64,000 nucleotides of DNA from Burkholderia pyrrocinia (GTDB lineage: Bacteria > Pseudomonadota > Gammaproteobacteria > Burkholderiales > Burkholderiaceae). Below the pieces are notes generated by a model. That model was not told the DNA's origin. It worked only from the letters and a program-made list of their open reading frames with translations, and did no database searches. Where the stretch lies: NCBI RefSeq assembly GCF_018417535.1, contig NZ_CP070977.1, positions 2,356,001-2,420,000 on the forward strand, in the 5' to 3' direction. The position numbers were made by a program, and so were the translations under genes. Positions 1 through 64,000 of the stretch are shown piece by piece; within the stretch, counting starts at the first letter, position 1, and each line of letters begins with the position of its first letter.

Positions 1-275
1 CGCGCGGCAAGGTCGAACGCCTGCTCGAGACGCTCGGCATCGACGTGCGGCTGCCGGCCGACAGCCATCTGTGCTGCGGCTCGGCCGGCACCTATTCGCT
101 GACGCAGCCGTCGCTGTCGTACCGGTTGCGCAAGCAGAAACTGCTGAAGCTGCAGGCGCTCGAACCGCAGATGATCGTGTCCGGCAACATCGGCTGCATC
201 GCGCACCTGCAGAGCGGCACGCAGATTCCGGTCGCGCACTGGATCCAGCTCGTCGAGCATCTGCTGTACGGCTGA
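1..275 (+). CDS. glcF: Glycolate oxidase iron-sulfur subunit GlcF, C-terminal end (partial)
   Basis: The reading frame is open from the window edge (codons in phase from base 3) to TGA at 273-275. It encodes about the last 90 residues of a protein whose beginning lies outside the window. The stretch DSHLCCGSAGTYSLTQP is the second cysteine-rich CCG motif of the GlcF/heterodisulfide-reductase family, and IVSGNIGCIAHLQSGTQIPV is the typical GlcF ending. GlcF carries electrons from glycolate oxidation in the GlcDEF complex. The rest of the glc cluster is presumably upstream and unseen. The family call is firm; completeness of the gene cannot be judged. Confidence 0.9.
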   Translation, partial: RGKVERLLETLGIDVRLPADSHLCCGSAGTYSLTQPSLSYRLRKQKLLKLQALEPQMIVSGNIGCIAHLQSGTQIPVAHWIQLVEHLLYG

Positions 276-299
276 GGCTGGCCTCGCGCGCGGCGTCCG

Positions 300-305
300 T
301 ATAAT
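300..305 (+). promoter_or_regulatory. Candidate -10 box for yggS
   Basis: A perfect TATAAT lies 25 bases after the glcF stop and about 74 bases before the yggS ATG. No good -35 hexamer stands 16-18 bases upstream, so this is a sequence-only suggestion of a promoter for yggS-proC. Confidence 0.4.
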
Positions 306-378
306 GGGCGGATCGAAGCGCCGCGTGCCGCGGCGCTTCGGCTTCATGCCTGCTTCCGTGCCTGTCTTCGTGCCCGTC

Positions 379-1077
379 ATGTCCGATCTCGCCGCCCGTC
401 TCGAATCCGTTCATCGCCGCATCGCCGAAGCCGCCCGCGCGGCCGGCCGCGATCCCGCCGCCGTGTCGCTGCTCGCCGTCTCGAAGACGTTTCCCGCCGA
501 CGACGTGCGCGCCGCGCATGCGGCCGGGCAACGCGCGTTCGGCGAAAACTACGTGCAGGAATCGATCGACAAGATCGACGCACTCGCCGACCTGCGCGCG
601 GACCTCGAATGGCATTTCATCGGGCCGCTGCAATCGAACAAGACGCGCCCGGTCGCCGAGCGCTTCGACTGGGTCCATTCGGTCGACCGGCTGAAGATCG
701 CGCAGCGCCTGTCGGAACAACGCCCCGCGCACCTGCCGCCGCTCAACGTGTGCGTGCAGGTGAACATCAGCGGCGAGGCGTCGAAGAGCGGCGTCGCGCC
801 GGCCGACGTGGCCGACGTCGCGCGCGCGGTCGCCGCGCTGCCGTCGCTGCGGCTGCGCGGCCTGATGGCGATTCCCGAACCGGCCGGCGACACCGAAGCG
901 CAACGCGCACCGCATCGCGCGCTGCGCACGCTGTTCGACGCGTTGCGCGACGGCGGCCTGCCGCTCGACACGTTGTCGATGGGCATGTCCGCCGATCTCG
1001 ACGCGGCCGTGCTCGAAGGCGCGACGATCGTGCGCGTCGGCACCGCGATCTTCGGCGCACGCGACTATTCGCACTGA
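379..1077 (+). CDS. yggS: YggS-family pyridoxal phosphate homeostasis protein (PLPBP)
   Basis: The 232-residue protein binds pyridoxal 5'-phosphate without known catalysis and is thought to buffer PLP supply and amino-acid pools. Family hallmarks are visible: LLAVSKTFP with the PLP-binding lysine near residue 35, FGENYVQE, WHFIGPLQSNK, the segment SGEASKSG, and the C-terminal LSMGMSADLDAAV. An in-frame ATG at 304 would add 25 residues with no family counterpart, so the ATG at 379 (MSDLAARL) is preferred and gives the usual length. proC follows 51 bases later on the same strand, a very common pairing. Confidence 0.95.
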   Translation: MSDLAARLESVHRRIAEAARAAGRDPAAVSLLAVSKTFPADDVRAAHAAGQRAFGENYVQESIDKIDALADLRADLEWHFIGPLQSNKTRPVAERFDWVHSVDRLKIAQRLSEQRPAHLPPLNVCVQVNISGEASKSGVAPADVADVARAVAALPSLRLRGLMAIPEPAGDTEAQRAPHRALRTLFDALRDGGLPLDTLSMGMSADLDAAVLEGATIVRVGTAIFGARDYSH

Positions 1078-1128
1078 GCGCCACGCCCTTTCCGCCTTTC
1101 CGTTCACTCACTCGCTCAATCGGACATC

Positions 1129-1941
1129 ATGAAAATCGCATTCATCGGCGGCGGCAACATGGCCGCGGCCCTGATCGGCGGCCTGATCAAGCGCGGCGTC
1201 GCCGCCGACGGCCTGTATGCCATCGACATCAACGAAGACGTCCGCGCGCGCGCCGCGCAGCAATTCGGCGTGCGCACCGGCGCGACCATCGACGCGACGC
1301 TCGCCGATTACGACGCGATCGTGCTCGCGGTGAAGCCGCAGGTGCTGAAGGACGTCGCGCAGGCGCTCGCGCCGCACCTGAAGTCGCAGCTCGTGATCAG
1401 CATCGCGGCCGGCATCCGCGGCACGGACCTCGCGCGCTGGCTCGGCGACTACGCGCGCGTCGTGCGCACGATGCCGAACACGCCTGCGCTCGTCGGCATG
1501 GGCGTGACGGGCCTCGCCGCGCTGCCGGGTGTCGACGCGGCGGGCCGCGAACTTGCATCGAACGTGCTCGGCGCGGTCGGCGAGATCGTATGGTTCGACG
1601 ACGAAGCGCAGCTCGACGCCGTCACGGCCATTTCGGGCAGCGGCCCCGCGTACGTGTTCTATTTCATCGAAGCGTTGCAGGAAGCCGCGCGCCGCCTCGG
1701 CATGAACGACGAACAGGGCCGCGCGCTCGCGGTCGCGACGTTCGCGGGCGCCGCGCAACTCGCCGCGCAATCGGGCGAACCGGCGAGCGTGCTGCGCGAG
1801 CGCGTGACGTCGAAGGGTGGCACGACGGCCGCCGCGCTCGCGTCGTTCGACGCGCAAGGCGTGAAGGAAGCAATCGTGCGAGGCGCGCTCGCGGCCGAGG
1901 CGCGCGCGAAGGAAATGGGCGACGAGCTCGGCCGCGTGTAA
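1129..1941 (+). CDS. proC: Pyrroline-5-carboxylate reductase
   Basis: This 270-residue cytosolic enzyme performs the last step of proline synthesis, reducing pyrroline-5-carboxylate with NAD(P)H. The N-terminal Rossmann motif is IGGGNMAAALIGGL (residues 6-19). The middle carries VRTMPNTPALVGMG, and the C-terminal dimerisation/substrate domain carries ISGSGPAYVFYFIEAL and the signature TSKGGTT. Length is normal. It probably shares a transcript with yggS and ends just before a bidirectional terminator. Confidence 0.97.
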   Translation: MKIAFIGGGNMAAALIGGLIKRGVAADGLYAIDINEDVRARAAQQFGVRTGATIDATLADYDAIVLAVKPQVLKDVAQALAPHLKSQLVISIAAGIRGTDLARWLGDYARVVRTMPNTPALVGMGVTGLAALPGVDAAGRELASNVLGAVGEIVWFDDEAQLDAVTAISGSGPAYVFYFIEALQEAARRLGMNDEQGRALAVATFAGAAQLAAQSGEPASVLRERVTSKGGTTAAALASFDAQGVKEAIVRGALAAEARAKEMGDELGRV

Positions 1942-1977
1942 GCGCGCCCGGGTGCCGGCTGCCCTGGCACCGGACGT

Positions 1978-2006
1978 AAAAAAAGCGGCCATCAGGTCGC
2001 TTTTTT
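1978..2006. terminator. Bidirectional Rho-independent terminator between proC and ubiA
   Basis: A stem AAAAAAGCG(G)CC / GG(T)CGCTTTTTT closes on a 4-base loop. It has A-tracts on one side and T-tracts on the other, so it can terminate proC from the left and ubiA from the right. Confidence 0.85.
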
Positions 2007-2037
2007 ATTGGCAACGCGCGCCGGCGCGCGGCTTCGT

Positions 2038-2901
2038 TCAGTTGCCGGCCAGCAGGTAATGTACGGCAATCCCCGCGAACAACACGCCGCCGAGCCAGTT
2101 GTTGTGCCGGAACGCCGCGAAGCACGGCATCCGTTCGCGGTCCTTGATCAGCGTGTAGTGATACAGCGCGCAGCCGACCGCCGCCGCCCAGCCGGCCCAG
2201 TACGCCAGACCGAAGCCGAGCGTCACGCCGATCCACACGTAGATGCCGAGCGTCACCGCATAGCACGCCATCACGGCCGCGACGTCGAAGCGGCCGAACG
2301 TCAGCGCCGACGTGCGGATGCCGATCTTGATGTCGTCGTCGCGATCGACCATCGCGTATTCGGTGTCGTACGCGACCGACCAGAAAATGTTCGCGGCCAG
2401 CATCACCCACGCGATCGTCGGCACCGTGTCCTGCACGGCCGCGAACGCCATCGGAATGCCGAAGCCGAACGCGATGCCGAGATACGCCTGCGGAATCGCG
2501 AAGAAACGCTTCATGAATGGATACGAACCCGCGACGAACAGCGCGACGACGGACAACTCCTTCGTCAGCGTGTTCAGCGGCAGGATCAGCAGGAACGCGA
2601 TGAACGACAGCCCGACCGCGATCGCAACGGCTTCCCATGCGCGGATCTTGCCGGACGTCAGCGGCCGGTCGGCCGTGCGCTTCACGTGGCGGTCGAAATC
2701 GCGGTCGGCGTAGTCGTTCATCGCGCAGCCGGCCGAACGCATCAGCAGCGTGCCGAGCGAGAAGATCACGAGCAGCGGCCAGCGCGGGTGGCCGTCCGAC
2801 GCGATCCACAACGCATTGAGCGTCGGCCAGAGCAGCAGCAGGCTGCCGATCGGCTTGTCCATCCGGACGAGCCGTAGATACAGGGGAAAGCGGGCAAGCA
2901 T
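2038..2901 (-). CDS. ubiA: 4-hydroxybenzoate polyprenyltransferase
   Basis: This integral membrane prenyltransferase attaches the polyprenyl tail to 4-hydroxybenzoate in ubiquinone synthesis. The first aspartate-rich motif is [20 protein letters not shown] and the second is [13 protein letters not shown]. Between them lie about eight hydrophobic helices. I start at the ATG giving [19 protein letters not shown] (287 residues, normal for the family). A second ATG 30 bases upstream (2931) is possible. The 270 bases upstream hold no gene I can support before the dps remnant at 3174. Confidence 0.95.
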
Positions 2902-3173
2902 GGCGAACCACCGGGAAGATAATCCCGGCATTTTAGAGCCGAGCGGCGCTTCGCGTCATGTCGGCGCGGGCCACAAGCGTCAACCGCCACCGGCGGCCGG
3001 ACCACCGGGGCCCGCTGCACACGGCCGCGCCGCGAAACACATCAATCAAGGGACAGATTCAACGCTTGTGCGGATCGATCCGTTCGGCACACCGCCGGGG
3101 TCCGGCCCGATGCATGCGGATCGGCCAAGGCCGGTGCCGGCGCACCCGCTCCAGCCGGCCAGCCGCTGCAAAC

Positions 3174-3400
3174 CTACACGAGCAGCGACCGCCGCATCCA
3201 CGCGGTCATTTCGCGCATCTGCAGGCGCTGCGTCAGCAGGCCGGCAGTCGGCTCGCAGCGATCGGGAAAATTTCGCGCGCGGTACGCACGACCGTCTCGT
3301 GCCCTTCGACGAGCTGGCGGATCGACGCTTCGGCGGCCGGTACGCCGTTCGCTTCCCGCACCGACGACAGCTTCGCGAAACCGGCGAACGTGCCCGGCGC
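3174..3400 (-). pseudogene. dps: dps (DNA-starvation/ferritin-like protein), 3' remnant, frameshifted
   Basis: Two minus-strand frames together read as the C-terminal half of a Dps protein. The first frame gives APGTFAGFAKLSSV, EANGVPAAEASIRQLVEGHE and TVVRTAREIFPIAA. Near 3250-3262 the reading must shift to a second frame giving CEPTAGLLTQRLQMREMTAW and MRRSLLV, ending in TAG at 3174. A small deletion at the junction explains the shift. The N-terminal part is missing here; a matching 5' remnant lies at 4688-4803, and a patatin gene sits between the two. The four-helix bundle and the HWN ferroxidase segment are lost, so no functional Dps can be made. Identity is by recall of the family and not by alignment. 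Confidence 0.8.
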
Positions 3401-3446
3401 GAAATGCATCTGCTGGTGCCACGGAACGCGAGGGTCAGGGCTCGTT

Positions 3447-4355
3447 CTACGCACCGGCATCGCAGGTCGGCCGCTCTGCCGAGTGCGTGTGCTCGTGCAG
3501 CGCACCCGGAATGAACGTCTGTTCGAGGCCGCCATCGCCGAGCCACGCGCGGGTCCGCTCGGCCGCGAGTTCGATCAGCTCCTTGCAACGGGTGTAGTCG
3601 TATGGCGAGACGTCGAGCGGACATAGGGGTGGCACCACGCAGATCGCGGCGCGACTTTCGTAGAACTCCAGATCGCGCACGAGCTGGCGCGCGATCACGA
3701 GCGTCAGCGCATGCATCGCCTGCGCGATTGCGCTTCCCGGTGGCTTGCGCAATGCGCACGCGAAGCCGGCCGGCAGCACGACGATGCGCGTCGCGCCCCG
3801 CGCGACGGCAATCGAGATCGGCGTGTTGTTCGCGACACCGCCGTCGACCATCAGTCGATCGTCGATCCGCACCGGTGGAAACACGCCCGGGATCGCCGCG
3901 CTGGCGAGCACGGCATCGACGACGAGGCCGGAGGAAAGCACGATTTCGTTGCCGCTGAGCATGTCGGTCGCGACGACGTGCAGCGGCAGCGACGCGCGCT
4001 CCACGTACCGATACCGCAGATGCCTTTCCAGCAGCATCCGCAGCGCGGTCGCCTCGACGAGGTGTGCACGGTTCTGCAGAACCGTCCTTAACAGGCCGAG
4101 CATCGAAAACGGCATGATGTCGCGCCGGCGGATGTTGCACCACAGCGCTTCGAGCTTCGCGACGCCGTCGCCGTCGGGCTGCCCGGCGAAATACGCGGCG
4201 TTGATCGCACCGGCGGACGCGCCTACCACGAAGTCAGGCCGTTGACCGTGATTGAGCAGTTCGCGCAGCATGCCCACCTCGATCGCACCGAGGCTGCCCC
4301 CGCCTGCAAAGACGAAAGCGGTCCGTTCCGGACGCGCGCTTCGATCGAGGGCCAT
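3447..4355 (-). CDS. Patatin-like phospholipase family protein
   Basis: The 302-residue protein has the patatin fold signature. An oxyanion-hole loop AGGGSLGAIEVGML lies at residues 18-30, the nucleophile motif is GASAG with Ser47, and the catalytic aspartate is in VDGGVANN (Asp171). It should be a serine-aspartate lipid acyl hydrolase; the substrate is unknown. No signal peptide is visible. The frame is open a further 43 codons upstream, but the ATG giving MALDRSARPER fits family starts. The gene lies between the two halves of a broken dps gene downstream of katG, so it probably arrived by insertion or rearrangement. No insertion-sequence ends or target duplications are obvious. Confidence 0.85.
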   Translation of the reverse strand: MALDRSARPERTAFVFAGGGSLGAIEVGMLRELLNHGQRPDFVVGASAGAINAAYFAGQPDGDGVAKLEALWCNIRRRDIMPFSMLGLLRTVLQNRAHLVEATALRMLLERHLRYRYVERASLPLHVVATDMLSGNEIVLSSGLVVDAVLASAAIPGVFPPVRIDDRLMVDGGVANNTPISIAVARGATRIVVLPAGFACALRKPPGSAIAQAMHALTLVIARQLVRDLEFYESRAAICVVPPLCPLDVSPYDYTRCKELIELAAERTRAWLGDGGLEQTFIPGALHEHTHSAERPTCDAGA

Positions 4356-4687
4356 GGTTGTCTCCCGTACCGGGCCAGTAGAGATGAACGCCGAAGTCGG
4401 TGATACAGATTCGCACAAATCGGCAGGCCGCTCAACGACCATCATGCCGGCTCCGGTCAACGGCGCGCGAAGCCGCCGAGACACGAGTCTCGTGCCGACG
4501 ATCAGCCTGATGACGCAATTCAGCTCCCCGGATCATGCGTGCATGCCGTCTACTTCCGGGTGATCGAGACGGACGACGACGCATTTCTGCATTGCTCAAC
4601 CAGATCAACCCATGCGCCCGACGGAAAGCACTTCGGCCAATCTTTGCCCGCATGGTGGAAGCGCCGGTGCATTTCCGGAAGACCATG
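4356..4687. other. Gene-free stretch between the patatin gene and the 5' dps remnant
   Basis: Open frames here are short and show no recognisable family. The patatin frame remains open up to 4484 without convincing homology. This is probably junction debris from the event that split dps. No clear transposon terminal repeats are seen. Confidence 0.5.
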
Positions 4688-4803
4688 ACGAAACGTCTCT
4701 TTCTTCAGGTACGGCGAGAACGTATCGGCCAGCAGGCGCGACAGGCCATCCGCGATTTTCCTGCGGTCCTTGTCGCTGATGCCGATCTTGATCGGTGTGG
4801 CAT
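4688..4803 (-). pseudogene. dps: dps, 5' remnant
   Basis: The minus strand reads TPIKIGISDKDRRKIADGLS followed by RLLADTFSPYLKKETF, the N-terminal helix of Dps proteins (normally followed by HWNVTG). After TFRHG the similarity stops. A Shine-Dalgarno-like GGGAGAC (about 4807-4813) precedes an ATG at 4803-4801, but that ATG is one base out of phase with the Dps frame, so even the start is frameshifted. Together with the remnant at 3174-3400 this is the inactivated dps gene of the oxyR-katG-dps locus. About 50 central residues, including the ferroxidase centre, are missing. Confidence 0.75.
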
Positions 4804-4940
4804 TTCGTCTCCCGGCTATTGTCAGGATTCCTGACTCATCAGGCTGAGCCGGCGAACATGTATCGGGCAATCCGCATGCCACGTACGTGCGGCATCCGTG
4901 CGTGGACTGCCGGTGTCGCGTCGCGCGCGAAACTGCGCGC

Positions 4941-5105
4941 TCAGTTGCCCGCAACCGGCGCAAGCGCGTGCAGCGCTTGCGCGACCAGCACGGCCGCGCC
5001 GCCGCCGGCGATCGCAAAGCCGACGATGCGCCGCACGATCGCGGCCGGCGCCCGTGTCACCGGTGCCGCGAACGCGGCGTGCATGTCCAGCATCATTTGC
5101 GTCAT
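4941..5105 (-). CDS. Small hypothetical membrane protein (54 aa) downstream of katG
   Basis: The ORF starts [20 protein letters not shown] and contains one hydrophobic segment ([23 protein letters not shown], about residues 27-49) ending in PVAGN. A strong ribosome binding site AAGGAG (complement of 5114-5119) stands 8 bases before the ATG. It lies 110 bases after katG on the same strand and ahead of the dps remnant, so it is probably cotranscribed with katG. I do not recognise a family; a single-pass inner membrane peptide is the only inference. The strong ribosome binding site and intact frame beside a degraded gene argue that it is real. Confidence 0.7.
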
Positions 5106-5215
5106 GGTCGTCACTCCTTCGACAAGACTTCGGTTCCAGAAGAAACGGCCGGTCGTTCGACCGGCCGCTTCAAGTTGCTGCGTTACCGCGCTACCGCATC
5201 AGGATGCGGCCAGGT

Positions 5216-7649
<2,434 letters not shown>

Positions 7650-7715
7650 GCGATGCCTCCTCATGGCTTGACGGCGGGTGAAGCGGGGGCACACGGGACC
7701 GGCATGCGGCGACAT

Positions 7716-7853
7716 TCATCCACCATACACACGGTCCGCCAGATACGCGAACGCAATCGGACGCAGGCTGCGAACCGCCACCCGGACGCGATGTACGACC
7801 TCGTCGCGCAACGGGATGTTCCGCTGCGCGTGCTGCAATACCGATCGCATCAT
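7716..7853 (-). CDS. Hypothetical small basic protein (45 aa), first ORF after the katG promoter
   Basis: The ORF begins MMRSVLQHAQRNIPLRDEVV and ends FAYLADRVYGG; it is arginine-rich. A near-perfect ribosome binding site AAAGGAGGG (complement of 7858-7866) is followed by tandem ATGs. It is the first ORF in the presumed OxyR-controlled transcript leading to katG. No family is recognised; the phrase RDEVVHRVRVAVRSLRPIAF has a helical, DUF-like look but supports no function. Translation seems likely from the ribosome binding site. Confidence 0.55.
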   Translation of the reverse strand: MMRSVLQHAQRNIPLRDEVVHRVRVAVRSLRPIAFAYLADRVYGG

Positions 7854-7923
7854 GACACCCTCCTTTGACGCTTGCATTCCACATGCAAATCGAACGTCGA
7901 CACGACGCCGATCCGTATAAAGG

Positions 7924-7978
7924 ATTCTAGTCACATCTATTGATTAATTTAAATTAATTAATTTTATCTATTGGATAG
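7924..7978 (-). promoter_or_regulatory. Candidate katG promoter and OxyR-binding region
   Basis: This strikingly AT-rich patch in GC-rich surroundings contains TAGAAT as a -10 on the minus strand (7929-7924). Two sequences match halves of the OxyR consensus ATAGnTnnnAnCTAT: 7957-7971 (ATTAATTTTATCTAT, 8 of 10 defined positions) and 7926-7940 (nTnnnAnCTAT part). They are not at the canonical 22-base spacing. The assignment is inference from the position between oxyR and katG. Confidence 0.45.
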
Positions 7979-8009
7979 AGAAAAATAAACGGGGCCGCAA
8001 GACCCCGTT
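7979..8009 (-). terminator. Rho-independent terminator of oxyR
   Basis: On the minus strand AACGGGG TCTTGCGG CCCCGTT is followed by TTATTTTT, 35 bases after the oxyR stop. It should separate oxyR from katG transcription. Confidence 0.8.
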
Positions 8010-8043
8010 CATCGTGCTGACGCATGGGCATGCCGCAGCTCGC

Positions 8044-9003
8044 TCAGTTCATCGTCGCCGGCATGTCGAGCTTCGCGACGCCCGGCAGTTGGCATGCGGA
8101 AATCGCGTCGCTGATCGCGTCGATCGCGGGCATCCGCGTGAAGCTCTTGCGCCACACGAGCACCACACGGCGATCGGGCACCGGTTCGTTGAACGGCACG
8201 TACGACAGCAGCTCGGCATCGGGGCCGTTCGCGCGCGGGCCGACCTCGGCGACCGACATCCGCGGCAGCACGGTGATGCCGACGCCGCTCGCGACCATGT
8301 GGCGGATCGTCTCGAGCGACGAGCCCTCGAAGGTCTTCTGGATACCGTCGGCCGTCTGCGAGAAACGCATCAGTTCCGGGCACACGCCGAGCACGTGATC
8401 GCGGAAGCAGTGGCCGTTGCCGAGCAGCAGCATGGTTTCCTGCTTCAGGTCCTCGGCGTCGATCTCGTGGCGCTTCTCCCACGGATGGCCGGCCGGCAGT
8501 GCGACGACGAACGGCTCGTCGTACAGCGGTCGCACCATCAGGCCGGTTTCCGGGAACGGCAGCGCCATGATCGCTGCATCGATCTCGCCCTGCTTCAGCA
8601 GTTCGAGCAGCTTCAGCGTGTAGTTTTCCTGCAGCATCAGCGGCATCTGCGGGACGCGCTGGATCATCTGCTTGACGAGCGTCGGCAGCAGGTACGGCCC
8701 GATCGTGTAGATCACGCCGAGGCGGAACGGGCCGACCAGCGGGTCCTTGCCCTGCTTCGCGATCTCCTTGATCGCGAAGGTCTGCTCGAGCACGCGCTGT
8801 GCCTGCGTGACGATCTGGTCGCCGATCGGCGTCACGCTCACTTCGCTCGCGCCGCGCTCGAAAATCTGCACGTTGAGCTCGTCTTCGAGCTTCTTGATCG
8901 CCACCGACAGCGTCGGCTGGCTCACGAAGCATGCTTCGGCCGCGCGGCCGAAATGCCGCTCGCGCGCAACCGCGACGATGTATTTCAATTCAGTCAGCGT
9001 CAT
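8044..9003 (-). CDS. oxyR: Hydrogen peroxide-sensing LysR-type regulator OxyR
   Basis: The 319-residue protein has an N-terminal winged HTH (residues 1-60, HFGRAAEACFVSQPTLSVAIKKLE). The regulatory domain has the redox pair in GNGHCFRDHVLGVCPEL, with cysteines falling exactly at 199 and 208 as in E. coli OxyR. Oxidation to the disulfide activates genes such as katG, which lies next downstream on the same strand. A well-matched OxyR site lies just before the start codon (9009-9045), suggesting autoregulation. Confidence 0.97.
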   Translation of the reverse strand: MTLTELKYIVAVARERHFGRAAEACFVSQPTLSVAIKKLEDELNVQIFERGASEVSVTPIGDQIVTQAQRVLEQTFAIKEIAKQGKDPLVGPFRLGVIYTIGPYLLPTLVKQMIQRVPQMPLMLQENYTLKLLELLKQGEIDAAIMALPFPETGLMVRPLYDEPFVVALPAGHPWEKRHEIDAEDLKQETMLLLGNGHCFRDHVLGVCPELMRFSQTADGIQKTFEGSSLETIRHMVASGVGITVLPRMSVAEVGPRANGPDAELLSYVPFNEPVPDRRVVLVWRKSFTRMPAIDAISDAISACQLPGVAKLDMPATMN

Positions 9004-9008
9004 TGTGG

Positions 9009-9045
9009 GTCAATCAGAGATATACAGGCGATAGGTTTAATTTAT
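9009..9045. promoter_or_regulatory. Predicted OxyR-binding site at the oxyR promoter
   Basis: The plus strand reads GTCAATCAGAGATAT, then 7 bases, then ATAGGTTTAATTTAT. Compared with the 37-base tetramer consensus ATAGnTnnnAnCTAT-N7-ATAGnTnnnAnCTAT, the second half matches 9 of 10 defined positions and the first half keeps the central T and A plus TAT. It ends 6 bases from the oxyR ATG, a position suited to autorepression. Confidence 0.6.
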
Positions 9046-9129
9046 ACACCCTCTGGCACCGGTTCGCCAAGTTTCTCTGCATCGCGGTGCGTCGACTGGC
9101 GGTTCAGGATCCGGCCCCAAACCGGTGGA

Positions 9130-11475
9130 TCAGGCCTTCAGGTACTGCTCGCGCGCGCCGAGCCAGCGCGCGAGATGCTGCGTGACGACGTCGGGGTACG
9201 CGGCGATCAGCCGCGTCGCGGCCTCGCGCGCCGGGTCGATCAGCCAGCCGTCGGTCTCGAGGTTCGCAAAGCGCAGCATCGCCGCGCCCGACTGGCGCGC
9301 GCCGAGGAATTCGCCGGGACCGCGGATTTCGAGGTCGCGCCGCGCGATCTCGAAGCCGTCGGTCGTCTCGCGCATCGTCTTCAGCCGCTCGCGACCGGTA
9401 ATCGACAGCGGCCCCGTGTACAGCAGCACGCACACCGACGCCGCGGTGCCGCGCCCGACGCGGCCGCGCAACTGGTGCAACTGGGCAAGGCCGAAGCGCT
9501 CCGCGTGCTCGATCACCATCAGCGACGCGTTCGGCACGTCGACGCCGACTTCGATCACGGTCGTCGCGACGAGCAACTGCACGTCGTTGCGCGTGAACGC
9601 TTCCATCACGCCCGCCTTGTCGGCCGGCGACAGCCGGCCGTGCACGAGCCCGACCTTCAGCTCGGGGAGTGCCGTGGCCAGCGTCTCGTAGGTCTCGACG
9701 GCCGTCTGCAACTGCAGCGTCTCGCTCTCCTCGATCAGCGGGCACACCCAGTACACCTGGCGCCCCGTCAGCGCGGCCTCGCGCACGCGGGCGATCACCT
9801 CCTCGCGCCGCGCGTCGCCGACGAGGCGCGTCAGCACGGGCGTGCGGCCCGGCGGCAGCTCGTCGATCGTCGAGACCTCGAGATCCGCGTAGTACGTCAT
9901 CGCGAGCGTGCGCGGAATCGGCGTGGCCGACATCATCAACTGGTGCGGCTGGAAATCGCGCGCGCCGTTGGCCGCGTTCGCGGCCTTCGCGCGCAGCGCG
10001 AGACGCTGCTCGACGCCGAAGCGGTGCTGCTCGTCGACGATCACGAGGCCGAGTCGCGCGAATTCGACCGTGTCCTGGATGATCGCGTGCGTGCCGATCA
10101 CGAGCTGCGCGGTACCGAGCGCGGCCGCCTCGATCGCCGCGCGCTTTTCCTTCGCCTTCAGGCTGCCCGCGAGCCACGCAACCGTGACGCCGAGCGGCTC
10201 GAGCCACGCGCGCAGCTTGCGCGCGTGCTGTTCCGCGAGGATTTCGGTGGGCGCCATCAGCGCGGCCTGGTAGCCGGCGTCGATCGCCTGCGTGGCGGCC
10301 AGCGCCGCGACGACCGTCTTGCCGCTGCCGACGTCGCCCTGCAGCAGGCGCTGCATCGGGTGCGCGAGCGTGAGGTCGTGCGCGATCTCGTCGACGACGC
10401 GCGACTGCGCGCCGGTCAGCGTGAACGGCAGCGCCGCGTAGAGCCGGGTCGTCAGCGCGTCGGCATCGCTCGCGGCGCGGCGCGGCATCGCGGGCGCCGC
10501 ACGCGTGCGGCGCTCCTCGTGCGCGCGCTTGAGCGAAAGTTGCTGCGCGAGCAGCTCCTCGAACTTGATGCGCGTCCACGCCGGATGCGAGCCATCCATC
10601 AGCGCGGCTTCGTCGGAATCGACGCGTGGATGATGCAGGATACGCACGGCCTGCTCGAGCGACGGCACGCCGAGCGGCTTCAGGTACGCGCGATCGATCT
10701 CGGGCGGCAGCAGCTCGGGCAGCGGCGTGCGCTCGACCGCGTTCTCGATCGCCTTGCGCAGATAGGCCTGCGACACGCCGGCCGTGCTCGGATAGACGGG
10801 CGTGAGCACCTGCGGCAGCGGCGCATCCGCTTCGACCACGCGCACCGCCGGATGCACCATCTCCATCCCGAAGAAGCCGCCGCGCACGTCGCCGCGCACG
10901 CGCAGCCGCTGGCCGACGGCCATCTGCTTGACCTGCGAACCGTAGAAATTCAGGAAGCGCAGCACGAGGTGCTCGCCGTCGTCGTCCTGGATCTTCACGA
11001 CGAGCTGGCGGCGCGGCCGGTACGCGACCTCGTTGTCGAACACGACGCCTTCGGTCTGCGCGATGCCGCCCGGCAGCAATTCGCCGATCGGCGTGAGCGT
11101 GGTTTCGTCCTCATAGCGCATCGGCAGATGCAGCACGAGATCGATCGAGCGCGTGAGGCCGAGCTTCGCGAGCTTGTCGACGGTCTTCACGGGTTTGTCG
11201 GCGGCCGCCTTCTTCTTGCGCTTCGTGCCGGATGCGCCCGCTTCGTCGGTTCCCGTGCCGCCTTCGGCATCGGGCGCGGCGGCGGCCGGCTGCGCGAGCC
11301 GCCCGTCGGCGCCGCGCTTCGGGCCGGCCCGGCGCGGCGCGGCGCGCTGCGGCTCGGCATGCCCCTGCGCATCGCGCTCCGCCGCGCGATGCGCAGGCAA
11401 CGCAACGTCCTCCGAGTCGAACGGATCGGCGGAATCGGCAACGGTGGCGGTGGAACGGCGTGGTGACACAGGCAT
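9130..11475 (-). CDS. recG: ATP-dependent DNA helicase RecG
   Basis: RecG remodels stalled replication forks and branch-migrates Holliday junctions. The 781-residue protein has a basic, Ala/Arg/Lys-rich N-terminal extension of about 90 residues, then the OB/wedge domain. The helicase domains follow: Walker A GDVGSGKT, the DEQH box in [15 protein letters not shown], motif [16 protein letters not shown], and the C-terminal motifs GRVGRG and [12 protein letters not shown]. The extension makes the exact start uncertain; downstream starts would still give a full-length family protein. Confidence 0.96.
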
Positions 11476-11504
11476 CGGATCGTCTGGGTGCTTCGCAAGG
11501 CAAG

Positions 11505-11510
11505 TACAAT
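11505..11510 (+). promoter_or_regulatory. Candidate -10 box for queA
   Basis: TACAAT in the recG-queA divergent region is followed by a leader of about 130 bases before the queA ATG. The -35 is not convincing. Confidence 0.3.
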
Positions 11511-11642
11511 AGCGGCTTTCACGTCGTCCGAACGAACGACGCCGGCCAGGCCGCGCATCCCGTCATCATAGCGGCTCGCGCGCCCCATTTACGCGTTTCC
11601 GCCCTGCCGGCGACGCCCGCCGGCCGCTTCGAACCAGCCCGC

Positions 11643-14109
<2,467 letters not shown>

Positions 14110-14334
14110 CGGGCCGCGTGGGGGCTCGTCACATAGGACGTGTACTAAATAACGCACCCCAATCGCCCGTCACGACCGCCAAACATTACAATTGCCTTTC
14201 CAAACAAGTCGCAATGGTGCCGGTTCGCGCTTTAACAGCTTGATCCGAAAGCGCATTTGCCGAGCCGTTTGCGCATGGGGCCGGTGGTAGAATAACCGGC
14301 TTATTTTTCGATCTTCCCCTACGGAGAGACCAAC

Positions 14335-14658
14335 GTGCCGTTCATTTCCAATGCCTTCGCGCAAGGTGCCGGTGGCGCCGAATCGAGCCTGATGAGCTTC
14401 CTGCCGCTCATCCTGATGTTCGGCGTGCTCTACTTCATCATGATCCGTCCGCAGATGAAGCGTCAGAAGGAGCACCGCAACATGCTCGCGGCCATGGCCA
14501 AGGGCGACGAAGTCGTCACGAGCGGCGGCGTCGTCGGCAAGGTGACGAAGGTCACCGAAGGCTACATCGGCATCGAGATCGCCGAAGGCACCGAAATCAC
14601 CGTGCAGAAGGCCGCGGTCACGACCATTCTGCCGAAGGGCACGATCAAGTCGCTGTAA
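14335..14658 (+). CDS. yajC: Preprotein translocase subunit YajC
   Basis: YajC is the small partner of SecDF in the inner membrane holotranslocon. The 107-residue protein begins at GTG (ribosome binding site GGAGAG), reading as PFISNAFAQGAGG. A membrane helix LMSFLPLILMFGVLYFIMI (residues 19-37) leads into the RPQMKRQKEH cytoplasmic domain with the conserved GDEVVTSGGVVGKV. It is the first gene of yajC-secD-secF. Confidence 0.96.
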   Translation: MPFISNAFAQGAGGAESSLMSFLPLILMFGVLYFIMIRPQMKRQKEHRNMLAAMAKGDEVVTSGGVVGKVTKVTEGYIGIEIAEGTEITVQKAAVTTILPKGTIKSL

Positions 14659-14764
14659 GCCCTTCACCGAGCGTCCGGCCCCCCGCGCCGTGCCCGCCTG
14701 AGAGAGCGGGCCGCCGCGGCGCCGGACGCGACGCTTTCACGCCAACCACCCGTTCGGCCCCCTC

Positions 14765-16786
14765 ATGAATCGTTATCCACTCTGGAAATATGTCGTGATG
14801 GTCGTGGCGCTCGCCATCGGCCTTCTGTACACATTGCCCAACTTCTTCGGCGAAGCGCCGGCGGTGCAGGTGTCGAGCGGCAAGGCCACGGTCAAGCTCG
14901 ACTCGACCACGCTGACCCAGGTCGAATCGGCGCTCGCATCCGCGCAGATCACGCCGGACGACGTCACCTTCGAGAACACGGCGACCAACGCGAACATCCG
15001 CGTGCGCCTGAAGGACACCGATACGCAGCTGCGCGTCAAGGACCTGCTGCAGAAGTCGCTGAACGCCGACCCGAACGATCCGCAGTACGTCGTCGCACTG
15101 AACCTGCAGAGCGCGTCGCCGCGCTGGCTGACCGCCCTGCACGCGCTGCCGATGTATCTCGGCCTCGACCTGCGCGGCGGTGTCCACTTCCTGCTCCAGG
15201 TCGACATGACGGGCGCGCTCACGAAGAAGCTCGACTCCGACGCATCCGACGCGCGCTCGCTGCTGCGCGACAAGAACATCCGCGACGGCGGCGTGAGCCG
15301 CGTCGACCAGTCCGTCGTCGTCAACTTCAGCGATGCGCAGACCGCGGACGACGCCCGCAAGGTGCTCGCACAGTCGATCACCGAACTGCAATGGGCGACC
15401 CAGCCCGGCGGCGGCGGCACGCAGGTCGTCGGCACGTTCACGCCGGCCGTGCAGAAGTCCGTCGAGGACGCCGCGCTCAAGCAGAACCTGACGACGCTCC
15501 ACAACCGCGTGAACGAACTCGGCGTGTCGGAACCGATCCTGCAGCAGCAAGGCAGCGACCGCATCGTCGTCGAACTGCCGGGCGTGCAGGACACCGCGAA
15601 GGCGAAGGACATCATCGGCCGCACCGCGACGCTCGAGGCACGCCTCGCCGACCCGATCAACACGCACCCGAACCCGAACGACCCCGTGCCGCCGGGCGAG
15701 GAGCTGTTCACGCAGGGCATCCAGGCCCCCGTGCTGCTGAAGAAGGACGTGATCTTCACCGGCGACCGCATCATCGATGCATCGGCCGGTTTCGACGAAC
15801 ACCAGCGTCCGTCGGTCAACATCCGCCTCGATTCGGCGGGCGGCCGCGCGGTGCGCACGGTGTCGCGCGACAACATCGGCAAGCCGATGGCGATGGTGCT
15901 GTTCGAGAAGGGCAAGGGCGAAGTGCTGACGGTCGCGACGATCCAGTCGGAACTCGGCGACCGCTTCCAGATCACGGGCCAGCCGACGCCGCAGGCCGCG
16001 GCCGACCTCGCGCTGCTGCTGCGCGCCGGTTCGCTCGCCGCGCCGATGGACATCATCGAGGAACGCACGATCGGCCCGAGCCTCGGCGCCGACAACATCA
16101 AGATGGGCGTCCACTCGGTGATCTGGGGCTTCTGCGCGATCGCCGTGTTCATGATCGCGTACTACATGCTGTTCGGCGTGGTCTCGGTGATCGGCCTGTC
16201 GGTGAACCTGCTGCTGCTCGTCGCCGTGCTGTCGCTGATGCAGGCAACGCTGACGCTGCCCGGTATCGCCGCAATCGCGCTCGCGCTCGGCATGGCGATC
16301 GACTCGAACGTGCTGATCAACGAGCGTGTGCGAGAAGAACTGCGCGCGGGCCAGCCGCCGCAGCTCGCGATCCAGGCCGGCTACGCGCACGCGTGGGCGA
16401 CGATTCTCGACTCGAACGTCACGACGCTGATCGCCGGCCTCGCGCTGCTCGCGTTCGGCTCGGGCCCGGTTCGCGCGTTCGCGATCGTGCACTGCCTCGG
16501 TATCCTGACGTCGATGTTCTCCGCGGTGTTCTTCTCGCGCGGGATCGTCAACCTCTGGTACGGCGGCCGCAAGAAGCTGAAGTCGCTCGCGATCGGCCAG
16601 GTGTGGAGGCCGGAAGGCGCGGCAGCCCCCGCGTCGTTCACCGACGCGGACGAATCGACCGACACCGCGCGCGCCGCGAAGCTCGCCGCCCCCGCGAAGG
16701 GCAACGCGCCGCGCACCGGCAAGCCGCAACTGCGCAACCGCGCGCAGCAAGGCGTGTCGCCGAAGAAACCGGGCTCGACCCAATAA
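14765..16786 (+). CDS. secD: Protein translocase subunit SecD
   Basis: SecD uses the proton-motive force to assist late steps of Sec export. The 673-residue protein has an N-terminal helix (residues 7-25), the motif LGLDLRGGVHFLLQVDM, a large periplasmic domain, and five C-terminal helices including LALGMAIDSNVLINERVREE. A proline/alanine/lysine-rich tail of about 65 residues follows the last helix; it is longer than in E. coli and looks disordered. It lies between yajC and secF in one operon. Confidence 0.97.
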   Translation: MNRYPLWKYVVMVVALAIGLLYTLPNFFGEAPAVQVSSGKATVKLDSTTLTQVESALASAQITPDDVTFENTATNANIRVRLKDTDTQLRVKDLLQKSLNADPNDPQYVVALNLQSASPRWLTALHALPMYLGLDLRGGVHFLLQVDMTGALTKKLDSDASDARSLLRDKNIRDGGVSRVDQSVVVNFSDAQTADDARKVLAQSITELQWATQPGGGGTQVVGTFTPAVQKSVEDAALKQNLTTLHNRVNELGVSEPILQQQGSDRIVVELPGVQDTAKAKDIIGRTATLEARLADPINTHPNPNDPVPPGEELFTQGIQAPVLLKKDVIFTGDRIIDASAGFDEHQRPSVNIRLDSAGGRAVRTVSRDNIGKPMAMVLFEKGKGEVLTVATIQSELGDRFQITGQPTPQAAADLALLLRAGSLAAPMDIIEERTIGPSLGADNIKMGVHSVIWGFCAIAVFMIAYYMLFGVVSVIGLSVNLLLLVAVLSLMQATLTLPGIAAIALALGMAIDSNVLINERVREELRAGQPPQLAIQAGYAHAWATILDSNVTTLIAGLALLAFGSGPVRAFAIVHCLGILTSMFSAVFFSRGIVNLWYGGRKKLKSLAIGQVWRPEGAAAPASFTDADESTDTARAAKLAAPAKGNAPRTGKPQLRNRAQQGVSPKKPGSTQ

Positions 16787-16804
16787 GGCCCCGGAGACGA
16801 GACC

Positions 16805-17755
16805 ATGGAATTTTTCCGCATCCGTAAAGACATTCCGTTCATGCGGCACGCGCTGGTGTTCAACGTGATCTCGCTGGTCACGTTCCTCGCCGCCGTGTTC
16901 TTCCTGTTCCACCGCGGGCTGCACCTGTCCGTCGAATTCACCGGCGGTACGGTGATCGAGGTGCAGTACCAGCAGGCCGCCGAACTCGAACCCGTGCGCG
17001 CGACGCTCGGCAAGCTCGGCTACGCCGACGCGCAGGTGCAGAACTTCGGCACGTCGCGCAACGTGCTGATCCGCCTGCAGTTGAAGGAAGGCCTCACGTC
17101 CGCGCAGCAGAGCGACCAGGTGATGGGCGCGCTGAAGGCGCAGAACCCGGACGTCACGCTGCAGCGTGTCGAGTTCGTCGGCCCGCAGGTCGGCAGGGAG
17201 CTCGCGACCGACGGCCTGCTCGCGCTCGCGTGCGTCGTGATCGGCATCGTGATCTACCTGTCGTTCCGCTTCGAATGGAAGTACGCGGTCGCCGGCATCA
17301 TCGCCAACCTGCACGACGTCGTGATCATTCTCGGCTTCTTCGCGTTCTTCCAGTGGGAGTTCTCGCTGGCGGTGCTCGCGGCGATCCTCGCGGTGCTCGG
17401 CTACTCGGTCAACGAGTCGGTCGTCATCTTCGACCGGATCCGCGAGACGTTCCGTCGCGAACGCAAGATGAGCGTGCAGGAAGTGATCAACCACGCGATC
17501 ACGACCACGATGTCGCGGACGATCATCACGCACACGTCGACGGAAATGATGGTGCTGTCGATGTTCTTCTTCGGCGGCCCGACGCTGCACTACTTCGCGC
17601 TCGCGCTGACGGTCGGCATCATGTTCGGCATCTACTCGTCGGTGTTCGTCGCGGGCTCGCTCGCGATGTGGCTCGGCATCAAGCGCGAAGACCTGATCAA
17701 GGACAAGAAGACCGCGCACGATCCGGACGATCCGAACGCGGGCGCGCAGGTTTAA
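16805..17755 (+). CDS. secF: Protein translocase subunit SecF
   Basis: SecF pairs with SecD. The 316-residue protein has a first helix (residues 17-37), the motif VEFTGGTVIEVQYQ, and the C-terminal helix set with YSVNESVVIFDRIRETFRRE and TSTEMMVLSMFFFGGPTLHYF. It is 18 bases after secD with its own ribosome binding site (GGAGACGAG). A strong terminator follows. Confidence 0.97.
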   Translation: MEFFRIRKDIPFMRHALVFNVISLVTFLAAVFFLFHRGLHLSVEFTGGTVIEVQYQQAAELEPVRATLGKLGYADAQVQNFGTSRNVLIRLQLKEGLTSAQQSDQVMGALKAQNPDVTLQRVEFVGPQVGRELATDGLLALACVVIGIVIYLSFRFEWKYAVAGIIANLHDVVIILGFFAFFQWEFSLAVLAAILAVLGYSVNESVVIFDRIRETFRRERKMSVQEVINHAITTTMSRTIITHTSTEMMVLSMFFFGGPTLHYFALALTVGIMFGIYSSVFVAGSLAMWLGIKREDLIKDKKTAHDPDDPNAGAQV

Positions 17756-17782
17756 GCGCCGCGCCGTTTCGGCAAACGCACG

Positions 17783-17813
17783 AAGGCCGGTCCTGTCGGA
17801 CCGGCCTTTTTTC
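17783..17813 (+). terminator. Rho-independent terminator after secF
   Basis: AAGGCCGGTCC TGTC GGACCGGCCTT is followed by TTTT. A perfect stem and a T-run mark the end of the yajC-secDF operon. Confidence 0.92.
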
Positions 17814-17956
17814 ATGCACGGGCCGTGCGGCGCGCGGCCCGCCCGACAGGCACGGTCACGGGCGTCGGCTACAATCGTCACCGCCCTGCCCTGTTGCATG
17901 CCGGCCGCGCGCCGGCGGGCAAGCCCCCTCGCCACCCGTCCGAACGCGCGGTCCCG

Positions 17957-19543
17957 ATGAAGTCTCCGATGTGTATCGTTCGTCGCCTCACCGTCTGCGC
18001 AATCGTCGCGGCTGCGTTGCTGCCGTGCACGCAACCTGCCGGCGCACAGTCGGCATCCGCACCAGCAACCGCGCCGCCCGCCGCACCGCCTGCCGCACAA
18101 CCCGTCGCCCCACCTGCCGCTCCCCCGGCCTCCCAGCCTGCCGCCGCATCGCCGTCGCCCTGCCCGCCCGACTGGGAGCCGCAGATCTGCGAACTGAAGG
18201 CCGCCGTCGAAGTGCTGAAGAAACAGCACCTGACCGACGTCGACATCGGCGCGCTGCTCGACGCCGCGACCCACGAAGGGATCAAGACACTGCCGTACGC
18301 ACGCTTCTTCACCGCGAAGGAACGCCAGGAGCAGCTCGACGACGAGCGGCGCGCCCGCGACGGCACGCCGGGCATCGGGATCGTCTTCGAGACGCGGCCC
18401 GACGGGCTGCACATCATCGACGTGATTCCCGACGCACCGGCCGAGAAGGCCGGCGTGCGCCCCGACGATCTCGTCGTCGCGATGAACGACAGGAGCGTCG
18501 TCGGCATCGACGGCAGCGAGCTCGTGAAACTCGCGAAGGGCGACGCGGGCGTCCCGCTGAAGCTCACGGTGCAGCGCGGCCCGCAGCATGCGGTGCTGAG
18601 CTTCGCGCCCGTGCGCGCGATCGTCAAGCCGCACCCGGCGATCGCGAAGCGGCTCGACGGCGACATCCTGTACACGCGGCTGTCGAGCTTTCCGGAACCG
18701 GCGGTCGGCGACTATATCGACGCGGTGCAGGCCGCACGCCGCACGGGCCCGCCGGTGCAAGGGATGATTCTCGACCTGCGCATCAACGGCGGCGGCGCGC
18801 TCAATGCGGCGATCGGCATCGCCGCGCTGTTCGCCGGACGCGACCGCACCGCGATGGTGACGGTCGAGCGCGGCGACACCCACCGCCGCCGCTTCGCGAC
18901 CAACTGGCCCGACTACGAACTGCCGGTCATGCACGGGCAGGATCCGCTCGCGCCGCTGCAGGCCGACGACTGGTGGCGCACCGTGCCGCTCGTCGTGCTC
19001 GTCGACGGACAGAGCGCGTCGGCCGCCGAAGCGACCGCGGCGGCGTTGAAGGATCTCGGCCGCGCAAAACTGCTCGGCATGCCGACCTACGGGAAGGGGC
19101 TCGCGCAGACTGGCGTCGACCTGATCGACGGCACGCGCCTGAACTTCACGTTCGCGCGCAACCTGCGGCCGAACGGCTGCCCGATGGACGGCTACGGCGT
19201 CGTGCCGGACTGGCTCGTGCCGCCGCGCCGCGACTCGGACGTCGACGGCGTGCTGCTGTGGTACCGGGAAGTCGATCTAGCGCGCGCGCCGTATGCGGAC
19301 CGGCTGGCGCCCGACCCGTTCGCACAGGTGCGCAAGGAACGGCAGAAGCTGCGCGAAGCGCGCGTGCGTGCGAAGGTCGATACGTCGAAAAGCGCGGCGC
19401 TGCCGCAACGCGCGTTCGGCACCGCCGGCGACTGGCAGTTACAGCAGGCGCTCGCCGCGCTCGCGGGGCGCCCCGTGCGGACCGTCGACGCGCCGGCGCA
19501 ATTGATGCCGGCGCAGCCCGTATGCGAACACGGCGGCAACTGA
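17957..19543 (+). CDS. S41-family (C-terminal processing) periplasmic peptidase
   Basis: The 528-residue protein has a signal peptide (VCAIVAAALLPCTQPAGAQ) and a Pro/Ala-rich linker to about residue 70. A PDZ domain (GIVFETRPDGLHIIDVIPDA, about 140-205) follows, then the S41 protease core. The catalytic dyad fits Ser355 in DGQSASAAEA and Lys380 in PTYGKG, 25 residues apart as in Prc. It probably trims or degrades envelope proteins. The ATG at 17957 is chosen because it begins the signal peptide; there is no strong ribosome binding site. TACAAT about 80 bases upstream may be its -10. Its target is unknown. Confidence 0.88.
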   Translation: MKSPMCIVRRLTVCAIVAAALLPCTQPAGAQSASAPATAPPAAPPAAQPVAPPAAPPASQPAAASPSPCPPDWEPQICELKAAVEVLKKQHLTDVDIGALLDAATHEGIKTLPYARFFTAKERQEQLDDERRARDGTPGIGIVFETRPDGLHIIDVIPDAPAEKAGVRPDDLVVAMNDRSVVGIDGSELVKLAKGDAGVPLKLTVQRGPQHAVLSFAPVRAIVKPHPAIAKRLDGDILYTRLSSFPEPAVGDYIDAVQAARRTGPPVQGMILDLRINGGGALNAAIGIAALFAGRDRTAMVTVERGDTHRRRFATNWPDYELPVMHGQDPLAPLQADDWWRTVPLVVLVDGQSASAAEATAAALKDLGRAKLLGMPTYGKGLAQTGVDLIDGTRLNFTFARNLRPNGCPMDGYGVVPDWLVPPRRDSDVDGVLLWYREVDLARAPYADRLAPDPFAQVRKERQKLREARVRAKVDTSKSAALPQRAFGTAGDWQLQQALAALAGRPVRTVDAPAQLMPAQPVCEHGGN

Positions 19544-19562
19544 CGCGCCGCCGCCCGCCCTT

Positions 19563-20840
19563 CTAGCGGAAGCCGAACCGCCGGCGCAGCACGACCAGCG
19601 CCGCGAGGCTCAGCACGGCCGCGAACATCAGGTAGAAGCTCGGCGCGGTCTTCAGACCGGTCGCGCGGATCAGCCACGCGATGATGAACGGCCCGAAGCC
19701 GCCGAAGATCGTCACCGCGACGTTATACGCGAGCGACATCCCGGTCGTGCGCGTCTGCACCGGAAACACCTCGGACAGCAGGCCCGGCAACGCCGCGAAG
19801 TAGCCGGTCATCAGGAACGCGAGCAGCACCTGCAGCGCGATCAGCGTGCCGAAGCCCGGATGCGCGACGAGATACGCGAATGCCGGATAGATCAGCACGA
19901 GGATGCCGATGGCCGGCGCGATCATCACGCGCACGCGACCGTAACGGTCCGACCAGTGGCCGACGAGCGGCGCGAACGCCATCTGGATCACGCCGACGAC
20001 GAGGATCGCCGCGAACGCGGCGGACGGTGCGAGGCCGAGCTGCTTCACGCCGTAGGTCGGCATGAACAGCACGAGATAGGTCGCGACGGTGCCGAGCACG
20101 ACCACGCCCATTGCGGCAACCAGGCGCGCCTTGTGCGACGCGAACGTGTCGCGCAGCGGGTTCGCGGTGCCTTCGGCCGCGAGGAATTCGGGTGTCTCGT
20201 CGACCTTGGTGCGGATGTAGTAGGCGACGGGCCCGAGCAGCAGCCCGAAGAAGAACGGCACGCGCCAGCCCCACGCAGCCATCTGCGCGGCCGAGAGCTG
20301 CGCGTTCAGCACGGTGCCGAAGCCGGCGGCGAGCAGCGTCGTGAGCCCCTGGCTCGCGACCTGCCAGCTCGCGAAGAAGCCGCGCCGGCCCGGCACGTGT
20401 TCGGCGAGGAACGCGGTCGCGCTGCCGAACTCGCCGCCGGCCGAAAAGCCCTGCATCAGCCGCGCGGCGACGAGGATTACCGGCGCGGCGACGCCGATCG
20501 TCTCGTAGGTCGGCAGCACCGCGATGATCAGCGTGCCGACCATCATCAGCAGGATCGACAGCGTGAGCGCGGCCTTGCGGCCCGCGCGGTCGGCATAGGC
20601 GCCGAGCACGATCGCGCCGAGCGGCCGCATGAAGAACGACACGCCGAAGGTGCCGAGCGTGAGCAGCAGCGACACGGTATCGTTGCCGGCCGGAAAGAAC
20701 AGCTTCGAGATCGTCACCGCGAAGAAGCCATAGACGACGAGATCGAACCACTCGAGCGCATTGCCGATCGACGCGGCGACCACCGCGCGCCACACGCGCG
20801 GCGACGAGGCAATGGAACGGGACTGCGTGGCGGCATGCAT
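19563..20840 (-). CDS. MFS transporter, metabolite:H+ symporter (MHS) family
   Basis: The 425-residue inner membrane protein has about 12 helices. MHS-family signatures are IGNALEWFDLVVYGFFA in helix 1, GVSFFMRPLGAIVLGAYADRAGRKAAL in the helix 2-3 loop, and RLMQGFSAGGEFGSATAFLAE. Relatives include ProP, KgtP, ShiA and citrate/tricarballylate carriers, so the substrate is probably a carboxylate or osmolyte; it cannot be settled from sequence. The ATG has a GGAGAT ribosome binding site. Confidence 0.9.
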   Translation of the reverse strand: MHAATQSRSIASSPRVWRAVVAASIGNALEWFDLVVYGFFAVTISKLFFPAGNDTVSLLLTLGTFGVSFFMRPLGAIVLGAYADRAGRKAALTLSILLMMVGTLIIAVLPTYETIGVAAPVILVAARLMQGFSAGGEFGSATAFLAEHVPGRRGFFASWQVASQGLTTLLAAGFGTVLNAQLSAAQMAAWGWRVPFFFGLLLGPVAYYIRTKVDETPEFLAAEGTANPLRDTFASHKARLVAAMGVVVLGTVATYLVLFMPTYGVKQLGLAPSAAFAAILVVGVIQMAFAPLVGHWSDRYGRVRVMIAPAIGILVLIYPAFAYLVAHPGFGTLIALQVLLAFLMTGYFAALPGLLSEVFPVQTRTTGMSLAYNVAVTIFGGFGPFIIAWLIRATGLKTAPSFYLMFAAVLSLAALVVLRRRFGFR

Positions 20841-20946
20841 CGGCGATCTCCTTGTCGTTGCACGTTCTGTTCGAGGCGGCCGCGACCACGCTCGCGCCGT
20901 CGGCCCGCCCGGCGCCTCGAGCGGCGCCCGGGCGATTATAGGCGCG

Positions 20947-20989
20947 CAAAAAAAACCGCCGCGCCCCCGGCAACGGGAACGCGGCGGTT
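20947..20989 (-). terminator. Rho-independent terminator after the yceI operon
   Basis: On the minus strand AACCGCCGCG ... CGCGGCGGTT is followed by a run of eight T. It lies 45 bases past the distal yceI stop. Confidence 0.9.
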
Positions 20990-21033
20990 CGCACGCGACG
21001 GGCCGGCCGCAGCGGCAGGCCCGGCCGGCGGCG

Positions 21034-21615
21034 TTACTGCTGCTTGACGGCTTCGGCCGAGATCAGCAGCTTCGTCTTCATCTTGAAGCCGTACTGCTTG
21101 CCGTAGTCGAGGCCGAAATCGTCGCGGCTGAATTCGCCGACCGCGTCGACGCCGCACACTTCACGCTTGAGCATCGGGTGCGGCATGCACTTGAACGAAT
21201 CGATCTTCAGCGTCAGCGGCTTCGTGACGCCATGCAGCGTCAGGTTGCCGACCACCGACACCGGCTTGTCGCCGTCGAACTTGATCGTGCCCTTGTAGTT
21301 CGCCTGCGGGAACTTCGCGACATCGAAGAATTCGTTCGTCTGCAGGTGCTCGTCGAGCTTCGCGCTGCCCGTCTGGATCGACGCGACGTCGGTCGTCACG
21401 TCGACGGTGCCCGTCTTCGCCGCGCGGTCGAGCGTCACGGTGCCGCTCGACTTGTCGAACTTGCCGCGCCAGACCGACAGGCCGCCGAAGTGGTCGGCCT
21501 CGAAGCTCGGGTACGTGTGGCTCGGGTCGAACTGGTACGTCGCGCTGTCGGCGAATGCCGAGAACGACAGCGACGCGGCCAGCGCGCCTGCGGCGATCAT
21601 CAGATGCTTTTTCAA
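21034..21615 (-). CDS. YceI family periplasmic protein (second copy in operon)
   Basis: The 193-residue protein has a signal peptide cleaved after AFA (about residue 22), then a YceI lipocalin-like beta-barrel: [60 protein letters not shown]. YceI proteins bind polyisoprenoids such as ubiquinone-8. The start codon is TTG, reading TTG AAA AAG CAT, supported by a strong AAGGAG ribosome binding site. It is the last gene of cybB-yceI-yceI. The cysteines in [15 protein letters not shown] may form a disulfide. Confidence 0.92.
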
Positions 21616-21679
21616 CTCTTTCTCCTTGGAACGGCGCCGCGCCCTCGCGCGGCATTCGGGTGACGCGATAGCCCGCCGC

Positions 21680-22240
21680 TTACTTCGTGGCGACGAGATG
21701 GAACTTGATCTGCACTTCGTCCGCGACGATCGACGTGTCCTTCCACTCGCCGGTGCCGACGTTGAACGCCGAACGCTTGATCGGCAGCACGCCGTCGAAC
21801 GTCTGCGTCGCGCCGCTCTGCGCGACCGTGACGGGCACCGTGACGGTCTCGGACTTGCCCTTGATCGTCAGTTTGCCGGTCACGTTGTACTTGTTGCCGC
21901 CGACCGGCGCGATCGCCGACGACACGAACGTCGCCTGCGGATAGGTCTTCGCGTCGAACCAGTCCTTGCCCGCGACCTGGTCGTTGTACATCTTGTCGCC
22001 GAGGTCATAGCTCGCGACGTCGATCGTCATTTGCGCGCTGCCCTGCGCGGCCTTCGCCGGATCGAACTTCACCTGCGCGGAAAACTTCCTGAACGCCCCC
22101 TCGGTCGGCACGTTCATCTGCTTCGACACGGCGGACACCTTGCTCTTAGCGAGATCGACATCGGCGAGCGCCGCGCCCGACGCGACAAGTGCCACCGCGG
22201 CGAACGCGGTCAGCATGGAGCGGGAAAAAGACACTTTCAT
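21680..22240 (-). CDS. YceI family periplasmic protein (first copy in operon)
   Basis: The 186-residue protein has a signal peptide ([18 protein letters not shown]) and the YceI domain: [51 protein letters not shown]. It is a diverged paralogue of the neighbour at 21034 and should also bind an isoprenoid or quinone. The ATG at 22240 is preceded by AAGGAT; an ATG at 22252 would add four residues and overlap the cybB stop. Tight spacing implies translational coupling to the cytochrome gene. Confidence 0.92.
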
Positions 22241-22248
22241 GGGATCCT

Positions 22249-22809
22249 TCATTTGGCAAAGGGAAGCATCCGCGACAGCAGGCCGTCGCGGTCCAACAAC
22301 TGGTGCTTGAACGCCGCGAGCACGTGCAGCGACACGAGCGCAAGCAGAATGTAATTCAAAGACACGTGGAGTGTCTTGAAGGTTTCCTTGAGCACAGGAT
22401 CGGGGTCGATCAGCCGCGGCAGCGGCACGATGCCGAGATAGACGACCGGGATGTTCGACGCCGAGCTGTACAGGTAGCCCGTCACCGGAATCACCAGCAT
22501 CAGCACGTACAGCAGGATATGCACGCCGTGCGACGCCGCACGCTGCCACGCCGGCGTATCGCCCGGCAGCGGCGGCGGCACGTGCGTCGCGCGCCACAGC
22601 ACGCGCACCACGGCCAGCGCGAACGCCGTCACGCCGATCCACTTGTGCCACGAGAAGTACTTCAGCTTCGTCGGCGTGAAGCCGGGGATGTCCGTCATCA
22701 CCCAGCCGAGCGCGAAGCCGCTGACGATCAGCAGCGCGATCAGCCAGTGCAGCGCGATCGCGGTCTGCGTATAGCGTACCGGCCTGGCCGGCAGCGAATT
22801 CGATGCCAT
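22249..22809 (-). CDS. cybB: Cytochrome b561 family protein
   Basis: The 186-residue four-helix membrane cytochrome has conserved histidines in AIALHWLIALL, KYFSWHKWIG, HGVHILLYVL and LVSLHVLAAFKHQ, which ligate two b haems. E. coli CybB acts as a superoxide:ubiquinone oxidoreductase. Two downstream yceI genes encode putative quinone-binding periplasmic proteins, which fits a quinone-linked role. It is divergent from the pqi operon. Ribosome binding site AGGAA precedes the ATG. Confidence 0.92.
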   Translation of the reverse strand: MASNSLPARPVRYTQTAIALHWLIALLIVSGFALGWVMTDIPGFTPTKLKYFSWHKWIGVTAFALAVVRVLWRATHVPPPLPGDTPAWQRAASHGVHILLYVLMLVIPVTGYLYSSASNIPVVYLGIVPLPRLIDPDPVLKETFKTLHVSLNYILLALVSLHVLAAFKHQLLDRDGLLSRMLPFAK

Positions 22810-22949
22810 CTTGGATTCCTCAGTTCAGCGAACAGCTACGCCGGCCACGAGTCCGACGCATGTCAAGGGCGCCATGCTACCGCAACCTTTTGACCTGCGC
22901 GGACTCTGAGGACAGGCATGTCAGCCTGCTGCCCGCTTCCCGCCATGTT

Positions 22950-23008
22950 ACCGATCGGTCACTCGACACGCGATCGTTGACACGCCGAAAAAGGCCTTTT
23001 GGTAAGAT
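22950..23008. promoter_or_regulatory. Divergent cybB/pqi control region with a perfect palindrome
   Basis: ACCGATCGGT (22950-22959) is a perfect 10-base palindrome. TTGACA (22977-22982) and TAAGAT (23003-23008) resemble a promoter toward pqi, but the 20-base spacer is long. Long-spacer promoters are typical of MerR-type activators such as SoxR; this is speculation since no SoxR dyad is clear. Confidence 0.35.
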
Positions 23009-23067
23009 TGGCGCGGGTTCCGGCCCCGTCGACGCGCTCCCCCAGCCGTCGCACAACCGCTTTTTCC

Positions 23068-23733
23068 ATGCAACGAAACGACCTGATTGCCTGTCACGAG
23101 TGCGACGCACTGTTGCACAAACCGCGCCTCGGCAGCCGCGAAATCGCGCGCTGTCCGCGCTGCGACGCACTGCTCTATCGCAACAGCGCCGCGCAAATCG
23201 AGCGGATCTGCGCGCTCGCGCTCGCGGCACTGATCACGTTCACGATCGCGCAGGCGTTCCCGATCCTCGAAATGGACGTGAACGGCAACCGCGTGCAGAC
23301 GACGCTGATCGGCGCGATCGACTCGCTGTGGCGCCAGGACATGGCGATCGTCGGCGTGATGGTGTTCTGCTCGACCGTGCTGTTCCCGCTCGTCGAGATG
23401 GCCGCGCTGCTGTACCTGCTGCTGCCGATTCGGCGCGGCGTCGTGCCGCCCGGCTTCAACCTGGTGCTGCGCGCGATCGAGCTCGTGCGGCCATGGGGCA
23501 TGATCGAGGTGTTCATGCTCGGGATCCTCGTGACGATCGTGAAGATGGTGAGCCTCGCACGTGTCGTTCCCGATGCCGCGCTGTTTGCGTTCGCCGCGCT
23601 CACGCTGATGATCGCCGTCGTGCTGATGTTCGATCCGCGCACGCTGTGGGACATCGCCGACGATCTGCGCGCCGCTCGCACGGGCGCGCAGCCCGACGAC
23701 GCCGCGCCGCCGCCGGAAGCCGCCCGCCGATGA
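23068..23733 (+). CDS. pqiA: PqiA-like membrane protein, first half-size subunit
   Basis: The 221-residue protein corresponds to the N-terminal half of E. coli PqiA. A zinc-ribbon CHEC...CPRC (residues 9-29) leads into four membrane helices with FPILEMDVNGNRVQTTLIGA and WGMIEVFMLGILVTIVKMVSLARV. PqiA is the inner membrane partner of the MCE protein PqiB in phospholipid transport across the envelope. The next gene overlaps by ATGA and encodes the second half. The open frame before the ATG is unsupported. Confidence 0.9.
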   Translation: MQRNDLIACHECDALLHKPRLGSREIARCPRCDALLYRNSAAQIERICALALAALITFTIAQAFPILEMDVNGNRVQTTLIGAIDSLWRQDMAIVGVMVFCSTVLFPLVEMAALLYLLLPIRRGVVPPGFNLVLRAIELVRPWGMIEVFMLGILVTIVKMVSLARVVPDAALFAFAALTLMIAVVLMFDPRTLWDIADDLRAARTGAQPDDAAPPPEAARR

Positions 23734-24359
23734 CGACACCGACCGCCGCCCGCGAGGGCTACGCCAGTTGTCACACGTGCGGGCTCGTGCAGACGCTCGA
23801 CCGGCCGCACGCGCACTGCGCGCGCTGCGGCAGCGCGCTGCATTTCCGCATCCCGAACAGCGTCATGCGCACGTGGGCGCTGCTGCTCGCCGCCGCGATC
23901 CTCTACATTCCGGCGAACCTGCTGCCGATCATGCGCACCGCGTCGATCGTCGGCTCGCAGGAAGACACGATCATGAGCGGCGTCATCTATTTCTGGGTGT
24001 CGGGCGACTGGCCGCTCGCCGTCGTCGTGTTCGTCGCGAGCATCCTCGTGCCGATGCTCAAGCTCGGCGTGCTGCTGATCCTCGTGATCAGCGCGCAGCG
24101 CCGCTCGCCGTGGCGGCCGCTGCAGCGCACGCGCCTGTTCCGGATCGTCGAGCGCATCGGCCGCTGGTCGATGCTCGACATCTTCGTCGTGACGCTGACC
24201 GTCGCGCTCGTCCATTTCCGCTCGCTCGCCGTCATCACGGCCGGCCCCGGCGCGCTCGCGTTCGGCTCGGTCGTGATCCTGACGATGCTCGCGTCGATGC
24301 AGTTCGATCCCCGCCTGATCTGGGATCCAGTCGAAAACTCAGGGAATCACCATGAATAG
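23730..24359 (+). CDS. PqiA-like membrane protein, second half-size subunit
   Basis: The 209-residue protein is homologous to the C-terminal half of PqiA. A zinc ribbon CHTC...CARC (residues 14-34) is followed by helices with YIPANLLPIMRTASIVGSQE, DTIMSGVIYFWVSGDWPLAV and WSMLDIFVVTLTVALV. In E. coli both halves form one 417-residue polypeptide; here they are separate, ATGA-overlapped genes. The stop overlaps the pqiB start. Confidence 0.9.
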   Translation: MTTPTAAREGYASCHTCGLVQTLDRPHAHCARCGSALHFRIPNSVMRTWALLLAAAILYIPANLLPIMRTASIVGSQEDTIMSGVIYFWVSGDWPLAVVVFVASILVPMLKLGVLLILVISAQRRSPWRPLQRTRLFRIVERIGRWSMLDIFVVTLTVALVHFRSLAVITAGPGALAFGSVVILTMLASMQFDPRLIWDPVENSGNHHE

Positions 24360-25971
24360 TCCGCAAGGCCCGCAGCACGACCAGCCCCGGCCGCCCGATC
24401 CGATGATCTCGACCAAAAGCGGCTGGCTGCCGTCGCTCGTCTGGCTCGTGCCGCTGATCGCCGCGCTGATCGGCATCGGCCTCGTGATCAAGTCCGTGCG
24501 CGAGCGCGGCCCGGAAATCACGATCAGCTTCCACAGCGCCGAAGGGCTCGAGCCCGGCAAGACCCAGGTCAAGTACAAGGACGTCGAGATCGGCATGGTC
24601 AAGACGATCAAGCTGTCGAAAGATCTGTCGCGCGTGCTCGTCCAGGTGCAGCTCAAGAAGGAAGCCGAGGACTTCGCGGTCAAGGGCTCGCGCTTCTGGA
24701 TCGTGCGACCGCGCGTCGGTGCGACCGGCGTGTCGGGGCTCGGCACGCTGCTGTCCGGCGCATATATCGGCGTCGACGCCGGCCACGGGCAGGATACGCT
24801 GACCGACTTCACGGGCCTCGAGACACCGCCCGCCGTCACGGGCGACCAGAAAGGCACGCAGTACGTGCTGCGCGGCGATTCGCTCGGCTCGGTCGACATC
24901 GGCTCGCCCGTCTACTACCGCCGCGTGCAGGTCGGCCAGGTGGTCGGCTTCTCGCTCGACAAGGACGGCACGGGCGTCACGTTCAACGTGTTCGTCAATG
25001 CGCCGTACAACCAGTACGTCGGCGTGAATTCGCGCTGGTGGCAGGCCAGCGGCGTCGACCTGCGGCTCGATTCGAGCGGCCTGAAGCTGAACACGCAGTC
25101 GCTCGCGACGGTGATCCTCGGCGGTATCGCGTTCCAGACGCCGCCGAACCAGGGCAGCGGCGCGACGGCGCCGAACAACACGACGTTCCGCCTCGCCCCC
25201 GACGAGGGCGACGCGATGCGCGACCCGGACGGCCAGCCGCTGCAGGTCGTGATGAACTTCAACCAGTCGCTGCGCGGGCTCGCTGTCGGCGCGACGGTCG
25301 ACTTCCGCGGCATCGTGCTCGGCGAAGTGACGAACATCGGCATCGACTACGATCCGAAGACGAAGAACTTCACGATGCCGGTGACGATGAACGTGTATCC
25401 GGAGCGCCTCGGCCGCCGCTTCCGCGAGACGATCGAGAGCAAGGGCGAACCGGCCCGCCGCGAAATCGTCGAGCGGCTCGTCCAGCACGGGCTGCGCGGC
25501 CAGTTGCGCACCGGCAACCTGCTGACGAGCCAGTTGTACGTCGCGCTCGACTTCTTCCCGAAGGCGCCGGTCGTGAAGATCGACACGGCGCGTCAGCCGC
25601 TCGAGCTGCCGACCGTGCCGAACACGCTCGACGAACTGCAGTTGCAGGTCGCCGATATCGCGAAGAAGCTCGACAAGGTGCCGTTCGACCAGATCGGCGC
25701 GAACCTGAACAGCGCGCTGTCGAACGCCGACAAGCTGTTCAAGCAGCTCGACACGCAGGTCGCGCCGGAAGCGCGCGACACGCTGTCGGCCGCGAAGCAG
25801 ACCTTCTCGACCGCCGAAGCGACGCTGCAGCAGGATTCGCCGCTGCAGTCCGACGTGCGCGGCGCGCTGAAGGAACTCACGCGCACGCTGCAGTCGCTGA
25901 ACGCGCTCGCCGACTATCTGGAGCGTCACCCCGAATCGCTGCTCAAGGGCAAGCCAGGAGATCAACAATGA
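24352..25971 (+). CDS. pqiB: PqiB, MCE-domain intermembrane lipid transport protein
   Basis: The 539-residue protein has one N-terminal membrane helix (SLVWLVPLIAALIGIGLVI, about 26-45) and three tandem MCE domains (for example GPEITISFHSAEGLEPGKTQ and RGLAVGATVDFRGIVLG). A long helical C-terminal region with heptad-like DKLFKQLDTQ and TLQSLNALADYLERHPESLL follows. PqiB hexamers build a needle that bridges the periplasm for lipid movement. It starts inside the previous gene and its TGA overlaps the pqiC ATG. Confidence 0.94.
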   Translation: MNSPQGPQHDQPRPPDPMISTKSGWLPSLVWLVPLIAALIGIGLVIKSVRERGPEITISFHSAEGLEPGKTQVKYKDVEIGMVKTIKLSKDLSRVLVQVQLKKEAEDFAVKGSRFWIVRPRVGATGVSGLGTLLSGAYIGVDAGHGQDTLTDFTGLETPPAVTGDQKGTQYVLRGDSLGSVDIGSPVYYRRVQVGQVVGFSLDKDGTGVTFNVFVNAPYNQYVGVNSRWWQASGVDLRLDSSGLKLNTQSLATVILGGIAFQTPPNQGSGATAPNNTTFRLAPDEGDAMRDPDGQPLQVVMNFNQSLRGLAVGATVDFRGIVLGEVTNIGIDYDPKTKNFTMPVTMNVYPERLGRRFRETIESKGEPARREIVERLVQHGLRGQLRTGNLLTSQLYVALDFFPKAPVVKIDTARQPLELPTVPNTLDELQLQVADIAKKLDKVPFDQIGANLNSALSNADKLFKQLDTQVAPEARDTLSAAKQTFSTAEATLQQDSPLQSDVRGALKELTRTLQSLNALADYLERHPESLLKGKPGDQQ

Positions 25972-26681
25972 CGACACGCGTGAACGGTTTCGCGAGCGGC
26001 GCGGCTGCGGCCGTCGCCGCACTCGCGCTCGCCGCGTGCAGCTCGCCGCCCGCGCGGTTCTACACACTCAGCCCGGCCGACGCCGCGGCCCCGGTGCGCA
26101 CCGCGCCGGCCAACCCGGCGTTCCTGATCGAGGTGCCGTCCGTCGGCGTGCCCGATCAGGTCGCGAAGAACCAGCTGGTCGTGCAGAAGAACGCCGCGCA
26201 GGTCGACGTGCTCGAACAGGAACGCTGGGCATCGCCGCCCGCGGACGAGATCCGCCGCGCGCTGTCCGACGATCTCGCCGCGCAGCTCGGCACGATCGAC
26301 GTCGCGAATTCCGCGTACCCGCCCGGCGTGCCCGTGTATCGCGTCAGCGTGAACGTGCAGCGCTTCGAGTCGTGGCCCGGCAAGCGTGCCGCGGTCGACG
26401 CCGTGTGGAGCGTGCGCTCGCTCGGCACGCAGGCCGTGATGACGTGCCGCACGAGCGTCGCGGAACCGGTGGCCGACGGCTACGACGCGCTCGTCGCCGG
26501 CCACCGGCGCGCGCTCGACGTAGTCGCCACGCAGGCCGCGGCCGGCGTGCGCGCGATGGCCGCACGCCGCGGCACGGCACCCGCGGCCGGCAGCAAGACG
26601 GCCGCCGCGCCGGTCGTGCCGTGCCCGGCCAACCCGACGTCCGGCGGCGACGGCGGCGCGACGGGCAAGTCCGGCGCATAA
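25968..26681 (+). CDS. pqiC: PqiC-like outer membrane lipoprotein (ABC-type transport auxiliary)
   Basis: The 237-residue protein has a lipoprotein signal with lipobox LALAAC at about residue 24, then the PqiC/YmbA domain: ARFYTLSP, VEVPSVGVPDQV-like sheet, and WASPPADEIRRALSDDLAAQ. PqiC receives the PqiB needle at the outer membrane. The Ala/Gly-rich tail of about 40 residues is low-complexity. It ends the pqi operon. Confidence 0.9.
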   Translation: MTTRVNGFASGAAAAVAALALAACSSPPARFYTLSPADAAAPVRTAPANPAFLIEVPSVGVPDQVAKNQLVVQKNAAQVDVLEQERWASPPADEIRRALSDDLAAQLGTIDVANSAYPPGVPVYRVSVNVQRFESWPGKRAAVDAVWSVRSLGTQAVMTCRTSVAEPVADGYDALVAGHRRALDVVATQAAAGVRAMAARRGTAPAAGSKTAAAPVVPCPANPTSGGDGGATGKSGA

Positions 26682-27142
26682 GCGGGCAACGCACTGGCGA
26701 ACGTTCGACGCAGCGTTCGTCGGCGCGGCTTCGTCCGGCGCGACACGCCCGCCGGCGATCGCCGGCGGCCCCTGTCGCAGCCGGCGTCGCACCGCCTTCA
26801 TCGGCCGAACGGCCATTTGCATTGTTTGTCAAAATCGGCCGGAACCGGCGCCATCCAACGCGGTCGGCTTGCGTTTTCCCGCCTGATTGACGATCCTACG
26901 CACTTTCAGGCTCGCGCCGTTCGTCGTGCGCATCAGCCAGCGGTGCCGGGTCGCGTTCGGCCCGACCGCCGTGCCCCCGGCGCCCGCACGCGATCGGCGT
27001 GCACCGCAGCGGGGCAGCCGTACCGCGGGTCGCCGCGCAACGTCCGGCAACCTGCCCCGTCTCACCCGTTCTCCCCGGCGCCGTGCCGCGTTCCCGGCCG
27101 GCACCCCGAACCCGCCCGTCCAGGGCTTTCGCTATTCCGTTT
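26682..27142. other. 460-base intergenic region after pqiC
   Basis: No convincing gene is present on either strand; open frames lack recognisable families. It holds a perfect 20-base palindrome centred near 26758 (CCGCCGGCGATCGCCGGCGG, 26749-26768) without a T-run. The promoter of the next gene presumably lies in the right half, but no clear box is visible. Confidence 0.5.
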
Positions 27143-29266
27143 ATGTTTCGTTCCCTGACGACCCTGATCAAGAAGTGGCGCGCGTCGCGCAATGCCGGTC
27201 ACCAGCTCGATGCGCTGCTCGCGCACGCCGACGCCGATGCGTCGTACGCCGAGCGCAGCGAATGGCTGATCGAGCTCGCGCACTGGCTGCGCCGCAACGG
27301 CACGATGCAGGCCGCGCAAGACGCGCCGGCCGAGCGCGACGCCGACGTGCGCGCATATCCGGCCCATGCACGGCTGCGCTACCTGTTCCACGTGCTCGAT
27401 CGCAATCCCGCATGGAAGGCGCACGCGGCGCGGATCCTGCGCGGCATCCTGCGCGAATGCGACGGCATCTCGCTGCTGTGCGACGCCGGCATGCCCGTGC
27501 ATTCGGGCTTCTTCGGCGCGCTGTTCGAGCGGATCGACTCGTCGCTGATCCCGCCCGCGCCAAACCGCCGCGAGCTGTCGGCGCTGTTCACGCTGATGTT
27601 CCCGGCACCCGAGGACGCGCAATGGATCGACGCGCTGCCCGACGACCTGCTCGCGCGCCTCGCCGAGCTGTTCTCGTTCGACGTCACCGACGAAGAGCGC
27701 CACGAGCCGGGCTCGTTCTCGCGCGACCTGCTGGCCGCGCTGCACAACCTGACCTGCCAGATCAGCTCGACCGGCCTGTCGCAGACGGTGCGCAGCCGGC
27801 TGTCCGACGACGACGCACGCAAGCCGCTCGAAACGCAGCCGTTCTACCGCCTCACGCGCGCGATGCTCGCGGTCGAGACCGCACACGCGGCCGTCGAGGA
27901 CGGCGGCGACCCGAGCAAGCTGCTGCACGAGGTGAACTACTTGCGCGTGCTGCTCGACGAATGCCGGATCGCAGTCGACAACGTGTTCTCGCACCTGTAC
28001 CAAAACGGCGTGTCGGTCGACATCGTGTTCCAGGTCGAACGGATGCGCATGCGTATCCTGCGCGCCGAAATGCTGCTGAACGCGTGGATGGCACGCGACG
28101 ACCTGCACGGGATGGCACGCCTGACGGCCGAGCTGGTCGACGCGAACCAGAACAGCCAGAGCGTCACGCACCTCGTGCGCAGCAACTTCTCGCTGTTCGC
28201 GCGCAAGCTCGTCGAGACCAACGCGGACACCGGCGAGCACTACATCTCGCGCGGCCGCGCCGAGTACCTGAAGATGTTGCGGATGGCCGCGGGCGGCGGC
28301 CTCGTCACGGTCGTGACCGTGTGCGTGAAGTTCGCGATTACGGGCGCGCACCTGCAGTCGATGCTCGAAGGGCTGCTCGCGGGCGTCAACTACGCGGCCA
28401 GCTTCATGCTGATGCACTTCCTGCACTTCACGCTCGCGACCAAGCAGCCCGCGATGACCGCGCCGACGCTCGCGCGCGAACTCGACGACACCGGCCACGA
28501 GGAAGGCGTGAAGGCGTTCGTGTCGTCGGTGATCGCGCTGATTCGCACGCAGGCGGCCGCGATTTCCGGCAACGTGCTCGTCGTGCTGCCCGTGTGCCTG
28601 CTCGTGCAACTGTTCGCGGGCAACGTGCTGCACGCAAACCTGATCTCGCCGGAGAAGGCGCACGCGACGCTGCACTCATTCTCGCTGCTGGGCCCGACGC
28701 CGCTCTACGCGGCGCTGACGGGCGTGCTGCTGTGGACGTCGAGCCTGCTCGCTGGCTGGGCCGACAACTGGTTCGTGCTGCATCGGGTCGGCGACGCGCT
28801 CACGTACAACCGCCGGCTGCGCCTGACGCTCGGCGCGGCCGGCGCCGCGAAGCTCGCGCACTTCTGCCGGTCGAACGTCGCGGGCGTGGTCGCGAACGTC
28901 GGCCTCGGCCTGATGCTCGGCCTCGTTCCGGCGATCGTCACCGTGTTCATGTTCCCGTTCGAGGTGCGGCACGTGACGCTGTCGGCCGGCTCGATCGGGA
29001 TCGCGCTCGGCGTGCTGGGCAAGGATGCGCTCGGGACGCCCGAGTTGTGGTGGGCCGGCGCCGGCGTGCTCAGCATGGCGATCCTCAACGTGCTCGTGAG
29101 CTTCGCGCTCGCGTTCACGATGGCCGTGCGCTCGCGCAGCCTGCGCCCGACCAAGGTGCGCGCGCTCGTCGCCGCGATCGTCCGCACGGTGCTGTCCAAG
29201 CCGTCCGCGCTGTTCTGGCCGGCCGGCGGCCAGGCCGCGCGCACCGGCCAGCCGGGCGCGCACTGA
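27143..29266 (+). CDS. Large inner membrane protein of the 'site-specific recombinase' (PF10136-like) family
   Basis: The 707-residue protein starts MFRSLTTLIKKWRASRNAGH. The first about 380 residues are soluble and helical. The C-terminal part has about six to eight hydrophobic segments, for example GGGLVTVVTVCVKFAI, NVLVVLPVCLLVQLFAGNVL and VANVGLGLMLGLVPAIVTVF. It matches from memory the family labelled site-specific recombinase in Neisseria and Burkholderia, but no tyrosine- or serine-recombinase catalytic motif is visible and the topology is that of a membrane protein. Its function is unknown. It lies alone between pqiABC and an rRNA methylase gene. Confidence 0.8.
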   Translation: MFRSLTTLIKKWRASRNAGHQLDALLAHADADASYAERSEWLIELAHWLRRNGTMQAAQDAPAERDADVRAYPAHARLRYLFHVLDRNPAWKAHAARILRGILRECDGISLLCDAGMPVHSGFFGALFERIDSSLIPPAPNRRELSALFTLMFPAPEDAQWIDALPDDLLARLAELFSFDVTDEERHEPGSFSRDLLAALHNLTCQISSTGLSQTVRSRLSDDDARKPLETQPFYRLTRAMLAVETAHAAVEDGGDPSKLLHEVNYLRVLLDECRIAVDNVFSHLYQNGVSVDIVFQVERMRMRILRAEMLLNAWMARDDLHGMARLTAELVDANQNSQSVTHLVRSNFSLFARKLVETNADTGEHYISRGRAEYLKMLRMAAGGGLVTVVTVCVKFAITGAHLQSMLEGLLAGVNYAASFMLMHFLHFTLATKQPAMTAPTLARELDDTGHEEGVKAFVSSVIALIRTQAAAISGNVLVVLPVCLLVQLFAGNVLHANLISPEKAHATLHSFSLLGPTPLYAALTGVLLWTSSLLAGWADNWFVLHRVGDALTYNRRLRLTLGAAGAAKLAHFCRSNVAGVVANVGLGLMLGLVPAIVTVFMFPFEVRHVTLSAGSIGIALGVLGKDALGTPELWWAGAGVLSMAILNVLVSFALAFTMAVRSRSLRPTKVRALVAAIVRTVLSKPSALFWPAGGQAARTGQPGAH

Positions 29267-29386
29267 GCCCGCGGCGGCGCGGCGGTGCCCGGCCGGGTGC
29301 CGCCGCGCCGGCCGCCCGGCGAGCGAAAGCGGCCGCCGCGCCTGCGTCTGCCCGCCGAAACGCCGGCCCCGGTCGCCCGCGCCGCG

Positions 29387-29392
29387 TACAAT
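29387..29392 (+). promoter_or_regulatory. Candidate -10 box for the rlmL-like gene
   Basis: TACAAT stands 30 bases before the ATG; the -35 is not obvious. Confidence 0.35.
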
Positions 29393-29422
29393 AGTGGACT
29401 TTTGCACGTCCACTCCCGCCTT

Positions 29423-30724
29423 ATGTCCTCGCCCACCCTGTACGAATTCTTCGCCCCCTGCCCGCGCGGCCTCGAAGCGGCGCTTGCCGCCGAGCTGGCC
29501 GAAATCGCCGGCCGCCACCTGAACGGTGCGCCGTTCACCGCGGGCGCGCAGGTGCCGGGCGGCGTCCATTTCAGCGGCGGCTGGGCCGCCGGCATGGCCG
29601 CGAACCTCCATTCGCGGATCGCGAGCCGGATCCTGCTGAAGATCGCGCACCGCGCGTACCGCAACGAGCAGGATGTCTATGCGCTCGCGCTCGAGCAGCC
29701 GTGGGAGCGCTGGTTCGCGGCGACGCAGACGCTGCGCGTCGACATCACCGCGATCAAGTCGCCGCTGAAGAGTCTCGAATTCGCGACGTTGCGCGTGAAG
29801 GACGCGATCTGCGACCGGATGCGCGACAAGACCGGCGCGCGCCCGAGCATCGACACGGGTGCGCCGGACGTGCGTGTGTTCGCGTTCCTGACGGCCAACG
29901 AGTGCACGCTGTACCTCGACACGTCGGGCGAGCCGCTGTTCAAGCGTGGCTGGCGTCTCGACAAGGGCGCGGCGCCGCTGCGCGAGAACCTCGCGGCCGG
30001 CATCCTGCGCCTGACGGGCTGGACGCCCGGCACGGCACTGTACGACCCGATGTGCGGCAGCGGCACGTTCCTCGCGGAAGCCGCGCAGATCGCGCTCGGC
30101 GTGGCGCCCGGCGTCGAACGCCGGTTCGGCTTCGAAAAGCTCAAGCAGTACGACATCACCGCGTGGCAGGGGCTGAAGGTCCCGGCACTGGACGCGAAGC
30201 GCGCGGCGCGCGGCAAGCGCGGCGACGCACTCGGCGTGTACGGCAGCGACATCTCCGGCGACATGCTCGAGAAGGCGCGCGCGAACCTCGAGCGCGCGGG
30301 CGTGCCGTCGGTGTGGCTCAAGCAGGTCGACGCACGCGGGATGACGCCGCCGTGCGACGGGCCGGGCATCATCCTGGCAAACCCGCCGTACGGCGAGCGG
30401 ATCGAAGTGCGCGGCCGCAGCGCGCGCGGCGATGTGCGCGAGACGGGCCGCAACCGCGGCAACGACGACGCGTTCCGCCGCACGCACACCGACGCGCCGG
30501 ACAGCGAGTTCTTCAACGCGCTCGGCGATGCGCTGAAGCAGCGCTTCACGGGCTGGCAGGCGTTCCTGCTGACGTCCGATCGTTCGCTGCCGGGCCAGTT
30601 GCGACTGCGCGAATCGGCGAAGACGCCGCTGTTCAACGGCGCGCTCGAATGCCGGCTGTTCCGCTTCGACCTGATCGCCGGCAGCGTGAAGGCACGCCCG
30701 GCCGCGCCGGAAGGCGACGCGTAA
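29423..30724 (+). CDS. rlmL: THUMP-domain class I rRNA methyltransferase (RlmL-like)
   Basis: The 433-residue protein matches the N-terminal part of 23S rRNA m2G2445 methylase RlmL. A ferredoxin-like/THUMP region (about residues 5-165, FFAPCPRGLEAALAAELAEI) is followed by a Rossmann methylase with LYDPMCGSGTFLAEAA and the N6/N2-guanine motif LANPPYGERIE. E. coli RlmL is a 702-residue fusion with RlmK; the RlmK half is absent, as in many beta-proteobacteria. An insert rich in Arg/Gly (RGRSARGDVRETGRNRGND) precedes the last motifs. Confidence 0.9.
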   Translation: MSSPTLYEFFAPCPRGLEAALAAELAEIAGRHLNGAPFTAGAQVPGGVHFSGGWAAGMAANLHSRIASRILLKIAHRAYRNEQDVYALALEQPWERWFAATQTLRVDITAIKSPLKSLEFATLRVKDAICDRMRDKTGARPSIDTGAPDVRVFAFLTANECTLYLDTSGEPLFKRGWRLDKGAAPLRENLAAGILRLTGWTPGTALYDPMCGSGTFLAEAAQIALGVAPGVERRFGFEKLKQYDITAWQGLKVPALDAKRAARGKRGDALGVYGSDISGDMLEKARANLERAGVPSVWLKQVDARGMTPPCDGPGIILANPPYGERIEVRGRSARGDVRETGRNRGNDDAFRRTHTDAPDSEFFNALGDALKQRFTGWQAFLLTSDRSLPGQLRLRESAKTPLFNGALECRLFRFDLIAGSVKARPAAPEGDA

Positions 30725-30782
30725 GCAACACCATCGCGCGGGGCCGCCATCGCGGCGCCCGCGCACTCCTCCCCGGCGCGGG

Positions 30783-31247
30783 TCAATGCTTCGACTTCGA
30801 CCAGCGCCCCATCGTGAACGGCAGTGCGTGCCCCGTCTCGAGCAGCGTCTTCAGGCTCGACAGCACGACCGGCCACCCGCCGCGAATCCCGCGATCCATC
30901 TCCGAACCGGTCACGAGCCCGTCGTGCGTGACGGTCAGCTTCACGACGCCCTCGTGCGGCTCGACGAGATAGGTCACGCGCGATTCCTCACCTTCCCCTG
31001 ACGGCGCACGCCACGTGACGACCAGCCGGTGCGGCGGATCGTTCTCGACCACTTCGCCGACGATGTCGACGCGCGACGGATCGTCGTAGTCCTGATGCTC
31101 CCATCGCGAGCCCGGCCGCCAGTCGGGCGACGCGTTGCGATGCCGCACCCAGTAGTCCTTCGTCAGTTCGGCATTGGTCAGCGCGTCGAACACGCGCTCG
31201 GGCGTCGCTGCGATGAACGTCACGTACACAAATGCGGGATTACCCAT
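30783..31247 (-). CDS. SRPBCC/AHSA1-type START-like domain protein
   Basis: The 154-residue protein contains the AHSA1 motif ATPERVFDALTNAELTKDYW and the hydrophobic-cavity strands typical of Aha1-like bacterial proteins, ending WPVVLSSLKTLLETGHALPF. These proteins bind small ligands; the ligand here is unknown. Its ATG overlaps the end of the upstream ArsR gene by 8 bases, so the pair is cotranscribed and translationally coupled. ArsR-AHSA1 pairs are widespread. Confidence 0.9.
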   Translation of the reverse strand: MGNPAFVYVTFIAATPERVFDALTNAELTKDYWVRHRNASPDWRPGSRWEHQDYDDPSRVDIVGEVVENDPPHRLVVTWRAPSGEGEESRVTYLVEPHEGVVKLTVTHDGLVTGSEMDRGIRGGWPVVLSSLKTLLETGHALPFTMGRWSKSKH

Positions 31248-31572
31248 CGTCGTCTCCTGTATCGCGGGCCGCTTCCAGCCCGCGCTTGAGATCCGCCAGC
31301 GCCTGCAGGCGCTGACGCTCGAACTTGCCGATCCAGCGTTCCGCGATGTCGTGGATCGGCACCGGATTCAGGTAATGCAGCTTCTCCCTGCCGCGCCACG
31401 TCGTCGCGACAAGGTTCGCGGCCTCGAGCAGCGCAAGATGCTTGCTCACGGCCTGCCGGCTCATCGCGAGTCCGTCGCACAGCTCGGACAGAGTCTGGCC
31501 GCTTTTCGCATGCAGCAGGTCGAGCAACTGACGGCGCGTGGCATCGGCCAGCGCCTTGAAAACGAGATCCAT
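31240..31572 (-). CDS. ArsR-family (SmtB/ArsR) winged-helix repressor
   Basis: The 110-residue protein has the winged HTH LSELCDGLAMSRQAVSKHLALLEAANLV (about residues 31-58) preceded by FKALADATRRQLLDLLHAKS. The classic metal-binding ELCVCDL motif is absent (ELCDGLA), so it is probably not a metal sensor. It controls, at least, its own operon with the AHSA1-like gene: a 20-base dyad lies exactly in the spacer of its promoter (31596-31623). Confidence 0.93.
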   Translation of the reverse strand: MDLVFKALADATRRQLLDLLHAKSGQTLSELCDGLAMSRQAVSKHLALLEAANLVATTWRGREKLHYLNPVPIHDIAERWIGKFERQRLQALADLKRGLEAARDTGDDDG

Positions 31573-31595
31573 GCCGCTCCCGGGACAATGGCTTT

Positions 31596-31623
31596 ATTAT
31601 GCAACCAAATAGTTGCATGTCAA
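31596..31623 (-). promoter_or_regulatory. arsR-type promoter with embedded operator
   Basis: On the minus strand TTGACA (31623-31618), a 16-base spacer and CATAAT (31601-31596) form a sigma70 promoter, with expected start about 17 bases before the repressor ATG. The dyad ATGCAAC-N6-GTTGCAT (31599-31618) covers the spacer, so bound ArsR would block RNA polymerase. This predicts autorepression. Confidence 0.7.
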
Positions 31624-31637
31624 GGGTGACAACACTA

Positions 31638-31655
31638 CTGACAAGACGGTGTCAG
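31638..31655. promoter_or_regulatory. Second inverted repeat in the arsR/VOC intergenic region
   Basis: CTGACA-AGACGG-TGTCAG has two perfect 6-base arms with a 6-base spacer. It lies between the ArsR promoter and the glyoxalase-like gene and could be an operator for either; the binding protein is unknown. Confidence 0.4.
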
Positions 31656-31741
31656 CAGGCCGCGATCACACTGCAATTCCGGCGCAATGCAAGGCTGGTT
31701 TCCACACCGAACCCGAATAACAACGCAACAAGGAGCTCGTC

Positions 31742-32146
31742 ATGACGTCCGCAACTGCCACCGCAACCCTGGAACGCGCGATCGCGTGGTTCGACATTCC
31801 GTCCCTCGATTTCGACCGCGCGATCCGCTTTTACGAAACCGTGCTGCAAACGACGCTGCAGCGCGAAGTCATCGGCGGCGTGCCGATGGCCACGTTCGAT
31901 CACGAGGCGTCGAGCACGGGCGGCAGCATCGTGTTCGATCCGCAGCAGATGAAGCCGAGCGCGAACGGCGTGCTGGTCTACCTGAACGCCGGCGACTCGG
32001 TCGTCGCGGCGCTCGAACGCGCAAAGCGCGCCGGCGGCATCGTGCAGGGTTCGGTCGTCGAACTGCCGAACAACTACGGCTACATCGGCTACCTGATCGA
32101 TACCGAGGGCAACCGGGTCGGCCTGCACGCGCCGAAATGCCATTGA
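31742..32146 (+). CDS. VOC (glyoxalase/bleomycin-resistance) family protein
   Basis: The 134-residue protein has one VOC domain: AIAWFDIPSLDFDRAIRFYE at the N-terminus and YGYIGYLIDTEGNRVGLHAP at the C-terminus, the latter carrying the glutamate metal ligand. These form dimeric metal-dependent lyases or binding proteins; the substrate is unknown. A strong AAGGAG ribosome binding site precedes the ATG. A WYL/HTH regulator follows 73 bases later, a frequent partner of such genes. Confidence 0.9.
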   Translation: MTSATATATLERAIAWFDIPSLDFDRAIRFYETVLQTTLQREVIGGVPMATFDHEASSTGGSIVFDPQQMKPSANGVLVYLNAGDSVVAALERAKRAGGIVQGSVVELPNNYGYIGYLIDTEGNRVGLHAPKCH

Positions 32147-32219
32147 GCGCACCGGCCATCGGGCCGGCGCGGCGCTATCATCGCGAAGTCCCCTTAGCCG
32201 TTGGAATCGAGGTGCTGCC

Positions 32220-32906
32220 ATGACGCGCCGTGCCGACCGTCTGTTCCAGATCGCCGAGCTGCTGCGCGGGCGCCGTCTCACGACCGCGCAGCAGCTTGCC
32301 GACTGGCTGTCGGTGTCGCCGCGCACGGTCTATCGCGACGTGCGCGACCTGCAACTGTCAGGGGTGCCGATCGAAGGCGAAGCCGGCATCGGCTACCGGC
32401 TGAACCGCAACGCGAGCCTGCCGCCGCTCACGTTCACGGCCGAGGAGCTCGCGGCGCTCGCCACCGGCGCGCGCATGCTCGAGACCTGGGGCGGTGCGCG
32501 CTTCGCGAGCGGCGCCCGCTCGGCGCTCGCGAAGATCGCGTCGGCGATGCCGGCCGACAAGCGCACCGCGCTCGACCGCCTGCCCGTGTTCGCGCCGTCG
32601 TTCCACATCGACGAGACGTTTTGCGCGAAGGTCGACGCGATCCACCAGGCCATCGACACGCGCCACATCGTCAGCTTCGGCTACCGCGACCGGCTCGGCG
32701 CGCATTCGCAACGCCGCGTGTGGCCGCTCGGGCTCGTCTACTGGGGCGGGCGCTGGACGATCGGCGCGTGGTGCGAGCTGCGCGACGATTTCCGCACCTT
32801 CGACATCGCGCGGATGGGCGACATCACCGTGCACGAGCAGTTTCCGGACATGGAAGGACGGCGGATCGCCGACTACATGCGGATCGCGGAAGCGCCGATG
32901 CGCTGA
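32220..32906 (+). CDS. YafY-like HTH/WYL-domain transcriptional regulator
   Basis: The 228-residue protein has an N-terminal HTH (RRADRLFQIAELLRGRRLTT then LADWLSVSPRTVYRDVRDLQ, residues 3-45) and a C-terminal WYL domain (RHIVSFGYRDRLGAHSQRRV, WPLGLVYWGGRWTIGAWCEL). WYL domains sense nucleic acid or nucleotide-like ligands. It probably regulates itself and the adjacent VOC gene. Confidence 0.9.
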   Translation: MTRRADRLFQIAELLRGRRLTTAQQLADWLSVSPRTVYRDVRDLQLSGVPIEGEAGIGYRLNRNASLPPLTFTAEELAALATGARMLETWGGARFASGARSALAKIASAMPADKRTALDRLPVFAPSFHIDETFCAKVDAIHQAIDTRHIVSFGYRDRLGAHSQRRVWPLGLVYWGGRWTIGAWCELRDDFRTFDIARMGDITVHEQFPDMEGRRIADYMRIAEAPMR

Positions 32907-33000
32907 CGCGGCACGACGGCGGGCGCGCACCGCGTGCGGCTGCGCGCTGCCGTCGCCGTTCATTCCCCGGGCCGCCGCGCGGCGCCCGGCCCGCCTGTCC

Positions 33001-33924
33001 CTACGCGCCGAACACCACCGGCCGCTTCGGCCGCTCGTCGACATGCAGCGAAAACACGTCGGCCCGCGCATAGTGGCCGACGACGTCGAAGTCATAGCGC
33101 GCACGCACGAGCTCGTCGGTATCGATGCGCGCGGTCACGAGGCCGGCCTCGCCGATCAGCGGCTCCGTCAGCAGGTCGCCGAGCGGCCCGACGATCACGC
33201 TGCCGCCGCGGATCAGCGGCCGCTCGGGATCCCAGCCCGGCACGTCGATGCCGAGCGCGCGCGGCGACGGCTGCACCTGGCATGCGCTCACGACGAAGCA
33301 GCGCCCCTCGTGCGCGATGTGCCGCATCGAGCTTTGCCACAGATCGCGCTCGTCGACGGTCGGCGCACACCAGATCTGCACGCCTTTCGCGTACATCGCG
33401 CAGCGCAGCAGCGGCATGTGGTTCTCCCAGCAGATCGCGGCGCCCGCGCGTCCGGCGGCCGTGTCGACGACCGGCAGCGTCGAGCCGTCGCCCTGCCCCC
33501 AGATCAGCCGCTCGGTGCCGGTCGGCATCAGCTTGCGGTGCTTCGCGACGAGCCCGTCGCGCGGATCGAAAAACAGTGCCGTGCAGTACAGCGTGCTGCC
33601 GCCGCGCTCGATCACGCCGACCACGAGGCTCGCGCCCGTGCGCTGCGACAGCGCGACCAGCTCGTCGGTTTCAGGGCCCGGCACGTCGATCGCCTGCGCC
33701 GCGTAGCGCGCATACGCGTCGCGGCCCTCGGGCAGCCGGTAACCGAGCCGCGTGCCGAAGATCTCGCCTTTCGGATAGCCGCCGAGCACGGCCTCGGGCA
33801 GCACGACGAGCGACGCGCCGCTGTCGCGGATCGCGGTTTCGTAGCCGAGGATCGTGTCGAGCGTGGCGCGCGTGCCGGCGGGCGATGCGCCGATCTGCAG
33901 TGCGGCGATGACGGACGTGGACAT
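33001..33924 (-). CDS. Nitrilase-type carbon-nitrogen hydrolase
   Basis: The 307-residue protein shows the complete Glu-Lys-Cys triad: Glu44 in [12 protein letters not shown], Lys131 in [12 protein letters not shown] and Cys165 in [11 protein letters not shown]. The sequence WGQGDGSTL and the long form fit aliphatic or aryl nitrilases (nitrile to acid plus ammonia) more than amidases. The ribosome binding site GGAG precedes the ATG. A LysR regulator is divergent and shares an 80-base control region, suggesting substrate-induced expression. Confidence 0.92.
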
Positions 33925-33958
33925 GAGGGCGTCTCCGTTGAATGGGATGCCGCCATCT

Positions 33959-33999
33959 TTATCGATATGATGTCATCGATCAAATCGATAGAACGATAA
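33959..33999. promoter_or_regulatory. Nitrilase/LysR divergent control region with repeated ATCGAT
   Basis: Three copies of the palindrome ATCGAT occur at 33961, 33975 and 33984, and the outer TTATCG/CGATAA arms are themselves inverted. The patch is AT-rich in GC-rich surroundings. It fits an operator for the adjacent LysR protein but is unproven. Confidence 0.5.
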
Positions 34000-34004
34000 G
34001 TGTC

Positions 34005-34925
34005 ATGAATGCGGATGATATCGCCAGCCTCGACCTGAACCTGCTGAAGGTGTTCGAGGCGCTGTACGAGGAAGGCGGCGCGAGCCGCGCGGCGCTGCGG
34101 CTCGGCCTCACGCAGTCGGCCGTCAGCGCGGCGCTCGCGCGGCTGCGCGTGATCTACGCCGATCCGCTGTTCGTGCGCACCGGCCGCGGGCTCGCGCCGA
34201 CGCCGCGCGCGGACGAACTGAAGCCGATCCTGTCCGACGCGCTCGACCGTTGCCGCGAAAGCCTCGCGATCGCGGCCGACGGCGGCGACCGCGTCGGCCG
34301 CACGATCTCGATCGGGCTGTCGGACGACTTCGAGATCGCGCTCGGCCGCGCCCTGATCGACGCGGTCGCGCGGCAAGCCGCGGGCATCCGGCTGATCTTC
34401 CGGCAGACGCACAGCGGCATCGCCGGCGACGCGCTGCTGCGGCACGGCGTCGATCTCGCGATCGCGTCGGGCGGGTTCTCGGCGAACGGGCTCAGCCGGC
34501 GCGCGGTCGCGACGGGCGGCTACGCATGCCTGATCGATCCGGCCGCCCGGGCACGGCCGCCGCGCACGCTCACGCTCGCCGATTTCCTGCGGCGCGACCA
34601 CCTGCTCGTGTCGTCGGGCGGCGTGATCGGGATTGTCGACGAGGCGCTGGCCGCGCTCGGCCACAAGCGGCGCGTCGCGGCATCGACCACGCATTTCGCC
34701 GCGTTGCCGTACCTGCTCGCCGGCTCCGACGCGGTGGCGACGATTCCCGCGCACGCGGCGCGCGCGATCGCACGATCGGCGCCACTGCGCGCGCTTGCGT
34801 GCCCGGTCGAGCTGCCGCGCTATCCGGTGGAAATCGGCTGGCGCACGAGCACGCAGCGCGACCCGGCGATCGTGCGTGTGCGGGACACGATCGCCGCATG
34901 CATCGCGAACCTCGTCGCGCCATGA
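34005..34925 (+). CDS. LysR-type transcriptional regulator, divergent from the nitrilase
   Basis: The 306-residue protein has a NodD/LinR-like N-terminus (LASLDLNLLKVFEALYEEGG-type, here IASLDLNLLKVFEALYEEGG) and HTH SRAALRLGLTQSAVSAALAR, followed by RTGRGLAPTPRADEL. The effector domain is complete. The ATG at 34005 (MNADDIASL) fits the family better than the in-frame start at 33942, which would overlap the operator region. It is the likely controller of the nitrilase. Confidence 0.9.
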   Translation: MNADDIASLDLNLLKVFEALYEEGGASRAALRLGLTQSAVSAALARLRVIYADPLFVRTGRGLAPTPRADELKPILSDALDRCRESLAIAADGGDRVGRTISIGLSDDFEIALGRALIDAVARQAAGIRLIFRQTHSGIAGDALLRHGVDLAIASGGFSANGLSRRAVATGGYACLIDPAARARPPRTLTLADFLRRDHLLVSSGGVIGIVDEALAALGHKRRVAASTTHFAALPYLLAGSDAVATIPAHAARAIARSAPLRALACPVELPRYPVEIGWRTSTQRDPAIVRVRDTIAACIANLVAP

Positions 34926-34958
34926 AAAAGGCCCGGCCGGCTTGCGCCGGTCGGGCCT
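34925..34958 (-). terminator. Rho-independent terminator after pntB
   Basis: On the minus strand AGGCCCGACCGGC GCAA GCCGGCCGGGCCT is followed by TTTTT. It begins right at the LysR stop and terminates the pnt operon coming from the right. Confidence 0.8.
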
Positions 34959-35013
34959 GTCCGGTCGTGCCACCCGCCAATCGAAGCAGGCGGGCGCGTT
35001 GCCGGTGCGTGCG

Positions 35014-36468
35014 TTAATCGACGGCCTTCACCATGTCCTCGATGACCTTCTTCGCATCGCCGAAGACCATCATCGTCTTGTCCATGTAGAACAGGTCGTT
35101 GTCGAGGCCCGCGTAGCCGGCCGCCATCGAACGCTTGTTGACGATCACCGTGCGCGCCTTGTACGCCTCGATGATCGGCATCCCCGCGATCGGCGATTTC
35201 GGATCGTTCTTCGCGGCCGGGTTCACCACGTCGTTCGCGCCGAGCACGAGCACGACGTCGGCCTGGCCCAACTCGCCGTTGATGTCCTCCATCTCGAACA
35301 CGATGTCGTACGGCACTTCCGCTTCCGCGAGCAGCACGTTCATGTGCCCCGGCATCCGCCCGGCAACCGGGTGGATCGCATAGCGCACGTCGACGCCCTT
35401 CTCGATCAGCTTGTCGGTCAGCTCCTTCAGCGCGTGCTGCGCGCGGGCGACGGCCAGCCCGTAGCCCGGCACGATCACGATCGATTCCGCGTTGCCGAGC
35501 ATGAACGACGCATCCTCGGCCGAGCCCGACTTCACCGGCCGCTGCTCCTGCGCACCCGCCGCGCCGCCGGCCGCCGCCTCGCCGCCGAAGCCGCCGAGGA
35601 TCACGTTGAAGAACGAGCGGTTCATCGCGTGGCACATGATGTACGACAGGATCGCGCCCGACGAGCCGACCAGCGAGCCTGCGATGATCAGCATCGCGTT
35701 GTTCAGCGAGAAGCCGATGCCGGCCGCGGCCCACCCCGAGTACGAGTTCAGCATCGACACGACCACCGGCATGTCGGCGCCGCCGATCGGGATGATGATC
35801 AGCACGCCGAGCACGAACGCGATCGCCGTCATGATGATGAACGGCAGCCACGCCTGCGTGATGACGAACAGGATGCCGAAGCCGAGCATCGCGATCGCGA
35901 GCATCAGGTTGATCAGGTGCTGGCCCGCGTACACGACCGGCGCGCCCTGGAACAACCGGAACTTGTACTTGCCCGACAGCTTGCCGAACGCGATCACCGA
36001 ACCGGAGAACGTGATCGCGCCGACGAACGTGCCGATGAACAACTCGACGCGGTTGCCGTACGGGATGAAGTTCGACGCGACGGCGTCCTGCGGCACGAGC
36101 CCGAACGCTTCCGGCTCCGACACCACCGCATACGCGATGCACACGGCCGCGAGACCGATCAGCGAGTGCATCGCCGCGACGAGTTCCGGCATCTTCGTCA
36201 TCTCGACGCGCGCGGCGACGAAGGCACCGACGCCGCCGCCGACGATCAGCGCGCCGAGCACCAGCGCGATGCCGAGCGGCAGGTTCGCGCCGAGCCAGGC
36301 CGCCTGCTTGACGATCAGCGCGACCGTCGTGAGGATCGCGATGGCCATCCCGACCATCCCGAACAGGTTGCCGCGGCGCGCGCTCTTCGGGTTCGACAGC
36401 CCCTTCAGCGCCTGGATGAAGCACACCGATGCGACGAGGTACAGCAGCGTGACGACGTTCATGCTCAT
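35014..36468 (-). CDS. pntB: NAD(P) transhydrogenase subunit beta
   Basis: The 484-residue protein combines about nine helices (residues 1-270) with the soluble NADP(H)-binding domain dIII ([55 protein letters not shown]). The enzyme uses the proton gradient to make NADPH from NADH. It overlaps the stop of the preceding pntAb by 4 bases. Confidence 0.97.
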
Positions 36469-36791
36469 CGCGCACCCTCCTTGCCGCCCTCGACACGCTT
36501 GGGCTCCTTCTTGCGGAACATCTCGAGCATTCGCCTCGTCACGAGAAAGCCGCCGAACACGTTGACGGCCGCGAGCGCGACCGCGAGCGTGCCGAAGAAC
36601 TTGCCGGTCAAGCCGACGGTGAGCGCTGCCGCGAGCATCGCGCCGACGATCACGATCGCCGAGATCGCGTTGGTCACGGCCATCAGCGGCGTATGCAGCG
36701 CCGGCGTGACGTTCCAGACGACGTGGTAGCCGACGTACACCGCCAGCACGAAGATGATCACGTTGATCACCGTGTGATTGATGACTTCCAT
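36465..36791 (-). CDS. pntAb: NAD(P) transhydrogenase subunit alpha part 2
   Basis: The 108-residue membrane protein has about three to four helices ([60 protein letters not shown]). It equals the membrane segment of E. coli PntA, encoded separately as in Rhodospirillum. A GAGGAGACC ribosome binding site precedes the ATG. The charged tail [14 protein letters not shown] is typical. Confidence 0.95.
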
Positions 36792-36802
36792 GGTCTCCTC
36801 CG

Positions 36803-37942
36803 TTATTTGCGCGTGAGCTCGCCGTCGCGGCACAACAGCGTCGCGGCGACGATGTCGTCGGTCAGGTCGATGTTCAGCGTGCCGTCCTTCGCGACGATCA
36901 GCTTCATGAAGTCGAGCAGGTTGCGCGCGTACAGCGCCGACGCGTCCGACGCGACCATCGACGCGAGGTTCGTGTAGCCGGCAATCGTCACGCCGTTGTG
37001 CACGATCACCTGGTCGGCGACCGTCAACGGGCAGTTGCCGCTCTTCCTGCCGTCGAATTCCGGGCCGCGGCCGGCCGCGAGATCGACCAGCACCGAACCC
37101 GGCTTCATCGACTGTGCGGTTTCGACCGAGATCAGCGTCGGCGCCGGGCGTCCGGGGATCAGCGCGGTGGTGATCACGATGTCGGCCTGCTTCGCACGCT
37201 CGTGCACGAGCGCGGCCTGGCGGCCGAGCCACGACGGCGGCATCGGGCGCGCATAACCGCCGACACCCTGCGCGGCCTCGCGCTCGTCGTCGGTTTCGAA
37301 CGGGACGTCGAGGAATTTCGCGCCGAGCGACTCGATCTGCTCCTTCACGGCCGGCCGCACGTCGGAGGCCTCGATCACGGCGCCCAGCCGCTTCGCGGTC
37401 GCGATCGCCTGCAGCCCCGCGACGCCCGCGCCGAGAATCAGCACGCGCGCGGCCTTCACGGTGCCCGCGGCCGTCATCAGCATCGGAAAGAAGCGCGGAT
37501 ACAGCGCCGCGGCGACCAGCACGGCCTTGTAGCCCGCGATGTTTGCCTGCGACGACAGCACGTCGAGACTCTGCGCGCGCGTCGTGCGCGGCGCGGCTTC
37601 GAGCGCGAAGCCCGTCACGCCGGCCGCGGCGAGTTTCGCCGCCTGCTCGCCGTTGAACGGATCGAGCATGCCGACCAGCACGGAGCCGCGCTTGAGCAAT
37701 GGCAGTTCGGTGTCGATGGGTGCCTGGACCTTCAGCACCAGGTCGGCGTCAAAAGCGGCCGACTGGTCGGTCAATTCGGCACCGGCGGCCGCATAGGCTT
37801 CGTCGGGATAACTGGCTGCGATGCCGGCCCCTTTCGCGATACTGACGCGATGGCCGGCAGCCGCGTATTTCTTCACGGTTTCCGGCGTCGCAGCCACACG
37901 CGCCTCGTTCGCCCGCGTTTCAGCAGGCACTCCAATATGCAT
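36803..37942 (-). CDS. pntAa: NAD(P) transhydrogenase subunit alpha part 1
   Basis: The 379-residue soluble NAD(H)-binding domain dI starts [20 protein letters not shown], carries the Rossmann motif [20 protein letters not shown], and [20 protein letters not shown] and [10 protein letters not shown] near the dinucleotide site. It is first in pntAa-pntAb-pntB, with a strong GGAGGAA ribosome binding site. The 280 bases upstream hold its promoter and nothing else that I recognise. Confidence 0.97.
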
Positions 37943-38221
37943 CGTCAGTTCCTCCAGTCATTGTCAGTATTTCTTTTCTTGCAATTCTTACTGCACAACG
38001 AGCCGGACAGGCTGACTTACCGGCTCACGGGCAACGGCGTTCACGCTGCACTTTAACCGAAAGCGATGGTCGCGCCAGCACATTCCGCACGATCGTGCGC
38101 GAATGCGACATTAGCCCGGCCTGCGCTGCCGCGCATCGGCGGGACGGACGATCTGCGAGGGTCGGATTCGTCTAATCAGACGCCGGGCAGCGTTCGGGCG
38201 CAACCGGTAAAATGCCGAACC

Positions 38222-38731
38222 ATGAAACCCGAAATCTGGACCCCGCATGTGACGGTCGCGGCGCTCGTCGAGCACGCCGGCCGCTTTCTCGTGATCGAGG
38301 AAGAAACCTCGACGGGCCTGCGCATCAATCAGCCGGCCGGTCATCTCGAAGCCGGCGAAACGCTGGCCGACGCCGTGATCCGCGAGACGCTCGAGGAAAC
38401 CGCGCACCCGTTCACGCCCGACGCGCTCGTCGGCGTCTATCTCGCGCACTACGACCGCCCCGGCACCGCCGGCGCGACCTACCTGCGCTTCACGTTCTGC
38501 GGCACGGCCGGCGAGCCGGTCGCGGGCCACGTGCTCGACGACGGCATCATTCGCACACTGTGGATGACGGCCGACGAACTGCGCGCCTGCAGCGAACGCC
38601 ACCGCTCGCCCGCGGTGATGCGCTGCGTCGACGACTATCTCGCCGGGCGGCGCATTCCGCTCGATTTCGTGCACACGCATTCGGTCGCGCCGCGCCCAGA
38701 AGCATTCGAACGTCAGGCGGTCAACAAATGA
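38222..38731 (+). CDS. nudJ: NUDIX hydrolase, NudJ-like
   Basis: The 169-residue protein has the Nudix box [23 protein letters not shown] (about residues 40-62) matching GX5EX7REUXEEXGU with terminal variation. It sits immediately before mnmA and overlaps it by ATGA, exactly the E. coli nudJ-mnmA arrangement. NudJ hydrolyses nucleoside di/triphosphates and HMP pyrophosphate. A TAAAAT (38208-38213) lies only 8 bases before the ATG. Confidence 0.85.
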
Positions 38732-39876
38732 GCAAGCGCCGGGTAGTGGTGGGCATGTCGGGCGGCGTCGATTCGTCGGTGACCGCGTGGCTGCTGAAGG
38801 AACAGGGCTACGACGTGGTCGGCCTGTTCATGAAGAACTGGGAAGACGACGACGACGGCGAATACTGCTCGACGCGCCAGGACTGGATCGACGTCGTGTC
38901 GGTGGCCGACCTGATCGGCATCGACGTGGAAGCCGTCAACTTCGCAGCAGAATACAAGGACCGCGTGTTCGCCGAGTTCCTGCGCGAATACTCGGCCGGC
39001 CGCACGCCGAACCCCGACGTGCTGTGCAACGCCGAGATCAAGTTCAAGGCGTTCCTCGATCACGCGATGTCGCTCGACGCGGAAATGATCGCGACCGGCC
39101 ACTATGCGCGCGTGCGCGAGCGAGACGGGCGTTTCGAACTGCTGAAGGCTTTCGATCATACGAAAGACCAGTCGTACTTCCTGCACCGGCTGAACCAGGC
39201 GCAACTGTCGAAGACGATGTTCCCGCTCGGCGAGATGCCGAAGACCAAGGTGCGCGAGATCGCCGCGCAGATCGGGCTGCCGAACGCGAAGAAGAAGGAT
39301 TCGACCGGCATCTGCTTCATCGGCGAACGGCCGTTCCGCGATTTCCTGAACCGCTACCTGCCGACGAAACCCGGCCCGATGAAGACGCCCGACGGCAAGG
39401 TCGTCGGCGAGCACATCGGCCTCGCGTTCTACACGTTCGGCCAGCGCAAGGGCATCGGCCTCGGCGGCAGCAAGAGCGGCAGCGGCGAACCGTGGTTCGT
39501 CGCCGCGAAGGACATCGCGTCGAACACGCTGTACGTCGTGCAGGGCCACGATCATCCGTGGCTGCTGTCGCGGCAGCTCGTCGCCGGCAACGTGAGCTGG
39601 GTCGCCGGCGAGCCGCCGGCCGAAGGCTTCGCGTGCGGCGCGAAGACGCGCTACCGGCAGGCCGATGCCGCGTGCGCATTCGGCGCAGCCACGCCCGGCC
39701 CGGAACGCGAAGCCCGCTTCTCGCTCGCGTTCGACGACGCGCAGTGGGCCGTCACGCCGGGCCAGTCGGCCGTGCTGTACGACGGCGAGATCTGTCTCGG
39801 CGGCGGCATCATCGAAAGCGCGGCGACCGGCGACTGGCAGGTGCTCGACGCGACCGCGCTCGCGGACGCACGCTGA
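38728..39876 (+). CDS. mnmA: tRNA-specific 2-thiouridylase MnmA
   Basis: MnmA thiolates U34 of Lys, Glu and Gln tRNAs. The 382-residue protein has the PP-loop GMSGGVDSS (residues 9-17), [14 protein letters not shown], the catalytic cysteine in [14 protein letters not shown] and the second in [19 protein letters not shown]-terminal barrel follows. The start overlaps the nudJ stop. A run of acidic residues (EDDDDGE) is normal for the family. Confidence 0.97.
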
Positions 39877-39941
39877 CGCGCCACCGGCGCCGCGCGGGCG
39901 GCGCCGACCGACAGCGGCCGCACCCGCGGCCGCCCGCCTTT

Positions 39942-40092
39942 TCAACGCATGCGCTGCACGGCCGCATCGTAGCGCTCGCGCGCCGCGTCGAGCTCGGGGA
40001 AATACCGCTCGGCCGAGCGCGCGAGCGCCACGAGCGTCTCCACCGGCGATCCCGCACCGGCGTCAGCCGGTATTCGACATGCGTGCGCCGCG
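39942..40092 (-). pseudogene. HxlR-type regulator, C-terminal remnant (frameshifted)
   Basis: The minus strand reads RRTHVEYRLT, the typical wing end of HxlR-family HTH regulators, then shifts frame to GSPVETLVALARSAERYFPE and LDAARERYDAAVQRMR with a TGA at 39942-39944. The upstream HTH half cannot be found. A few bases inserted near 40055-40065 explain the shift. Up to the FMN-protein gene at 40327, the 450 bases after mnmA hold no other gene I can support. Confidence 0.55.
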
Positions 40093-40326
40093 CCCGTGTA
40101 CGGCCCGTTCATCCGCCACACCTTCGCCGGACACTGGGCGCCGGCTCGGCAACGCGCGCTTCACGGGACCCGTAGTAGACTCTCGACCATCGTGGGCGCC
40201 GGCGGCGGCCAGGCACGGCACGGGCTCCACGCCCGCCGGCCCGGCGCGACGTCGCGTGCGCCGACCTCCGGCCGCCGCACGACCGCTCGCGCGCGGCGGC
40301 CACCGAATAATTACGACGGAGTCCCC

Positions 40327-41946
40327 ATGTTTTCCCGACGCTATCTCGCGATGTGGTGCGCGGTCCTGCTGTTCGTGGCCGTCGCGGCACTCGCCGCGCG
40401 GCACGCGATCGCGTGGCTGTGGATCCTGATCCCCGCCGCCCTCGTCGCGCTCGGCCTGTACGACCTGAAGCAGGACCGTCACGCGATCCTGCGCAACTAC
40501 CCGCTCTGGGGCCACTTCCGCTTCCTGTTCGAGTTCATCCGCCCCGAAATCCGCCAGTACTTCGTCGAGGACGATACCGACGAGAAACCGTTCTCGCGCG
40601 CGCAGCGCAGCCTCGTCTACCAGCGCGCGAAGAACGTCGCCGACAATCGCCCGTACGGCACCGAGTTGAACGTGAAGGCCGTCGCGCACGAATGGATCAG
40701 CCACTCGCTCGCGCCGACGAAGCTGCCGAACCACGATTTCCGCATCCGCGTCGGTGCGAATCGCGCGCAACCGTATGACATTTCGATCTTCAACATCTCG
40801 GCGATGAGCTTCGGCTCGCTGTCCGCGAACGCGATCCGCTCGCTGAACCTCGGCGCGAAGAAAGGCGGTTTCGCGCACGACACCGGCGAAGGCTCGCTGT
40901 CGAAGTACCACCGCGAGAACGGCGGCGACATCATCTGGGAAATCGCGTCGGGCTACTTCGGCTGTCGCAACGACGACGGCACGTTCAACCCCGACAAGTT
41001 CGCGAAACAGGCCGCCGATCCGCAGGTCAGGATGATCGAGATCAAGCTGTCGCAGGGCGCGAAGCCCGGCCACGGCGGCGTGCTGCCGGCCGCGAAGATC
41101 ACGCCGGAGATCGCCGAGACGCGCGGCGTGCCGATGGGCAAGGACTGCATCTCGCCCGCGACGCACTCGGAATTCTCGACGCCGCGCGGGCTGCTCGAAT
41201 TCGTCGAGCGGCTGCGCACGCTGTCGGGCGGCAAGCCGACCGGCTTCAAGCTGTGCGTCGGCCATCCGTGGGAATTCTTCGGGATCGCGAAGGCGATGGT
41301 CGAGACGGGCATCGTGCCGGACTTCATCGTCGTCGACGGCGCGGAAGGCGGCACGGGCGCGGCGCCGCTCGAATTCACCGACCACGTCGGCGTGCCGCTG
41401 CAGGAAGGGCTGCTGCTCGTGCACAACACGCTCGTCGGGATCGGCGTACGCGATCGCGTGAAGCTCGGCGCGAGCGGCAAGATCATCACCGCGTTCGACG
41501 TCGCGCGCACGCTCGCGATCGGCGCGGACTGGGTGAACTCGGCGCGCGGCTTCATGTTCGCGGTCGGCTGCATCCAGGCGCAGACGTGCCATACGGGCCG
41601 CTGCCCGACCGGCGTCGCGACGCAGGACCCGGTGCGCCAGCGCGCGCTCGTCGTACCCGACAAGGCCGACCGCGTGTACAACTTCCACCGCAATACGCTG
41701 CACGCGCTGCAGGAACTCGTGCAGGCGGCCGGCCTCGCGCACCCGTCCGAGCTGCGCGCGCATCACATCGTGCAGCGCATCGCGCCGCACGAGGTCCGGC
41801 TGATGTCGCAGTTGCTGAAGTACCTGAAGCCCGGCGCGCTGCTCGACGGCCAGACCTGCGGCTTCACGCTGTACGACAAGTGGTGGCCGATCGCGCGCAG
41901 CGATTCGTTCACGCTCGGCGAGGCCGTCTACGCGTCGATCGAGTGA
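40327..41946 (+). CDS. Membrane-anchored FMN-binding glutamate synthase-like protein
   Basis: The 539-residue protein has two N-terminal helices (residues 8-45, LAMWCAVLLFVAVAALAARH and IAWLWILIPAALVALGLYDL), then a GltS central-type FMN barrel: ISAMSFGSLSANAIRSLNLG, EIKLSQGAKPGHGGVLPAAK, VVDGAEGGTGAAP. It retains the [3Fe-4S] cluster cysteines in GCIQAQTCHTGRCPTGVATQ. The glutaminase domain is absent. These stand-alone proteins are common in proteobacteria; their electron donor and reaction are not established. The start has weak ribosome binding. Confidence 0.88.
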   Translation: MFSRRYLAMWCAVLLFVAVAALAARHAIAWLWILIPAALVALGLYDLKQDRHAILRNYPLWGHFRFLFEFIRPEIRQYFVEDDTDEKPFSRAQRSLVYQRAKNVADNRPYGTELNVKAVAHEWISHSLAPTKLPNHDFRIRVGANRAQPYDISIFNISAMSFGSLSANAIRSLNLGAKKGGFAHDTGEGSLSKYHRENGGDIIWEIASGYFGCRNDDGTFNPDKFAKQAADPQVRMIEIKLSQGAKPGHGGVLPAAKITPEIAETRGVPMGKDCISPATHSEFSTPRGLLEFVERLRTLSGGKPTGFKLCVGHPWEFFGIAKAMVETGIVPDFIVVDGAEGGTGAAPLEFTDHVGVPLQEGLLLVHNTLVGIGVRDRVKLGASGKIITAFDVARTLAIGADWVNSARGFMFAVGCIQAQTCHTGRCPTGVATQDPVRQRALVVPDKADRVYNFHRNTLHALQELVQAAGLAHPSELRAHHIVQRIAPHEVRLMSQLLKYLKPGALLDGQTCGFTLYDKWWPIARSDSFTLGEAVYASIE

Positions 41947-41980
41947 CGCTCGCGACCGCCCCGCTGCGGGGTGGCCCGGC

Positions 41981-42016
41981 AAAAAGACAAGCGCCCCGCG
42001 GGGCGCTTGTCTTTCG
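41981..42016. terminator. Bidirectional terminator between the FMN protein and GST genes
   Basis: AAAGACAAGCGCCCC GCG GGGCGCTTGTCTTT is a perfect 15-base stem with flanking A and T tracts. Confidence 0.9.
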
Positions 42017-42051
42017 TCTGCCGAATGCCTGACTGCGTGGCCGGCAGCGGC

Positions 42052-42666
42052 TCAGTTCTGCGGCAGCGTGTCGGCGAACGACTGCCGCTGCAGCAGCTTC
42101 ACGAAGTGCTTGTCGAGGTTCGGATGGCGATCGCGCCAGTTGAGCTCGGGCATCCGGAAGTCGAGATAGCCGAGCGCGCAGCCGAGTGCGATATCGGCGA
42201 GCGAGTAATGATTACCGACGCACCACGTCTTGCCGCCGAGACCCTGCGACATCGCGACGAGACCGTCGTCGATCTTGCGCTGCTGGCGCGCGATCCAGCT
42301 CGCGCTGCGCTGCGCCTCGTCGCGCATCGTGTGTTCGACGCGAATCGCGACCGCCGCGTCGAGCACGCCGTCGCCCAGGGCTTCCCAGCAGCGCACTTCG
42401 ACGCGCTCGCGGCCCGACGGCGGAATCAGCTTGCCGACCGGCGACAGCGTATCGACGTATTCGCAGATCACGCGGGAATCGAACACCGCGGCACCATCTT
42501 CCATCACGAGGCACGGGACCTTGCCGAGCGGATTCGATGCATGAATATCCGTCTCCGGCGCCCACACGTTCTCGAGCTCTAGCTTGTAGTCGATCTTCTT
42601 TTCAGCGAGCACGATCCGCGCCTTTCGGACGTACGGGCTGCTGAGCGAACCGATTAATTTCATCAT
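42052..42666 (-). CDS. Glutathione S-transferase family protein
   Basis: The 204-residue protein has an N-terminal thioredoxin fold (MMKLIGSLSSPYVRKARIVL, NPLGKVPCLVMEDG, VFDSRVICEYVD) and the C-terminal all-helical domain with YSLADIALGCALGYLDFRMP. It resembles the YibF class; the serine in SSPYVRK is the likely catalytic residue. Substrate unknown. The start is the first of two adjacent ATGs. Confidence 0.92.
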   Translation of the reverse strand: MMKLIGSLSSPYVRKARIVLAEKKIDYKLELENVWAPETDIHASNPLGKVPCLVMEDGAAVFDSRVICEYVDTLSPVGKLIPPSGRERVEVRCWEALGDGVLDAAVAIRVEHTMRDEAQRSASWIARQQRKIDDGLVAMSQGLGGKTWCVGNHYSLADIALGCALGYLDFRMPELNWRDRHPNLDKHFVKLLQRQSFADTLPQN

Positions 42667-42835
42667 CTGCCTTTTATGGGAACCGCCGAGAGTATACGTT
42701 GTCGCCGATCATAACCGGCCAGCGGCGCGCGGTAGAAAATCGCCCGGCCGGCCTGTGGATGGTTTGCAACAGCCGCCGCGCGGGCCTTCCGGCGCGGCTT
42801 CCCGCCCCACTCTCACGCGCGGCGTCCCGCGGCGC

Positions 42836-42841
42836 TACAAT
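42836..42841 (+). promoter_or_regulatory. Candidate -10 box for pepP, very close to the ATG
   Basis: TACAAT ends 6 bases before the pepP ATG, so a start site at the usual distance would fall on the initiation codon. The -35 is weak. Confidence 0.35.
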
Positions 42842-42847
42842 CGCACG

Positions 42848-44233
42848 ATGAATGCGCCCCTCGATCCCGCCATCGCCGTCGACGTCTACCGCCAACGCCG
42901 TGAACGCGTGCTTGCCGCACTGCGCGCCGCGGGCGGCGGCGTCGCCATCGTCCCCACCGCGCCGGAACTGCTGCGCAACCGCGATACGGCCTACCCGTAC
43001 CGGCACGACAGCTACTTCCATTACCTGACGGGCTTCACCGAGCCGGATGCCGTGCTCGTGCTGAACGCTGCCGCGCCGCACGGCGCGCCGGAGTCGATCC
43101 TGTTCTGCCGCGGCAAGAATGCCGACCGCGAGATCTGGGAAGGCTTCCACTACGGGCCCGAAGCCGCGCGCGACGCGTTCGGCTTCGACGCGGCGTTCGC
43201 GGTCGACGTGATCGACACCGAAATGCCGCGCCTGCTCGCCGACGCGGGCACCGTGCACTACCGGTTCGGCGCATCGGCCGACTTCGACCGACAGCTCGCG
43301 GGCTGGATCGACGCGGTGCGCGCGCTGGCGCGCACGGGCGTCGCCGCGCCGGACGCGCTGCTCGACCTCACGCCGCTCGTCGACGACATGCGACTCGTGA
43401 AGGACGAACACGAACTCGCGATCATGATGCGCGCCGCGCACATCTCCGCGCTCGCGCACCGCCGCGCGATGCAGGTGTGCCGCCCCGGCATCCGCGAATA
43501 TGAACTCGAGGCCGAGCTGCTGTATACGTTCCGCAAGCACGGCGCGCAGGCGCCCGCGTACGGCTCGATCGTCGCGGCCGGCGCAAACGCGTGCGTGCTG
43601 CACTACCCGGCCGGCAACGCGGCCGCGCGGGACGGCGACCTGATCCTGATCGACGCCGCGTGCGAACTCGACGGCTACGCGTCGGACATCACACGGACGT
43701 TCCCGGCCAACGGGCGCTTCTCGCCCGCGCAGCGCACGCTGTACGACATCGTGCTCGCCGCGCAGCAGGCCGCGATCGATGCGACGCGCGCGGACGTGCC
43801 GTTCGAGGCGCCGCACGATGCGGCCGTGCGCGTGCTCGCGCAGGGGCTGCTCGACACCGGCATCATCCCGAAAGCGCGCTTCTCGAACGTCGACGACGTG
43901 ATCGCCGAGCGCGCATACACACGCTTCTACATGCACCGCACGGGCCACTGGATCGGCATGGACGTGCATGACTGCGGCGACTACCGCGAGCGGCTCGCCG
44001 AGCGCGACGGCAACGGCGCGCTGCCGTGGCGCACGCTGAAACCCGGCATGACGCTGACGGTCGAGCCCGGCCTGTATGTGCGCGCAGCCGACGACGTGCC
44101 GCCCGAGTACTGGAACATCGGCATCCGCATCGAGGACGACGCGATCGTGCGCGAGCAGGGCTGCGAGCTGATCACGCGCGGCGTGCCCGTCGCGGCCGAC
44201 GAAATCGAAGCGCTGATGCGCGCGGGCGCATGA
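42848..44233 (+). CDS. pepP: Xaa-Pro aminopeptidase
   Basis: PepP removes N-terminal residues preceding proline. The 461-residue protein has the N-terminal AMP_N domain (YPYRHDSYFHYLTGFTEPDA) and the pita-bread metallopeptidase domain. Metal ligands lie in LILIDAACELDGYASDITRT, FYMHRTGHWIGMDVHDCG, TVEPGLYV and NIGIRIEDD. Length is normal. It precedes ubiH on the same strand as in E. coli. Confidence 0.96.
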   Translation: MNAPLDPAIAVDVYRQRRERVLAALRAAGGGVAIVPTAPELLRNRDTAYPYRHDSYFHYLTGFTEPDAVLVLNAAAPHGAPESILFCRGKNADREIWEGFHYGPEAARDAFGFDAAFAVDVIDTEMPRLLADAGTVHYRFGASADFDRQLAGWIDAVRALARTGVAAPDALLDLTPLVDDMRLVKDEHELAIMMRAAHISALAHRRAMQVCRPGIREYELEAELLYTFRKHGAQAPAYGSIVAAGANACVLHYPAGNAAARDGDLILIDAACELDGYASDITRTFPANGRFSPAQRTLYDIVLAAQQAAIDATRADVPFEAPHDAAVRVLAQGLLDTGIIPKARFSNVDDVIAERAYTRFYMHRTGHWIGMDVHDCGDYRERLAERDGNGALPWRTLKPGMTLTVEPGLYVRAADDVPPEYWNIGIRIEDDAIVREQGCELITRGVPVAADEIEALMRAGA

Positions 44234-44273
44234 CCGGCCGCCGCCGACCGTTACCTCCGTTTCACGAATCAAG

Positions 44274-45461
44274 ATGACGACCGCTTCCTCCCCGGCCACG
44301 CCGGACTACGACCTCGCCATCGTCGGCGCGGGCCCCGTCGGGCTCGCGCTCGCCGGCTGGCTCGCGCGCCGCAGCGCAACGCAGCACGCGTCGATCGCGC
44401 TGATCGATGCGCGCGAACCGGTCGCGAGCGCGAACGACCCGCGCGCGATCGCCGTCTCGCACGGCAGCCGCGTGCTGCTCGACACGCTCGCGTGGCCCGC
44501 CGACGCGACGCCGATCGAACATATCCACGTATCGCAACGCGGTCATTTCGGCCGTACGCTGATCGACCGCGACGAACACGACCTCGCCGCGCTCGGCTAT
44601 GTCGTGCGCTATGGCTCGCTCGTGCAGGCGCTCGCGGGCGCCGTGCGCGGCATGCGCGTCGACTGGCTCACGTCGACTACCGCGCGCGCGCCGCAGCAGG
44701 ACGCCGACGGCGTCACGCTGACGCTCGACGGCCCGCAGGGCGAGCGCACGCTGCGCGCGCGCATCGTCATCAATGCCGAAGGCGGGCTGTTCCACGAACA
44801 GCAGGCCGACGCCGGCAAGCATCGCCGCGACTACGGGCAGACCGCGCTCGTCGGCACGGTCACGGTATCGGCGCCGCGCCCGAACGTCGCGTGGGAACGC
44901 TTCACGCACGAAGGCCCGCTCGCGCTGCTGCCGCTCGGCGGGCCGCGCCAGGCCGACTACGCGCTCGTCTGGTGCTGCACGCCCGACGAAGCGGCACGCC
45001 GCGCCGCGCTGCCCGACGACACGTTCCTGCGCGAGCTCGGCAGCGCGTTCGGCGAACGCATGGGCCAGTTCGTCGCGATCGCGGGCCGCGCGTCGTTCCC
45101 GCTCGGGCTGAACGCCGCGCAGACGCTGGTCAGCGGCCGCGTCGCGATCGTCGGCAATGCCGCGCAAACCCTGCACCCCGTCGCGGGCCAGGGGCTCAAC
45201 CTCGGGCTGCGCGATGCGCATACGCTCGTCGACACGCTGTCCGCGCAGGGCTTGGAAGCAACCGCACTCGCGACCTTCAACGCGCGCCGCGCGCTCGACC
45301 GGCGCTTCACGATCGGCGCGACCGACACGCTGGCGCGGCTGTTTACGATCGACTCGGGCCCGCTCCCGCTGCTGCGCGGCGCCGCGCTCACCGCGCTCGA
45401 ATTCGTGCCGCCGCTCAAGAAGGCGATCGCGCGCCAGATGATGTTCGGCCAGCGCAACTGA
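44274..45461 (+). CDS. ubiH: UbiH/UbiF/VisC-family FAD monooxygenase (ubiquinone ring hydroxylase)
   Basis: The 395-residue protein has the FAD motif YDLAIVGAGPVGLALAGWLA (residues 11-30), the DG/ATG-equivalent ARIVINAEGGLF, and the GD-type motif GRVAIVGNAAQTLHPVAGQG (here GNAA replaces the more usual GDAA) followed by LNLGLRDAHTLVDTL. It should hydroxylate an intermediate of ubiquinone synthesis; which ring position cannot be told from sequence. Position after pepP supports UbiH. Confidence 0.9.
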   Translation: MTTASSPATPDYDLAIVGAGPVGLALAGWLARRSATQHASIALIDAREPVASANDPRAIAVSHGSRVLLDTLAWPADATPIEHIHVSQRGHFGRTLIDRDEHDLAALGYVVRYGSLVQALAGAVRGMRVDWLTSTTARAPQQDADGVTLTLDGPQGERTLRARIVINAEGGLFHEQQADAGKHRRDYGQTALVGTVTVSAPRPNVAWERFTHEGPLALLPLGGPRQADYALVWCCTPDEAARRAALPDDTFLRELGSAFGERMGQFVAIAGRASFPLGLNAAQTLVSGRVAIVGNAAQTLHPVAGQGLNLGLRDAHTLVDTLSAQGLEATALATFNARRALDRRFTIGATDTLARLFTIDSGPLPLLRGAALTALEFVPPLKKAIARQMMFGQRN

Positions 45462-45598
45462 CGCGCGGGCGCACCGCGCGGTGCGCCCAGCCGGACCACA
45501 CAAACCGGGTCAAATCGGCGGGGCATGGGAATACGGTAAAATACGCGTTTCCCTCCGCCCTTTTCATGCCCGCGCCGGTCGCGGGCGGTGCCATTGCG

Positions 45599-46666
45599 AT
45601 GCCCGTTATCGGCTCTCACGTATTGCGTAACAACCTGTTCGTCGCCCCGATGGCCGGGGTGACGGATCGTCCGTTCCGCCAGCTCTGCAAGCGGCTGGGG
45701 GCCGGTTACGCCGTGTCCGAGATGGTCGCGTCCAATGCGCAGCTCTGGAAAAGCGCGAAGACGATGCGGCGCGCGAACCACGAAGGCGAAGTGGAGCCGA
45801 TCGCGGTGCAGATCGCCGGCGCCGATCCGGCGATGATGGCCGAAGCGGCCCGCTACAACGTCGACAACGGCGCGCAGATCATCGACATCAACATGGGCTG
45901 CCCGGCGAAGAAGGTCTGCAACGTCGCGGCCGGCTCCGCGCTGCTGCAGAACGAGCCGCTCGTACAGCGGATCGTCGAGGCCGTCGTCGCGGCGGTCGGC
46001 ACGGGGCCCGATGCGGTGCCCGTCACGCTGAAGATCCGCACCGGCTGGGACCGCGAGCACAAGAACGCGATCACGGTCGCGCGCCTGGCCGAAGCCGCCG
46101 GCATCTCGATGCTCACCGTGCACGGCCGCACACGCGCCGACCTGTATCGCGGCGACGCCGAATACGACACCATCGCGGCCGTGAAGGCGGCCGTGCGGAT
46201 TCCGGTCGTCGCGAACGGCGACATCACGTCGCCCGCAAAGGCGAAGGCCGTGCTCGATGCAACGGGCGCCGACGCGCTGATGATCGGTCGTGCCGCGCAA
46301 GGCCGGCCGTGGCTGTTCCGTGAAATCGATCATTTCCTGCAAACCGGCGAGCTGCTGCCTCCGCCGTTGATCGACGAGATCCAGCAGGTGATGAACGAAC
46401 ACCTGGAAGACCACTACGCTTTCTATGGTGAATTCACGGGAGTCCGTACTGCGCGCAAGCACATCGGCTGGTACACTCGCGGCCTTTCCGGTGCCAACGG
46501 GTTCCGGCACAGGATGAACACGCTCGATTCCTCCCGCGAGCAGCTCGCCGCCGTCAATGCCTTCTTCGAGGCGCAAAAGGCGCTGTCGGACCATCTCGTC
46601 TACGTCGATGACGAAGAGGAAAACGGCCAGGGCGAGTCGGACGACCATAACCAGTTAGCAGCATGA
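45599..46666 (+). CDS. dusB: tRNA-dihydrouridine synthase B
   Basis: The 355-residue FMN enzyme reduces uridine to dihydrouridine in tRNA. Signatures: LFVAPMAGVTDRPFRQLCKR, IDINMGCPAKKVCNVAAGSA with catalytic Cys, TVHGRTRADLYRG and IPVVANGDI. An ATG at 45566 would add 11 residues (MPAPVAGGAIA). The ATG at 45599 (MPVIGSHVLRNN) aligns with the E. coli start and is preferred. TAAAAT at 45537-45542 may be the -10. The stop overlaps the fis start. Confidence 0.95.
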   Translation: MPVIGSHVLRNNLFVAPMAGVTDRPFRQLCKRLGAGYAVSEMVASNAQLWKSAKTMRRANHEGEVEPIAVQIAGADPAMMAEAARYNVDNGAQIIDINMGCPAKKVCNVAAGSALLQNEPLVQRIVEAVVAAVGTGPDAVPVTLKIRTGWDREHKNAITVARLAEAAGISMLTVHGRTRADLYRGDAEYDTIAAVKAAVRIPVVANGDITSPAKAKAVLDATGADALMIGRAAQGRPWLFREIDHFLQTGELLPPPLIDEIQQVMNEHLEDHYAFYGEFTGVRTARKHIGWYTRGLSGANGFRHRMNTLDSSREQLAAVNAFFEAQKALSDHLVYVDDEEENGQGESDDHNQLAA

Positions 46667-46896
46667 GCAAGCACAACATCGAACAATGTGTCCGCGAGAG
46701 CCTGGACGTGTATTTCCGGGATCTAGACGGCTCCAATCCGCACGACGTCTATGAAATGGTGATGTCCTGCGTCGAAAAGCCGATGCTCGAGGTCGTGCTC
46801 GACCAGGCAGGCGGCAACCAGTCGCTCGCCGCGGAGTACCTCGGCATCAACCGCAACACGCTGCGCAAGAAGCTGCAGCAGCACGGCCTGCTGTAG
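46663..46896 (+). CDS. fis: Fis-family nucleoid protein
   Basis: The 77-residue protein keeps the C-terminal [23 protein letters not shown] followed by KLQQHGLL. The N-terminal part ([20 protein letters not shown]) is shorter than in E. coli Fis (98 residues), typical of beta-proteobacteria. It overlaps dusB by ATGA, so translation is coupled, as in the E. coli dusB-fis operon. Fis bends DNA at many promoters and at replication and recombination sites. Confidence 0.95.
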
Positions 46897-46940
46897 TCGG
46901 CCGTCCCGTCCCCGTTTCCCTGGCTATTGGTGGTTCCATC

Positions 46941-48506
46941 ATGATCAAGCAAGCGCTCATTTCCGTTTCCGACAAGACCGGCATCGTCGACTTCGCGAAG
47001 TCGCTGTCCGACCTCGGCGTCAAGCTGCTGTCGACGGGCGGCACCGCGAAACTGCTCGCCGACGCGGGCCTGCCCGTTACCGAAGTGGCCGACTACACGG
47101 GCTTTCCGGAAATGCTCGATGGGCGCGTGAAGACGCTCCACCCGAAGGTGCACGGCGGCATCCTCGCCCGCCGCGACCTGCCCGAGCACATGCAGGCGCT
47201 GGAACAGCACGGCATCCCGACGATCGACCTGCTCGTCGTGAACCTGTATCCGTTCGTCGCGACGATCGCGAAGGACGACTGTACGCTCGCCGACGCGATC
47301 GAGAACATCGACATCGGCGGCCCGACGATGCTGCGCTCGGCCGCGAAGAACCACCGCGACGTGACGGTCGTCGTCGATCCGGCCGACTACGCGGTCGTGC
47401 TCGATGAAATGAAGGCGAACGACAACACGGTCGGCTACCCGACCAACTTCCGCCTCGCGACGAAGGTGTTCGCGCACACCGCGCAATACGACGGCGCGAT
47501 CACGAACTACCTGACGAGCCTGACCGACGAGCTGAAGCACGCATCGCGCAGCGCGTACCCGGCGACGCTGAACATGGCGTTCGACAAGGTGCAGGACCTG
47601 CGCTACGGCGAGAACCCGCACCAAAGCGCGGCGTTCTACCGCGACATCGCGACGCCGGCCGGCGCGCTCGCGAACTACCGCCAGCTGCAGGGCAAGGAAC
47701 TGTCGTACAACAACATCGCGGATTCGGACGCGGCGTGGGAATGCGTGAAGACGTTCGACGCGCCGGCCTGCGTGATCATCAAGCATGCGAACCCGTGCGG
47801 CGTCGCGATCGGCAACGACTCGGCCGACGCTTACGCGAAGGCGTTCCAGACCGATCCGACCTCCGCGTTCGGCGGCATCATCGCGTTCAACCGCGAAGTC
47901 GACGAAGCGGCCGCGCAGGCTGTCGCGAAGCAGTTCGTCGAAGTGCTGATCGCACCGTCGTTCTCCGACGCCGCGAAGCAGGTGTTCGCCGCGAAGCAGA
48001 ACGTGCGCCTGCTCGAAATCGCGCTCGGCGACGGCCATAACGCATTCGACCTGAAGCGCGTGGGCGGCGGCCTGCTCGTGCAATCGCTCGATTCGAAGAA
48101 CGTGCAGCCGCACGAGCTGCGCGTCGTCACGAAGCGCCACCCGACGCCGAAGGAAATGGACGACCTGCTGTTCGCCTGGCGCGTCGCGAAGTACGTGAAG
48201 TCGAACGCGATCGTGTTCTGCGGCAACGGCATGACGCTCGGCGTCGGCGCAGGCCAGATGAGCCGCGTCGATTCCGCGCGCATCGCGAGCATCAAGGCGC
48301 AGAACGCGGGCCTGGCGCTGGCCGGCTCGGCCGTCGCGTCGGATGCGTTCTTCCCGTTCCGCGACGGCCTCGACGTTGTCGTGGCGGCCGGCGCGACCTG
48401 CGTGATCCAGCCGGGCGGCTCGATGCGCGACGACGAAGTGATCGCGGCAGCCGACGAGCACAACATCGCGATGATCCTGACGGGCGTGCGTCACTTCCGT
48501 CACTGA
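46941..48506 (+). CDS. purH: Bifunctional AICAR transformylase / IMP cyclohydrolase
   Basis: PurH catalyses the last two steps of IMP synthesis. The 521-residue protein has the N-terminal MGS-like cyclohydrolase domain ([56 protein letters not shown]) and the C-terminal transformylase domain ([50 protein letters not shown]). It is 44 bases after fis. Confidence 0.97.
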
Positions 48507-48537
48507 TCGCACGCGGCCTGCACGGTCGCAGCACGAC

Positions 48538-48569
48538 AACCCGGCGGCGCTGCACCCGCCGGGTTTTTT
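48538..48569 (+). terminator. Rho-independent terminator after purH
   Basis: AACCCGGCGG / CCGCCGGGTT hairpin followed by TTTTTT. Confidence 0.9.
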
Positions 48570-48657
48570 ATTGCGCAGCGCCGTCGCGCACCACCGTGCG
48601 ACCGGCTCGCCGCACCATTCGTTGTAGTATCGCTGCATCACGCATTTCTCCTCACTC

Positions 48658-49200
48658 ATGCGAATTCTCGGCATCGACCCCGGCCTGCGCGTCACCGGCT
48701 TCGGCGTCATCGACGTCAGCGGCCACCGGCTCGCCTATGTCACGAGCGGCGTGATCCGCACGCCGACGGCCGACCTGGCCACCCGGCTCGGCACGATCTT
48801 CCAGGGCGTGTCGACGATCGTGCGCGAACATGCGCCCGACCAGGCCGCGATCGAAAAGGTGTTCGTCAACGTGAACCCGCAGTCGACGCTGCTGCTCGGC
48901 CAGGCACGCGGCGCCGCGATCTGCGGCCTCGTCGCGGGCGGCCTGCCGGTCGCCGAATACACGGCGCTGCAGCTCAAGCAGGCCGTCGTCGGCTACGGCC
49001 GCGCGACCAAGACGCAGATGCAGGAAATGGTCACGCGGCTGCTCAACCTCTCCGGCCAACCGGGTTCCGACGCGGCCGACGCACTCGGCATGGCGATCTG
49101 CCATGCGCACGGCGGCAACACGCTCAGCACGCTCGGCGGCCTCGCGCCGGCGCTCGCGAAAAAAGGGCTGCGCGTGCGGCGCGGGCGACTGGTCGGCTGA
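48658..49200 (+). CDS. ruvC: Holliday junction resolvase RuvC
   Basis: The 180-residue endonuclease cleaves Holliday junctions. Its acidic catalytic residues lie in [16 protein letters not shown] (Asp7), [15 protein letters not shown] (Glu), and [14 protein letters not shown] (paired Asp). It is first of the ruvC-ruvA-ruvB cluster. No LexA box (CTGT-N8-ACAG) was found upstream. Confidence 0.97.
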
Positions 49201-49354
49201 CGCAGGCGCGCCCTCGCCCGGCACACCGGACCGACCGTTTTGCCCGCGCGCGGCGCACACGCGACACGCGTCGCTTCGGCCTGATGGCCAAGCCCATCGG
49301 TATTGCGCCGCGCGTGCGCTACACTCGCGCTTTCTTCCTCGCATCCCGCCATCC

Positions 49355-49936
49355 ATGATCGGTCGCATCGCCGGCATCCTGCTCGAAAAGAACCCGCCTC
49401 ATCTGCTCGTCGACTGCAACGGCGTCGGCTACGAAATCGACGTGCCGATGAGCACCTTCTACAACCTGCCGCAAACAGGCGAGCGCGTCGTGCTGCTCAC
49501 GCAGCAGATCGTCCGCGAGGACGCGCACCTGCTGTACGGCTTCCTGACGCAGCAGGAACGCACGACCTTCCGCGAGCTGCTGAAGATCACCGGCATCGGC
49601 GCACGCATGGCGCTCGCCGTGCTGTCCGGCATGAGCGTGCAGGAGCTCGCGCAGGCCGTGACGATGCAGGACGCCGCGCGCCTCACGCGCCTGCCCGGCA
49701 TCGGCAAGAAGACGGCCGAGCGCCTGCTGCTCGAGCTGAAGGGCAAGCTCGGCGCCGACCTCGGCGCGCTCGCCGGCGCCGCGTCGCCGTCCGACCACGC
49801 GACCGACATCCTCAACGCGCTGCTCGCGCTCGGCTACTCCGAAAAGGAAGGCCTCGCCGCGATCAAGAACGTGCCGGCCGGCACCGGCGTGTCCGAAGGC
49901 ATCAAGCTCGCGCTGAAGTCGCTGTCGAAGGCGTAA
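49355..49936 (+). CDS. ruvA: Holliday junction branch-migration protein RuvA
   Basis: The 193-residue protein binds four-way junctions. N-terminal OB fold ([20 protein letters not shown]), two helix-hairpin-helix elements ([20 protein letters not shown] and [20 protein letters not shown]) and the C-terminal RuvB-interacting domain ([20 protein letters not shown]) are all complete. Confidence 0.97.
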
Positions 49937-50032
49937 CGCGCGGCCAGACCGGCCATTGAAGCCAGTGTCGCGCGGCCGCGCGGCGCTCGCCAGTCGGCCG
50001 TTCGGTCAGGTGGGCCGGATAGCGGCGCGCGG

Positions 50033-50038
50033 TACAAT
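50033..50038 (+). promoter_or_regulatory. Candidate -10 box abutting ruvB
   Basis: TACAAT ends 6 bases before the ruvB ATG, so the predicted transcript would start at or next to the start codon. No strong -35 is visible. Confidence 0.35.
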
Positions 50039-50044
50039 GGCCGC

Positions 50045-51115
50045 ATGATCGAAACCGACAAACTCGCCACCGAGCAGCGGATCATCGCCGCCACGCCCAC
50101 CTCGTCGCACGAGGAGGTGTTCGAACGCGCGCTGCGGCCGCGCCAGCTCGACGACTACGTCGGCCAGGAAAAGGTGCGCGGCCAGCTCGAGATCTTCATC
50201 GAAGCCGCCAAGCGCCGCTCCGAGCCGCTCGACCACGTGCTGCTGTTCGGGCCGCCGGGTCTCGGCAAGACGACGCTCGCGCACATCATCGCGCGCGAGA
50301 TGGGCGTGAACCTGCGCCAGACGTCGGGCCCCGTGCTCGAGCGCGCGGGCGATCTCGCCGCGCTGCTGACGAACCTCGAGGCGAACGACGTGCTGTTCAT
50401 CGACGAGATCCACCGGCTGTCGCCGGTCGTCGAGGAAATCCTGTATCCGGCGCTCGAGGATTACCAGATCGACATCATGATCGGCGAAGGTCCGGCCGCG
50501 CGCAGCGTGAAGCTCGACCTGCAGCCGTTCACGCTGGTCGGCGCGACCACCCGCGCGGGGATGCTGACCAACCCGCTGCGCGACCGTTTCGGGATCGTCT
50601 CGCGCCTCGAGTTCTACGACGCCGATCAACTGTCGCGCATCGTGCGGCGCTCGGCGTCGCTGCTGAACGCGCAGATCGATCCGAACGGCGCACTGGAAAT
50701 CGCGAAGCGCTCGCGCGGCACGCCGCGGATCGCGAACCGGCTGCTGCGCCGCGTGCGCGACTTCGCGGAAGTGAAGGCCGACGGCCAGATTACCGCGGCG
50801 GTGGCCGATGGCGCGCTCGCGATGCTCGACGTCGATCCGGTCGGCTTCGACCTGATGGACCGCAAGCTGCTCGAAGCGATCCTGTACAAGTTCGACGGCG
50901 GCCCGGTCGGCATCGACAACCTCGCAGCGGCGATCGGCGAGGAGCGCGACACGATCGAGGACGTGCTCGAACCGTACCTGATCCAGCAGGGCTTCCTGCA
51001 GCGCACGCCGCGCGGGCGCGTCGCGACACTGCTCACGTACCGCCACTTCGGGCTCTCCGCGCCTGACGCCGGCAGCACCGAACGCGGCATGTGGGATACC
51101 CCCGCCGGGAAGTAA
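50045..51115 (+). CDS. ruvB: Holliday junction branch-migration helicase RuvB
   Basis: The 356-residue AAA+ motor drives branch migration with RuvA. Walker [16 protein letters not shown], Walker [11 protein letters not shown], sensor [18 protein letters not shown] with the arginine finger, and the C-terminal winged helix ([17 protein letters not shown]) are present. Length is normal. Confidence 0.97.
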
Positions 51116-51139
51116 CCGGCCGCCCGAGCCACGCCAGCC

Positions 51140-52093
51140 ATGACGACGCCCCCTAGCCGCCTCCCCGCCTCACCCGCACCGGGCCCGCGCTGGGCGGAAC
51201 CGATCCGCAAGCGGCTCGTGGCCGGCATCACGCACCTGACGGCGAACGGCGGCGGCCCGACGCTCGATCTCTCGTCGCCGCCCGGCGATCCGGGGCTGTT
51301 CGGCCCCGACGCCGTCTGCTGGCGCGTGCATGCCGACTTCACGTCGATGATGACCGGCGGCATCGCCGCGCTGCTGCTGCAGGCGCTCCATCCGCTCGCG
51401 CTCGCGGGCGTCTGGGATCATTCGTCGTTTCGCACCGACATCCTCGGCCGCTTGCGGCGCACCGCCACGTTCATCACCGGCACGACGTTCGGCAGTCGCG
51501 CGGACGCGCTCGCGCTGATCGAGCGCGTGAAAACGATCCACGCCCGCATCTCGGGTACCGCGCCCGACGGTCGGCCGTACCGCGCCGACGATCCGGCGTT
51601 GCTGACCTGGGTGCATGTCGCGGAAGTGTCGAGTTTCCTCGCCGCGCATCTGTGCTACGTGAATCCGGCGCTGTCGGGCGAATTGCAGGACCGCTATTAC
51701 GCCGAAACGGCCTTGGTCGCCGAACTGCTCGGCGCACACGAGGTGCCGCGTTCGCGCGCCGAGATAGCCGCGTATCTCGCGCGCATGCAGCCCGAACTCG
51801 AGGCCGGGCCGCACACCTTCGACGTGATGGCCATCCTGCTGAATGTCCCGGTCGCGAAGCCCGCGCTGCGGCCGGCCGCGTCGCTGATGATGCATGCCGG
51901 GATCGACCTGCTGCCGCCGTGGGCGCAGCGCATGCTCGGCGTGTCGACGTTCGCGCCGTTGCGACGCGCGGTGGTCCGGCCCGGCGTACGGGCCGTCGCC
52001 CCCGTGCTGCGCTGGGCGCTCGTCAACGGCGCGTCGAAGCGCGCACGCCGTCGCGCGACCGCGCCGCCGCCCGACGGCGCCCCGCCTGCCTGA
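51140..52093 (+). CDS. DUF2236 / MpaB-like oxygenase family protein
   Basis: The 317-residue, largely helical protein matches the family of latex-clearing-protein-like b-type haem proteins: VHADFTSMMTGGIAALLLQALHPLALAGVWDHS (start about residue 55) and TWVHVAEVSSFLAAHLCYVN with conserved histidines. Family members include fungal MpaB and actinobacterial Lcp; the substrate here is unknown. It is 24 bases after ruvB but functionally unrelated. No signal peptide is visible. Confidence 0.82.
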   Translation: MTTPPSRLPASPAPGPRWAEPIRKRLVAGITHLTANGGGPTLDLSSPPGDPGLFGPDAVCWRVHADFTSMMTGGIAALLLQALHPLALAGVWDHSSFRTDILGRLRRTATFITGTTFGSRADALALIERVKTIHARISGTAPDGRPYRADDPALLTWVHVAEVSSFLAAHLCYVNPALSGELQDRYYAETALVAELLGAHEVPRSRAEIAAYLARMQPELEAGPHTFDVMAILLNVPVAKPALRPAASLMMHAGIDLLPPWAQRMLGVSTFAPLRRAVVRPGVRAVAPVLRWALVNGASKRARRRATAPPPDGAPPA

Positions 52094-52236
52094 CGATCAG
52101 CTTCCTCGGATCATTTCAATTTACTGTCAAATACCTGTGACAAGCTGACGGGCTTGTACCCGCGCACGGTCGCACGTGCTGCACGCCCCGTCCTTCCGTG
52201 ACCCGCGCGGTGTCCCGCCCACCCGACCGACACCCG

Positions 52237-53367
52237 ATGCCCGCGATGCCACGCCTGCCGATCCGTTTCGCCCTTGCCGCCAGCCTGTCCGCCGTCCTCG
52301 CCCTGTCCGCCTGCGGAGGCGACGATGTCGCCGCGGTCGCGCGCACGGATGCGCAAACGCCGTCCGGCGGCACCACGACGACGCCCACGCCGGCCGCCAC
52401 CGTCACGCCGCAACCGGGCAAATGGAAGAGCGCCCGCACGGGCGACCTGATCGACGTGACGCTCGGCGATCTCCATCCGACGCAGGGCGCGATCGGCTAC
52501 GACCAGATCTACTACAAGCTCGGCCGCTACGAACTGCAGCCCGACAAGAAATTCGACGACTTCTGCGCGGACGAAGGCCTCGGCGGCGTCGCGTCGAACG
52601 GCTATACGGCCCGTTCGGCGCTGCGCGAGCCGGCGAGCTACGCGTGCACGACGGCCGACGCGAACGCCCGCGACCGCTCGGTGCTGAACCCCGTCGTGAT
52701 CGGCCCGAACGGCGATGCGCTGTACCTGACCGACGGCCACCACGGCCTGTCGACCTACTACGAGACGCCCGACGGCGGCCCGGCGCTGCACGTGCACGTC
52801 GTCGTCAAGGACAACCTCAGCGACTACTCGGGCGACGCGTTCTGGCAGCAGATGCAAAGCCGCGGCTATGTGCGCCTCAAGAACGGCGAAGGCAAACCGA
52901 TCACGACCGCACAACTGCCGACCGGGCTCGGCCTGAAACTCGGGATGACGAACGACCGCTACCGGTCGCTCGTCTATTTCACGCGCGACATCGGCTACAG
53001 CAAGCCCGCACAGGCCACCGACTACCTCGAGTTCTACTGGGCCGACTGGCTGCGCGCACAGCCGGACACGTTCTCGCTCGCCGGCTACGACCCGACGCGC
53101 GCCGGCGCGACCGACCCCGATCCGGCAAAAGCCGACACGGGCTACCTGAACGCGGTCTGGAATGCGTCGACGCGCATGGTCGCGGCTACGGACCCCGTGA
53201 TCGACGGCAAGACCGGCGCCGACCTCGGGCGCGCCGATGCGATCAACGGCGGAAAGAAATACAACAAGGGGGAATTCGACAAGCTGCGCCAGCCGATCAC
53301 GGCCGACAAGCCCGGCAAGATCGCCTACGCGCTCGACTACAAGACGCGCCACGGGCTGCCGCAGTAA
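52237..53367 (+). CDS. ParB/sulfiredoxin-like domain lipoprotein
   Basis: The 376-residue protein has a lipoprotein signal (IRFALAASLSAVLALSAC, lipobox LSAC) and a Gly/Thr/Pro-rich linker. A ParB/Srx-type domain follows: DLIDVTLGDLHPTQGAIGYD, PVVIGPNGDALYLTDGHHGL with the DGHH core (about residue 170), and HVHVVVKDNLSD. The match is to the putative ParB-like nuclease family (PF08857-like). Such a domain in an exported lipoprotein is unusual; activity and target are unknown. A GTG at 52198 would extend it without a better signal. Confidence 0.8.
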   Translation: MPAMPRLPIRFALAASLSAVLALSACGGDDVAAVARTDAQTPSGGTTTTPTPAATVTPQPGKWKSARTGDLIDVTLGDLHPTQGAIGYDQIYYKLGRYELQPDKKFDDFCADEGLGGVASNGYTARSALREPASYACTTADANARDRSVLNPVVIGPNGDALYLTDGHHGLSTYYETPDGGPALHVHVVVKDNLSDYSGDAFWQQMQSRGYVRLKNGEGKPITTAQLPTGLGLKLGMTNDRYRSLVYFTRDIGYSKPAQATDYLEFYWADWLRAQPDTFSLAGYDPTRAGATDPDPAKADTGYLNAVWNASTRMVAATDPVIDGKTGADLGRADAINGGKKYNKGEFDKLRQPITADKPGKIAYALDYKTRHGLPQ

Positions 53368-53386
53368 GGATCATGCACGAAGGGAA

Positions 53387-53413
53387 ACCCCGGCCGGCCA
53401 TGCCGGACGGGGT
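53387..53413 (-). terminator. Terminator hairpin between convergent genes
   Basis: ACCCCG(G)CCGGC CAT GCCGG(A)CGGGGT forms a strong hairpin; on the minus strand it is followed by TTTCC, suiting the phosphatase gene. Confidence 0.55.
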
Positions 53414-53421
53414 CTGCAAGC

Positions 53422-54087
53422 CTAGAGTACCTTGCGATACCCGTCATCGTCGTCGCTCGCGGCGTCCAGATGCGACACGTCGGCCCACTGCACGACCTGT
53501 GCGCGGCCATCCACGTAATCGACGACGTTGATGCTGGTGTTGAGCAACTGATAGTTGCGCGGCGCCGACAGATCGAGACCGTTCGCAAAACGGTACACGC
53601 AGTCGAGCACGCCGCCGTGCGCGACGCACGCGATCCGGCCGCCCGAATGCGCGGCGACGATCGGCTCGAGCGCATGCAGCACGCGGTGATAGAACGCGCG
53701 CTGCGACTCGCCGCCTTCCGGCGAGAAGCCCGGATCGCGCGTCTGCCAGGCCGCGTACGCGTCCGGAAACAGCGCCTCGATCTCGGTGCTGTCGTGCCCC
53801 TGGAACGCGCCGTACGAGCGTTCGCGCAACCCGTCCCGCAACTGCAGCGGCAGCCCGAGCGCATCGGCAAAGGGTTGCGCGGTCTGCTGCGCGCGCATCA
53901 GGTCGCTCGAATAGACCGCGTCCATCCGTGCGCCATCGCGCGCCTCTCTCGCGAGCCGCGCGGCCAGCCGCTGCGCCTGCGCGAGACCCGTGTCGGCCAG
54001 CGGGATGTCGATATGGCCCTGGATGCGCTTGATGCGGTTCCAGGCCGTCTCGCCATGGCGAATGAAAAGAATCTGCGTGGTGGCCAT
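53422..54087 (-). CDS. Histidine phosphatase (phosphoglycerate mutase-like) family protein
   Basis: The 221-residue protein has the RHG motif LFIRHGETAWN (phosphohistidine near residue 11), AVYSSDLMRAQQTAQPFADA, the acid/base glutamate in RSYGAFQGHDSTEIE, and the second His in IACVAHGGVLDCV. It resembles GpmB/CobC-like phosphatases rather than cofactor-dependent mutase; substrate unknown. I start at MATTQILFIRHG. It is last in tyrS-dtd-phosphatase. Confidence 0.9.
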   Translation of the reverse strand: MATTQILFIRHGETAWNRIKRIQGHIDIPLADTGLAQAQRLAARLAREARDGARMDAVYSSDLMRAQQTAQPFADALGLPLQLRDGLRERSYGAFQGHDSTEIEALFPDAYAAWQTRDPGFSPEGGESQRAFYHRVLHALEPIVAAHSGGRIACVAHGGVLDCVYRFANGLDLSAPRNYQLLNTSINVVDYVDGRAQVVQWADVSHLDAASDDDDGYRKVL

Positions 54088-54110
54088 CGCGGGACGTCTC
54101 CGGGGAAGCA

Positions 54111-54569
54111 TCAGGGCCGCACTTGCAGCCAGAACGTGACAGGGCCGTCGTTGACGAGCGACACCTGCATGTCGGCGCCGAACTCGCCCGTCTCGACGAC
54201 GGGATGGCGCGCCCGCGCGGCCGCGACGAAATAGTCGAACAGCCGCGCGCCTTCGTCGGGCGGCGCGGCCGGCGTGAAGCTCGGGCGCAGCCCGCTGTTG
54301 GTATCGGCCGCCAGCGTGAACTGCGACACGAGCAGCAGGCCGCCTGCGCGGCCCGCACCGTCGATATTCGACACCGGAAGGTTCATCTTGCCGGCCGCGT
54401 CGCTGAACACGCGGTAGCCGAGCAGCTTCGCGAGCAACTTGTCGGCCGCCGCGTCGGTGTCGCCGCGCTCCGCGCAGACCAGCGCGAGCAGGCCCGCGCC
54501 GATCTCGCCCGTCGTGCGGTCGCCGACGCGCACGTCGGCGCGCTTCACGCGCTGGATCAGCGCGATCAT
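54111..54569 (-). CDS. dtd: D-aminoacyl-tRNA deacylase
   Basis: The 152-residue protein removes D-amino acids (and glycine) mischarged onto t[20 protein letters not shown], the catalytic-site [17 protein letters not shown] and the cross-subunit Gly-cisPro-type [12 protein letters not shown] are present. Its ATG overlaps the tyrS stop (ATGA), coupling it to the tRNA synthetase most known for D-tyrosine charging. Confidence 0.96.
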
Positions 54570-55807
54570 GCGGTCAGCGTGACGCGCGCGAAGCGGCGCT
54601 TGCCGACCTGCACGACGAACTCGCCGGCCTCGACCTTCAGGCCCTTGTCCGACACGGTCGCGCCGTCGATCTTCACGCCGCCCTGCTCGATGTTGCGCAG
54701 CGCCTCGCTCGTCGACGGCACGAGGCCGGCCTGCTTCAGCAACTGGCCGATCGCGAGCGGCGCGCCGGCGAGCGTGACCGACGGAATATCGTCCGGCACG
54801 CCGCCCTTCGCGCGGTGGTTGAAGTCTTCGAGCGCACGCTCGGCGTCGGGCTGCGAGTGGAACCGCGCGACGATTTCCTGCGCGAGCAGCACCTTGAAGT
54901 CGCGCGGGTTGCGGCCGCCTTCGGCCTCGCGCCTGAAGCCGGCGATCTCGTCGAGGCTGCGGAACGACAGCAGCTCGAAGTAACGCCACATCAGCGAGTC
55001 CGAGATGCTCATCAGCTTGCCGAACATGTCGGTCGGCTTCTCGCTGATGCCGACGTAGTTGCCCTTCGACTTCGACATCTTCTCGACGCCGTCGAGACCC
55101 TCGAGCAGCGGCATCGTCAGGATGCACTGCTGTTCCTGGCCGTACTGCTTCTGCAGTTCGCGGCCGACCAGCAGGTTGAACTTCTGGTCGGTGCCGCCGA
55201 GTTCGAGATCGGCGTTCAGCGCGACCGAATCGTAGCCCTGCATCAGCGGGTACAGGAATTCGTGGATCGAGATCGGCACGCCGCCCTGGAAACGCTTCGT
55301 GAAATCCTCGCGCTCGAGGATCCGCGCGACCGTGTAGCGCGACGCGAGCTTGATCATCCCGTCCGCGCCGAGCGGCATCGACCATTCGCTGTTGTAGCGG
55401 ATCTCGGTCTTTTCGCGATCGAGCACGAGTGCGGCCTGCTCGAAGTAGGTCTTCGCGTTCGACTCGATCTGCTCGCGCGTGAGCGGCGGGCGCGTCGCGT
55501 TGCGGCCCGACGGATCGCCGATCAGCGACGTGAAATCGCCGATCAGGAAGATCACCGTGTGGCCGAGGTCCTGAAGCTGACGCATCTTGTTCAGCACGAC
55601 CGTATGGCCGATGTGGATGTCGGGCGCGGTCGGGTCGAGGCCGAGCTTGATGCGAAGCGGCGTGCCGGTGGCCGCGCTGCGCGCGAGCTTCTGCGCGAAC
55701 TCTTCCTCGATCAGCAGCTCGTCGACGCCGCGCTTCGTGACGGCGAGCGCATGCCGGACTTCGTCGGTGATCGGGAAAACGGGCTTGGAACTGGGTTCGG
55801 TGCTCAT
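54566..55807 (-). CDS. tyrS: Tyrosyl-tRNA synthetase
   Basis: The 413-residue class I synthetase has the HIGH motif in [36 protein letters not shown] and the KMSKS loop in [15 protein letters not shown]-terminal S4 domain ([20 protein letters not shown]) follows. It is the TyrZ-like subfamily by motif spacing. The open frame continues 62 codons upstream without homology; the ATG giving [12 protein letters not shown] is used. Confidence 0.96.
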
Positions 55808-55949
55808 TGGTGCCAGGAAGAATGTCGCAAAAACAGGGATTTTCCCATAACTTGCGCGCGCATCGCTTAACGGCGCGTCACGTTGCGCGGATAATCGGGC
55901 GCAAGGTGCGCGGCACGGGCCCGCGCCGTACGATCCAGGAGAACCCAAC

Positions 55950-57098
55950 GTGCCGCAACGACAGCCGCAAAACGTCCATCCGGCCGACGGCATCTACTTC
56001 GGGCTGATGTCGGGAACCAGCATGGACGGCGTCGACGGTGTCGCCGTGCGCTTCGAGGCCGGCAAGGCGCCGGCCGTGCTCGCGGAAGCGTTCGTCGGCT
56101 TCGCGCAATCGCTGCGCGACGCGCTGTTCGCGCTGCAGCAGCCCGGCGACAACGAGATCGACCGCGAATCGCTCGCGGCAAACGCGCTCGTCACGCGCTA
56201 CGCGGTGTGTTGCCACGAATTGCAGCGCACCGCCGGGCTGTCGCGCGACGAGATCCGCGCGATCGGCGTGCACGGCCAGACGGTGCGCCATCGCCCCGAG
56301 CGCGGCTATACGCGGCAACTCAACAACCCGGCGCTGCTCGCGGAGCTGACCCAGGTCGATGTGATCGCCGATTTCCGCAGCCGCGATGTGGCCGCCGGCG
56401 GCCACGGCGCGCCGCTCGCACCGGCGTTTCATGCGACGGTGTTCGGTGCGCCGGGCGAGACGCGCGTCGTCTGCAACCTCGGCGGGATCAGCAACATCAC
56501 GATCCTGCCCGGCGAAGGCGGCGACGTGCGCGGCTTCGACTGCGGCCCCGCGAATGCGCTGATCGATGCGTGGGCGACCCGCCATCTCGGCAAGCCGTAC
56601 GACGACGGCGGCAAGTTCGCCGCGCGCGGCACCGTGCACGCGCCGCTGCTCGAAGCACTGCTCGACGAACCGTATTTCACCGCGCCGCCGCCGAAAAGCA
56701 CCGGACGCGACCTGTTCAATCCCGCATGGCTCGACGCGAAGCTCGCCGCGTTCGCGCAGGTCGCGCCGCAGGACGTGCAGGCGACCCTCACGGTGCTCAC
56801 CGCCGTCTCGGTCGCACGCGAGATCGCGCAGCACGCACCCGGCTGCAAGGCCGTCTTCGTGTGCGGCGGCGGTGCGCGCAATCCGGTGCTGCTCGACGCG
56901 CTCCGGCATGCGCTGCGCGAGGCCGGCGTGCCGGCCACAGTCGATACGACGGCCGCGCTCGGCGTGCCGCCGCAACAGGTCGAGGCGCTCGCGTTCGCGT
57001 GGCTCGCGTACCGCTTCACCGCGCGCCAGCCCGGCAATCTCGCGACGGTCACCGGTGCGCCCGGCAACCGCGTGCTCGGCGCGCTCTACCCGCGCTGA
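55950..57098 (+). CDS. anmK: Anhydro-N-acetylmuramic acid kinase
   Basis: AnmK phosphorylates 1,6-anhydroMurNAc during peptidoglycan recycling. The 382-residue protein has [20 protein letters not shown] (phosphate-1 loop), [34 protein letters not shown] and [13 protein letters not shown]. The start codon is GTG preceded by AGGAGAA. It is divergent from tyrS, an arrangement common in proteobacteria. Confidence 0.95.
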
Positions 57099-57136
57099 CG
57101 CGATAGCTGCCGCGCGGCGGGTGCCACGCACGGGCA

Positions 57137-57166
57137 TAAAAAAACGGGGCATGAAGCCCCGTTTTT
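57137..57166. terminator. Bidirectional terminator between anmK and erpA
   Basis: AAAAACGGGGC ATGAA GCCCCGTTTTT has A and T tracts on both sides and serves the two convergent genes. Confidence 0.92.
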
Positions 57167-57200
57167 CATTCCGGCGAACCGGCGCGGATCTGCCGTACGC

Positions 57201-57572
57201 TCAGACCGAGAACGACGAGCCGCACCCGCAGGTGGTGGTCGCGTTCGGGTTCTTGATCACGAACTGGGCGCCGTTGATGTCGTCCTTGTAGTCGATCTCG
57301 GCACCGACCAGGTACTGGTAGCTCATCGAGTCGATCAGGAGCTGGACGCCGTTCTTGTTCATCACGGTGTCGTCCTCGTTGACTTCCTCGTCGAACGTGA
57401 AGCCATACTGGAAGCCGGAGCAGCCGCCACCCTGCACGAACACGCGCAGCTTCAGGTCGGGATTGCCCTCTTCGTCGATCAGTTGCTTGACCTTGTCGGC
57501 CGCGGCGTCGGTGAAGACGAACGGAAGCGGCATTTCGGTCGTCGTTGCTGCGGATTCGGTAACAGCGTTCAT
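57201..57572 (-). CDS. erpA: Iron-sulfur cluster insertion protein ErpA
   Basis: The 123-residue A-type carrier delivers [4Fe-4S] clusters to apoproteins. Cluster cysteines are in [20 protein letters not shown] and the C-terminal [12 protein letters not shown]. It follows rplM-rpsI on the same strand with a terminator between them. Ribosome binding site is GGAGAG. Confidence 0.96.
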
Positions 57573-57713
57573 TGCGAACTCTCCAAAAAGCTTTAGCCGC
57601 TATTGTAGGGCCGATCAGAAGATCGTGCTGAAGTCCATGAAATCAATAGGTTCTTGTCGATTTCATCAAACCTGCCCGTGCGAGCCGCCGCAGCGCGGGC
57701 CTGGCAGCGGGCA

Positions 57714-57748
57714 TAAAAAAACCGCCAGCGCGAAAGCTGGCGGTTTTT
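57714..57748 (-). terminator. Rho-independent terminator after rpsI
   Basis: On the minus strand AACCGCCAGC TTTCGC GCTGGCGGTT is followed by TTTTTT. Confidence 0.93.
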
Positions 57749-57790
57749 CCGGCGAACGCCGCCCGGAAGCGGCGCGGCCATGAAGCGGAA

Positions 57791-58183
57791 TTAACGCTTC
57801 GAGAACTGCTTGGCGCGGCGTGCCTTGCGCAGACCGACCTTCTTACGCTCGACTTCACGCGCATCGCGCGTCACGAAGCCTGCGCTCGACAGCGACGGCT
57901 TCAGCGTCGCATCGTAGTCGATCAGTGCACGGGTGATGCCGTGGCGCACTGCGCCTGCCTGACCCGTTTCGCCGCCGCCCGTCACGTTCACCTTGATGTC
58001 GAACGTCTGGCCGTGGTTCGTGAGTTCCAGCGGTTGACGCACGATCATCAGCGACGTTTCGCGCGAGAAGTAGTCAGCGATGGGCTTGCCGTTGACGACG
58101 ATGTCGCCCTTGCCAGCCTTGATGAAGACACGTGCGACTGCGCTCTTGCGGCGGCCCGTACCGTAGTTCCAGTTACCGATCAT
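57791..58183 (-). CDS. rpsI: 30S ribosomal protein S9
   Basis: The 130-residue protein begins [20 protein letters not shown] and ends [16 protein letters not shown], the conserved basic tail that touches the P-site tRNA. It follows rplM by 10 bases. Confidence 0.98.
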
Positions 58184-58193
58184 GTGGGTCCCC

Positions 58194-58622
58194 TTAGATC
58201 TCGAGCGCCTTCGGCTGTTGAGCCGAATGCGGATGCGTCGCTTCTGCGTAGACCTTCAGCTTCTTGATCATCGCGTAGCCGAGCGGGCCCTTCGGCAGCA
58301 TGCCCTTGACCGCCTTCTCGAGCGCACGGCCCGGGAAGCGTTCCTGCATCTTGCCGAACGTCGTTTCATAGATACCGCCCGGGTAACCCGAGTGACGGTA
58401 GTACTTCTTGTCCAGCGTCTTGTTGCCCGTGACCTTCAACTTGCTCGCGTTGATGATGATGATGAAATCACCAGTGTCGACGTGCGGGGTGAACTCAGGC
58501 TTGTGCTTGCCGCGCAGACGGCGTGCCACTTCGCTGGCAACACGGCCGAGAACCTTATCCGTCGCGTCAATCACGTACCATTCGCGCGTCACCTCATGGG
58601 CTTTTGCGGAAAACGTCTTCAT
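58194..58622 (-). CDS. rplM: 50S ribosomal protein L13
   Basis: The 142-residue protein starts [20 protein letters not shown] and contains [20 protein letters not shown] and YRHSGYPGG, all standard L13. The open frame continues 34 codons upstream, but the ATG at 58622 gives exactly the family length. It is first of rplM-rpsI with a long 5' leader. Confidence 0.98.
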
Positions 58623-58743
58623 GATCGATCCAAAAAAAATGCTTTGCCCGATGTGTTCTTCCTGCTTGTCTGTGTGCGCTTCGAGGCGCGGTGCAGGCTC
58701 TCCCTGTTCTTTTTCCGTGGGCATGAATGCGGAAAAGCCCTGA

Positions 58744-58773
58744 ATTATAAAGGAAATACGGCGAAGCGGTCAA
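58744..58773 (-). promoter_or_regulatory. Promoter of rplM-rpsI
   Basis: On the minus strand TTGACC (58773-58768), an 18-base spacer and TATAAT (58749-58744) form a strong sigma70 promoter. The predicted leader to the rplM ATG is about 115 bases. Confidence 0.8.
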
Positions 58774-58932
58774 AGGGAATCCACGTCCCGTGTCCGTGGC
58801 GCCCGAAATGGGCCAAAATCCGGTCGTGCCCGACAAACCAGGCGAACCGAGCGCCCGGGGAGGCACCCATCGACGCGCGGCACATGACCTTGCCGCGCCA
58901 GACCGGCCGAACACGGAAAACAACAAACAAGC

Positions 58933-59238
58933 ATGATGAAACAACGACTCACGCCCTTCTTCGCGGCCGCGCTGCTGGCCGCCGCGGCGCCTGCCGTCGC
59001 CGCTCAGGCCGGCTGCGAAGCCAAGCTCGACGCGCTCGATGCGCGCATTGCCGAAGCCCGGACCGCCCATGCCGAGGATCGCGTCGCCCGCCTGCGCGCG
59101 GTGCGCGAACGCGTCCGCCACTTCTGCGCGCGCGGCCACGGCCATGCGTCGGCCGTCCGCGCGCCGGCACCCGACGCACGCTCGCACGGCACGCCGCCCG
59201 ACGCGACTTCGCAGCCGGTCGCGCGACAGCCCGCGTGA
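58933..59238 (+). CDS. DUF1090-like small exported protein
   Basis: The 101-residue protein has a signal peptide (FFAAALLAAAAPAVAAQA, cleavage near residue 24) followed by GCEAKLDALDARIAEARTAH and RLRAVRERVRHFCARG, which resembles the start of DUF1090 (YqjC-type) proteins: two cysteines bracketing a charged helix. The rest is a Pro/Ala-rich tail. Family members are longer, so this is a short form. Function unknown, periplasmic by signal. Confidence 0.7.
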   Translation: MMKQRLTPFFAAALLAAAAPAVAAQAGCEAKLDALDARIAEARTAHAEDRVARLRAVRERVRHFCARGHGHASAVRAPAPDARSHGTPPDATSQPVARQPA

Positions 59239-59283
59239 CGATCTCGGGGCACGCAAGCCGCGCGCCGATGTTTGCATGAGACG

Positions 59284-59374
59284 AAAAAAAGCCCGAACGG
59301 CTGGTTCGGGCTTAATCCACCATAGGAGGAGGGTGGAGGAGACATTCGGAGGTTGCCGCAGCGCGACAACCAAT
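59284..59374 (-). ncRNA. Candidate small RNA (about 91 nt) with anti-Shine-Dalgarno loop
   Basis: A complete transcription unit lies on the minus strand: a promoter (59410-59382), then about 91 bases, then a Rho-independent terminator. Three hairpins can form. The first is GGTTGTCGC / GCGGCAACC with a tiny loop. The second is TCCACC / GGTGGA with the loop CTCCTCCTAT, complementary to AGGAGG ribosome binding sites. The third is the terminator AAGCCCGAAC CAGCC GTTCGGGCTT plus T7 (59284-59290). A further CU-rich stretch TGTCTCCTCC precedes the second hairpin. No ORF explains it. It may match a transcriptomically described Burkholderia sRNA, which I cannot check. Confidence 0.75.
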
Positions 59375-59381
59375 GAGGCTC

Positions 59382-59410
59382 ATTATACGAACGCGCCGCT
59401 AAGTCCACAA
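59382..59410 (-). promoter_or_regulatory. Promoter of the candidate small RNA
   Basis: TTGTGG (59410-59405), exactly 17 bases, TATAAT (59387-59382). It matches the sigma70 consensus at all -10 positions and 4 of 6 -35 positions, with no protein gene downstream before the terminator. Confidence 0.8.
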
Positions 59411-59412
59411 GA

Positions 59413-59452
59413 AAATTTGCATTACGAAATCACACACCATAATGCGAAATTT
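59413..59452. promoter_or_regulatory. Imperfect 40-base dyad next to the small RNA -35
   Basis: AAATTTGCATTA and TAATGCGAAATTT form an inverted repeat whose inner arms GCATTA-N15-TAATGC are perfect. It abuts the -35 of the small RNA promoter by two bases, the usual place for an activator. The spacing would suit a LysR-type dimer or tetramer. Confidence 0.55.
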
Positions 59453-59700
59453 CAGGAGATTGACTGGAAAAAATTATTTCCTCTTTAAAATCAGTCACTT
59501 GAACCCAACCCAGGCGAGCGGAAATAGCTCGCCTCTAGAGTAAAACCCCTAAAAACAGCAAGAAAATTGCCGTTCGGCACGCTGTTGCGCGCCGTGCGCG
59601 CGGCTCCGGCGTTACACGTCGTGCACCGCATCAGCCGACCGAAGCACTGCGGGCTACAATGCCGGATCGAATCCGAATCAGGCAACGCTGGAGTACAAGC
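59453..59700. other. AT-rich non-coding stretch upstream of the OsmC-like gene
   Basis: No gene is evident. A perfect hairpin AGGCGAGC GGAAATA GCTCGCCT lies at 59512-59534 without a T-run, and TGACTG / CAGTCA are inverted at 59461 and 59492. TACAAT at 59655-59660 is the likely -10 for the OsmC-like gene (leader about 34 bases). Confidence 0.5.
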
Positions 59701-60123
59701 ATGGAATGCAAAGTAAGCTGGATGGGTCAGGACGGCATGGCGTTTTCCGCCCAGACCGGAAGCGGGCATCTCGTCACGATGGACGGCGCGCCCGAAGGCG
59801 GCGGCCATAACCTCGCGCCGCGCCCGATGGAAATGGTGCTGCTCGGCACCGGCGGCTGCACGGCCTATGACGTCGTGCTGATCCTGAAGAAGAGCCGCCA
59901 GGAAGTCACCGGCTGCTCGGTCACGCTGAAGGCCGAGCGCGCGAGCGAAGACCCGAAGGTGTTCACGAAGGTGCACTTCCACTTCACCGTTACCGGCCGC
60001 AACCTGAACCCGGCCACGGTCGAGCGCGCGATCAACCTGTCGCACGACAAGTACTGCTCCGCGTCGATCATGATCGCGAAGACGGCCGAACTCACGCATT
60101 CGTTCGACATCGTCGCCGCCTGA
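59701..60123 (+). CDS. OsmC family peroxiredoxin-like protein
   Basis: The 140-residue protein has the OsmC fold with the redox cysteines in LLGTGGCTAYDVVLIL and LSHDKYCSASIMIAK (about residues 59 and 119). OsmC/Ohr proteins reduce organic hydroperoxides; this one belongs to the shorter YhfA-like group and its substrate is unknown. The terminator just after it marks a single-gene unit. Confidence 0.92.
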   Translation: MECKVSWMGQDGMAFSAQTGSGHLVTMDGAPEGGGHNLAPRPMEMVLLGTGGCTAYDVVLILKKSRQEVTGCSVTLKAERASEDPKVFTKVHFHFTVTGRNLNPATVERAINLSHDKYCSASIMIAKTAELTHSFDIVAA

Positions 60124-60141
60124 GCGCACGGCGCGCGCAGG

Positions 60142-60184
60142 AAAAAAGGGCCGGCGCTCCGCCAGGAGACGCCGGCCCTTTCGC
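60142..60184. terminator. Bidirectional terminator between the OsmC-like gene and rnpB
   Basis: AGGGCCGGCG ... CGCCGGCCCT is a 10-base stem with A6 on the left and TTTCG on the right. It should stop the OsmC gene (+) and rnpB (-). Confidence 0.8.
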
Positions 60185-60192
60185 ATTCGAAT

Positions 60193-60605
<413 letters not shown>

Positions 60606-60612
60606 GACGCGC

Positions 60613-60618
60613 ATTCTA
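60613..60618 (-). promoter_or_regulatory. Candidate -10 of rnpB overlapping the DUF3025 stop codon
   Basis: TAGAAT (60618-60613) ends 7 bases before the rnpB 5' end. Its first three bases are the TAG stop of the upstream DUF3025 gene. The -35 is weak. Confidence 0.55.
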
Positions 60619-61578
60619 GCACTGCGCGCCGCCGCCGGCTGTGCGCGTGCGGCGGCCGCTGCGAAATACCGCCGGATCGTCGTAGAACGCGGCGTCGGCA
60701 TTCGCGTCGCACCAGCCCGGCACGCCGAGCACCGGCAGCGGCGAGAAATCGCGGCTCGTCAACTCGCGCGTCGCAAGTTCGGCGGCGACACGCGCATCGA
60801 CATGCGCGATGCGTTGCGCGTCGGGCCACGAAAAATAGTCGGCGCTCACTTCGACGATCCACGTGTGCGCGGTGCAGGACTTGTAAGGCGCGACGAGCTT
60901 CTCGAGCAGCGCATGGCCGACGAGCCGCGCTTCGCAGCGCGTGCCCCACGCAGCGCGCGCGGCGACCAGCAGCCGCGGCCAGTCGAAGCCGCGCAGTGCA
61001 TCGGCGAGCGCACGGTCGGCGGTCATGAACAGCGCGGCATTCTCGTCGAACAGCGTGAGCGCATCGCGCAGCGTGCCGCGCACGGGCCCGACGCCGCCCG
61101 CCGCGTCGATCGCGGCGGCCTGGCGCGCGTTCAACGCGGCCTTGATGCGCGGATACGCGAACCAGACGAGCGCATTGAAGAAGTCGTGAAGATTGTGGCG
61201 AGTCGGCACGCCGCCGGTGTCGGCGATATGGGCCTCATACGCGACACCGGGCCGCAGCTCGGCCTGCGGCACGAACCGCAGCGGCCTGCCGCGACCGCTG
61301 ACGCGCCCGCCGTCACGCAATGCGCCGTTCAGCGCGTCGCGCAGCGCGGCATCGCCCGCCCGTGCGGCCGCCTGCGCGGCGCGACCCGGCTCTGCGTACT
61401 GCGCAAGCCACGGCGCGGACCAGTCGATCCGCGCGAAATCCGCCGACCCGCTGCCGGCCGCGTGGCCGGCTTCGCGCGGCGGCGCGCCGGTTACGCGAGT
61501 TTCCAGCCGATCGTCTCGCCGCCGCGCAGCGGCACGACCGGCGTGTCGCCCGCGAAGATCTCGTGCGGCAGTTCCCAC
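60616..61578 (-). CDS. DUF3025 domain-containing protein
   Basis: The product (about 320 residues if started at GTG 61578) carries the DUF3025 signature [38 protein letters not shown] with HNLHDFFN, and [17 protein letters not shown]. Function is unknown. It overlaps the end of pyrC. No ATG, GTG or TTG occurs in frame between 61575 and the conserved region, so the true start is uncertain: GTG 61578 overlaps pyrC by 88 bases, and a CTG at 61506 would give 296 residues. The stop doubles as part of the rnpB -10. Confidence 0.8.
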
Positions 61579-62555
61579 GCCTCGCGGCGCAGCGTGACCG
61601 TCTCGGCGCTGCGCGGCAGCCCGTAGAAATCGGCGCCGAAGAAGCTCGCGAAGCCTTCCAGCTTGTCGAGCGCGCCGGCGTGGTCGAACGCTTCCGCATA
61701 CAGTTCGAGCGCATGCAGCGCCGTGTAGCAGCCTGCGCAGCCGCACGCGGTTTCCTTCGCGTCGCGCGCATGCGGCGCACTGTCGGTACCGAGGAAGAAG
61801 CGCGGGTTGCCCGACGTCGCGGCCTCGACCAGCGCGACGCGATGCGTCTCGCGCTTCAGCACCGGCAGGCAGTAGTAATGCGGGCGAATTCCGCCGACGA
61901 ACAGCGCGTTGCGGTTGTACAGCAGGTGATGCGCGGTGATCGTCGCGCCGAGCAGGCCCGGCGCCGCGTCGGCGTCGCGCACGTAGTCGGCAGCATCCTT
62001 CGTCGTGATGTGCTCGAACACGACCTTCAGGCCCGGGAAATCGCGGCGCAGCGGCGTCATCACGCGGTCGATGAAGACCTTCTCGCGGTCGAACAGGTCG
62101 ATCGACGCATCGGTCACCTCGCCGTGCACGAGCAGCGGCATGCCGGTTTCCTGCATCGCCTCGAGCGTCTTCGCGCATTTCGCGAGATCGGTGACACCGT
62201 GGTCGGAATTCGTCGTTGCGCCTGCCGGATACAGCTTCACGCCGTGCACGAAGCCGCTTTCGCGCGCGCGGCGGATCTCGTCGGGCGGCGTGTTGTCGGT
62301 CAGGTACAGCGTCATCAGCGGTTCGAACGCCATCCCGGCCGGCAGCGCGGCGAGGATACGCTCGCGATAGCCCTGCGCCTGTGCGGTGGTCGTGACCGGC
62401 GGCTTCAGGTTCGGCATGACGATCGCGCGGCCGAACTGGCGCGCGGTGTGCGGCAGCACGGCGGCCAGCATGTCGCCGTCTCGCAGGTGCAGGTGCCAGT
62501 CGTCGGGACGGGCGAGCGAAAGCGTCGCCGGGGAGGAAGCGTTCGAGGCAGTCAT
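61491..62555 (-). CDS. pyrC: Dihydroorotase (PyrC, class II)
   Basis: PyrC closes carbamoyl-aspartate to dihydroorotate in pyrimidine synthesis. The 354-residue protein has zinc ligands in [13 protein letters not shown], the carboxylated lysine region [37 protein letters not shown], and the catalytic Asp in [15 protein letters not shown] start at [20 protein letters not shown]; upstream ATGs add unsupported residues. A DUF3025 gene follows with overlap. Confidence 0.95.
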
Positions 62556-62769
62556 AGGAGGCGTCGTGAGGAACGGGCCGGCCATCGGCGGGGCCGGAAC
62601 GCGCGTGCGCGGTCCGACTGACGGCAAACCGCAACACGAGGCCTCCGGTCAGCGGAATCCGCTTTTTACCGCTCAGGGCTCGGTGATATGCTAGAAGCCG
62701 CATTGTACCGGGGTTCGCCCGGTTCGTTACCCCGTCGTTACCCCGCTTCAGCCTGCCGCCCCAAGTAAA

Positions 62770-63681
62770 ATGTGCCAACTCCTAGGAATGAACTGCGCCG
62801 CGCCGACGGACGTCACATTCTCCTTCACAGGTTTCGCGGCCCGGGGCGGGCTCACCGATCACCATGCCGACGGCTGGGGCATCGCCTTCTTCGAAGACAA
62901 GGCCTGCCGCCTGTTCATCGATCACCAGGCATCGGCCACCTCGCCGATCGCCGAGATGGTGAAGCGCTACCCGATCAAGTCCAAGAACACGATCGCGCAC
63001 ATCCGCAAGGCGACGCAAGGCCACATCCTGCTCGAGAACAGCCATCCGTTCATGCGCGAGCTGTGGGGCCGGCACTGGATCTTCGCGCATAACGGCGACC
63101 TGCAGGACTATGCGCCGAACATGGACGGCAGCGTCTACCACCCGGTCGGCACGACCGACAGCGAACAGGCGTTCTGCGTGCTGATGCAGGGGCTGCGCGA
63201 GGCATTTCCCGGTGCGCAGCCGCCGCTGCCCGAACTGTTCGAGCGCGTCGGCGAGCTGACGCGCGGCATCACCGATCACGGCGTGTTCAACTTCCTGATG
63301 TCGAACGGCCAGGCGCTCTTCGCGCACTGCTCGACGCGGCTGCACTATCTCGTGCGGCGCTGGCCGTTCTCGACCGCGCATCTCGTCGACGAGGACCTGT
63401 CGATCGACTTCGCGAAATACACGACGCCCGAGGATCGCGTCGCGGTGATCGCGACGCAGCCGCTCACCGACAACGAGGTCTGGACCGCGTTCGAGCCGGG
63501 CGAGCTGATCATGTTCCAGTGCGGCGACGTCGCCGCACGGATGCAGATCCCGGTGCCCGAGCGCGTGCTCGAGAAGCTGCGCAATCCGGCGCTCGACGCG
63601 TCGGCCTCGGCGCCGCGCGCTGCTCGCGAAGCGCTCGCCACCGCCGCCGACGTCGATTCCGACGACGCGATCGACTTCTGA
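62770..63681 (+). CDS. Class II glutamine amidotransferase (YafJ-like)
   Basis: The 303-residue protein begins MCQLLGMNCAAPTDVTFSFT with the nucleophile Cys2 exposed once Met is removed. HHADGWGIAFFEDKACR, HIRKATQGHILLENSHPFMR and IFAHNGDLQDY form the Ntn-hydrolase glutaminase pocket. No synthetase domain follows, so it is a stand-alone glutaminase-type protein of the YafJ group; the acceptor is unknown. Confidence 0.9.
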   Translation: MCQLLGMNCAAPTDVTFSFTGFAARGGLTDHHADGWGIAFFEDKACRLFIDHQASATSPIAEMVKRYPIKSKNTIAHIRKATQGHILLENSHPFMRELWGRHWIFAHNGDLQDYAPNMDGSVYHPVGTTDSEQAFCVLMQGLREAFPGAQPPLPELFERVGELTRGITDHGVFNFLMSNGQALFAHCSTRLHYLVRRWPFSTAHLVDEDLSIDFAKYTTPEDRVAVIATQPLTDNEVWTAFEPGELIMFQCGDVAARMQIPVPERVLEKLRNPALDASASAPRAAREALATAADVDSDDAIDF

Positions 63682-64000
63682 GCGCGGCGCGCCGGCGCAC
63701 TTCCCGCTTTCCATTTCCCGCACGGCAAGGCCGTCGCCCGCAGCGTTCGATCGTCGCGGGCGATTTCGTGCGCACGCGATGCGACGATTTTCATTGCCGG
63801 AGTAAATCGCTTGCCGCTGCCGCATGCCGATTCCGTTTCATCCGGGCCACATTCCGGCATTTCGAATCGACATCACACAACATTCGCTTGATTTTATTAA
63901 TTTCCAAGCGAAAATAATTCAAATCCGAAACAAATAAACCAGACAATCCGGAGCATATATAATCCGGAAACCGCATTATAACGCACCACCCCGATGCAAA
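63682..64000. other. AT-rich intergenic region at the window end with inverted repeat and promoter-like boxes
   Basis: After about 63800 the sequence turns AT-rich. TTCGCTTG / CAAGCGAA form an inverted repeat (63883-63912, 14-base spacer). AATCCGGA occurs twice around TATAAT (63958-63963), and TATAAC follows near 63977. These look like control sequences of a gene beyond the window. A 61-codon minus-strand frame over this area has no ribosome binding site or family and is not called. Confidence 0.45.

Follow-up and report, generated by a model that had tools for sequence, protein, structure and literature searches.

What kind of gene lies in the intergenic stretch upstream of the ribosomal protein operon rplM–rpsI of Burkholderia pyrrocinia, and how far is it kept beyond this genus? 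The stretch was analysed within 64,000 nucleotides of contig NZ_CP070977.1 (hereafter the window), where the sequence-only reading had proposed a self-contained small RNA (sRNA) gene on the minus strand with an anti-Shine-Dalgarno (anti-SD) loop. That interpretation is supported, and the gene is real and of a type already described, also from close relatives: we take it, with a probability of about 0.9, to be an ncS27-type member of Rfam family RF02278, that is, a free-standing, terminated sRNA that would pair with ribosome-binding sites and slow growth. The earlier reading was unaware that the RNA has already been described and that its locus is kept far beyond Burkholderia. Our direct results concern the anatomy of the gene, its family membership, some covariation and the conservation of the locus. 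Taken alone, the window offers an ordinary Burkholderia sRNA of a type already known; novelty may lie in a set of unlabelled, rplM-linked homologues.

Anatomy of the sRNA gene

The sRNA gene, as delimited from sequence, Rfam match and fold, occupies 59283..59374 on the minus strand, and its length of 92 nt presumes the predicted start and end. The predicted start is the A at 59374, 7 nt past a perfect –10 hexamer, TATAAT (59382..59387, minus strand), which a spacer of 17 nt separates from the –35-like hexamer TTGTGG (59405..59410, minus strand); both hexamers, read from the sequence, lie exactly where they had been reported. The pair agrees with the consensus at 9 of 12 positions, and is absent from a strict promoter scan of the window because the –35 hexamer matches TTGACA at only 3 of 6. 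Among the loci listed, –10-like boxes were also seen by eye in Burkholderia-type loci. At the other end, the Rho-independent terminator that had been recognized consists of a stem of 10 pairs with a loop of 5 (59289..59313, minus strand) and a T run to about 59283. The statement that no open reading frame (ORF) lies between promoter and terminator is not strictly true, in that mechanically called ORFs run across this interval on either strand (59004–59408 and 58594–59373, minus; 59039–59488, plus); we know of no support for any of them.

A fold of 95 nt gave the three hairpins anticipated earlier, at –38.7 kcal/mol (z –5.23), and none of 200 dinucleotide shuffles was as stable. The 5′ hairpin (59351..59371, minus strand) has nine pairs in the window fold, the central hairpin (59316..59337, minus strand) joins UCCACC to GGUGGA around the loop CUCCUCCUAU (59322..59331, minus strand; RNA nucleotides 44–53), and the terminator forms the third. 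According to the unpaired probabilities, which together with the fold define these elements, the loop is open throughout (0.82–1.00), in agreement with the proposed anti-SD loop; it has CCUCCU in common with the 3′ end of the 16S rRNA of the same genome, and in this comparison with the 16S tail GGCTGGATCACCTCCTT was found at 6 places in the genome. A further CU-rich stretch, UCUCCUCC (59335..59342, minus strand), comes first along the RNA and had been regarded as unpaired. This holds for its first five bases (0.93–0.98) and fails for its last three, which are paired in the central stem (0.01–0.17).

Family membership and published relatives

Rfam 15 assigns 59283..59344 (minus strand) to RF02278, 'Betaproteobacteria toxic small RNA', with 74.6 bits against a cut-off of 50, an E-value of 3.1e-13 for the whole window and a match over the full model (1–64 of 64), which supports an sRNA gene of the proposed kind. 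This core is the two-hairpin part of the RNA, and resembles a processed short form of the published sRNA ncS27. The same sRNA stays below the cut-offs of RF02877 (NmsR; 27.6 bits against 52) and of RF02837 (anti-hemB; 25.2 bits against 49.5). In the window genome (8.54 Mb, three contigs), RF02278 has four copies above its cut-off and two weak ones. The anti-hemB RNA, also known as ncS04, shares a CU-rich hairpin and a terminator with the window sRNA but is encoded separately: a CU-rich hairpin RNA of that family was seen at C1:2794977-2795059 (minus strand; 84.6 bits) of the window genome. Over most of 57001–61500, the closest of the compared loci are those of Burkholderia metallica, B. lata and B. 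aenigmatica, with 92–93% identity.

Burkholderia cenocepacia J2315 has four such RNAs (PMC4603805, PMC5688073), as does Herbaspirillum (PMC7011215). One of those in J2315, ncS27, is a 92-nt RNA of family RF02278 whose minus-strand gene has a forward gene on either side (PMC4603805 Table 3); its start was seen in dRNA-seq (PMC4603805, PMC5688073), its 3′ end was confirmed by RACE (PMC5688073 Table 1), and it carries a processing site and is processed to a short form (PMC5688073). Levels of ncS27 rise in biofilm and under starvation (PMC4603805, PMC5688073), and its overexpression slows growth while its silencing accelerates it (PMC5688073). For the double-hairpin RNAs, 55–80% of predicted interactions lie near gene starts (PMC5688073), and a figure legend points out CU-rich regions in which reverse complements of ribosome-binding sites are underlined (PMC4603805, PMC5688073). 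A review citing a 2019 paper states that NcS27 is conserved in Burkholderiales and that many predicted targets are affected (PMC10987360). In addition, ncS27 is among 14 positively selected, 'detrimental' genes in two host models (PMC12013268).

The resemblance to reported Burkholderia sRNAs, which had been noticed from the sequence, can thus be made specific, since family, gene order, strand and length all match ncS27, as do the CU-rich loops. The order in the window agrees with that given for ncS27, in that the reverse sRNA gene has forward genes on both sides, here a DUF1090-like gene and osmC. We strongly infer that the window gene is the ncS27 orthologue, on the grounds of family, gene order, strand and length. 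Transcription, processing, the growth effect and repression at ribosome-binding sites have been shown by others in relatives, and by analogy the same would be expected of the window copy.

Such repression is described for Bordetella S17, which shares the core and represses via ribosome-binding sites according to reporter fusions; compensatory mutations restore the regulation of one target, and repression is enhanced by Hfq (PMC11722255). The report places S17 next to coq7 and compares it by sequence with bdhR1; a word search of the available text of this preprint returned neither osmC nor synteny (PMC11722255). The core is also present in the Bordetella loci considered below, and the locus of Bordetella genomosp. 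2 has the order sRNA, coq7, osmC, in keeping with the position of S17 beside coq7. By position, then, Bordetella S17 and ncS27 seem to be the same gene; the Bordetella loci with enough flank, which have no adjacent rplM, come from species of the genus other than B. pertussis. The short form S17S differs from the window sRNA in being derived from an RNA of ~190 nt (B. pertussis; PMC11722255).

The Rfam name may hint at a different role, that of a toxin RNA in a toxin–antitoxin pair, and the name does go back to growth inhibition of E. coli upon overexpression (PMC5688073, PMC4603805). We consider this role highly improbable for the window RNA: the available text of the same reports describes no partner, several dispersed copies exist in the window genome, and S17S was hardly toxic in E. 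coli BL21 (PMC11722255). Because of this last result, the epithet 'toxic' may be a question of dose.

The preferred reading, a growth-slowing riboregulator of the ncS27 type, would operate as follows. The sRNA would be made from its own promoter as a transcript of ~92 nt, ended by the intrinsic terminator, and probably trimmed to about 62 nt. Its two CU-rich stretches, similar to the anti-SD tail of 16S rRNA, would base-pair with the ribosome-binding sites of many mRNAs, such that pairing with Shine-Dalgarno sequences would compete with the ribosome while flanking bases select the mRNAs. Targets would largely be mRNAs of amino acid and sugar uptake and catabolism, and the outcome would be a slowing of metabolism and growth when nutrients are scarce. 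For the window copy, repression is thus predicted from its relatives.

Conservation of the locus

In the window, the sRNA gene is flanked upstream by a divergent osmC-like gene (59659..60123, plus strand; PF02566, E 5.1e-18) and downstream by rplM (ribosomal protein L13; 58194..58724, minus strand; PF00572), which is followed by rpsI (S9; 57791..58183, minus strand; PF00380) as the second gene of the operon. A convergent gene for a small DUF1090-like protein (58933–59238, plus strand; 23.9 bits, just below the cut-off of 24.4) separates the sRNA from rplM, which is preceded by a TTGACC-18-TATAAT box of its own. The RNase P RNA gene (class A, RF00010; 60192–60603, minus strand; 294.6 bits) is close to the sRNA and osmC.

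To describe this neighbourhood in other genomes, we used a 31-nt core pattern, for which public genomes yielded at least 120 stretches. These core loci were selected by the exact pattern, and so the identity of their cores is no result; their neighbourhood is one. Among the matches listed, a divergent osmC homologue within 2 kb accompanies 70 of the 72 core loci with 2 kb of upstream sequence, a same-strand rplM within 1 kb follows 53 of the 96 with 1.5 kb downstream, and both neighbours are present in 28 of the 48 with room on both sides. The 43 of 96 core loci that have no such rplM are, among the matches listed, mostly from Alcaligenaceae such as Bordetella and Achromobacter (the Bordetella genomosp. 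2 locus described above is L017). A homologue of the convergent DUF1090-like gene was found in 7 of the 120 core loci, and the loop continues as CCUCCUUU in 101 of the 120, both again among the matches listed. In Pigmentiphaga, two sRNA copies per locus were observed, either as two exact cores (L097) or as two model matches ~430 nt apart (L079).

That the element precedes rplM in the same orientation raises the alternative of a cis-acting leader or attenuator of rplM–rpsI, whose terminator would tune read-through into the operon. We regard this as unlikely, given that in the window the convergent gene intervenes and rplM has its own box, that 43 of 96 core loci (among the matches listed) carry the element with no rplM within 1 kb, and that RACE confirmed the 3′ end of ncS27 (PMC5688073 Table 1).

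The conservation of the 5′ hairpin, which lies outside the Rfam core, was followed in an alignment of the window copy with 21 of 28 listed core loci, giving 20 distinct rows; five loci identical to the window copy were left out, as were L009, with a longer 5′ hairpin, and L032, which has no ATTG start. Both partners have changed in 3 of the 9 pairs of this hairpin; its innermost pair fails to form in 14 of the 20 rows. For the whole structure, the covariation score, the number of paired cells and the number of doubly changed cells exceed those of all shuffles, but two of the five measures fall within the shuffles (pairs with a double change, 121 of 500; further pair types, 500 of 500). The expectation of compensatory changes in the hairpin arms is therefore borne out in part, by some double changes. 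The central stem is invariant in the 20 rows, which constitutes no test of it, since the loci were chosen by the exact core pattern.

An rplM-linked element beyond the Burkholderiales

Within its own order, the Burkholderiales, RF02278 was detected (E ≤ 0.001) in 188 of 300 genomes, in 114 of them above the cut-off, and it was absent from all 14 control genomes, among which E. coli is named. In a draw of 185 genomes from the class, 51 had matches; two of these belong to the order, and only those two reach the cut-off. All matches outside the order (49 genomes, 54 listed matches) are below it. We examined 52 of the 54, the omitted two being second, tandem matches on stretches already included. 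As many as 35 of the 52 precede rplM in the same orientation, at a distance of 82–664 nt from where its tblastn match begins. The consensus of these 35 linked loci reads ACUCCUCCAUCCUCCUUUGGUGGUU followed by a GC-rich terminator, and in the 48 of 52 outer loci that were scanned with Rfam no family reaches its cut-off at the element.

A covariance model was built from the 35 linked loci, with RF02278 matches that are not beside rplM left out by choice, and run on 134 genomes of the class. At 40 bits or more it matched 47 of the 132 class genomes outside the order, and in 37 of these a copy precedes rplM by no more than 1.5 kb; 21 of the genomes at this level had not been used in building the model, and neither had 11 of the 37. 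The linked share by score was 25 of 32 (≥60 bits), 8 of 11 (50–60), 5 of 11 (40–50) and 2 of 22 (<40) for all matches, and 3 of 9, 5 of 6, 4 of 10 and 2 of 15, respectively, for the unused genomes, where the low value of 3 of 9 arises in part because unlinked RF02278 matches had been excluded from the model. The median distance from match to L13 domain is 169.5 nt for the 40 linked matches. With this model, built from other loci, the window copy itself is recognized as such an element, at 51.3 bits and with the L13 domain 697 nt downstream.

Outside the betaproteobacteria, a cis-acting leader is conceivable and is the main rival of the sRNA reading, and both the short median distance to rplM and the 35 of 52 outer loci upstream of this gene would suit it. 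High-scoring copies away from rplM in other orders (genomes G405, G314, G361 and G388) argue against it. A different objection is that the outer RNAs could be unrelated CU-rich sRNAs of separate origin, since terminated CU-rich RNAs score weakly with the model: six checked stretches at 32–37 bits proved to be PrrF (five, all of family f210) and SorX (one), and scores in the thirties therefore prove nothing. PrrF (RF00444) and SorX (RF02784) share a CU-rich stretch and a terminator with the window sRNA but form separate Rfam families. We nevertheless think separate origin improbable for the rplM-linked set, which shares the CUCCUCCAUCCUCCUUUGGUGG core (found by a model favouring that core) and a common position at rplM that would rarely be expected by chance; moreover, in a draw of 150 genomes from the phylum every match at 40 bits or more is in the own order. 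None of the 24 listed class genomes outside the order in that draw reaches 40 bits (113 matchless genomes are unlisted), and the element therefore has a patchy distribution, with several heavily sampled families lacking it.

Many of the linked loci also have a strong promoter. Enough upstream sequence was available in 32 of the 35 for a promoter test, in which a promoter-like pair with at least 10 of 12 consensus matches occurs within 110 nt before the core in 20 of 32 loci versus 14 of 640 shuffles; the window pair, at 9 of 12, lies just under this level. With at least 9 of 12 matches, the counts are 25 of 32 versus 97 of 640, and the spacer is exactly 17 in 22 of the 25. The 36 nt before the core have a mean fold z of –2.2 (24 of 32 below –1), compared with –0.33 (9 of 32 below –1) for a control window 150 nt further up. 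Covariation over the 35 linked loci amounts to 48 doubly changed cells versus 7.6 in shuffles; of the nine doubly changing pairs, eight are in the terminator, as would be expected of any terminator, and one is in the central stem.

NmsR/RcoF of Neisseria (RF02877) has a 5′ hairpin, a UCUCCUC stretch, a CU-rich loop and a terminator in common with the window sRNA, a likeness already noted by Sass 2017 (PMC5688073). The two top RF02877 carriers, taken as Neisseria, score 33–34 bits with the model, no more than PrrF, and NmsR relatives in other families score 36–46 bits; locus L151 gave no match. In genomes of the order, 17 places are listed by both RF02278 and RF02877, as judged by eye, all below the RF02877 cut-off, and Rfam 15 assigns neither of the two to a clan. 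Descent of NmsR by position was also considered and is unsupported, as only one of 20 stretches with RF02877 matches (L153) is beside rplM and osmC.

For the rplM-linked homologues, no description was found in the open-licence papers searched. We infer that the rplM–osmC copy is ancestral and that the rplM-linked genes in other orders of the gammaproteobacteria share its origin, and a function of the elements outside the order is presumed. The RNA known so far may accordingly represent a single branch within an rplM-linked family that is older and has been retained patchily. In its widest form, which we advance tentatively and at somewhat less than even odds, slightly reduced by the outcome of the phylum draw, the proposal is that a three-hairpin anti-SD sRNA gene, driven by a sigma-70 promoter of its own, has stood beside rplM–rpsI since before the betaproteobacteria split off and was lost in many lineages; RF02278, ncS27, S17 and perhaps NmsR would be its branches, and the tie to rplM would reflect a brake acting on translation in general through imitation of the 16S tail. 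The RNA that Rfam calls 'betaproteobacterial' may then represent a single offshoot of an older gene, one that holds a fixed place at a ribosomal locus and goes unlabelled in other lineages. If true, this would bring separately named sRNAs into one frame, and would make it testable how an RNA directed against a very common mRNA motif gains specificity and why it is kept beside rplM.

As a separate observation, the strong copy away from rplM in G361 (locus L221) lies ~100 nt from 6S RNA.
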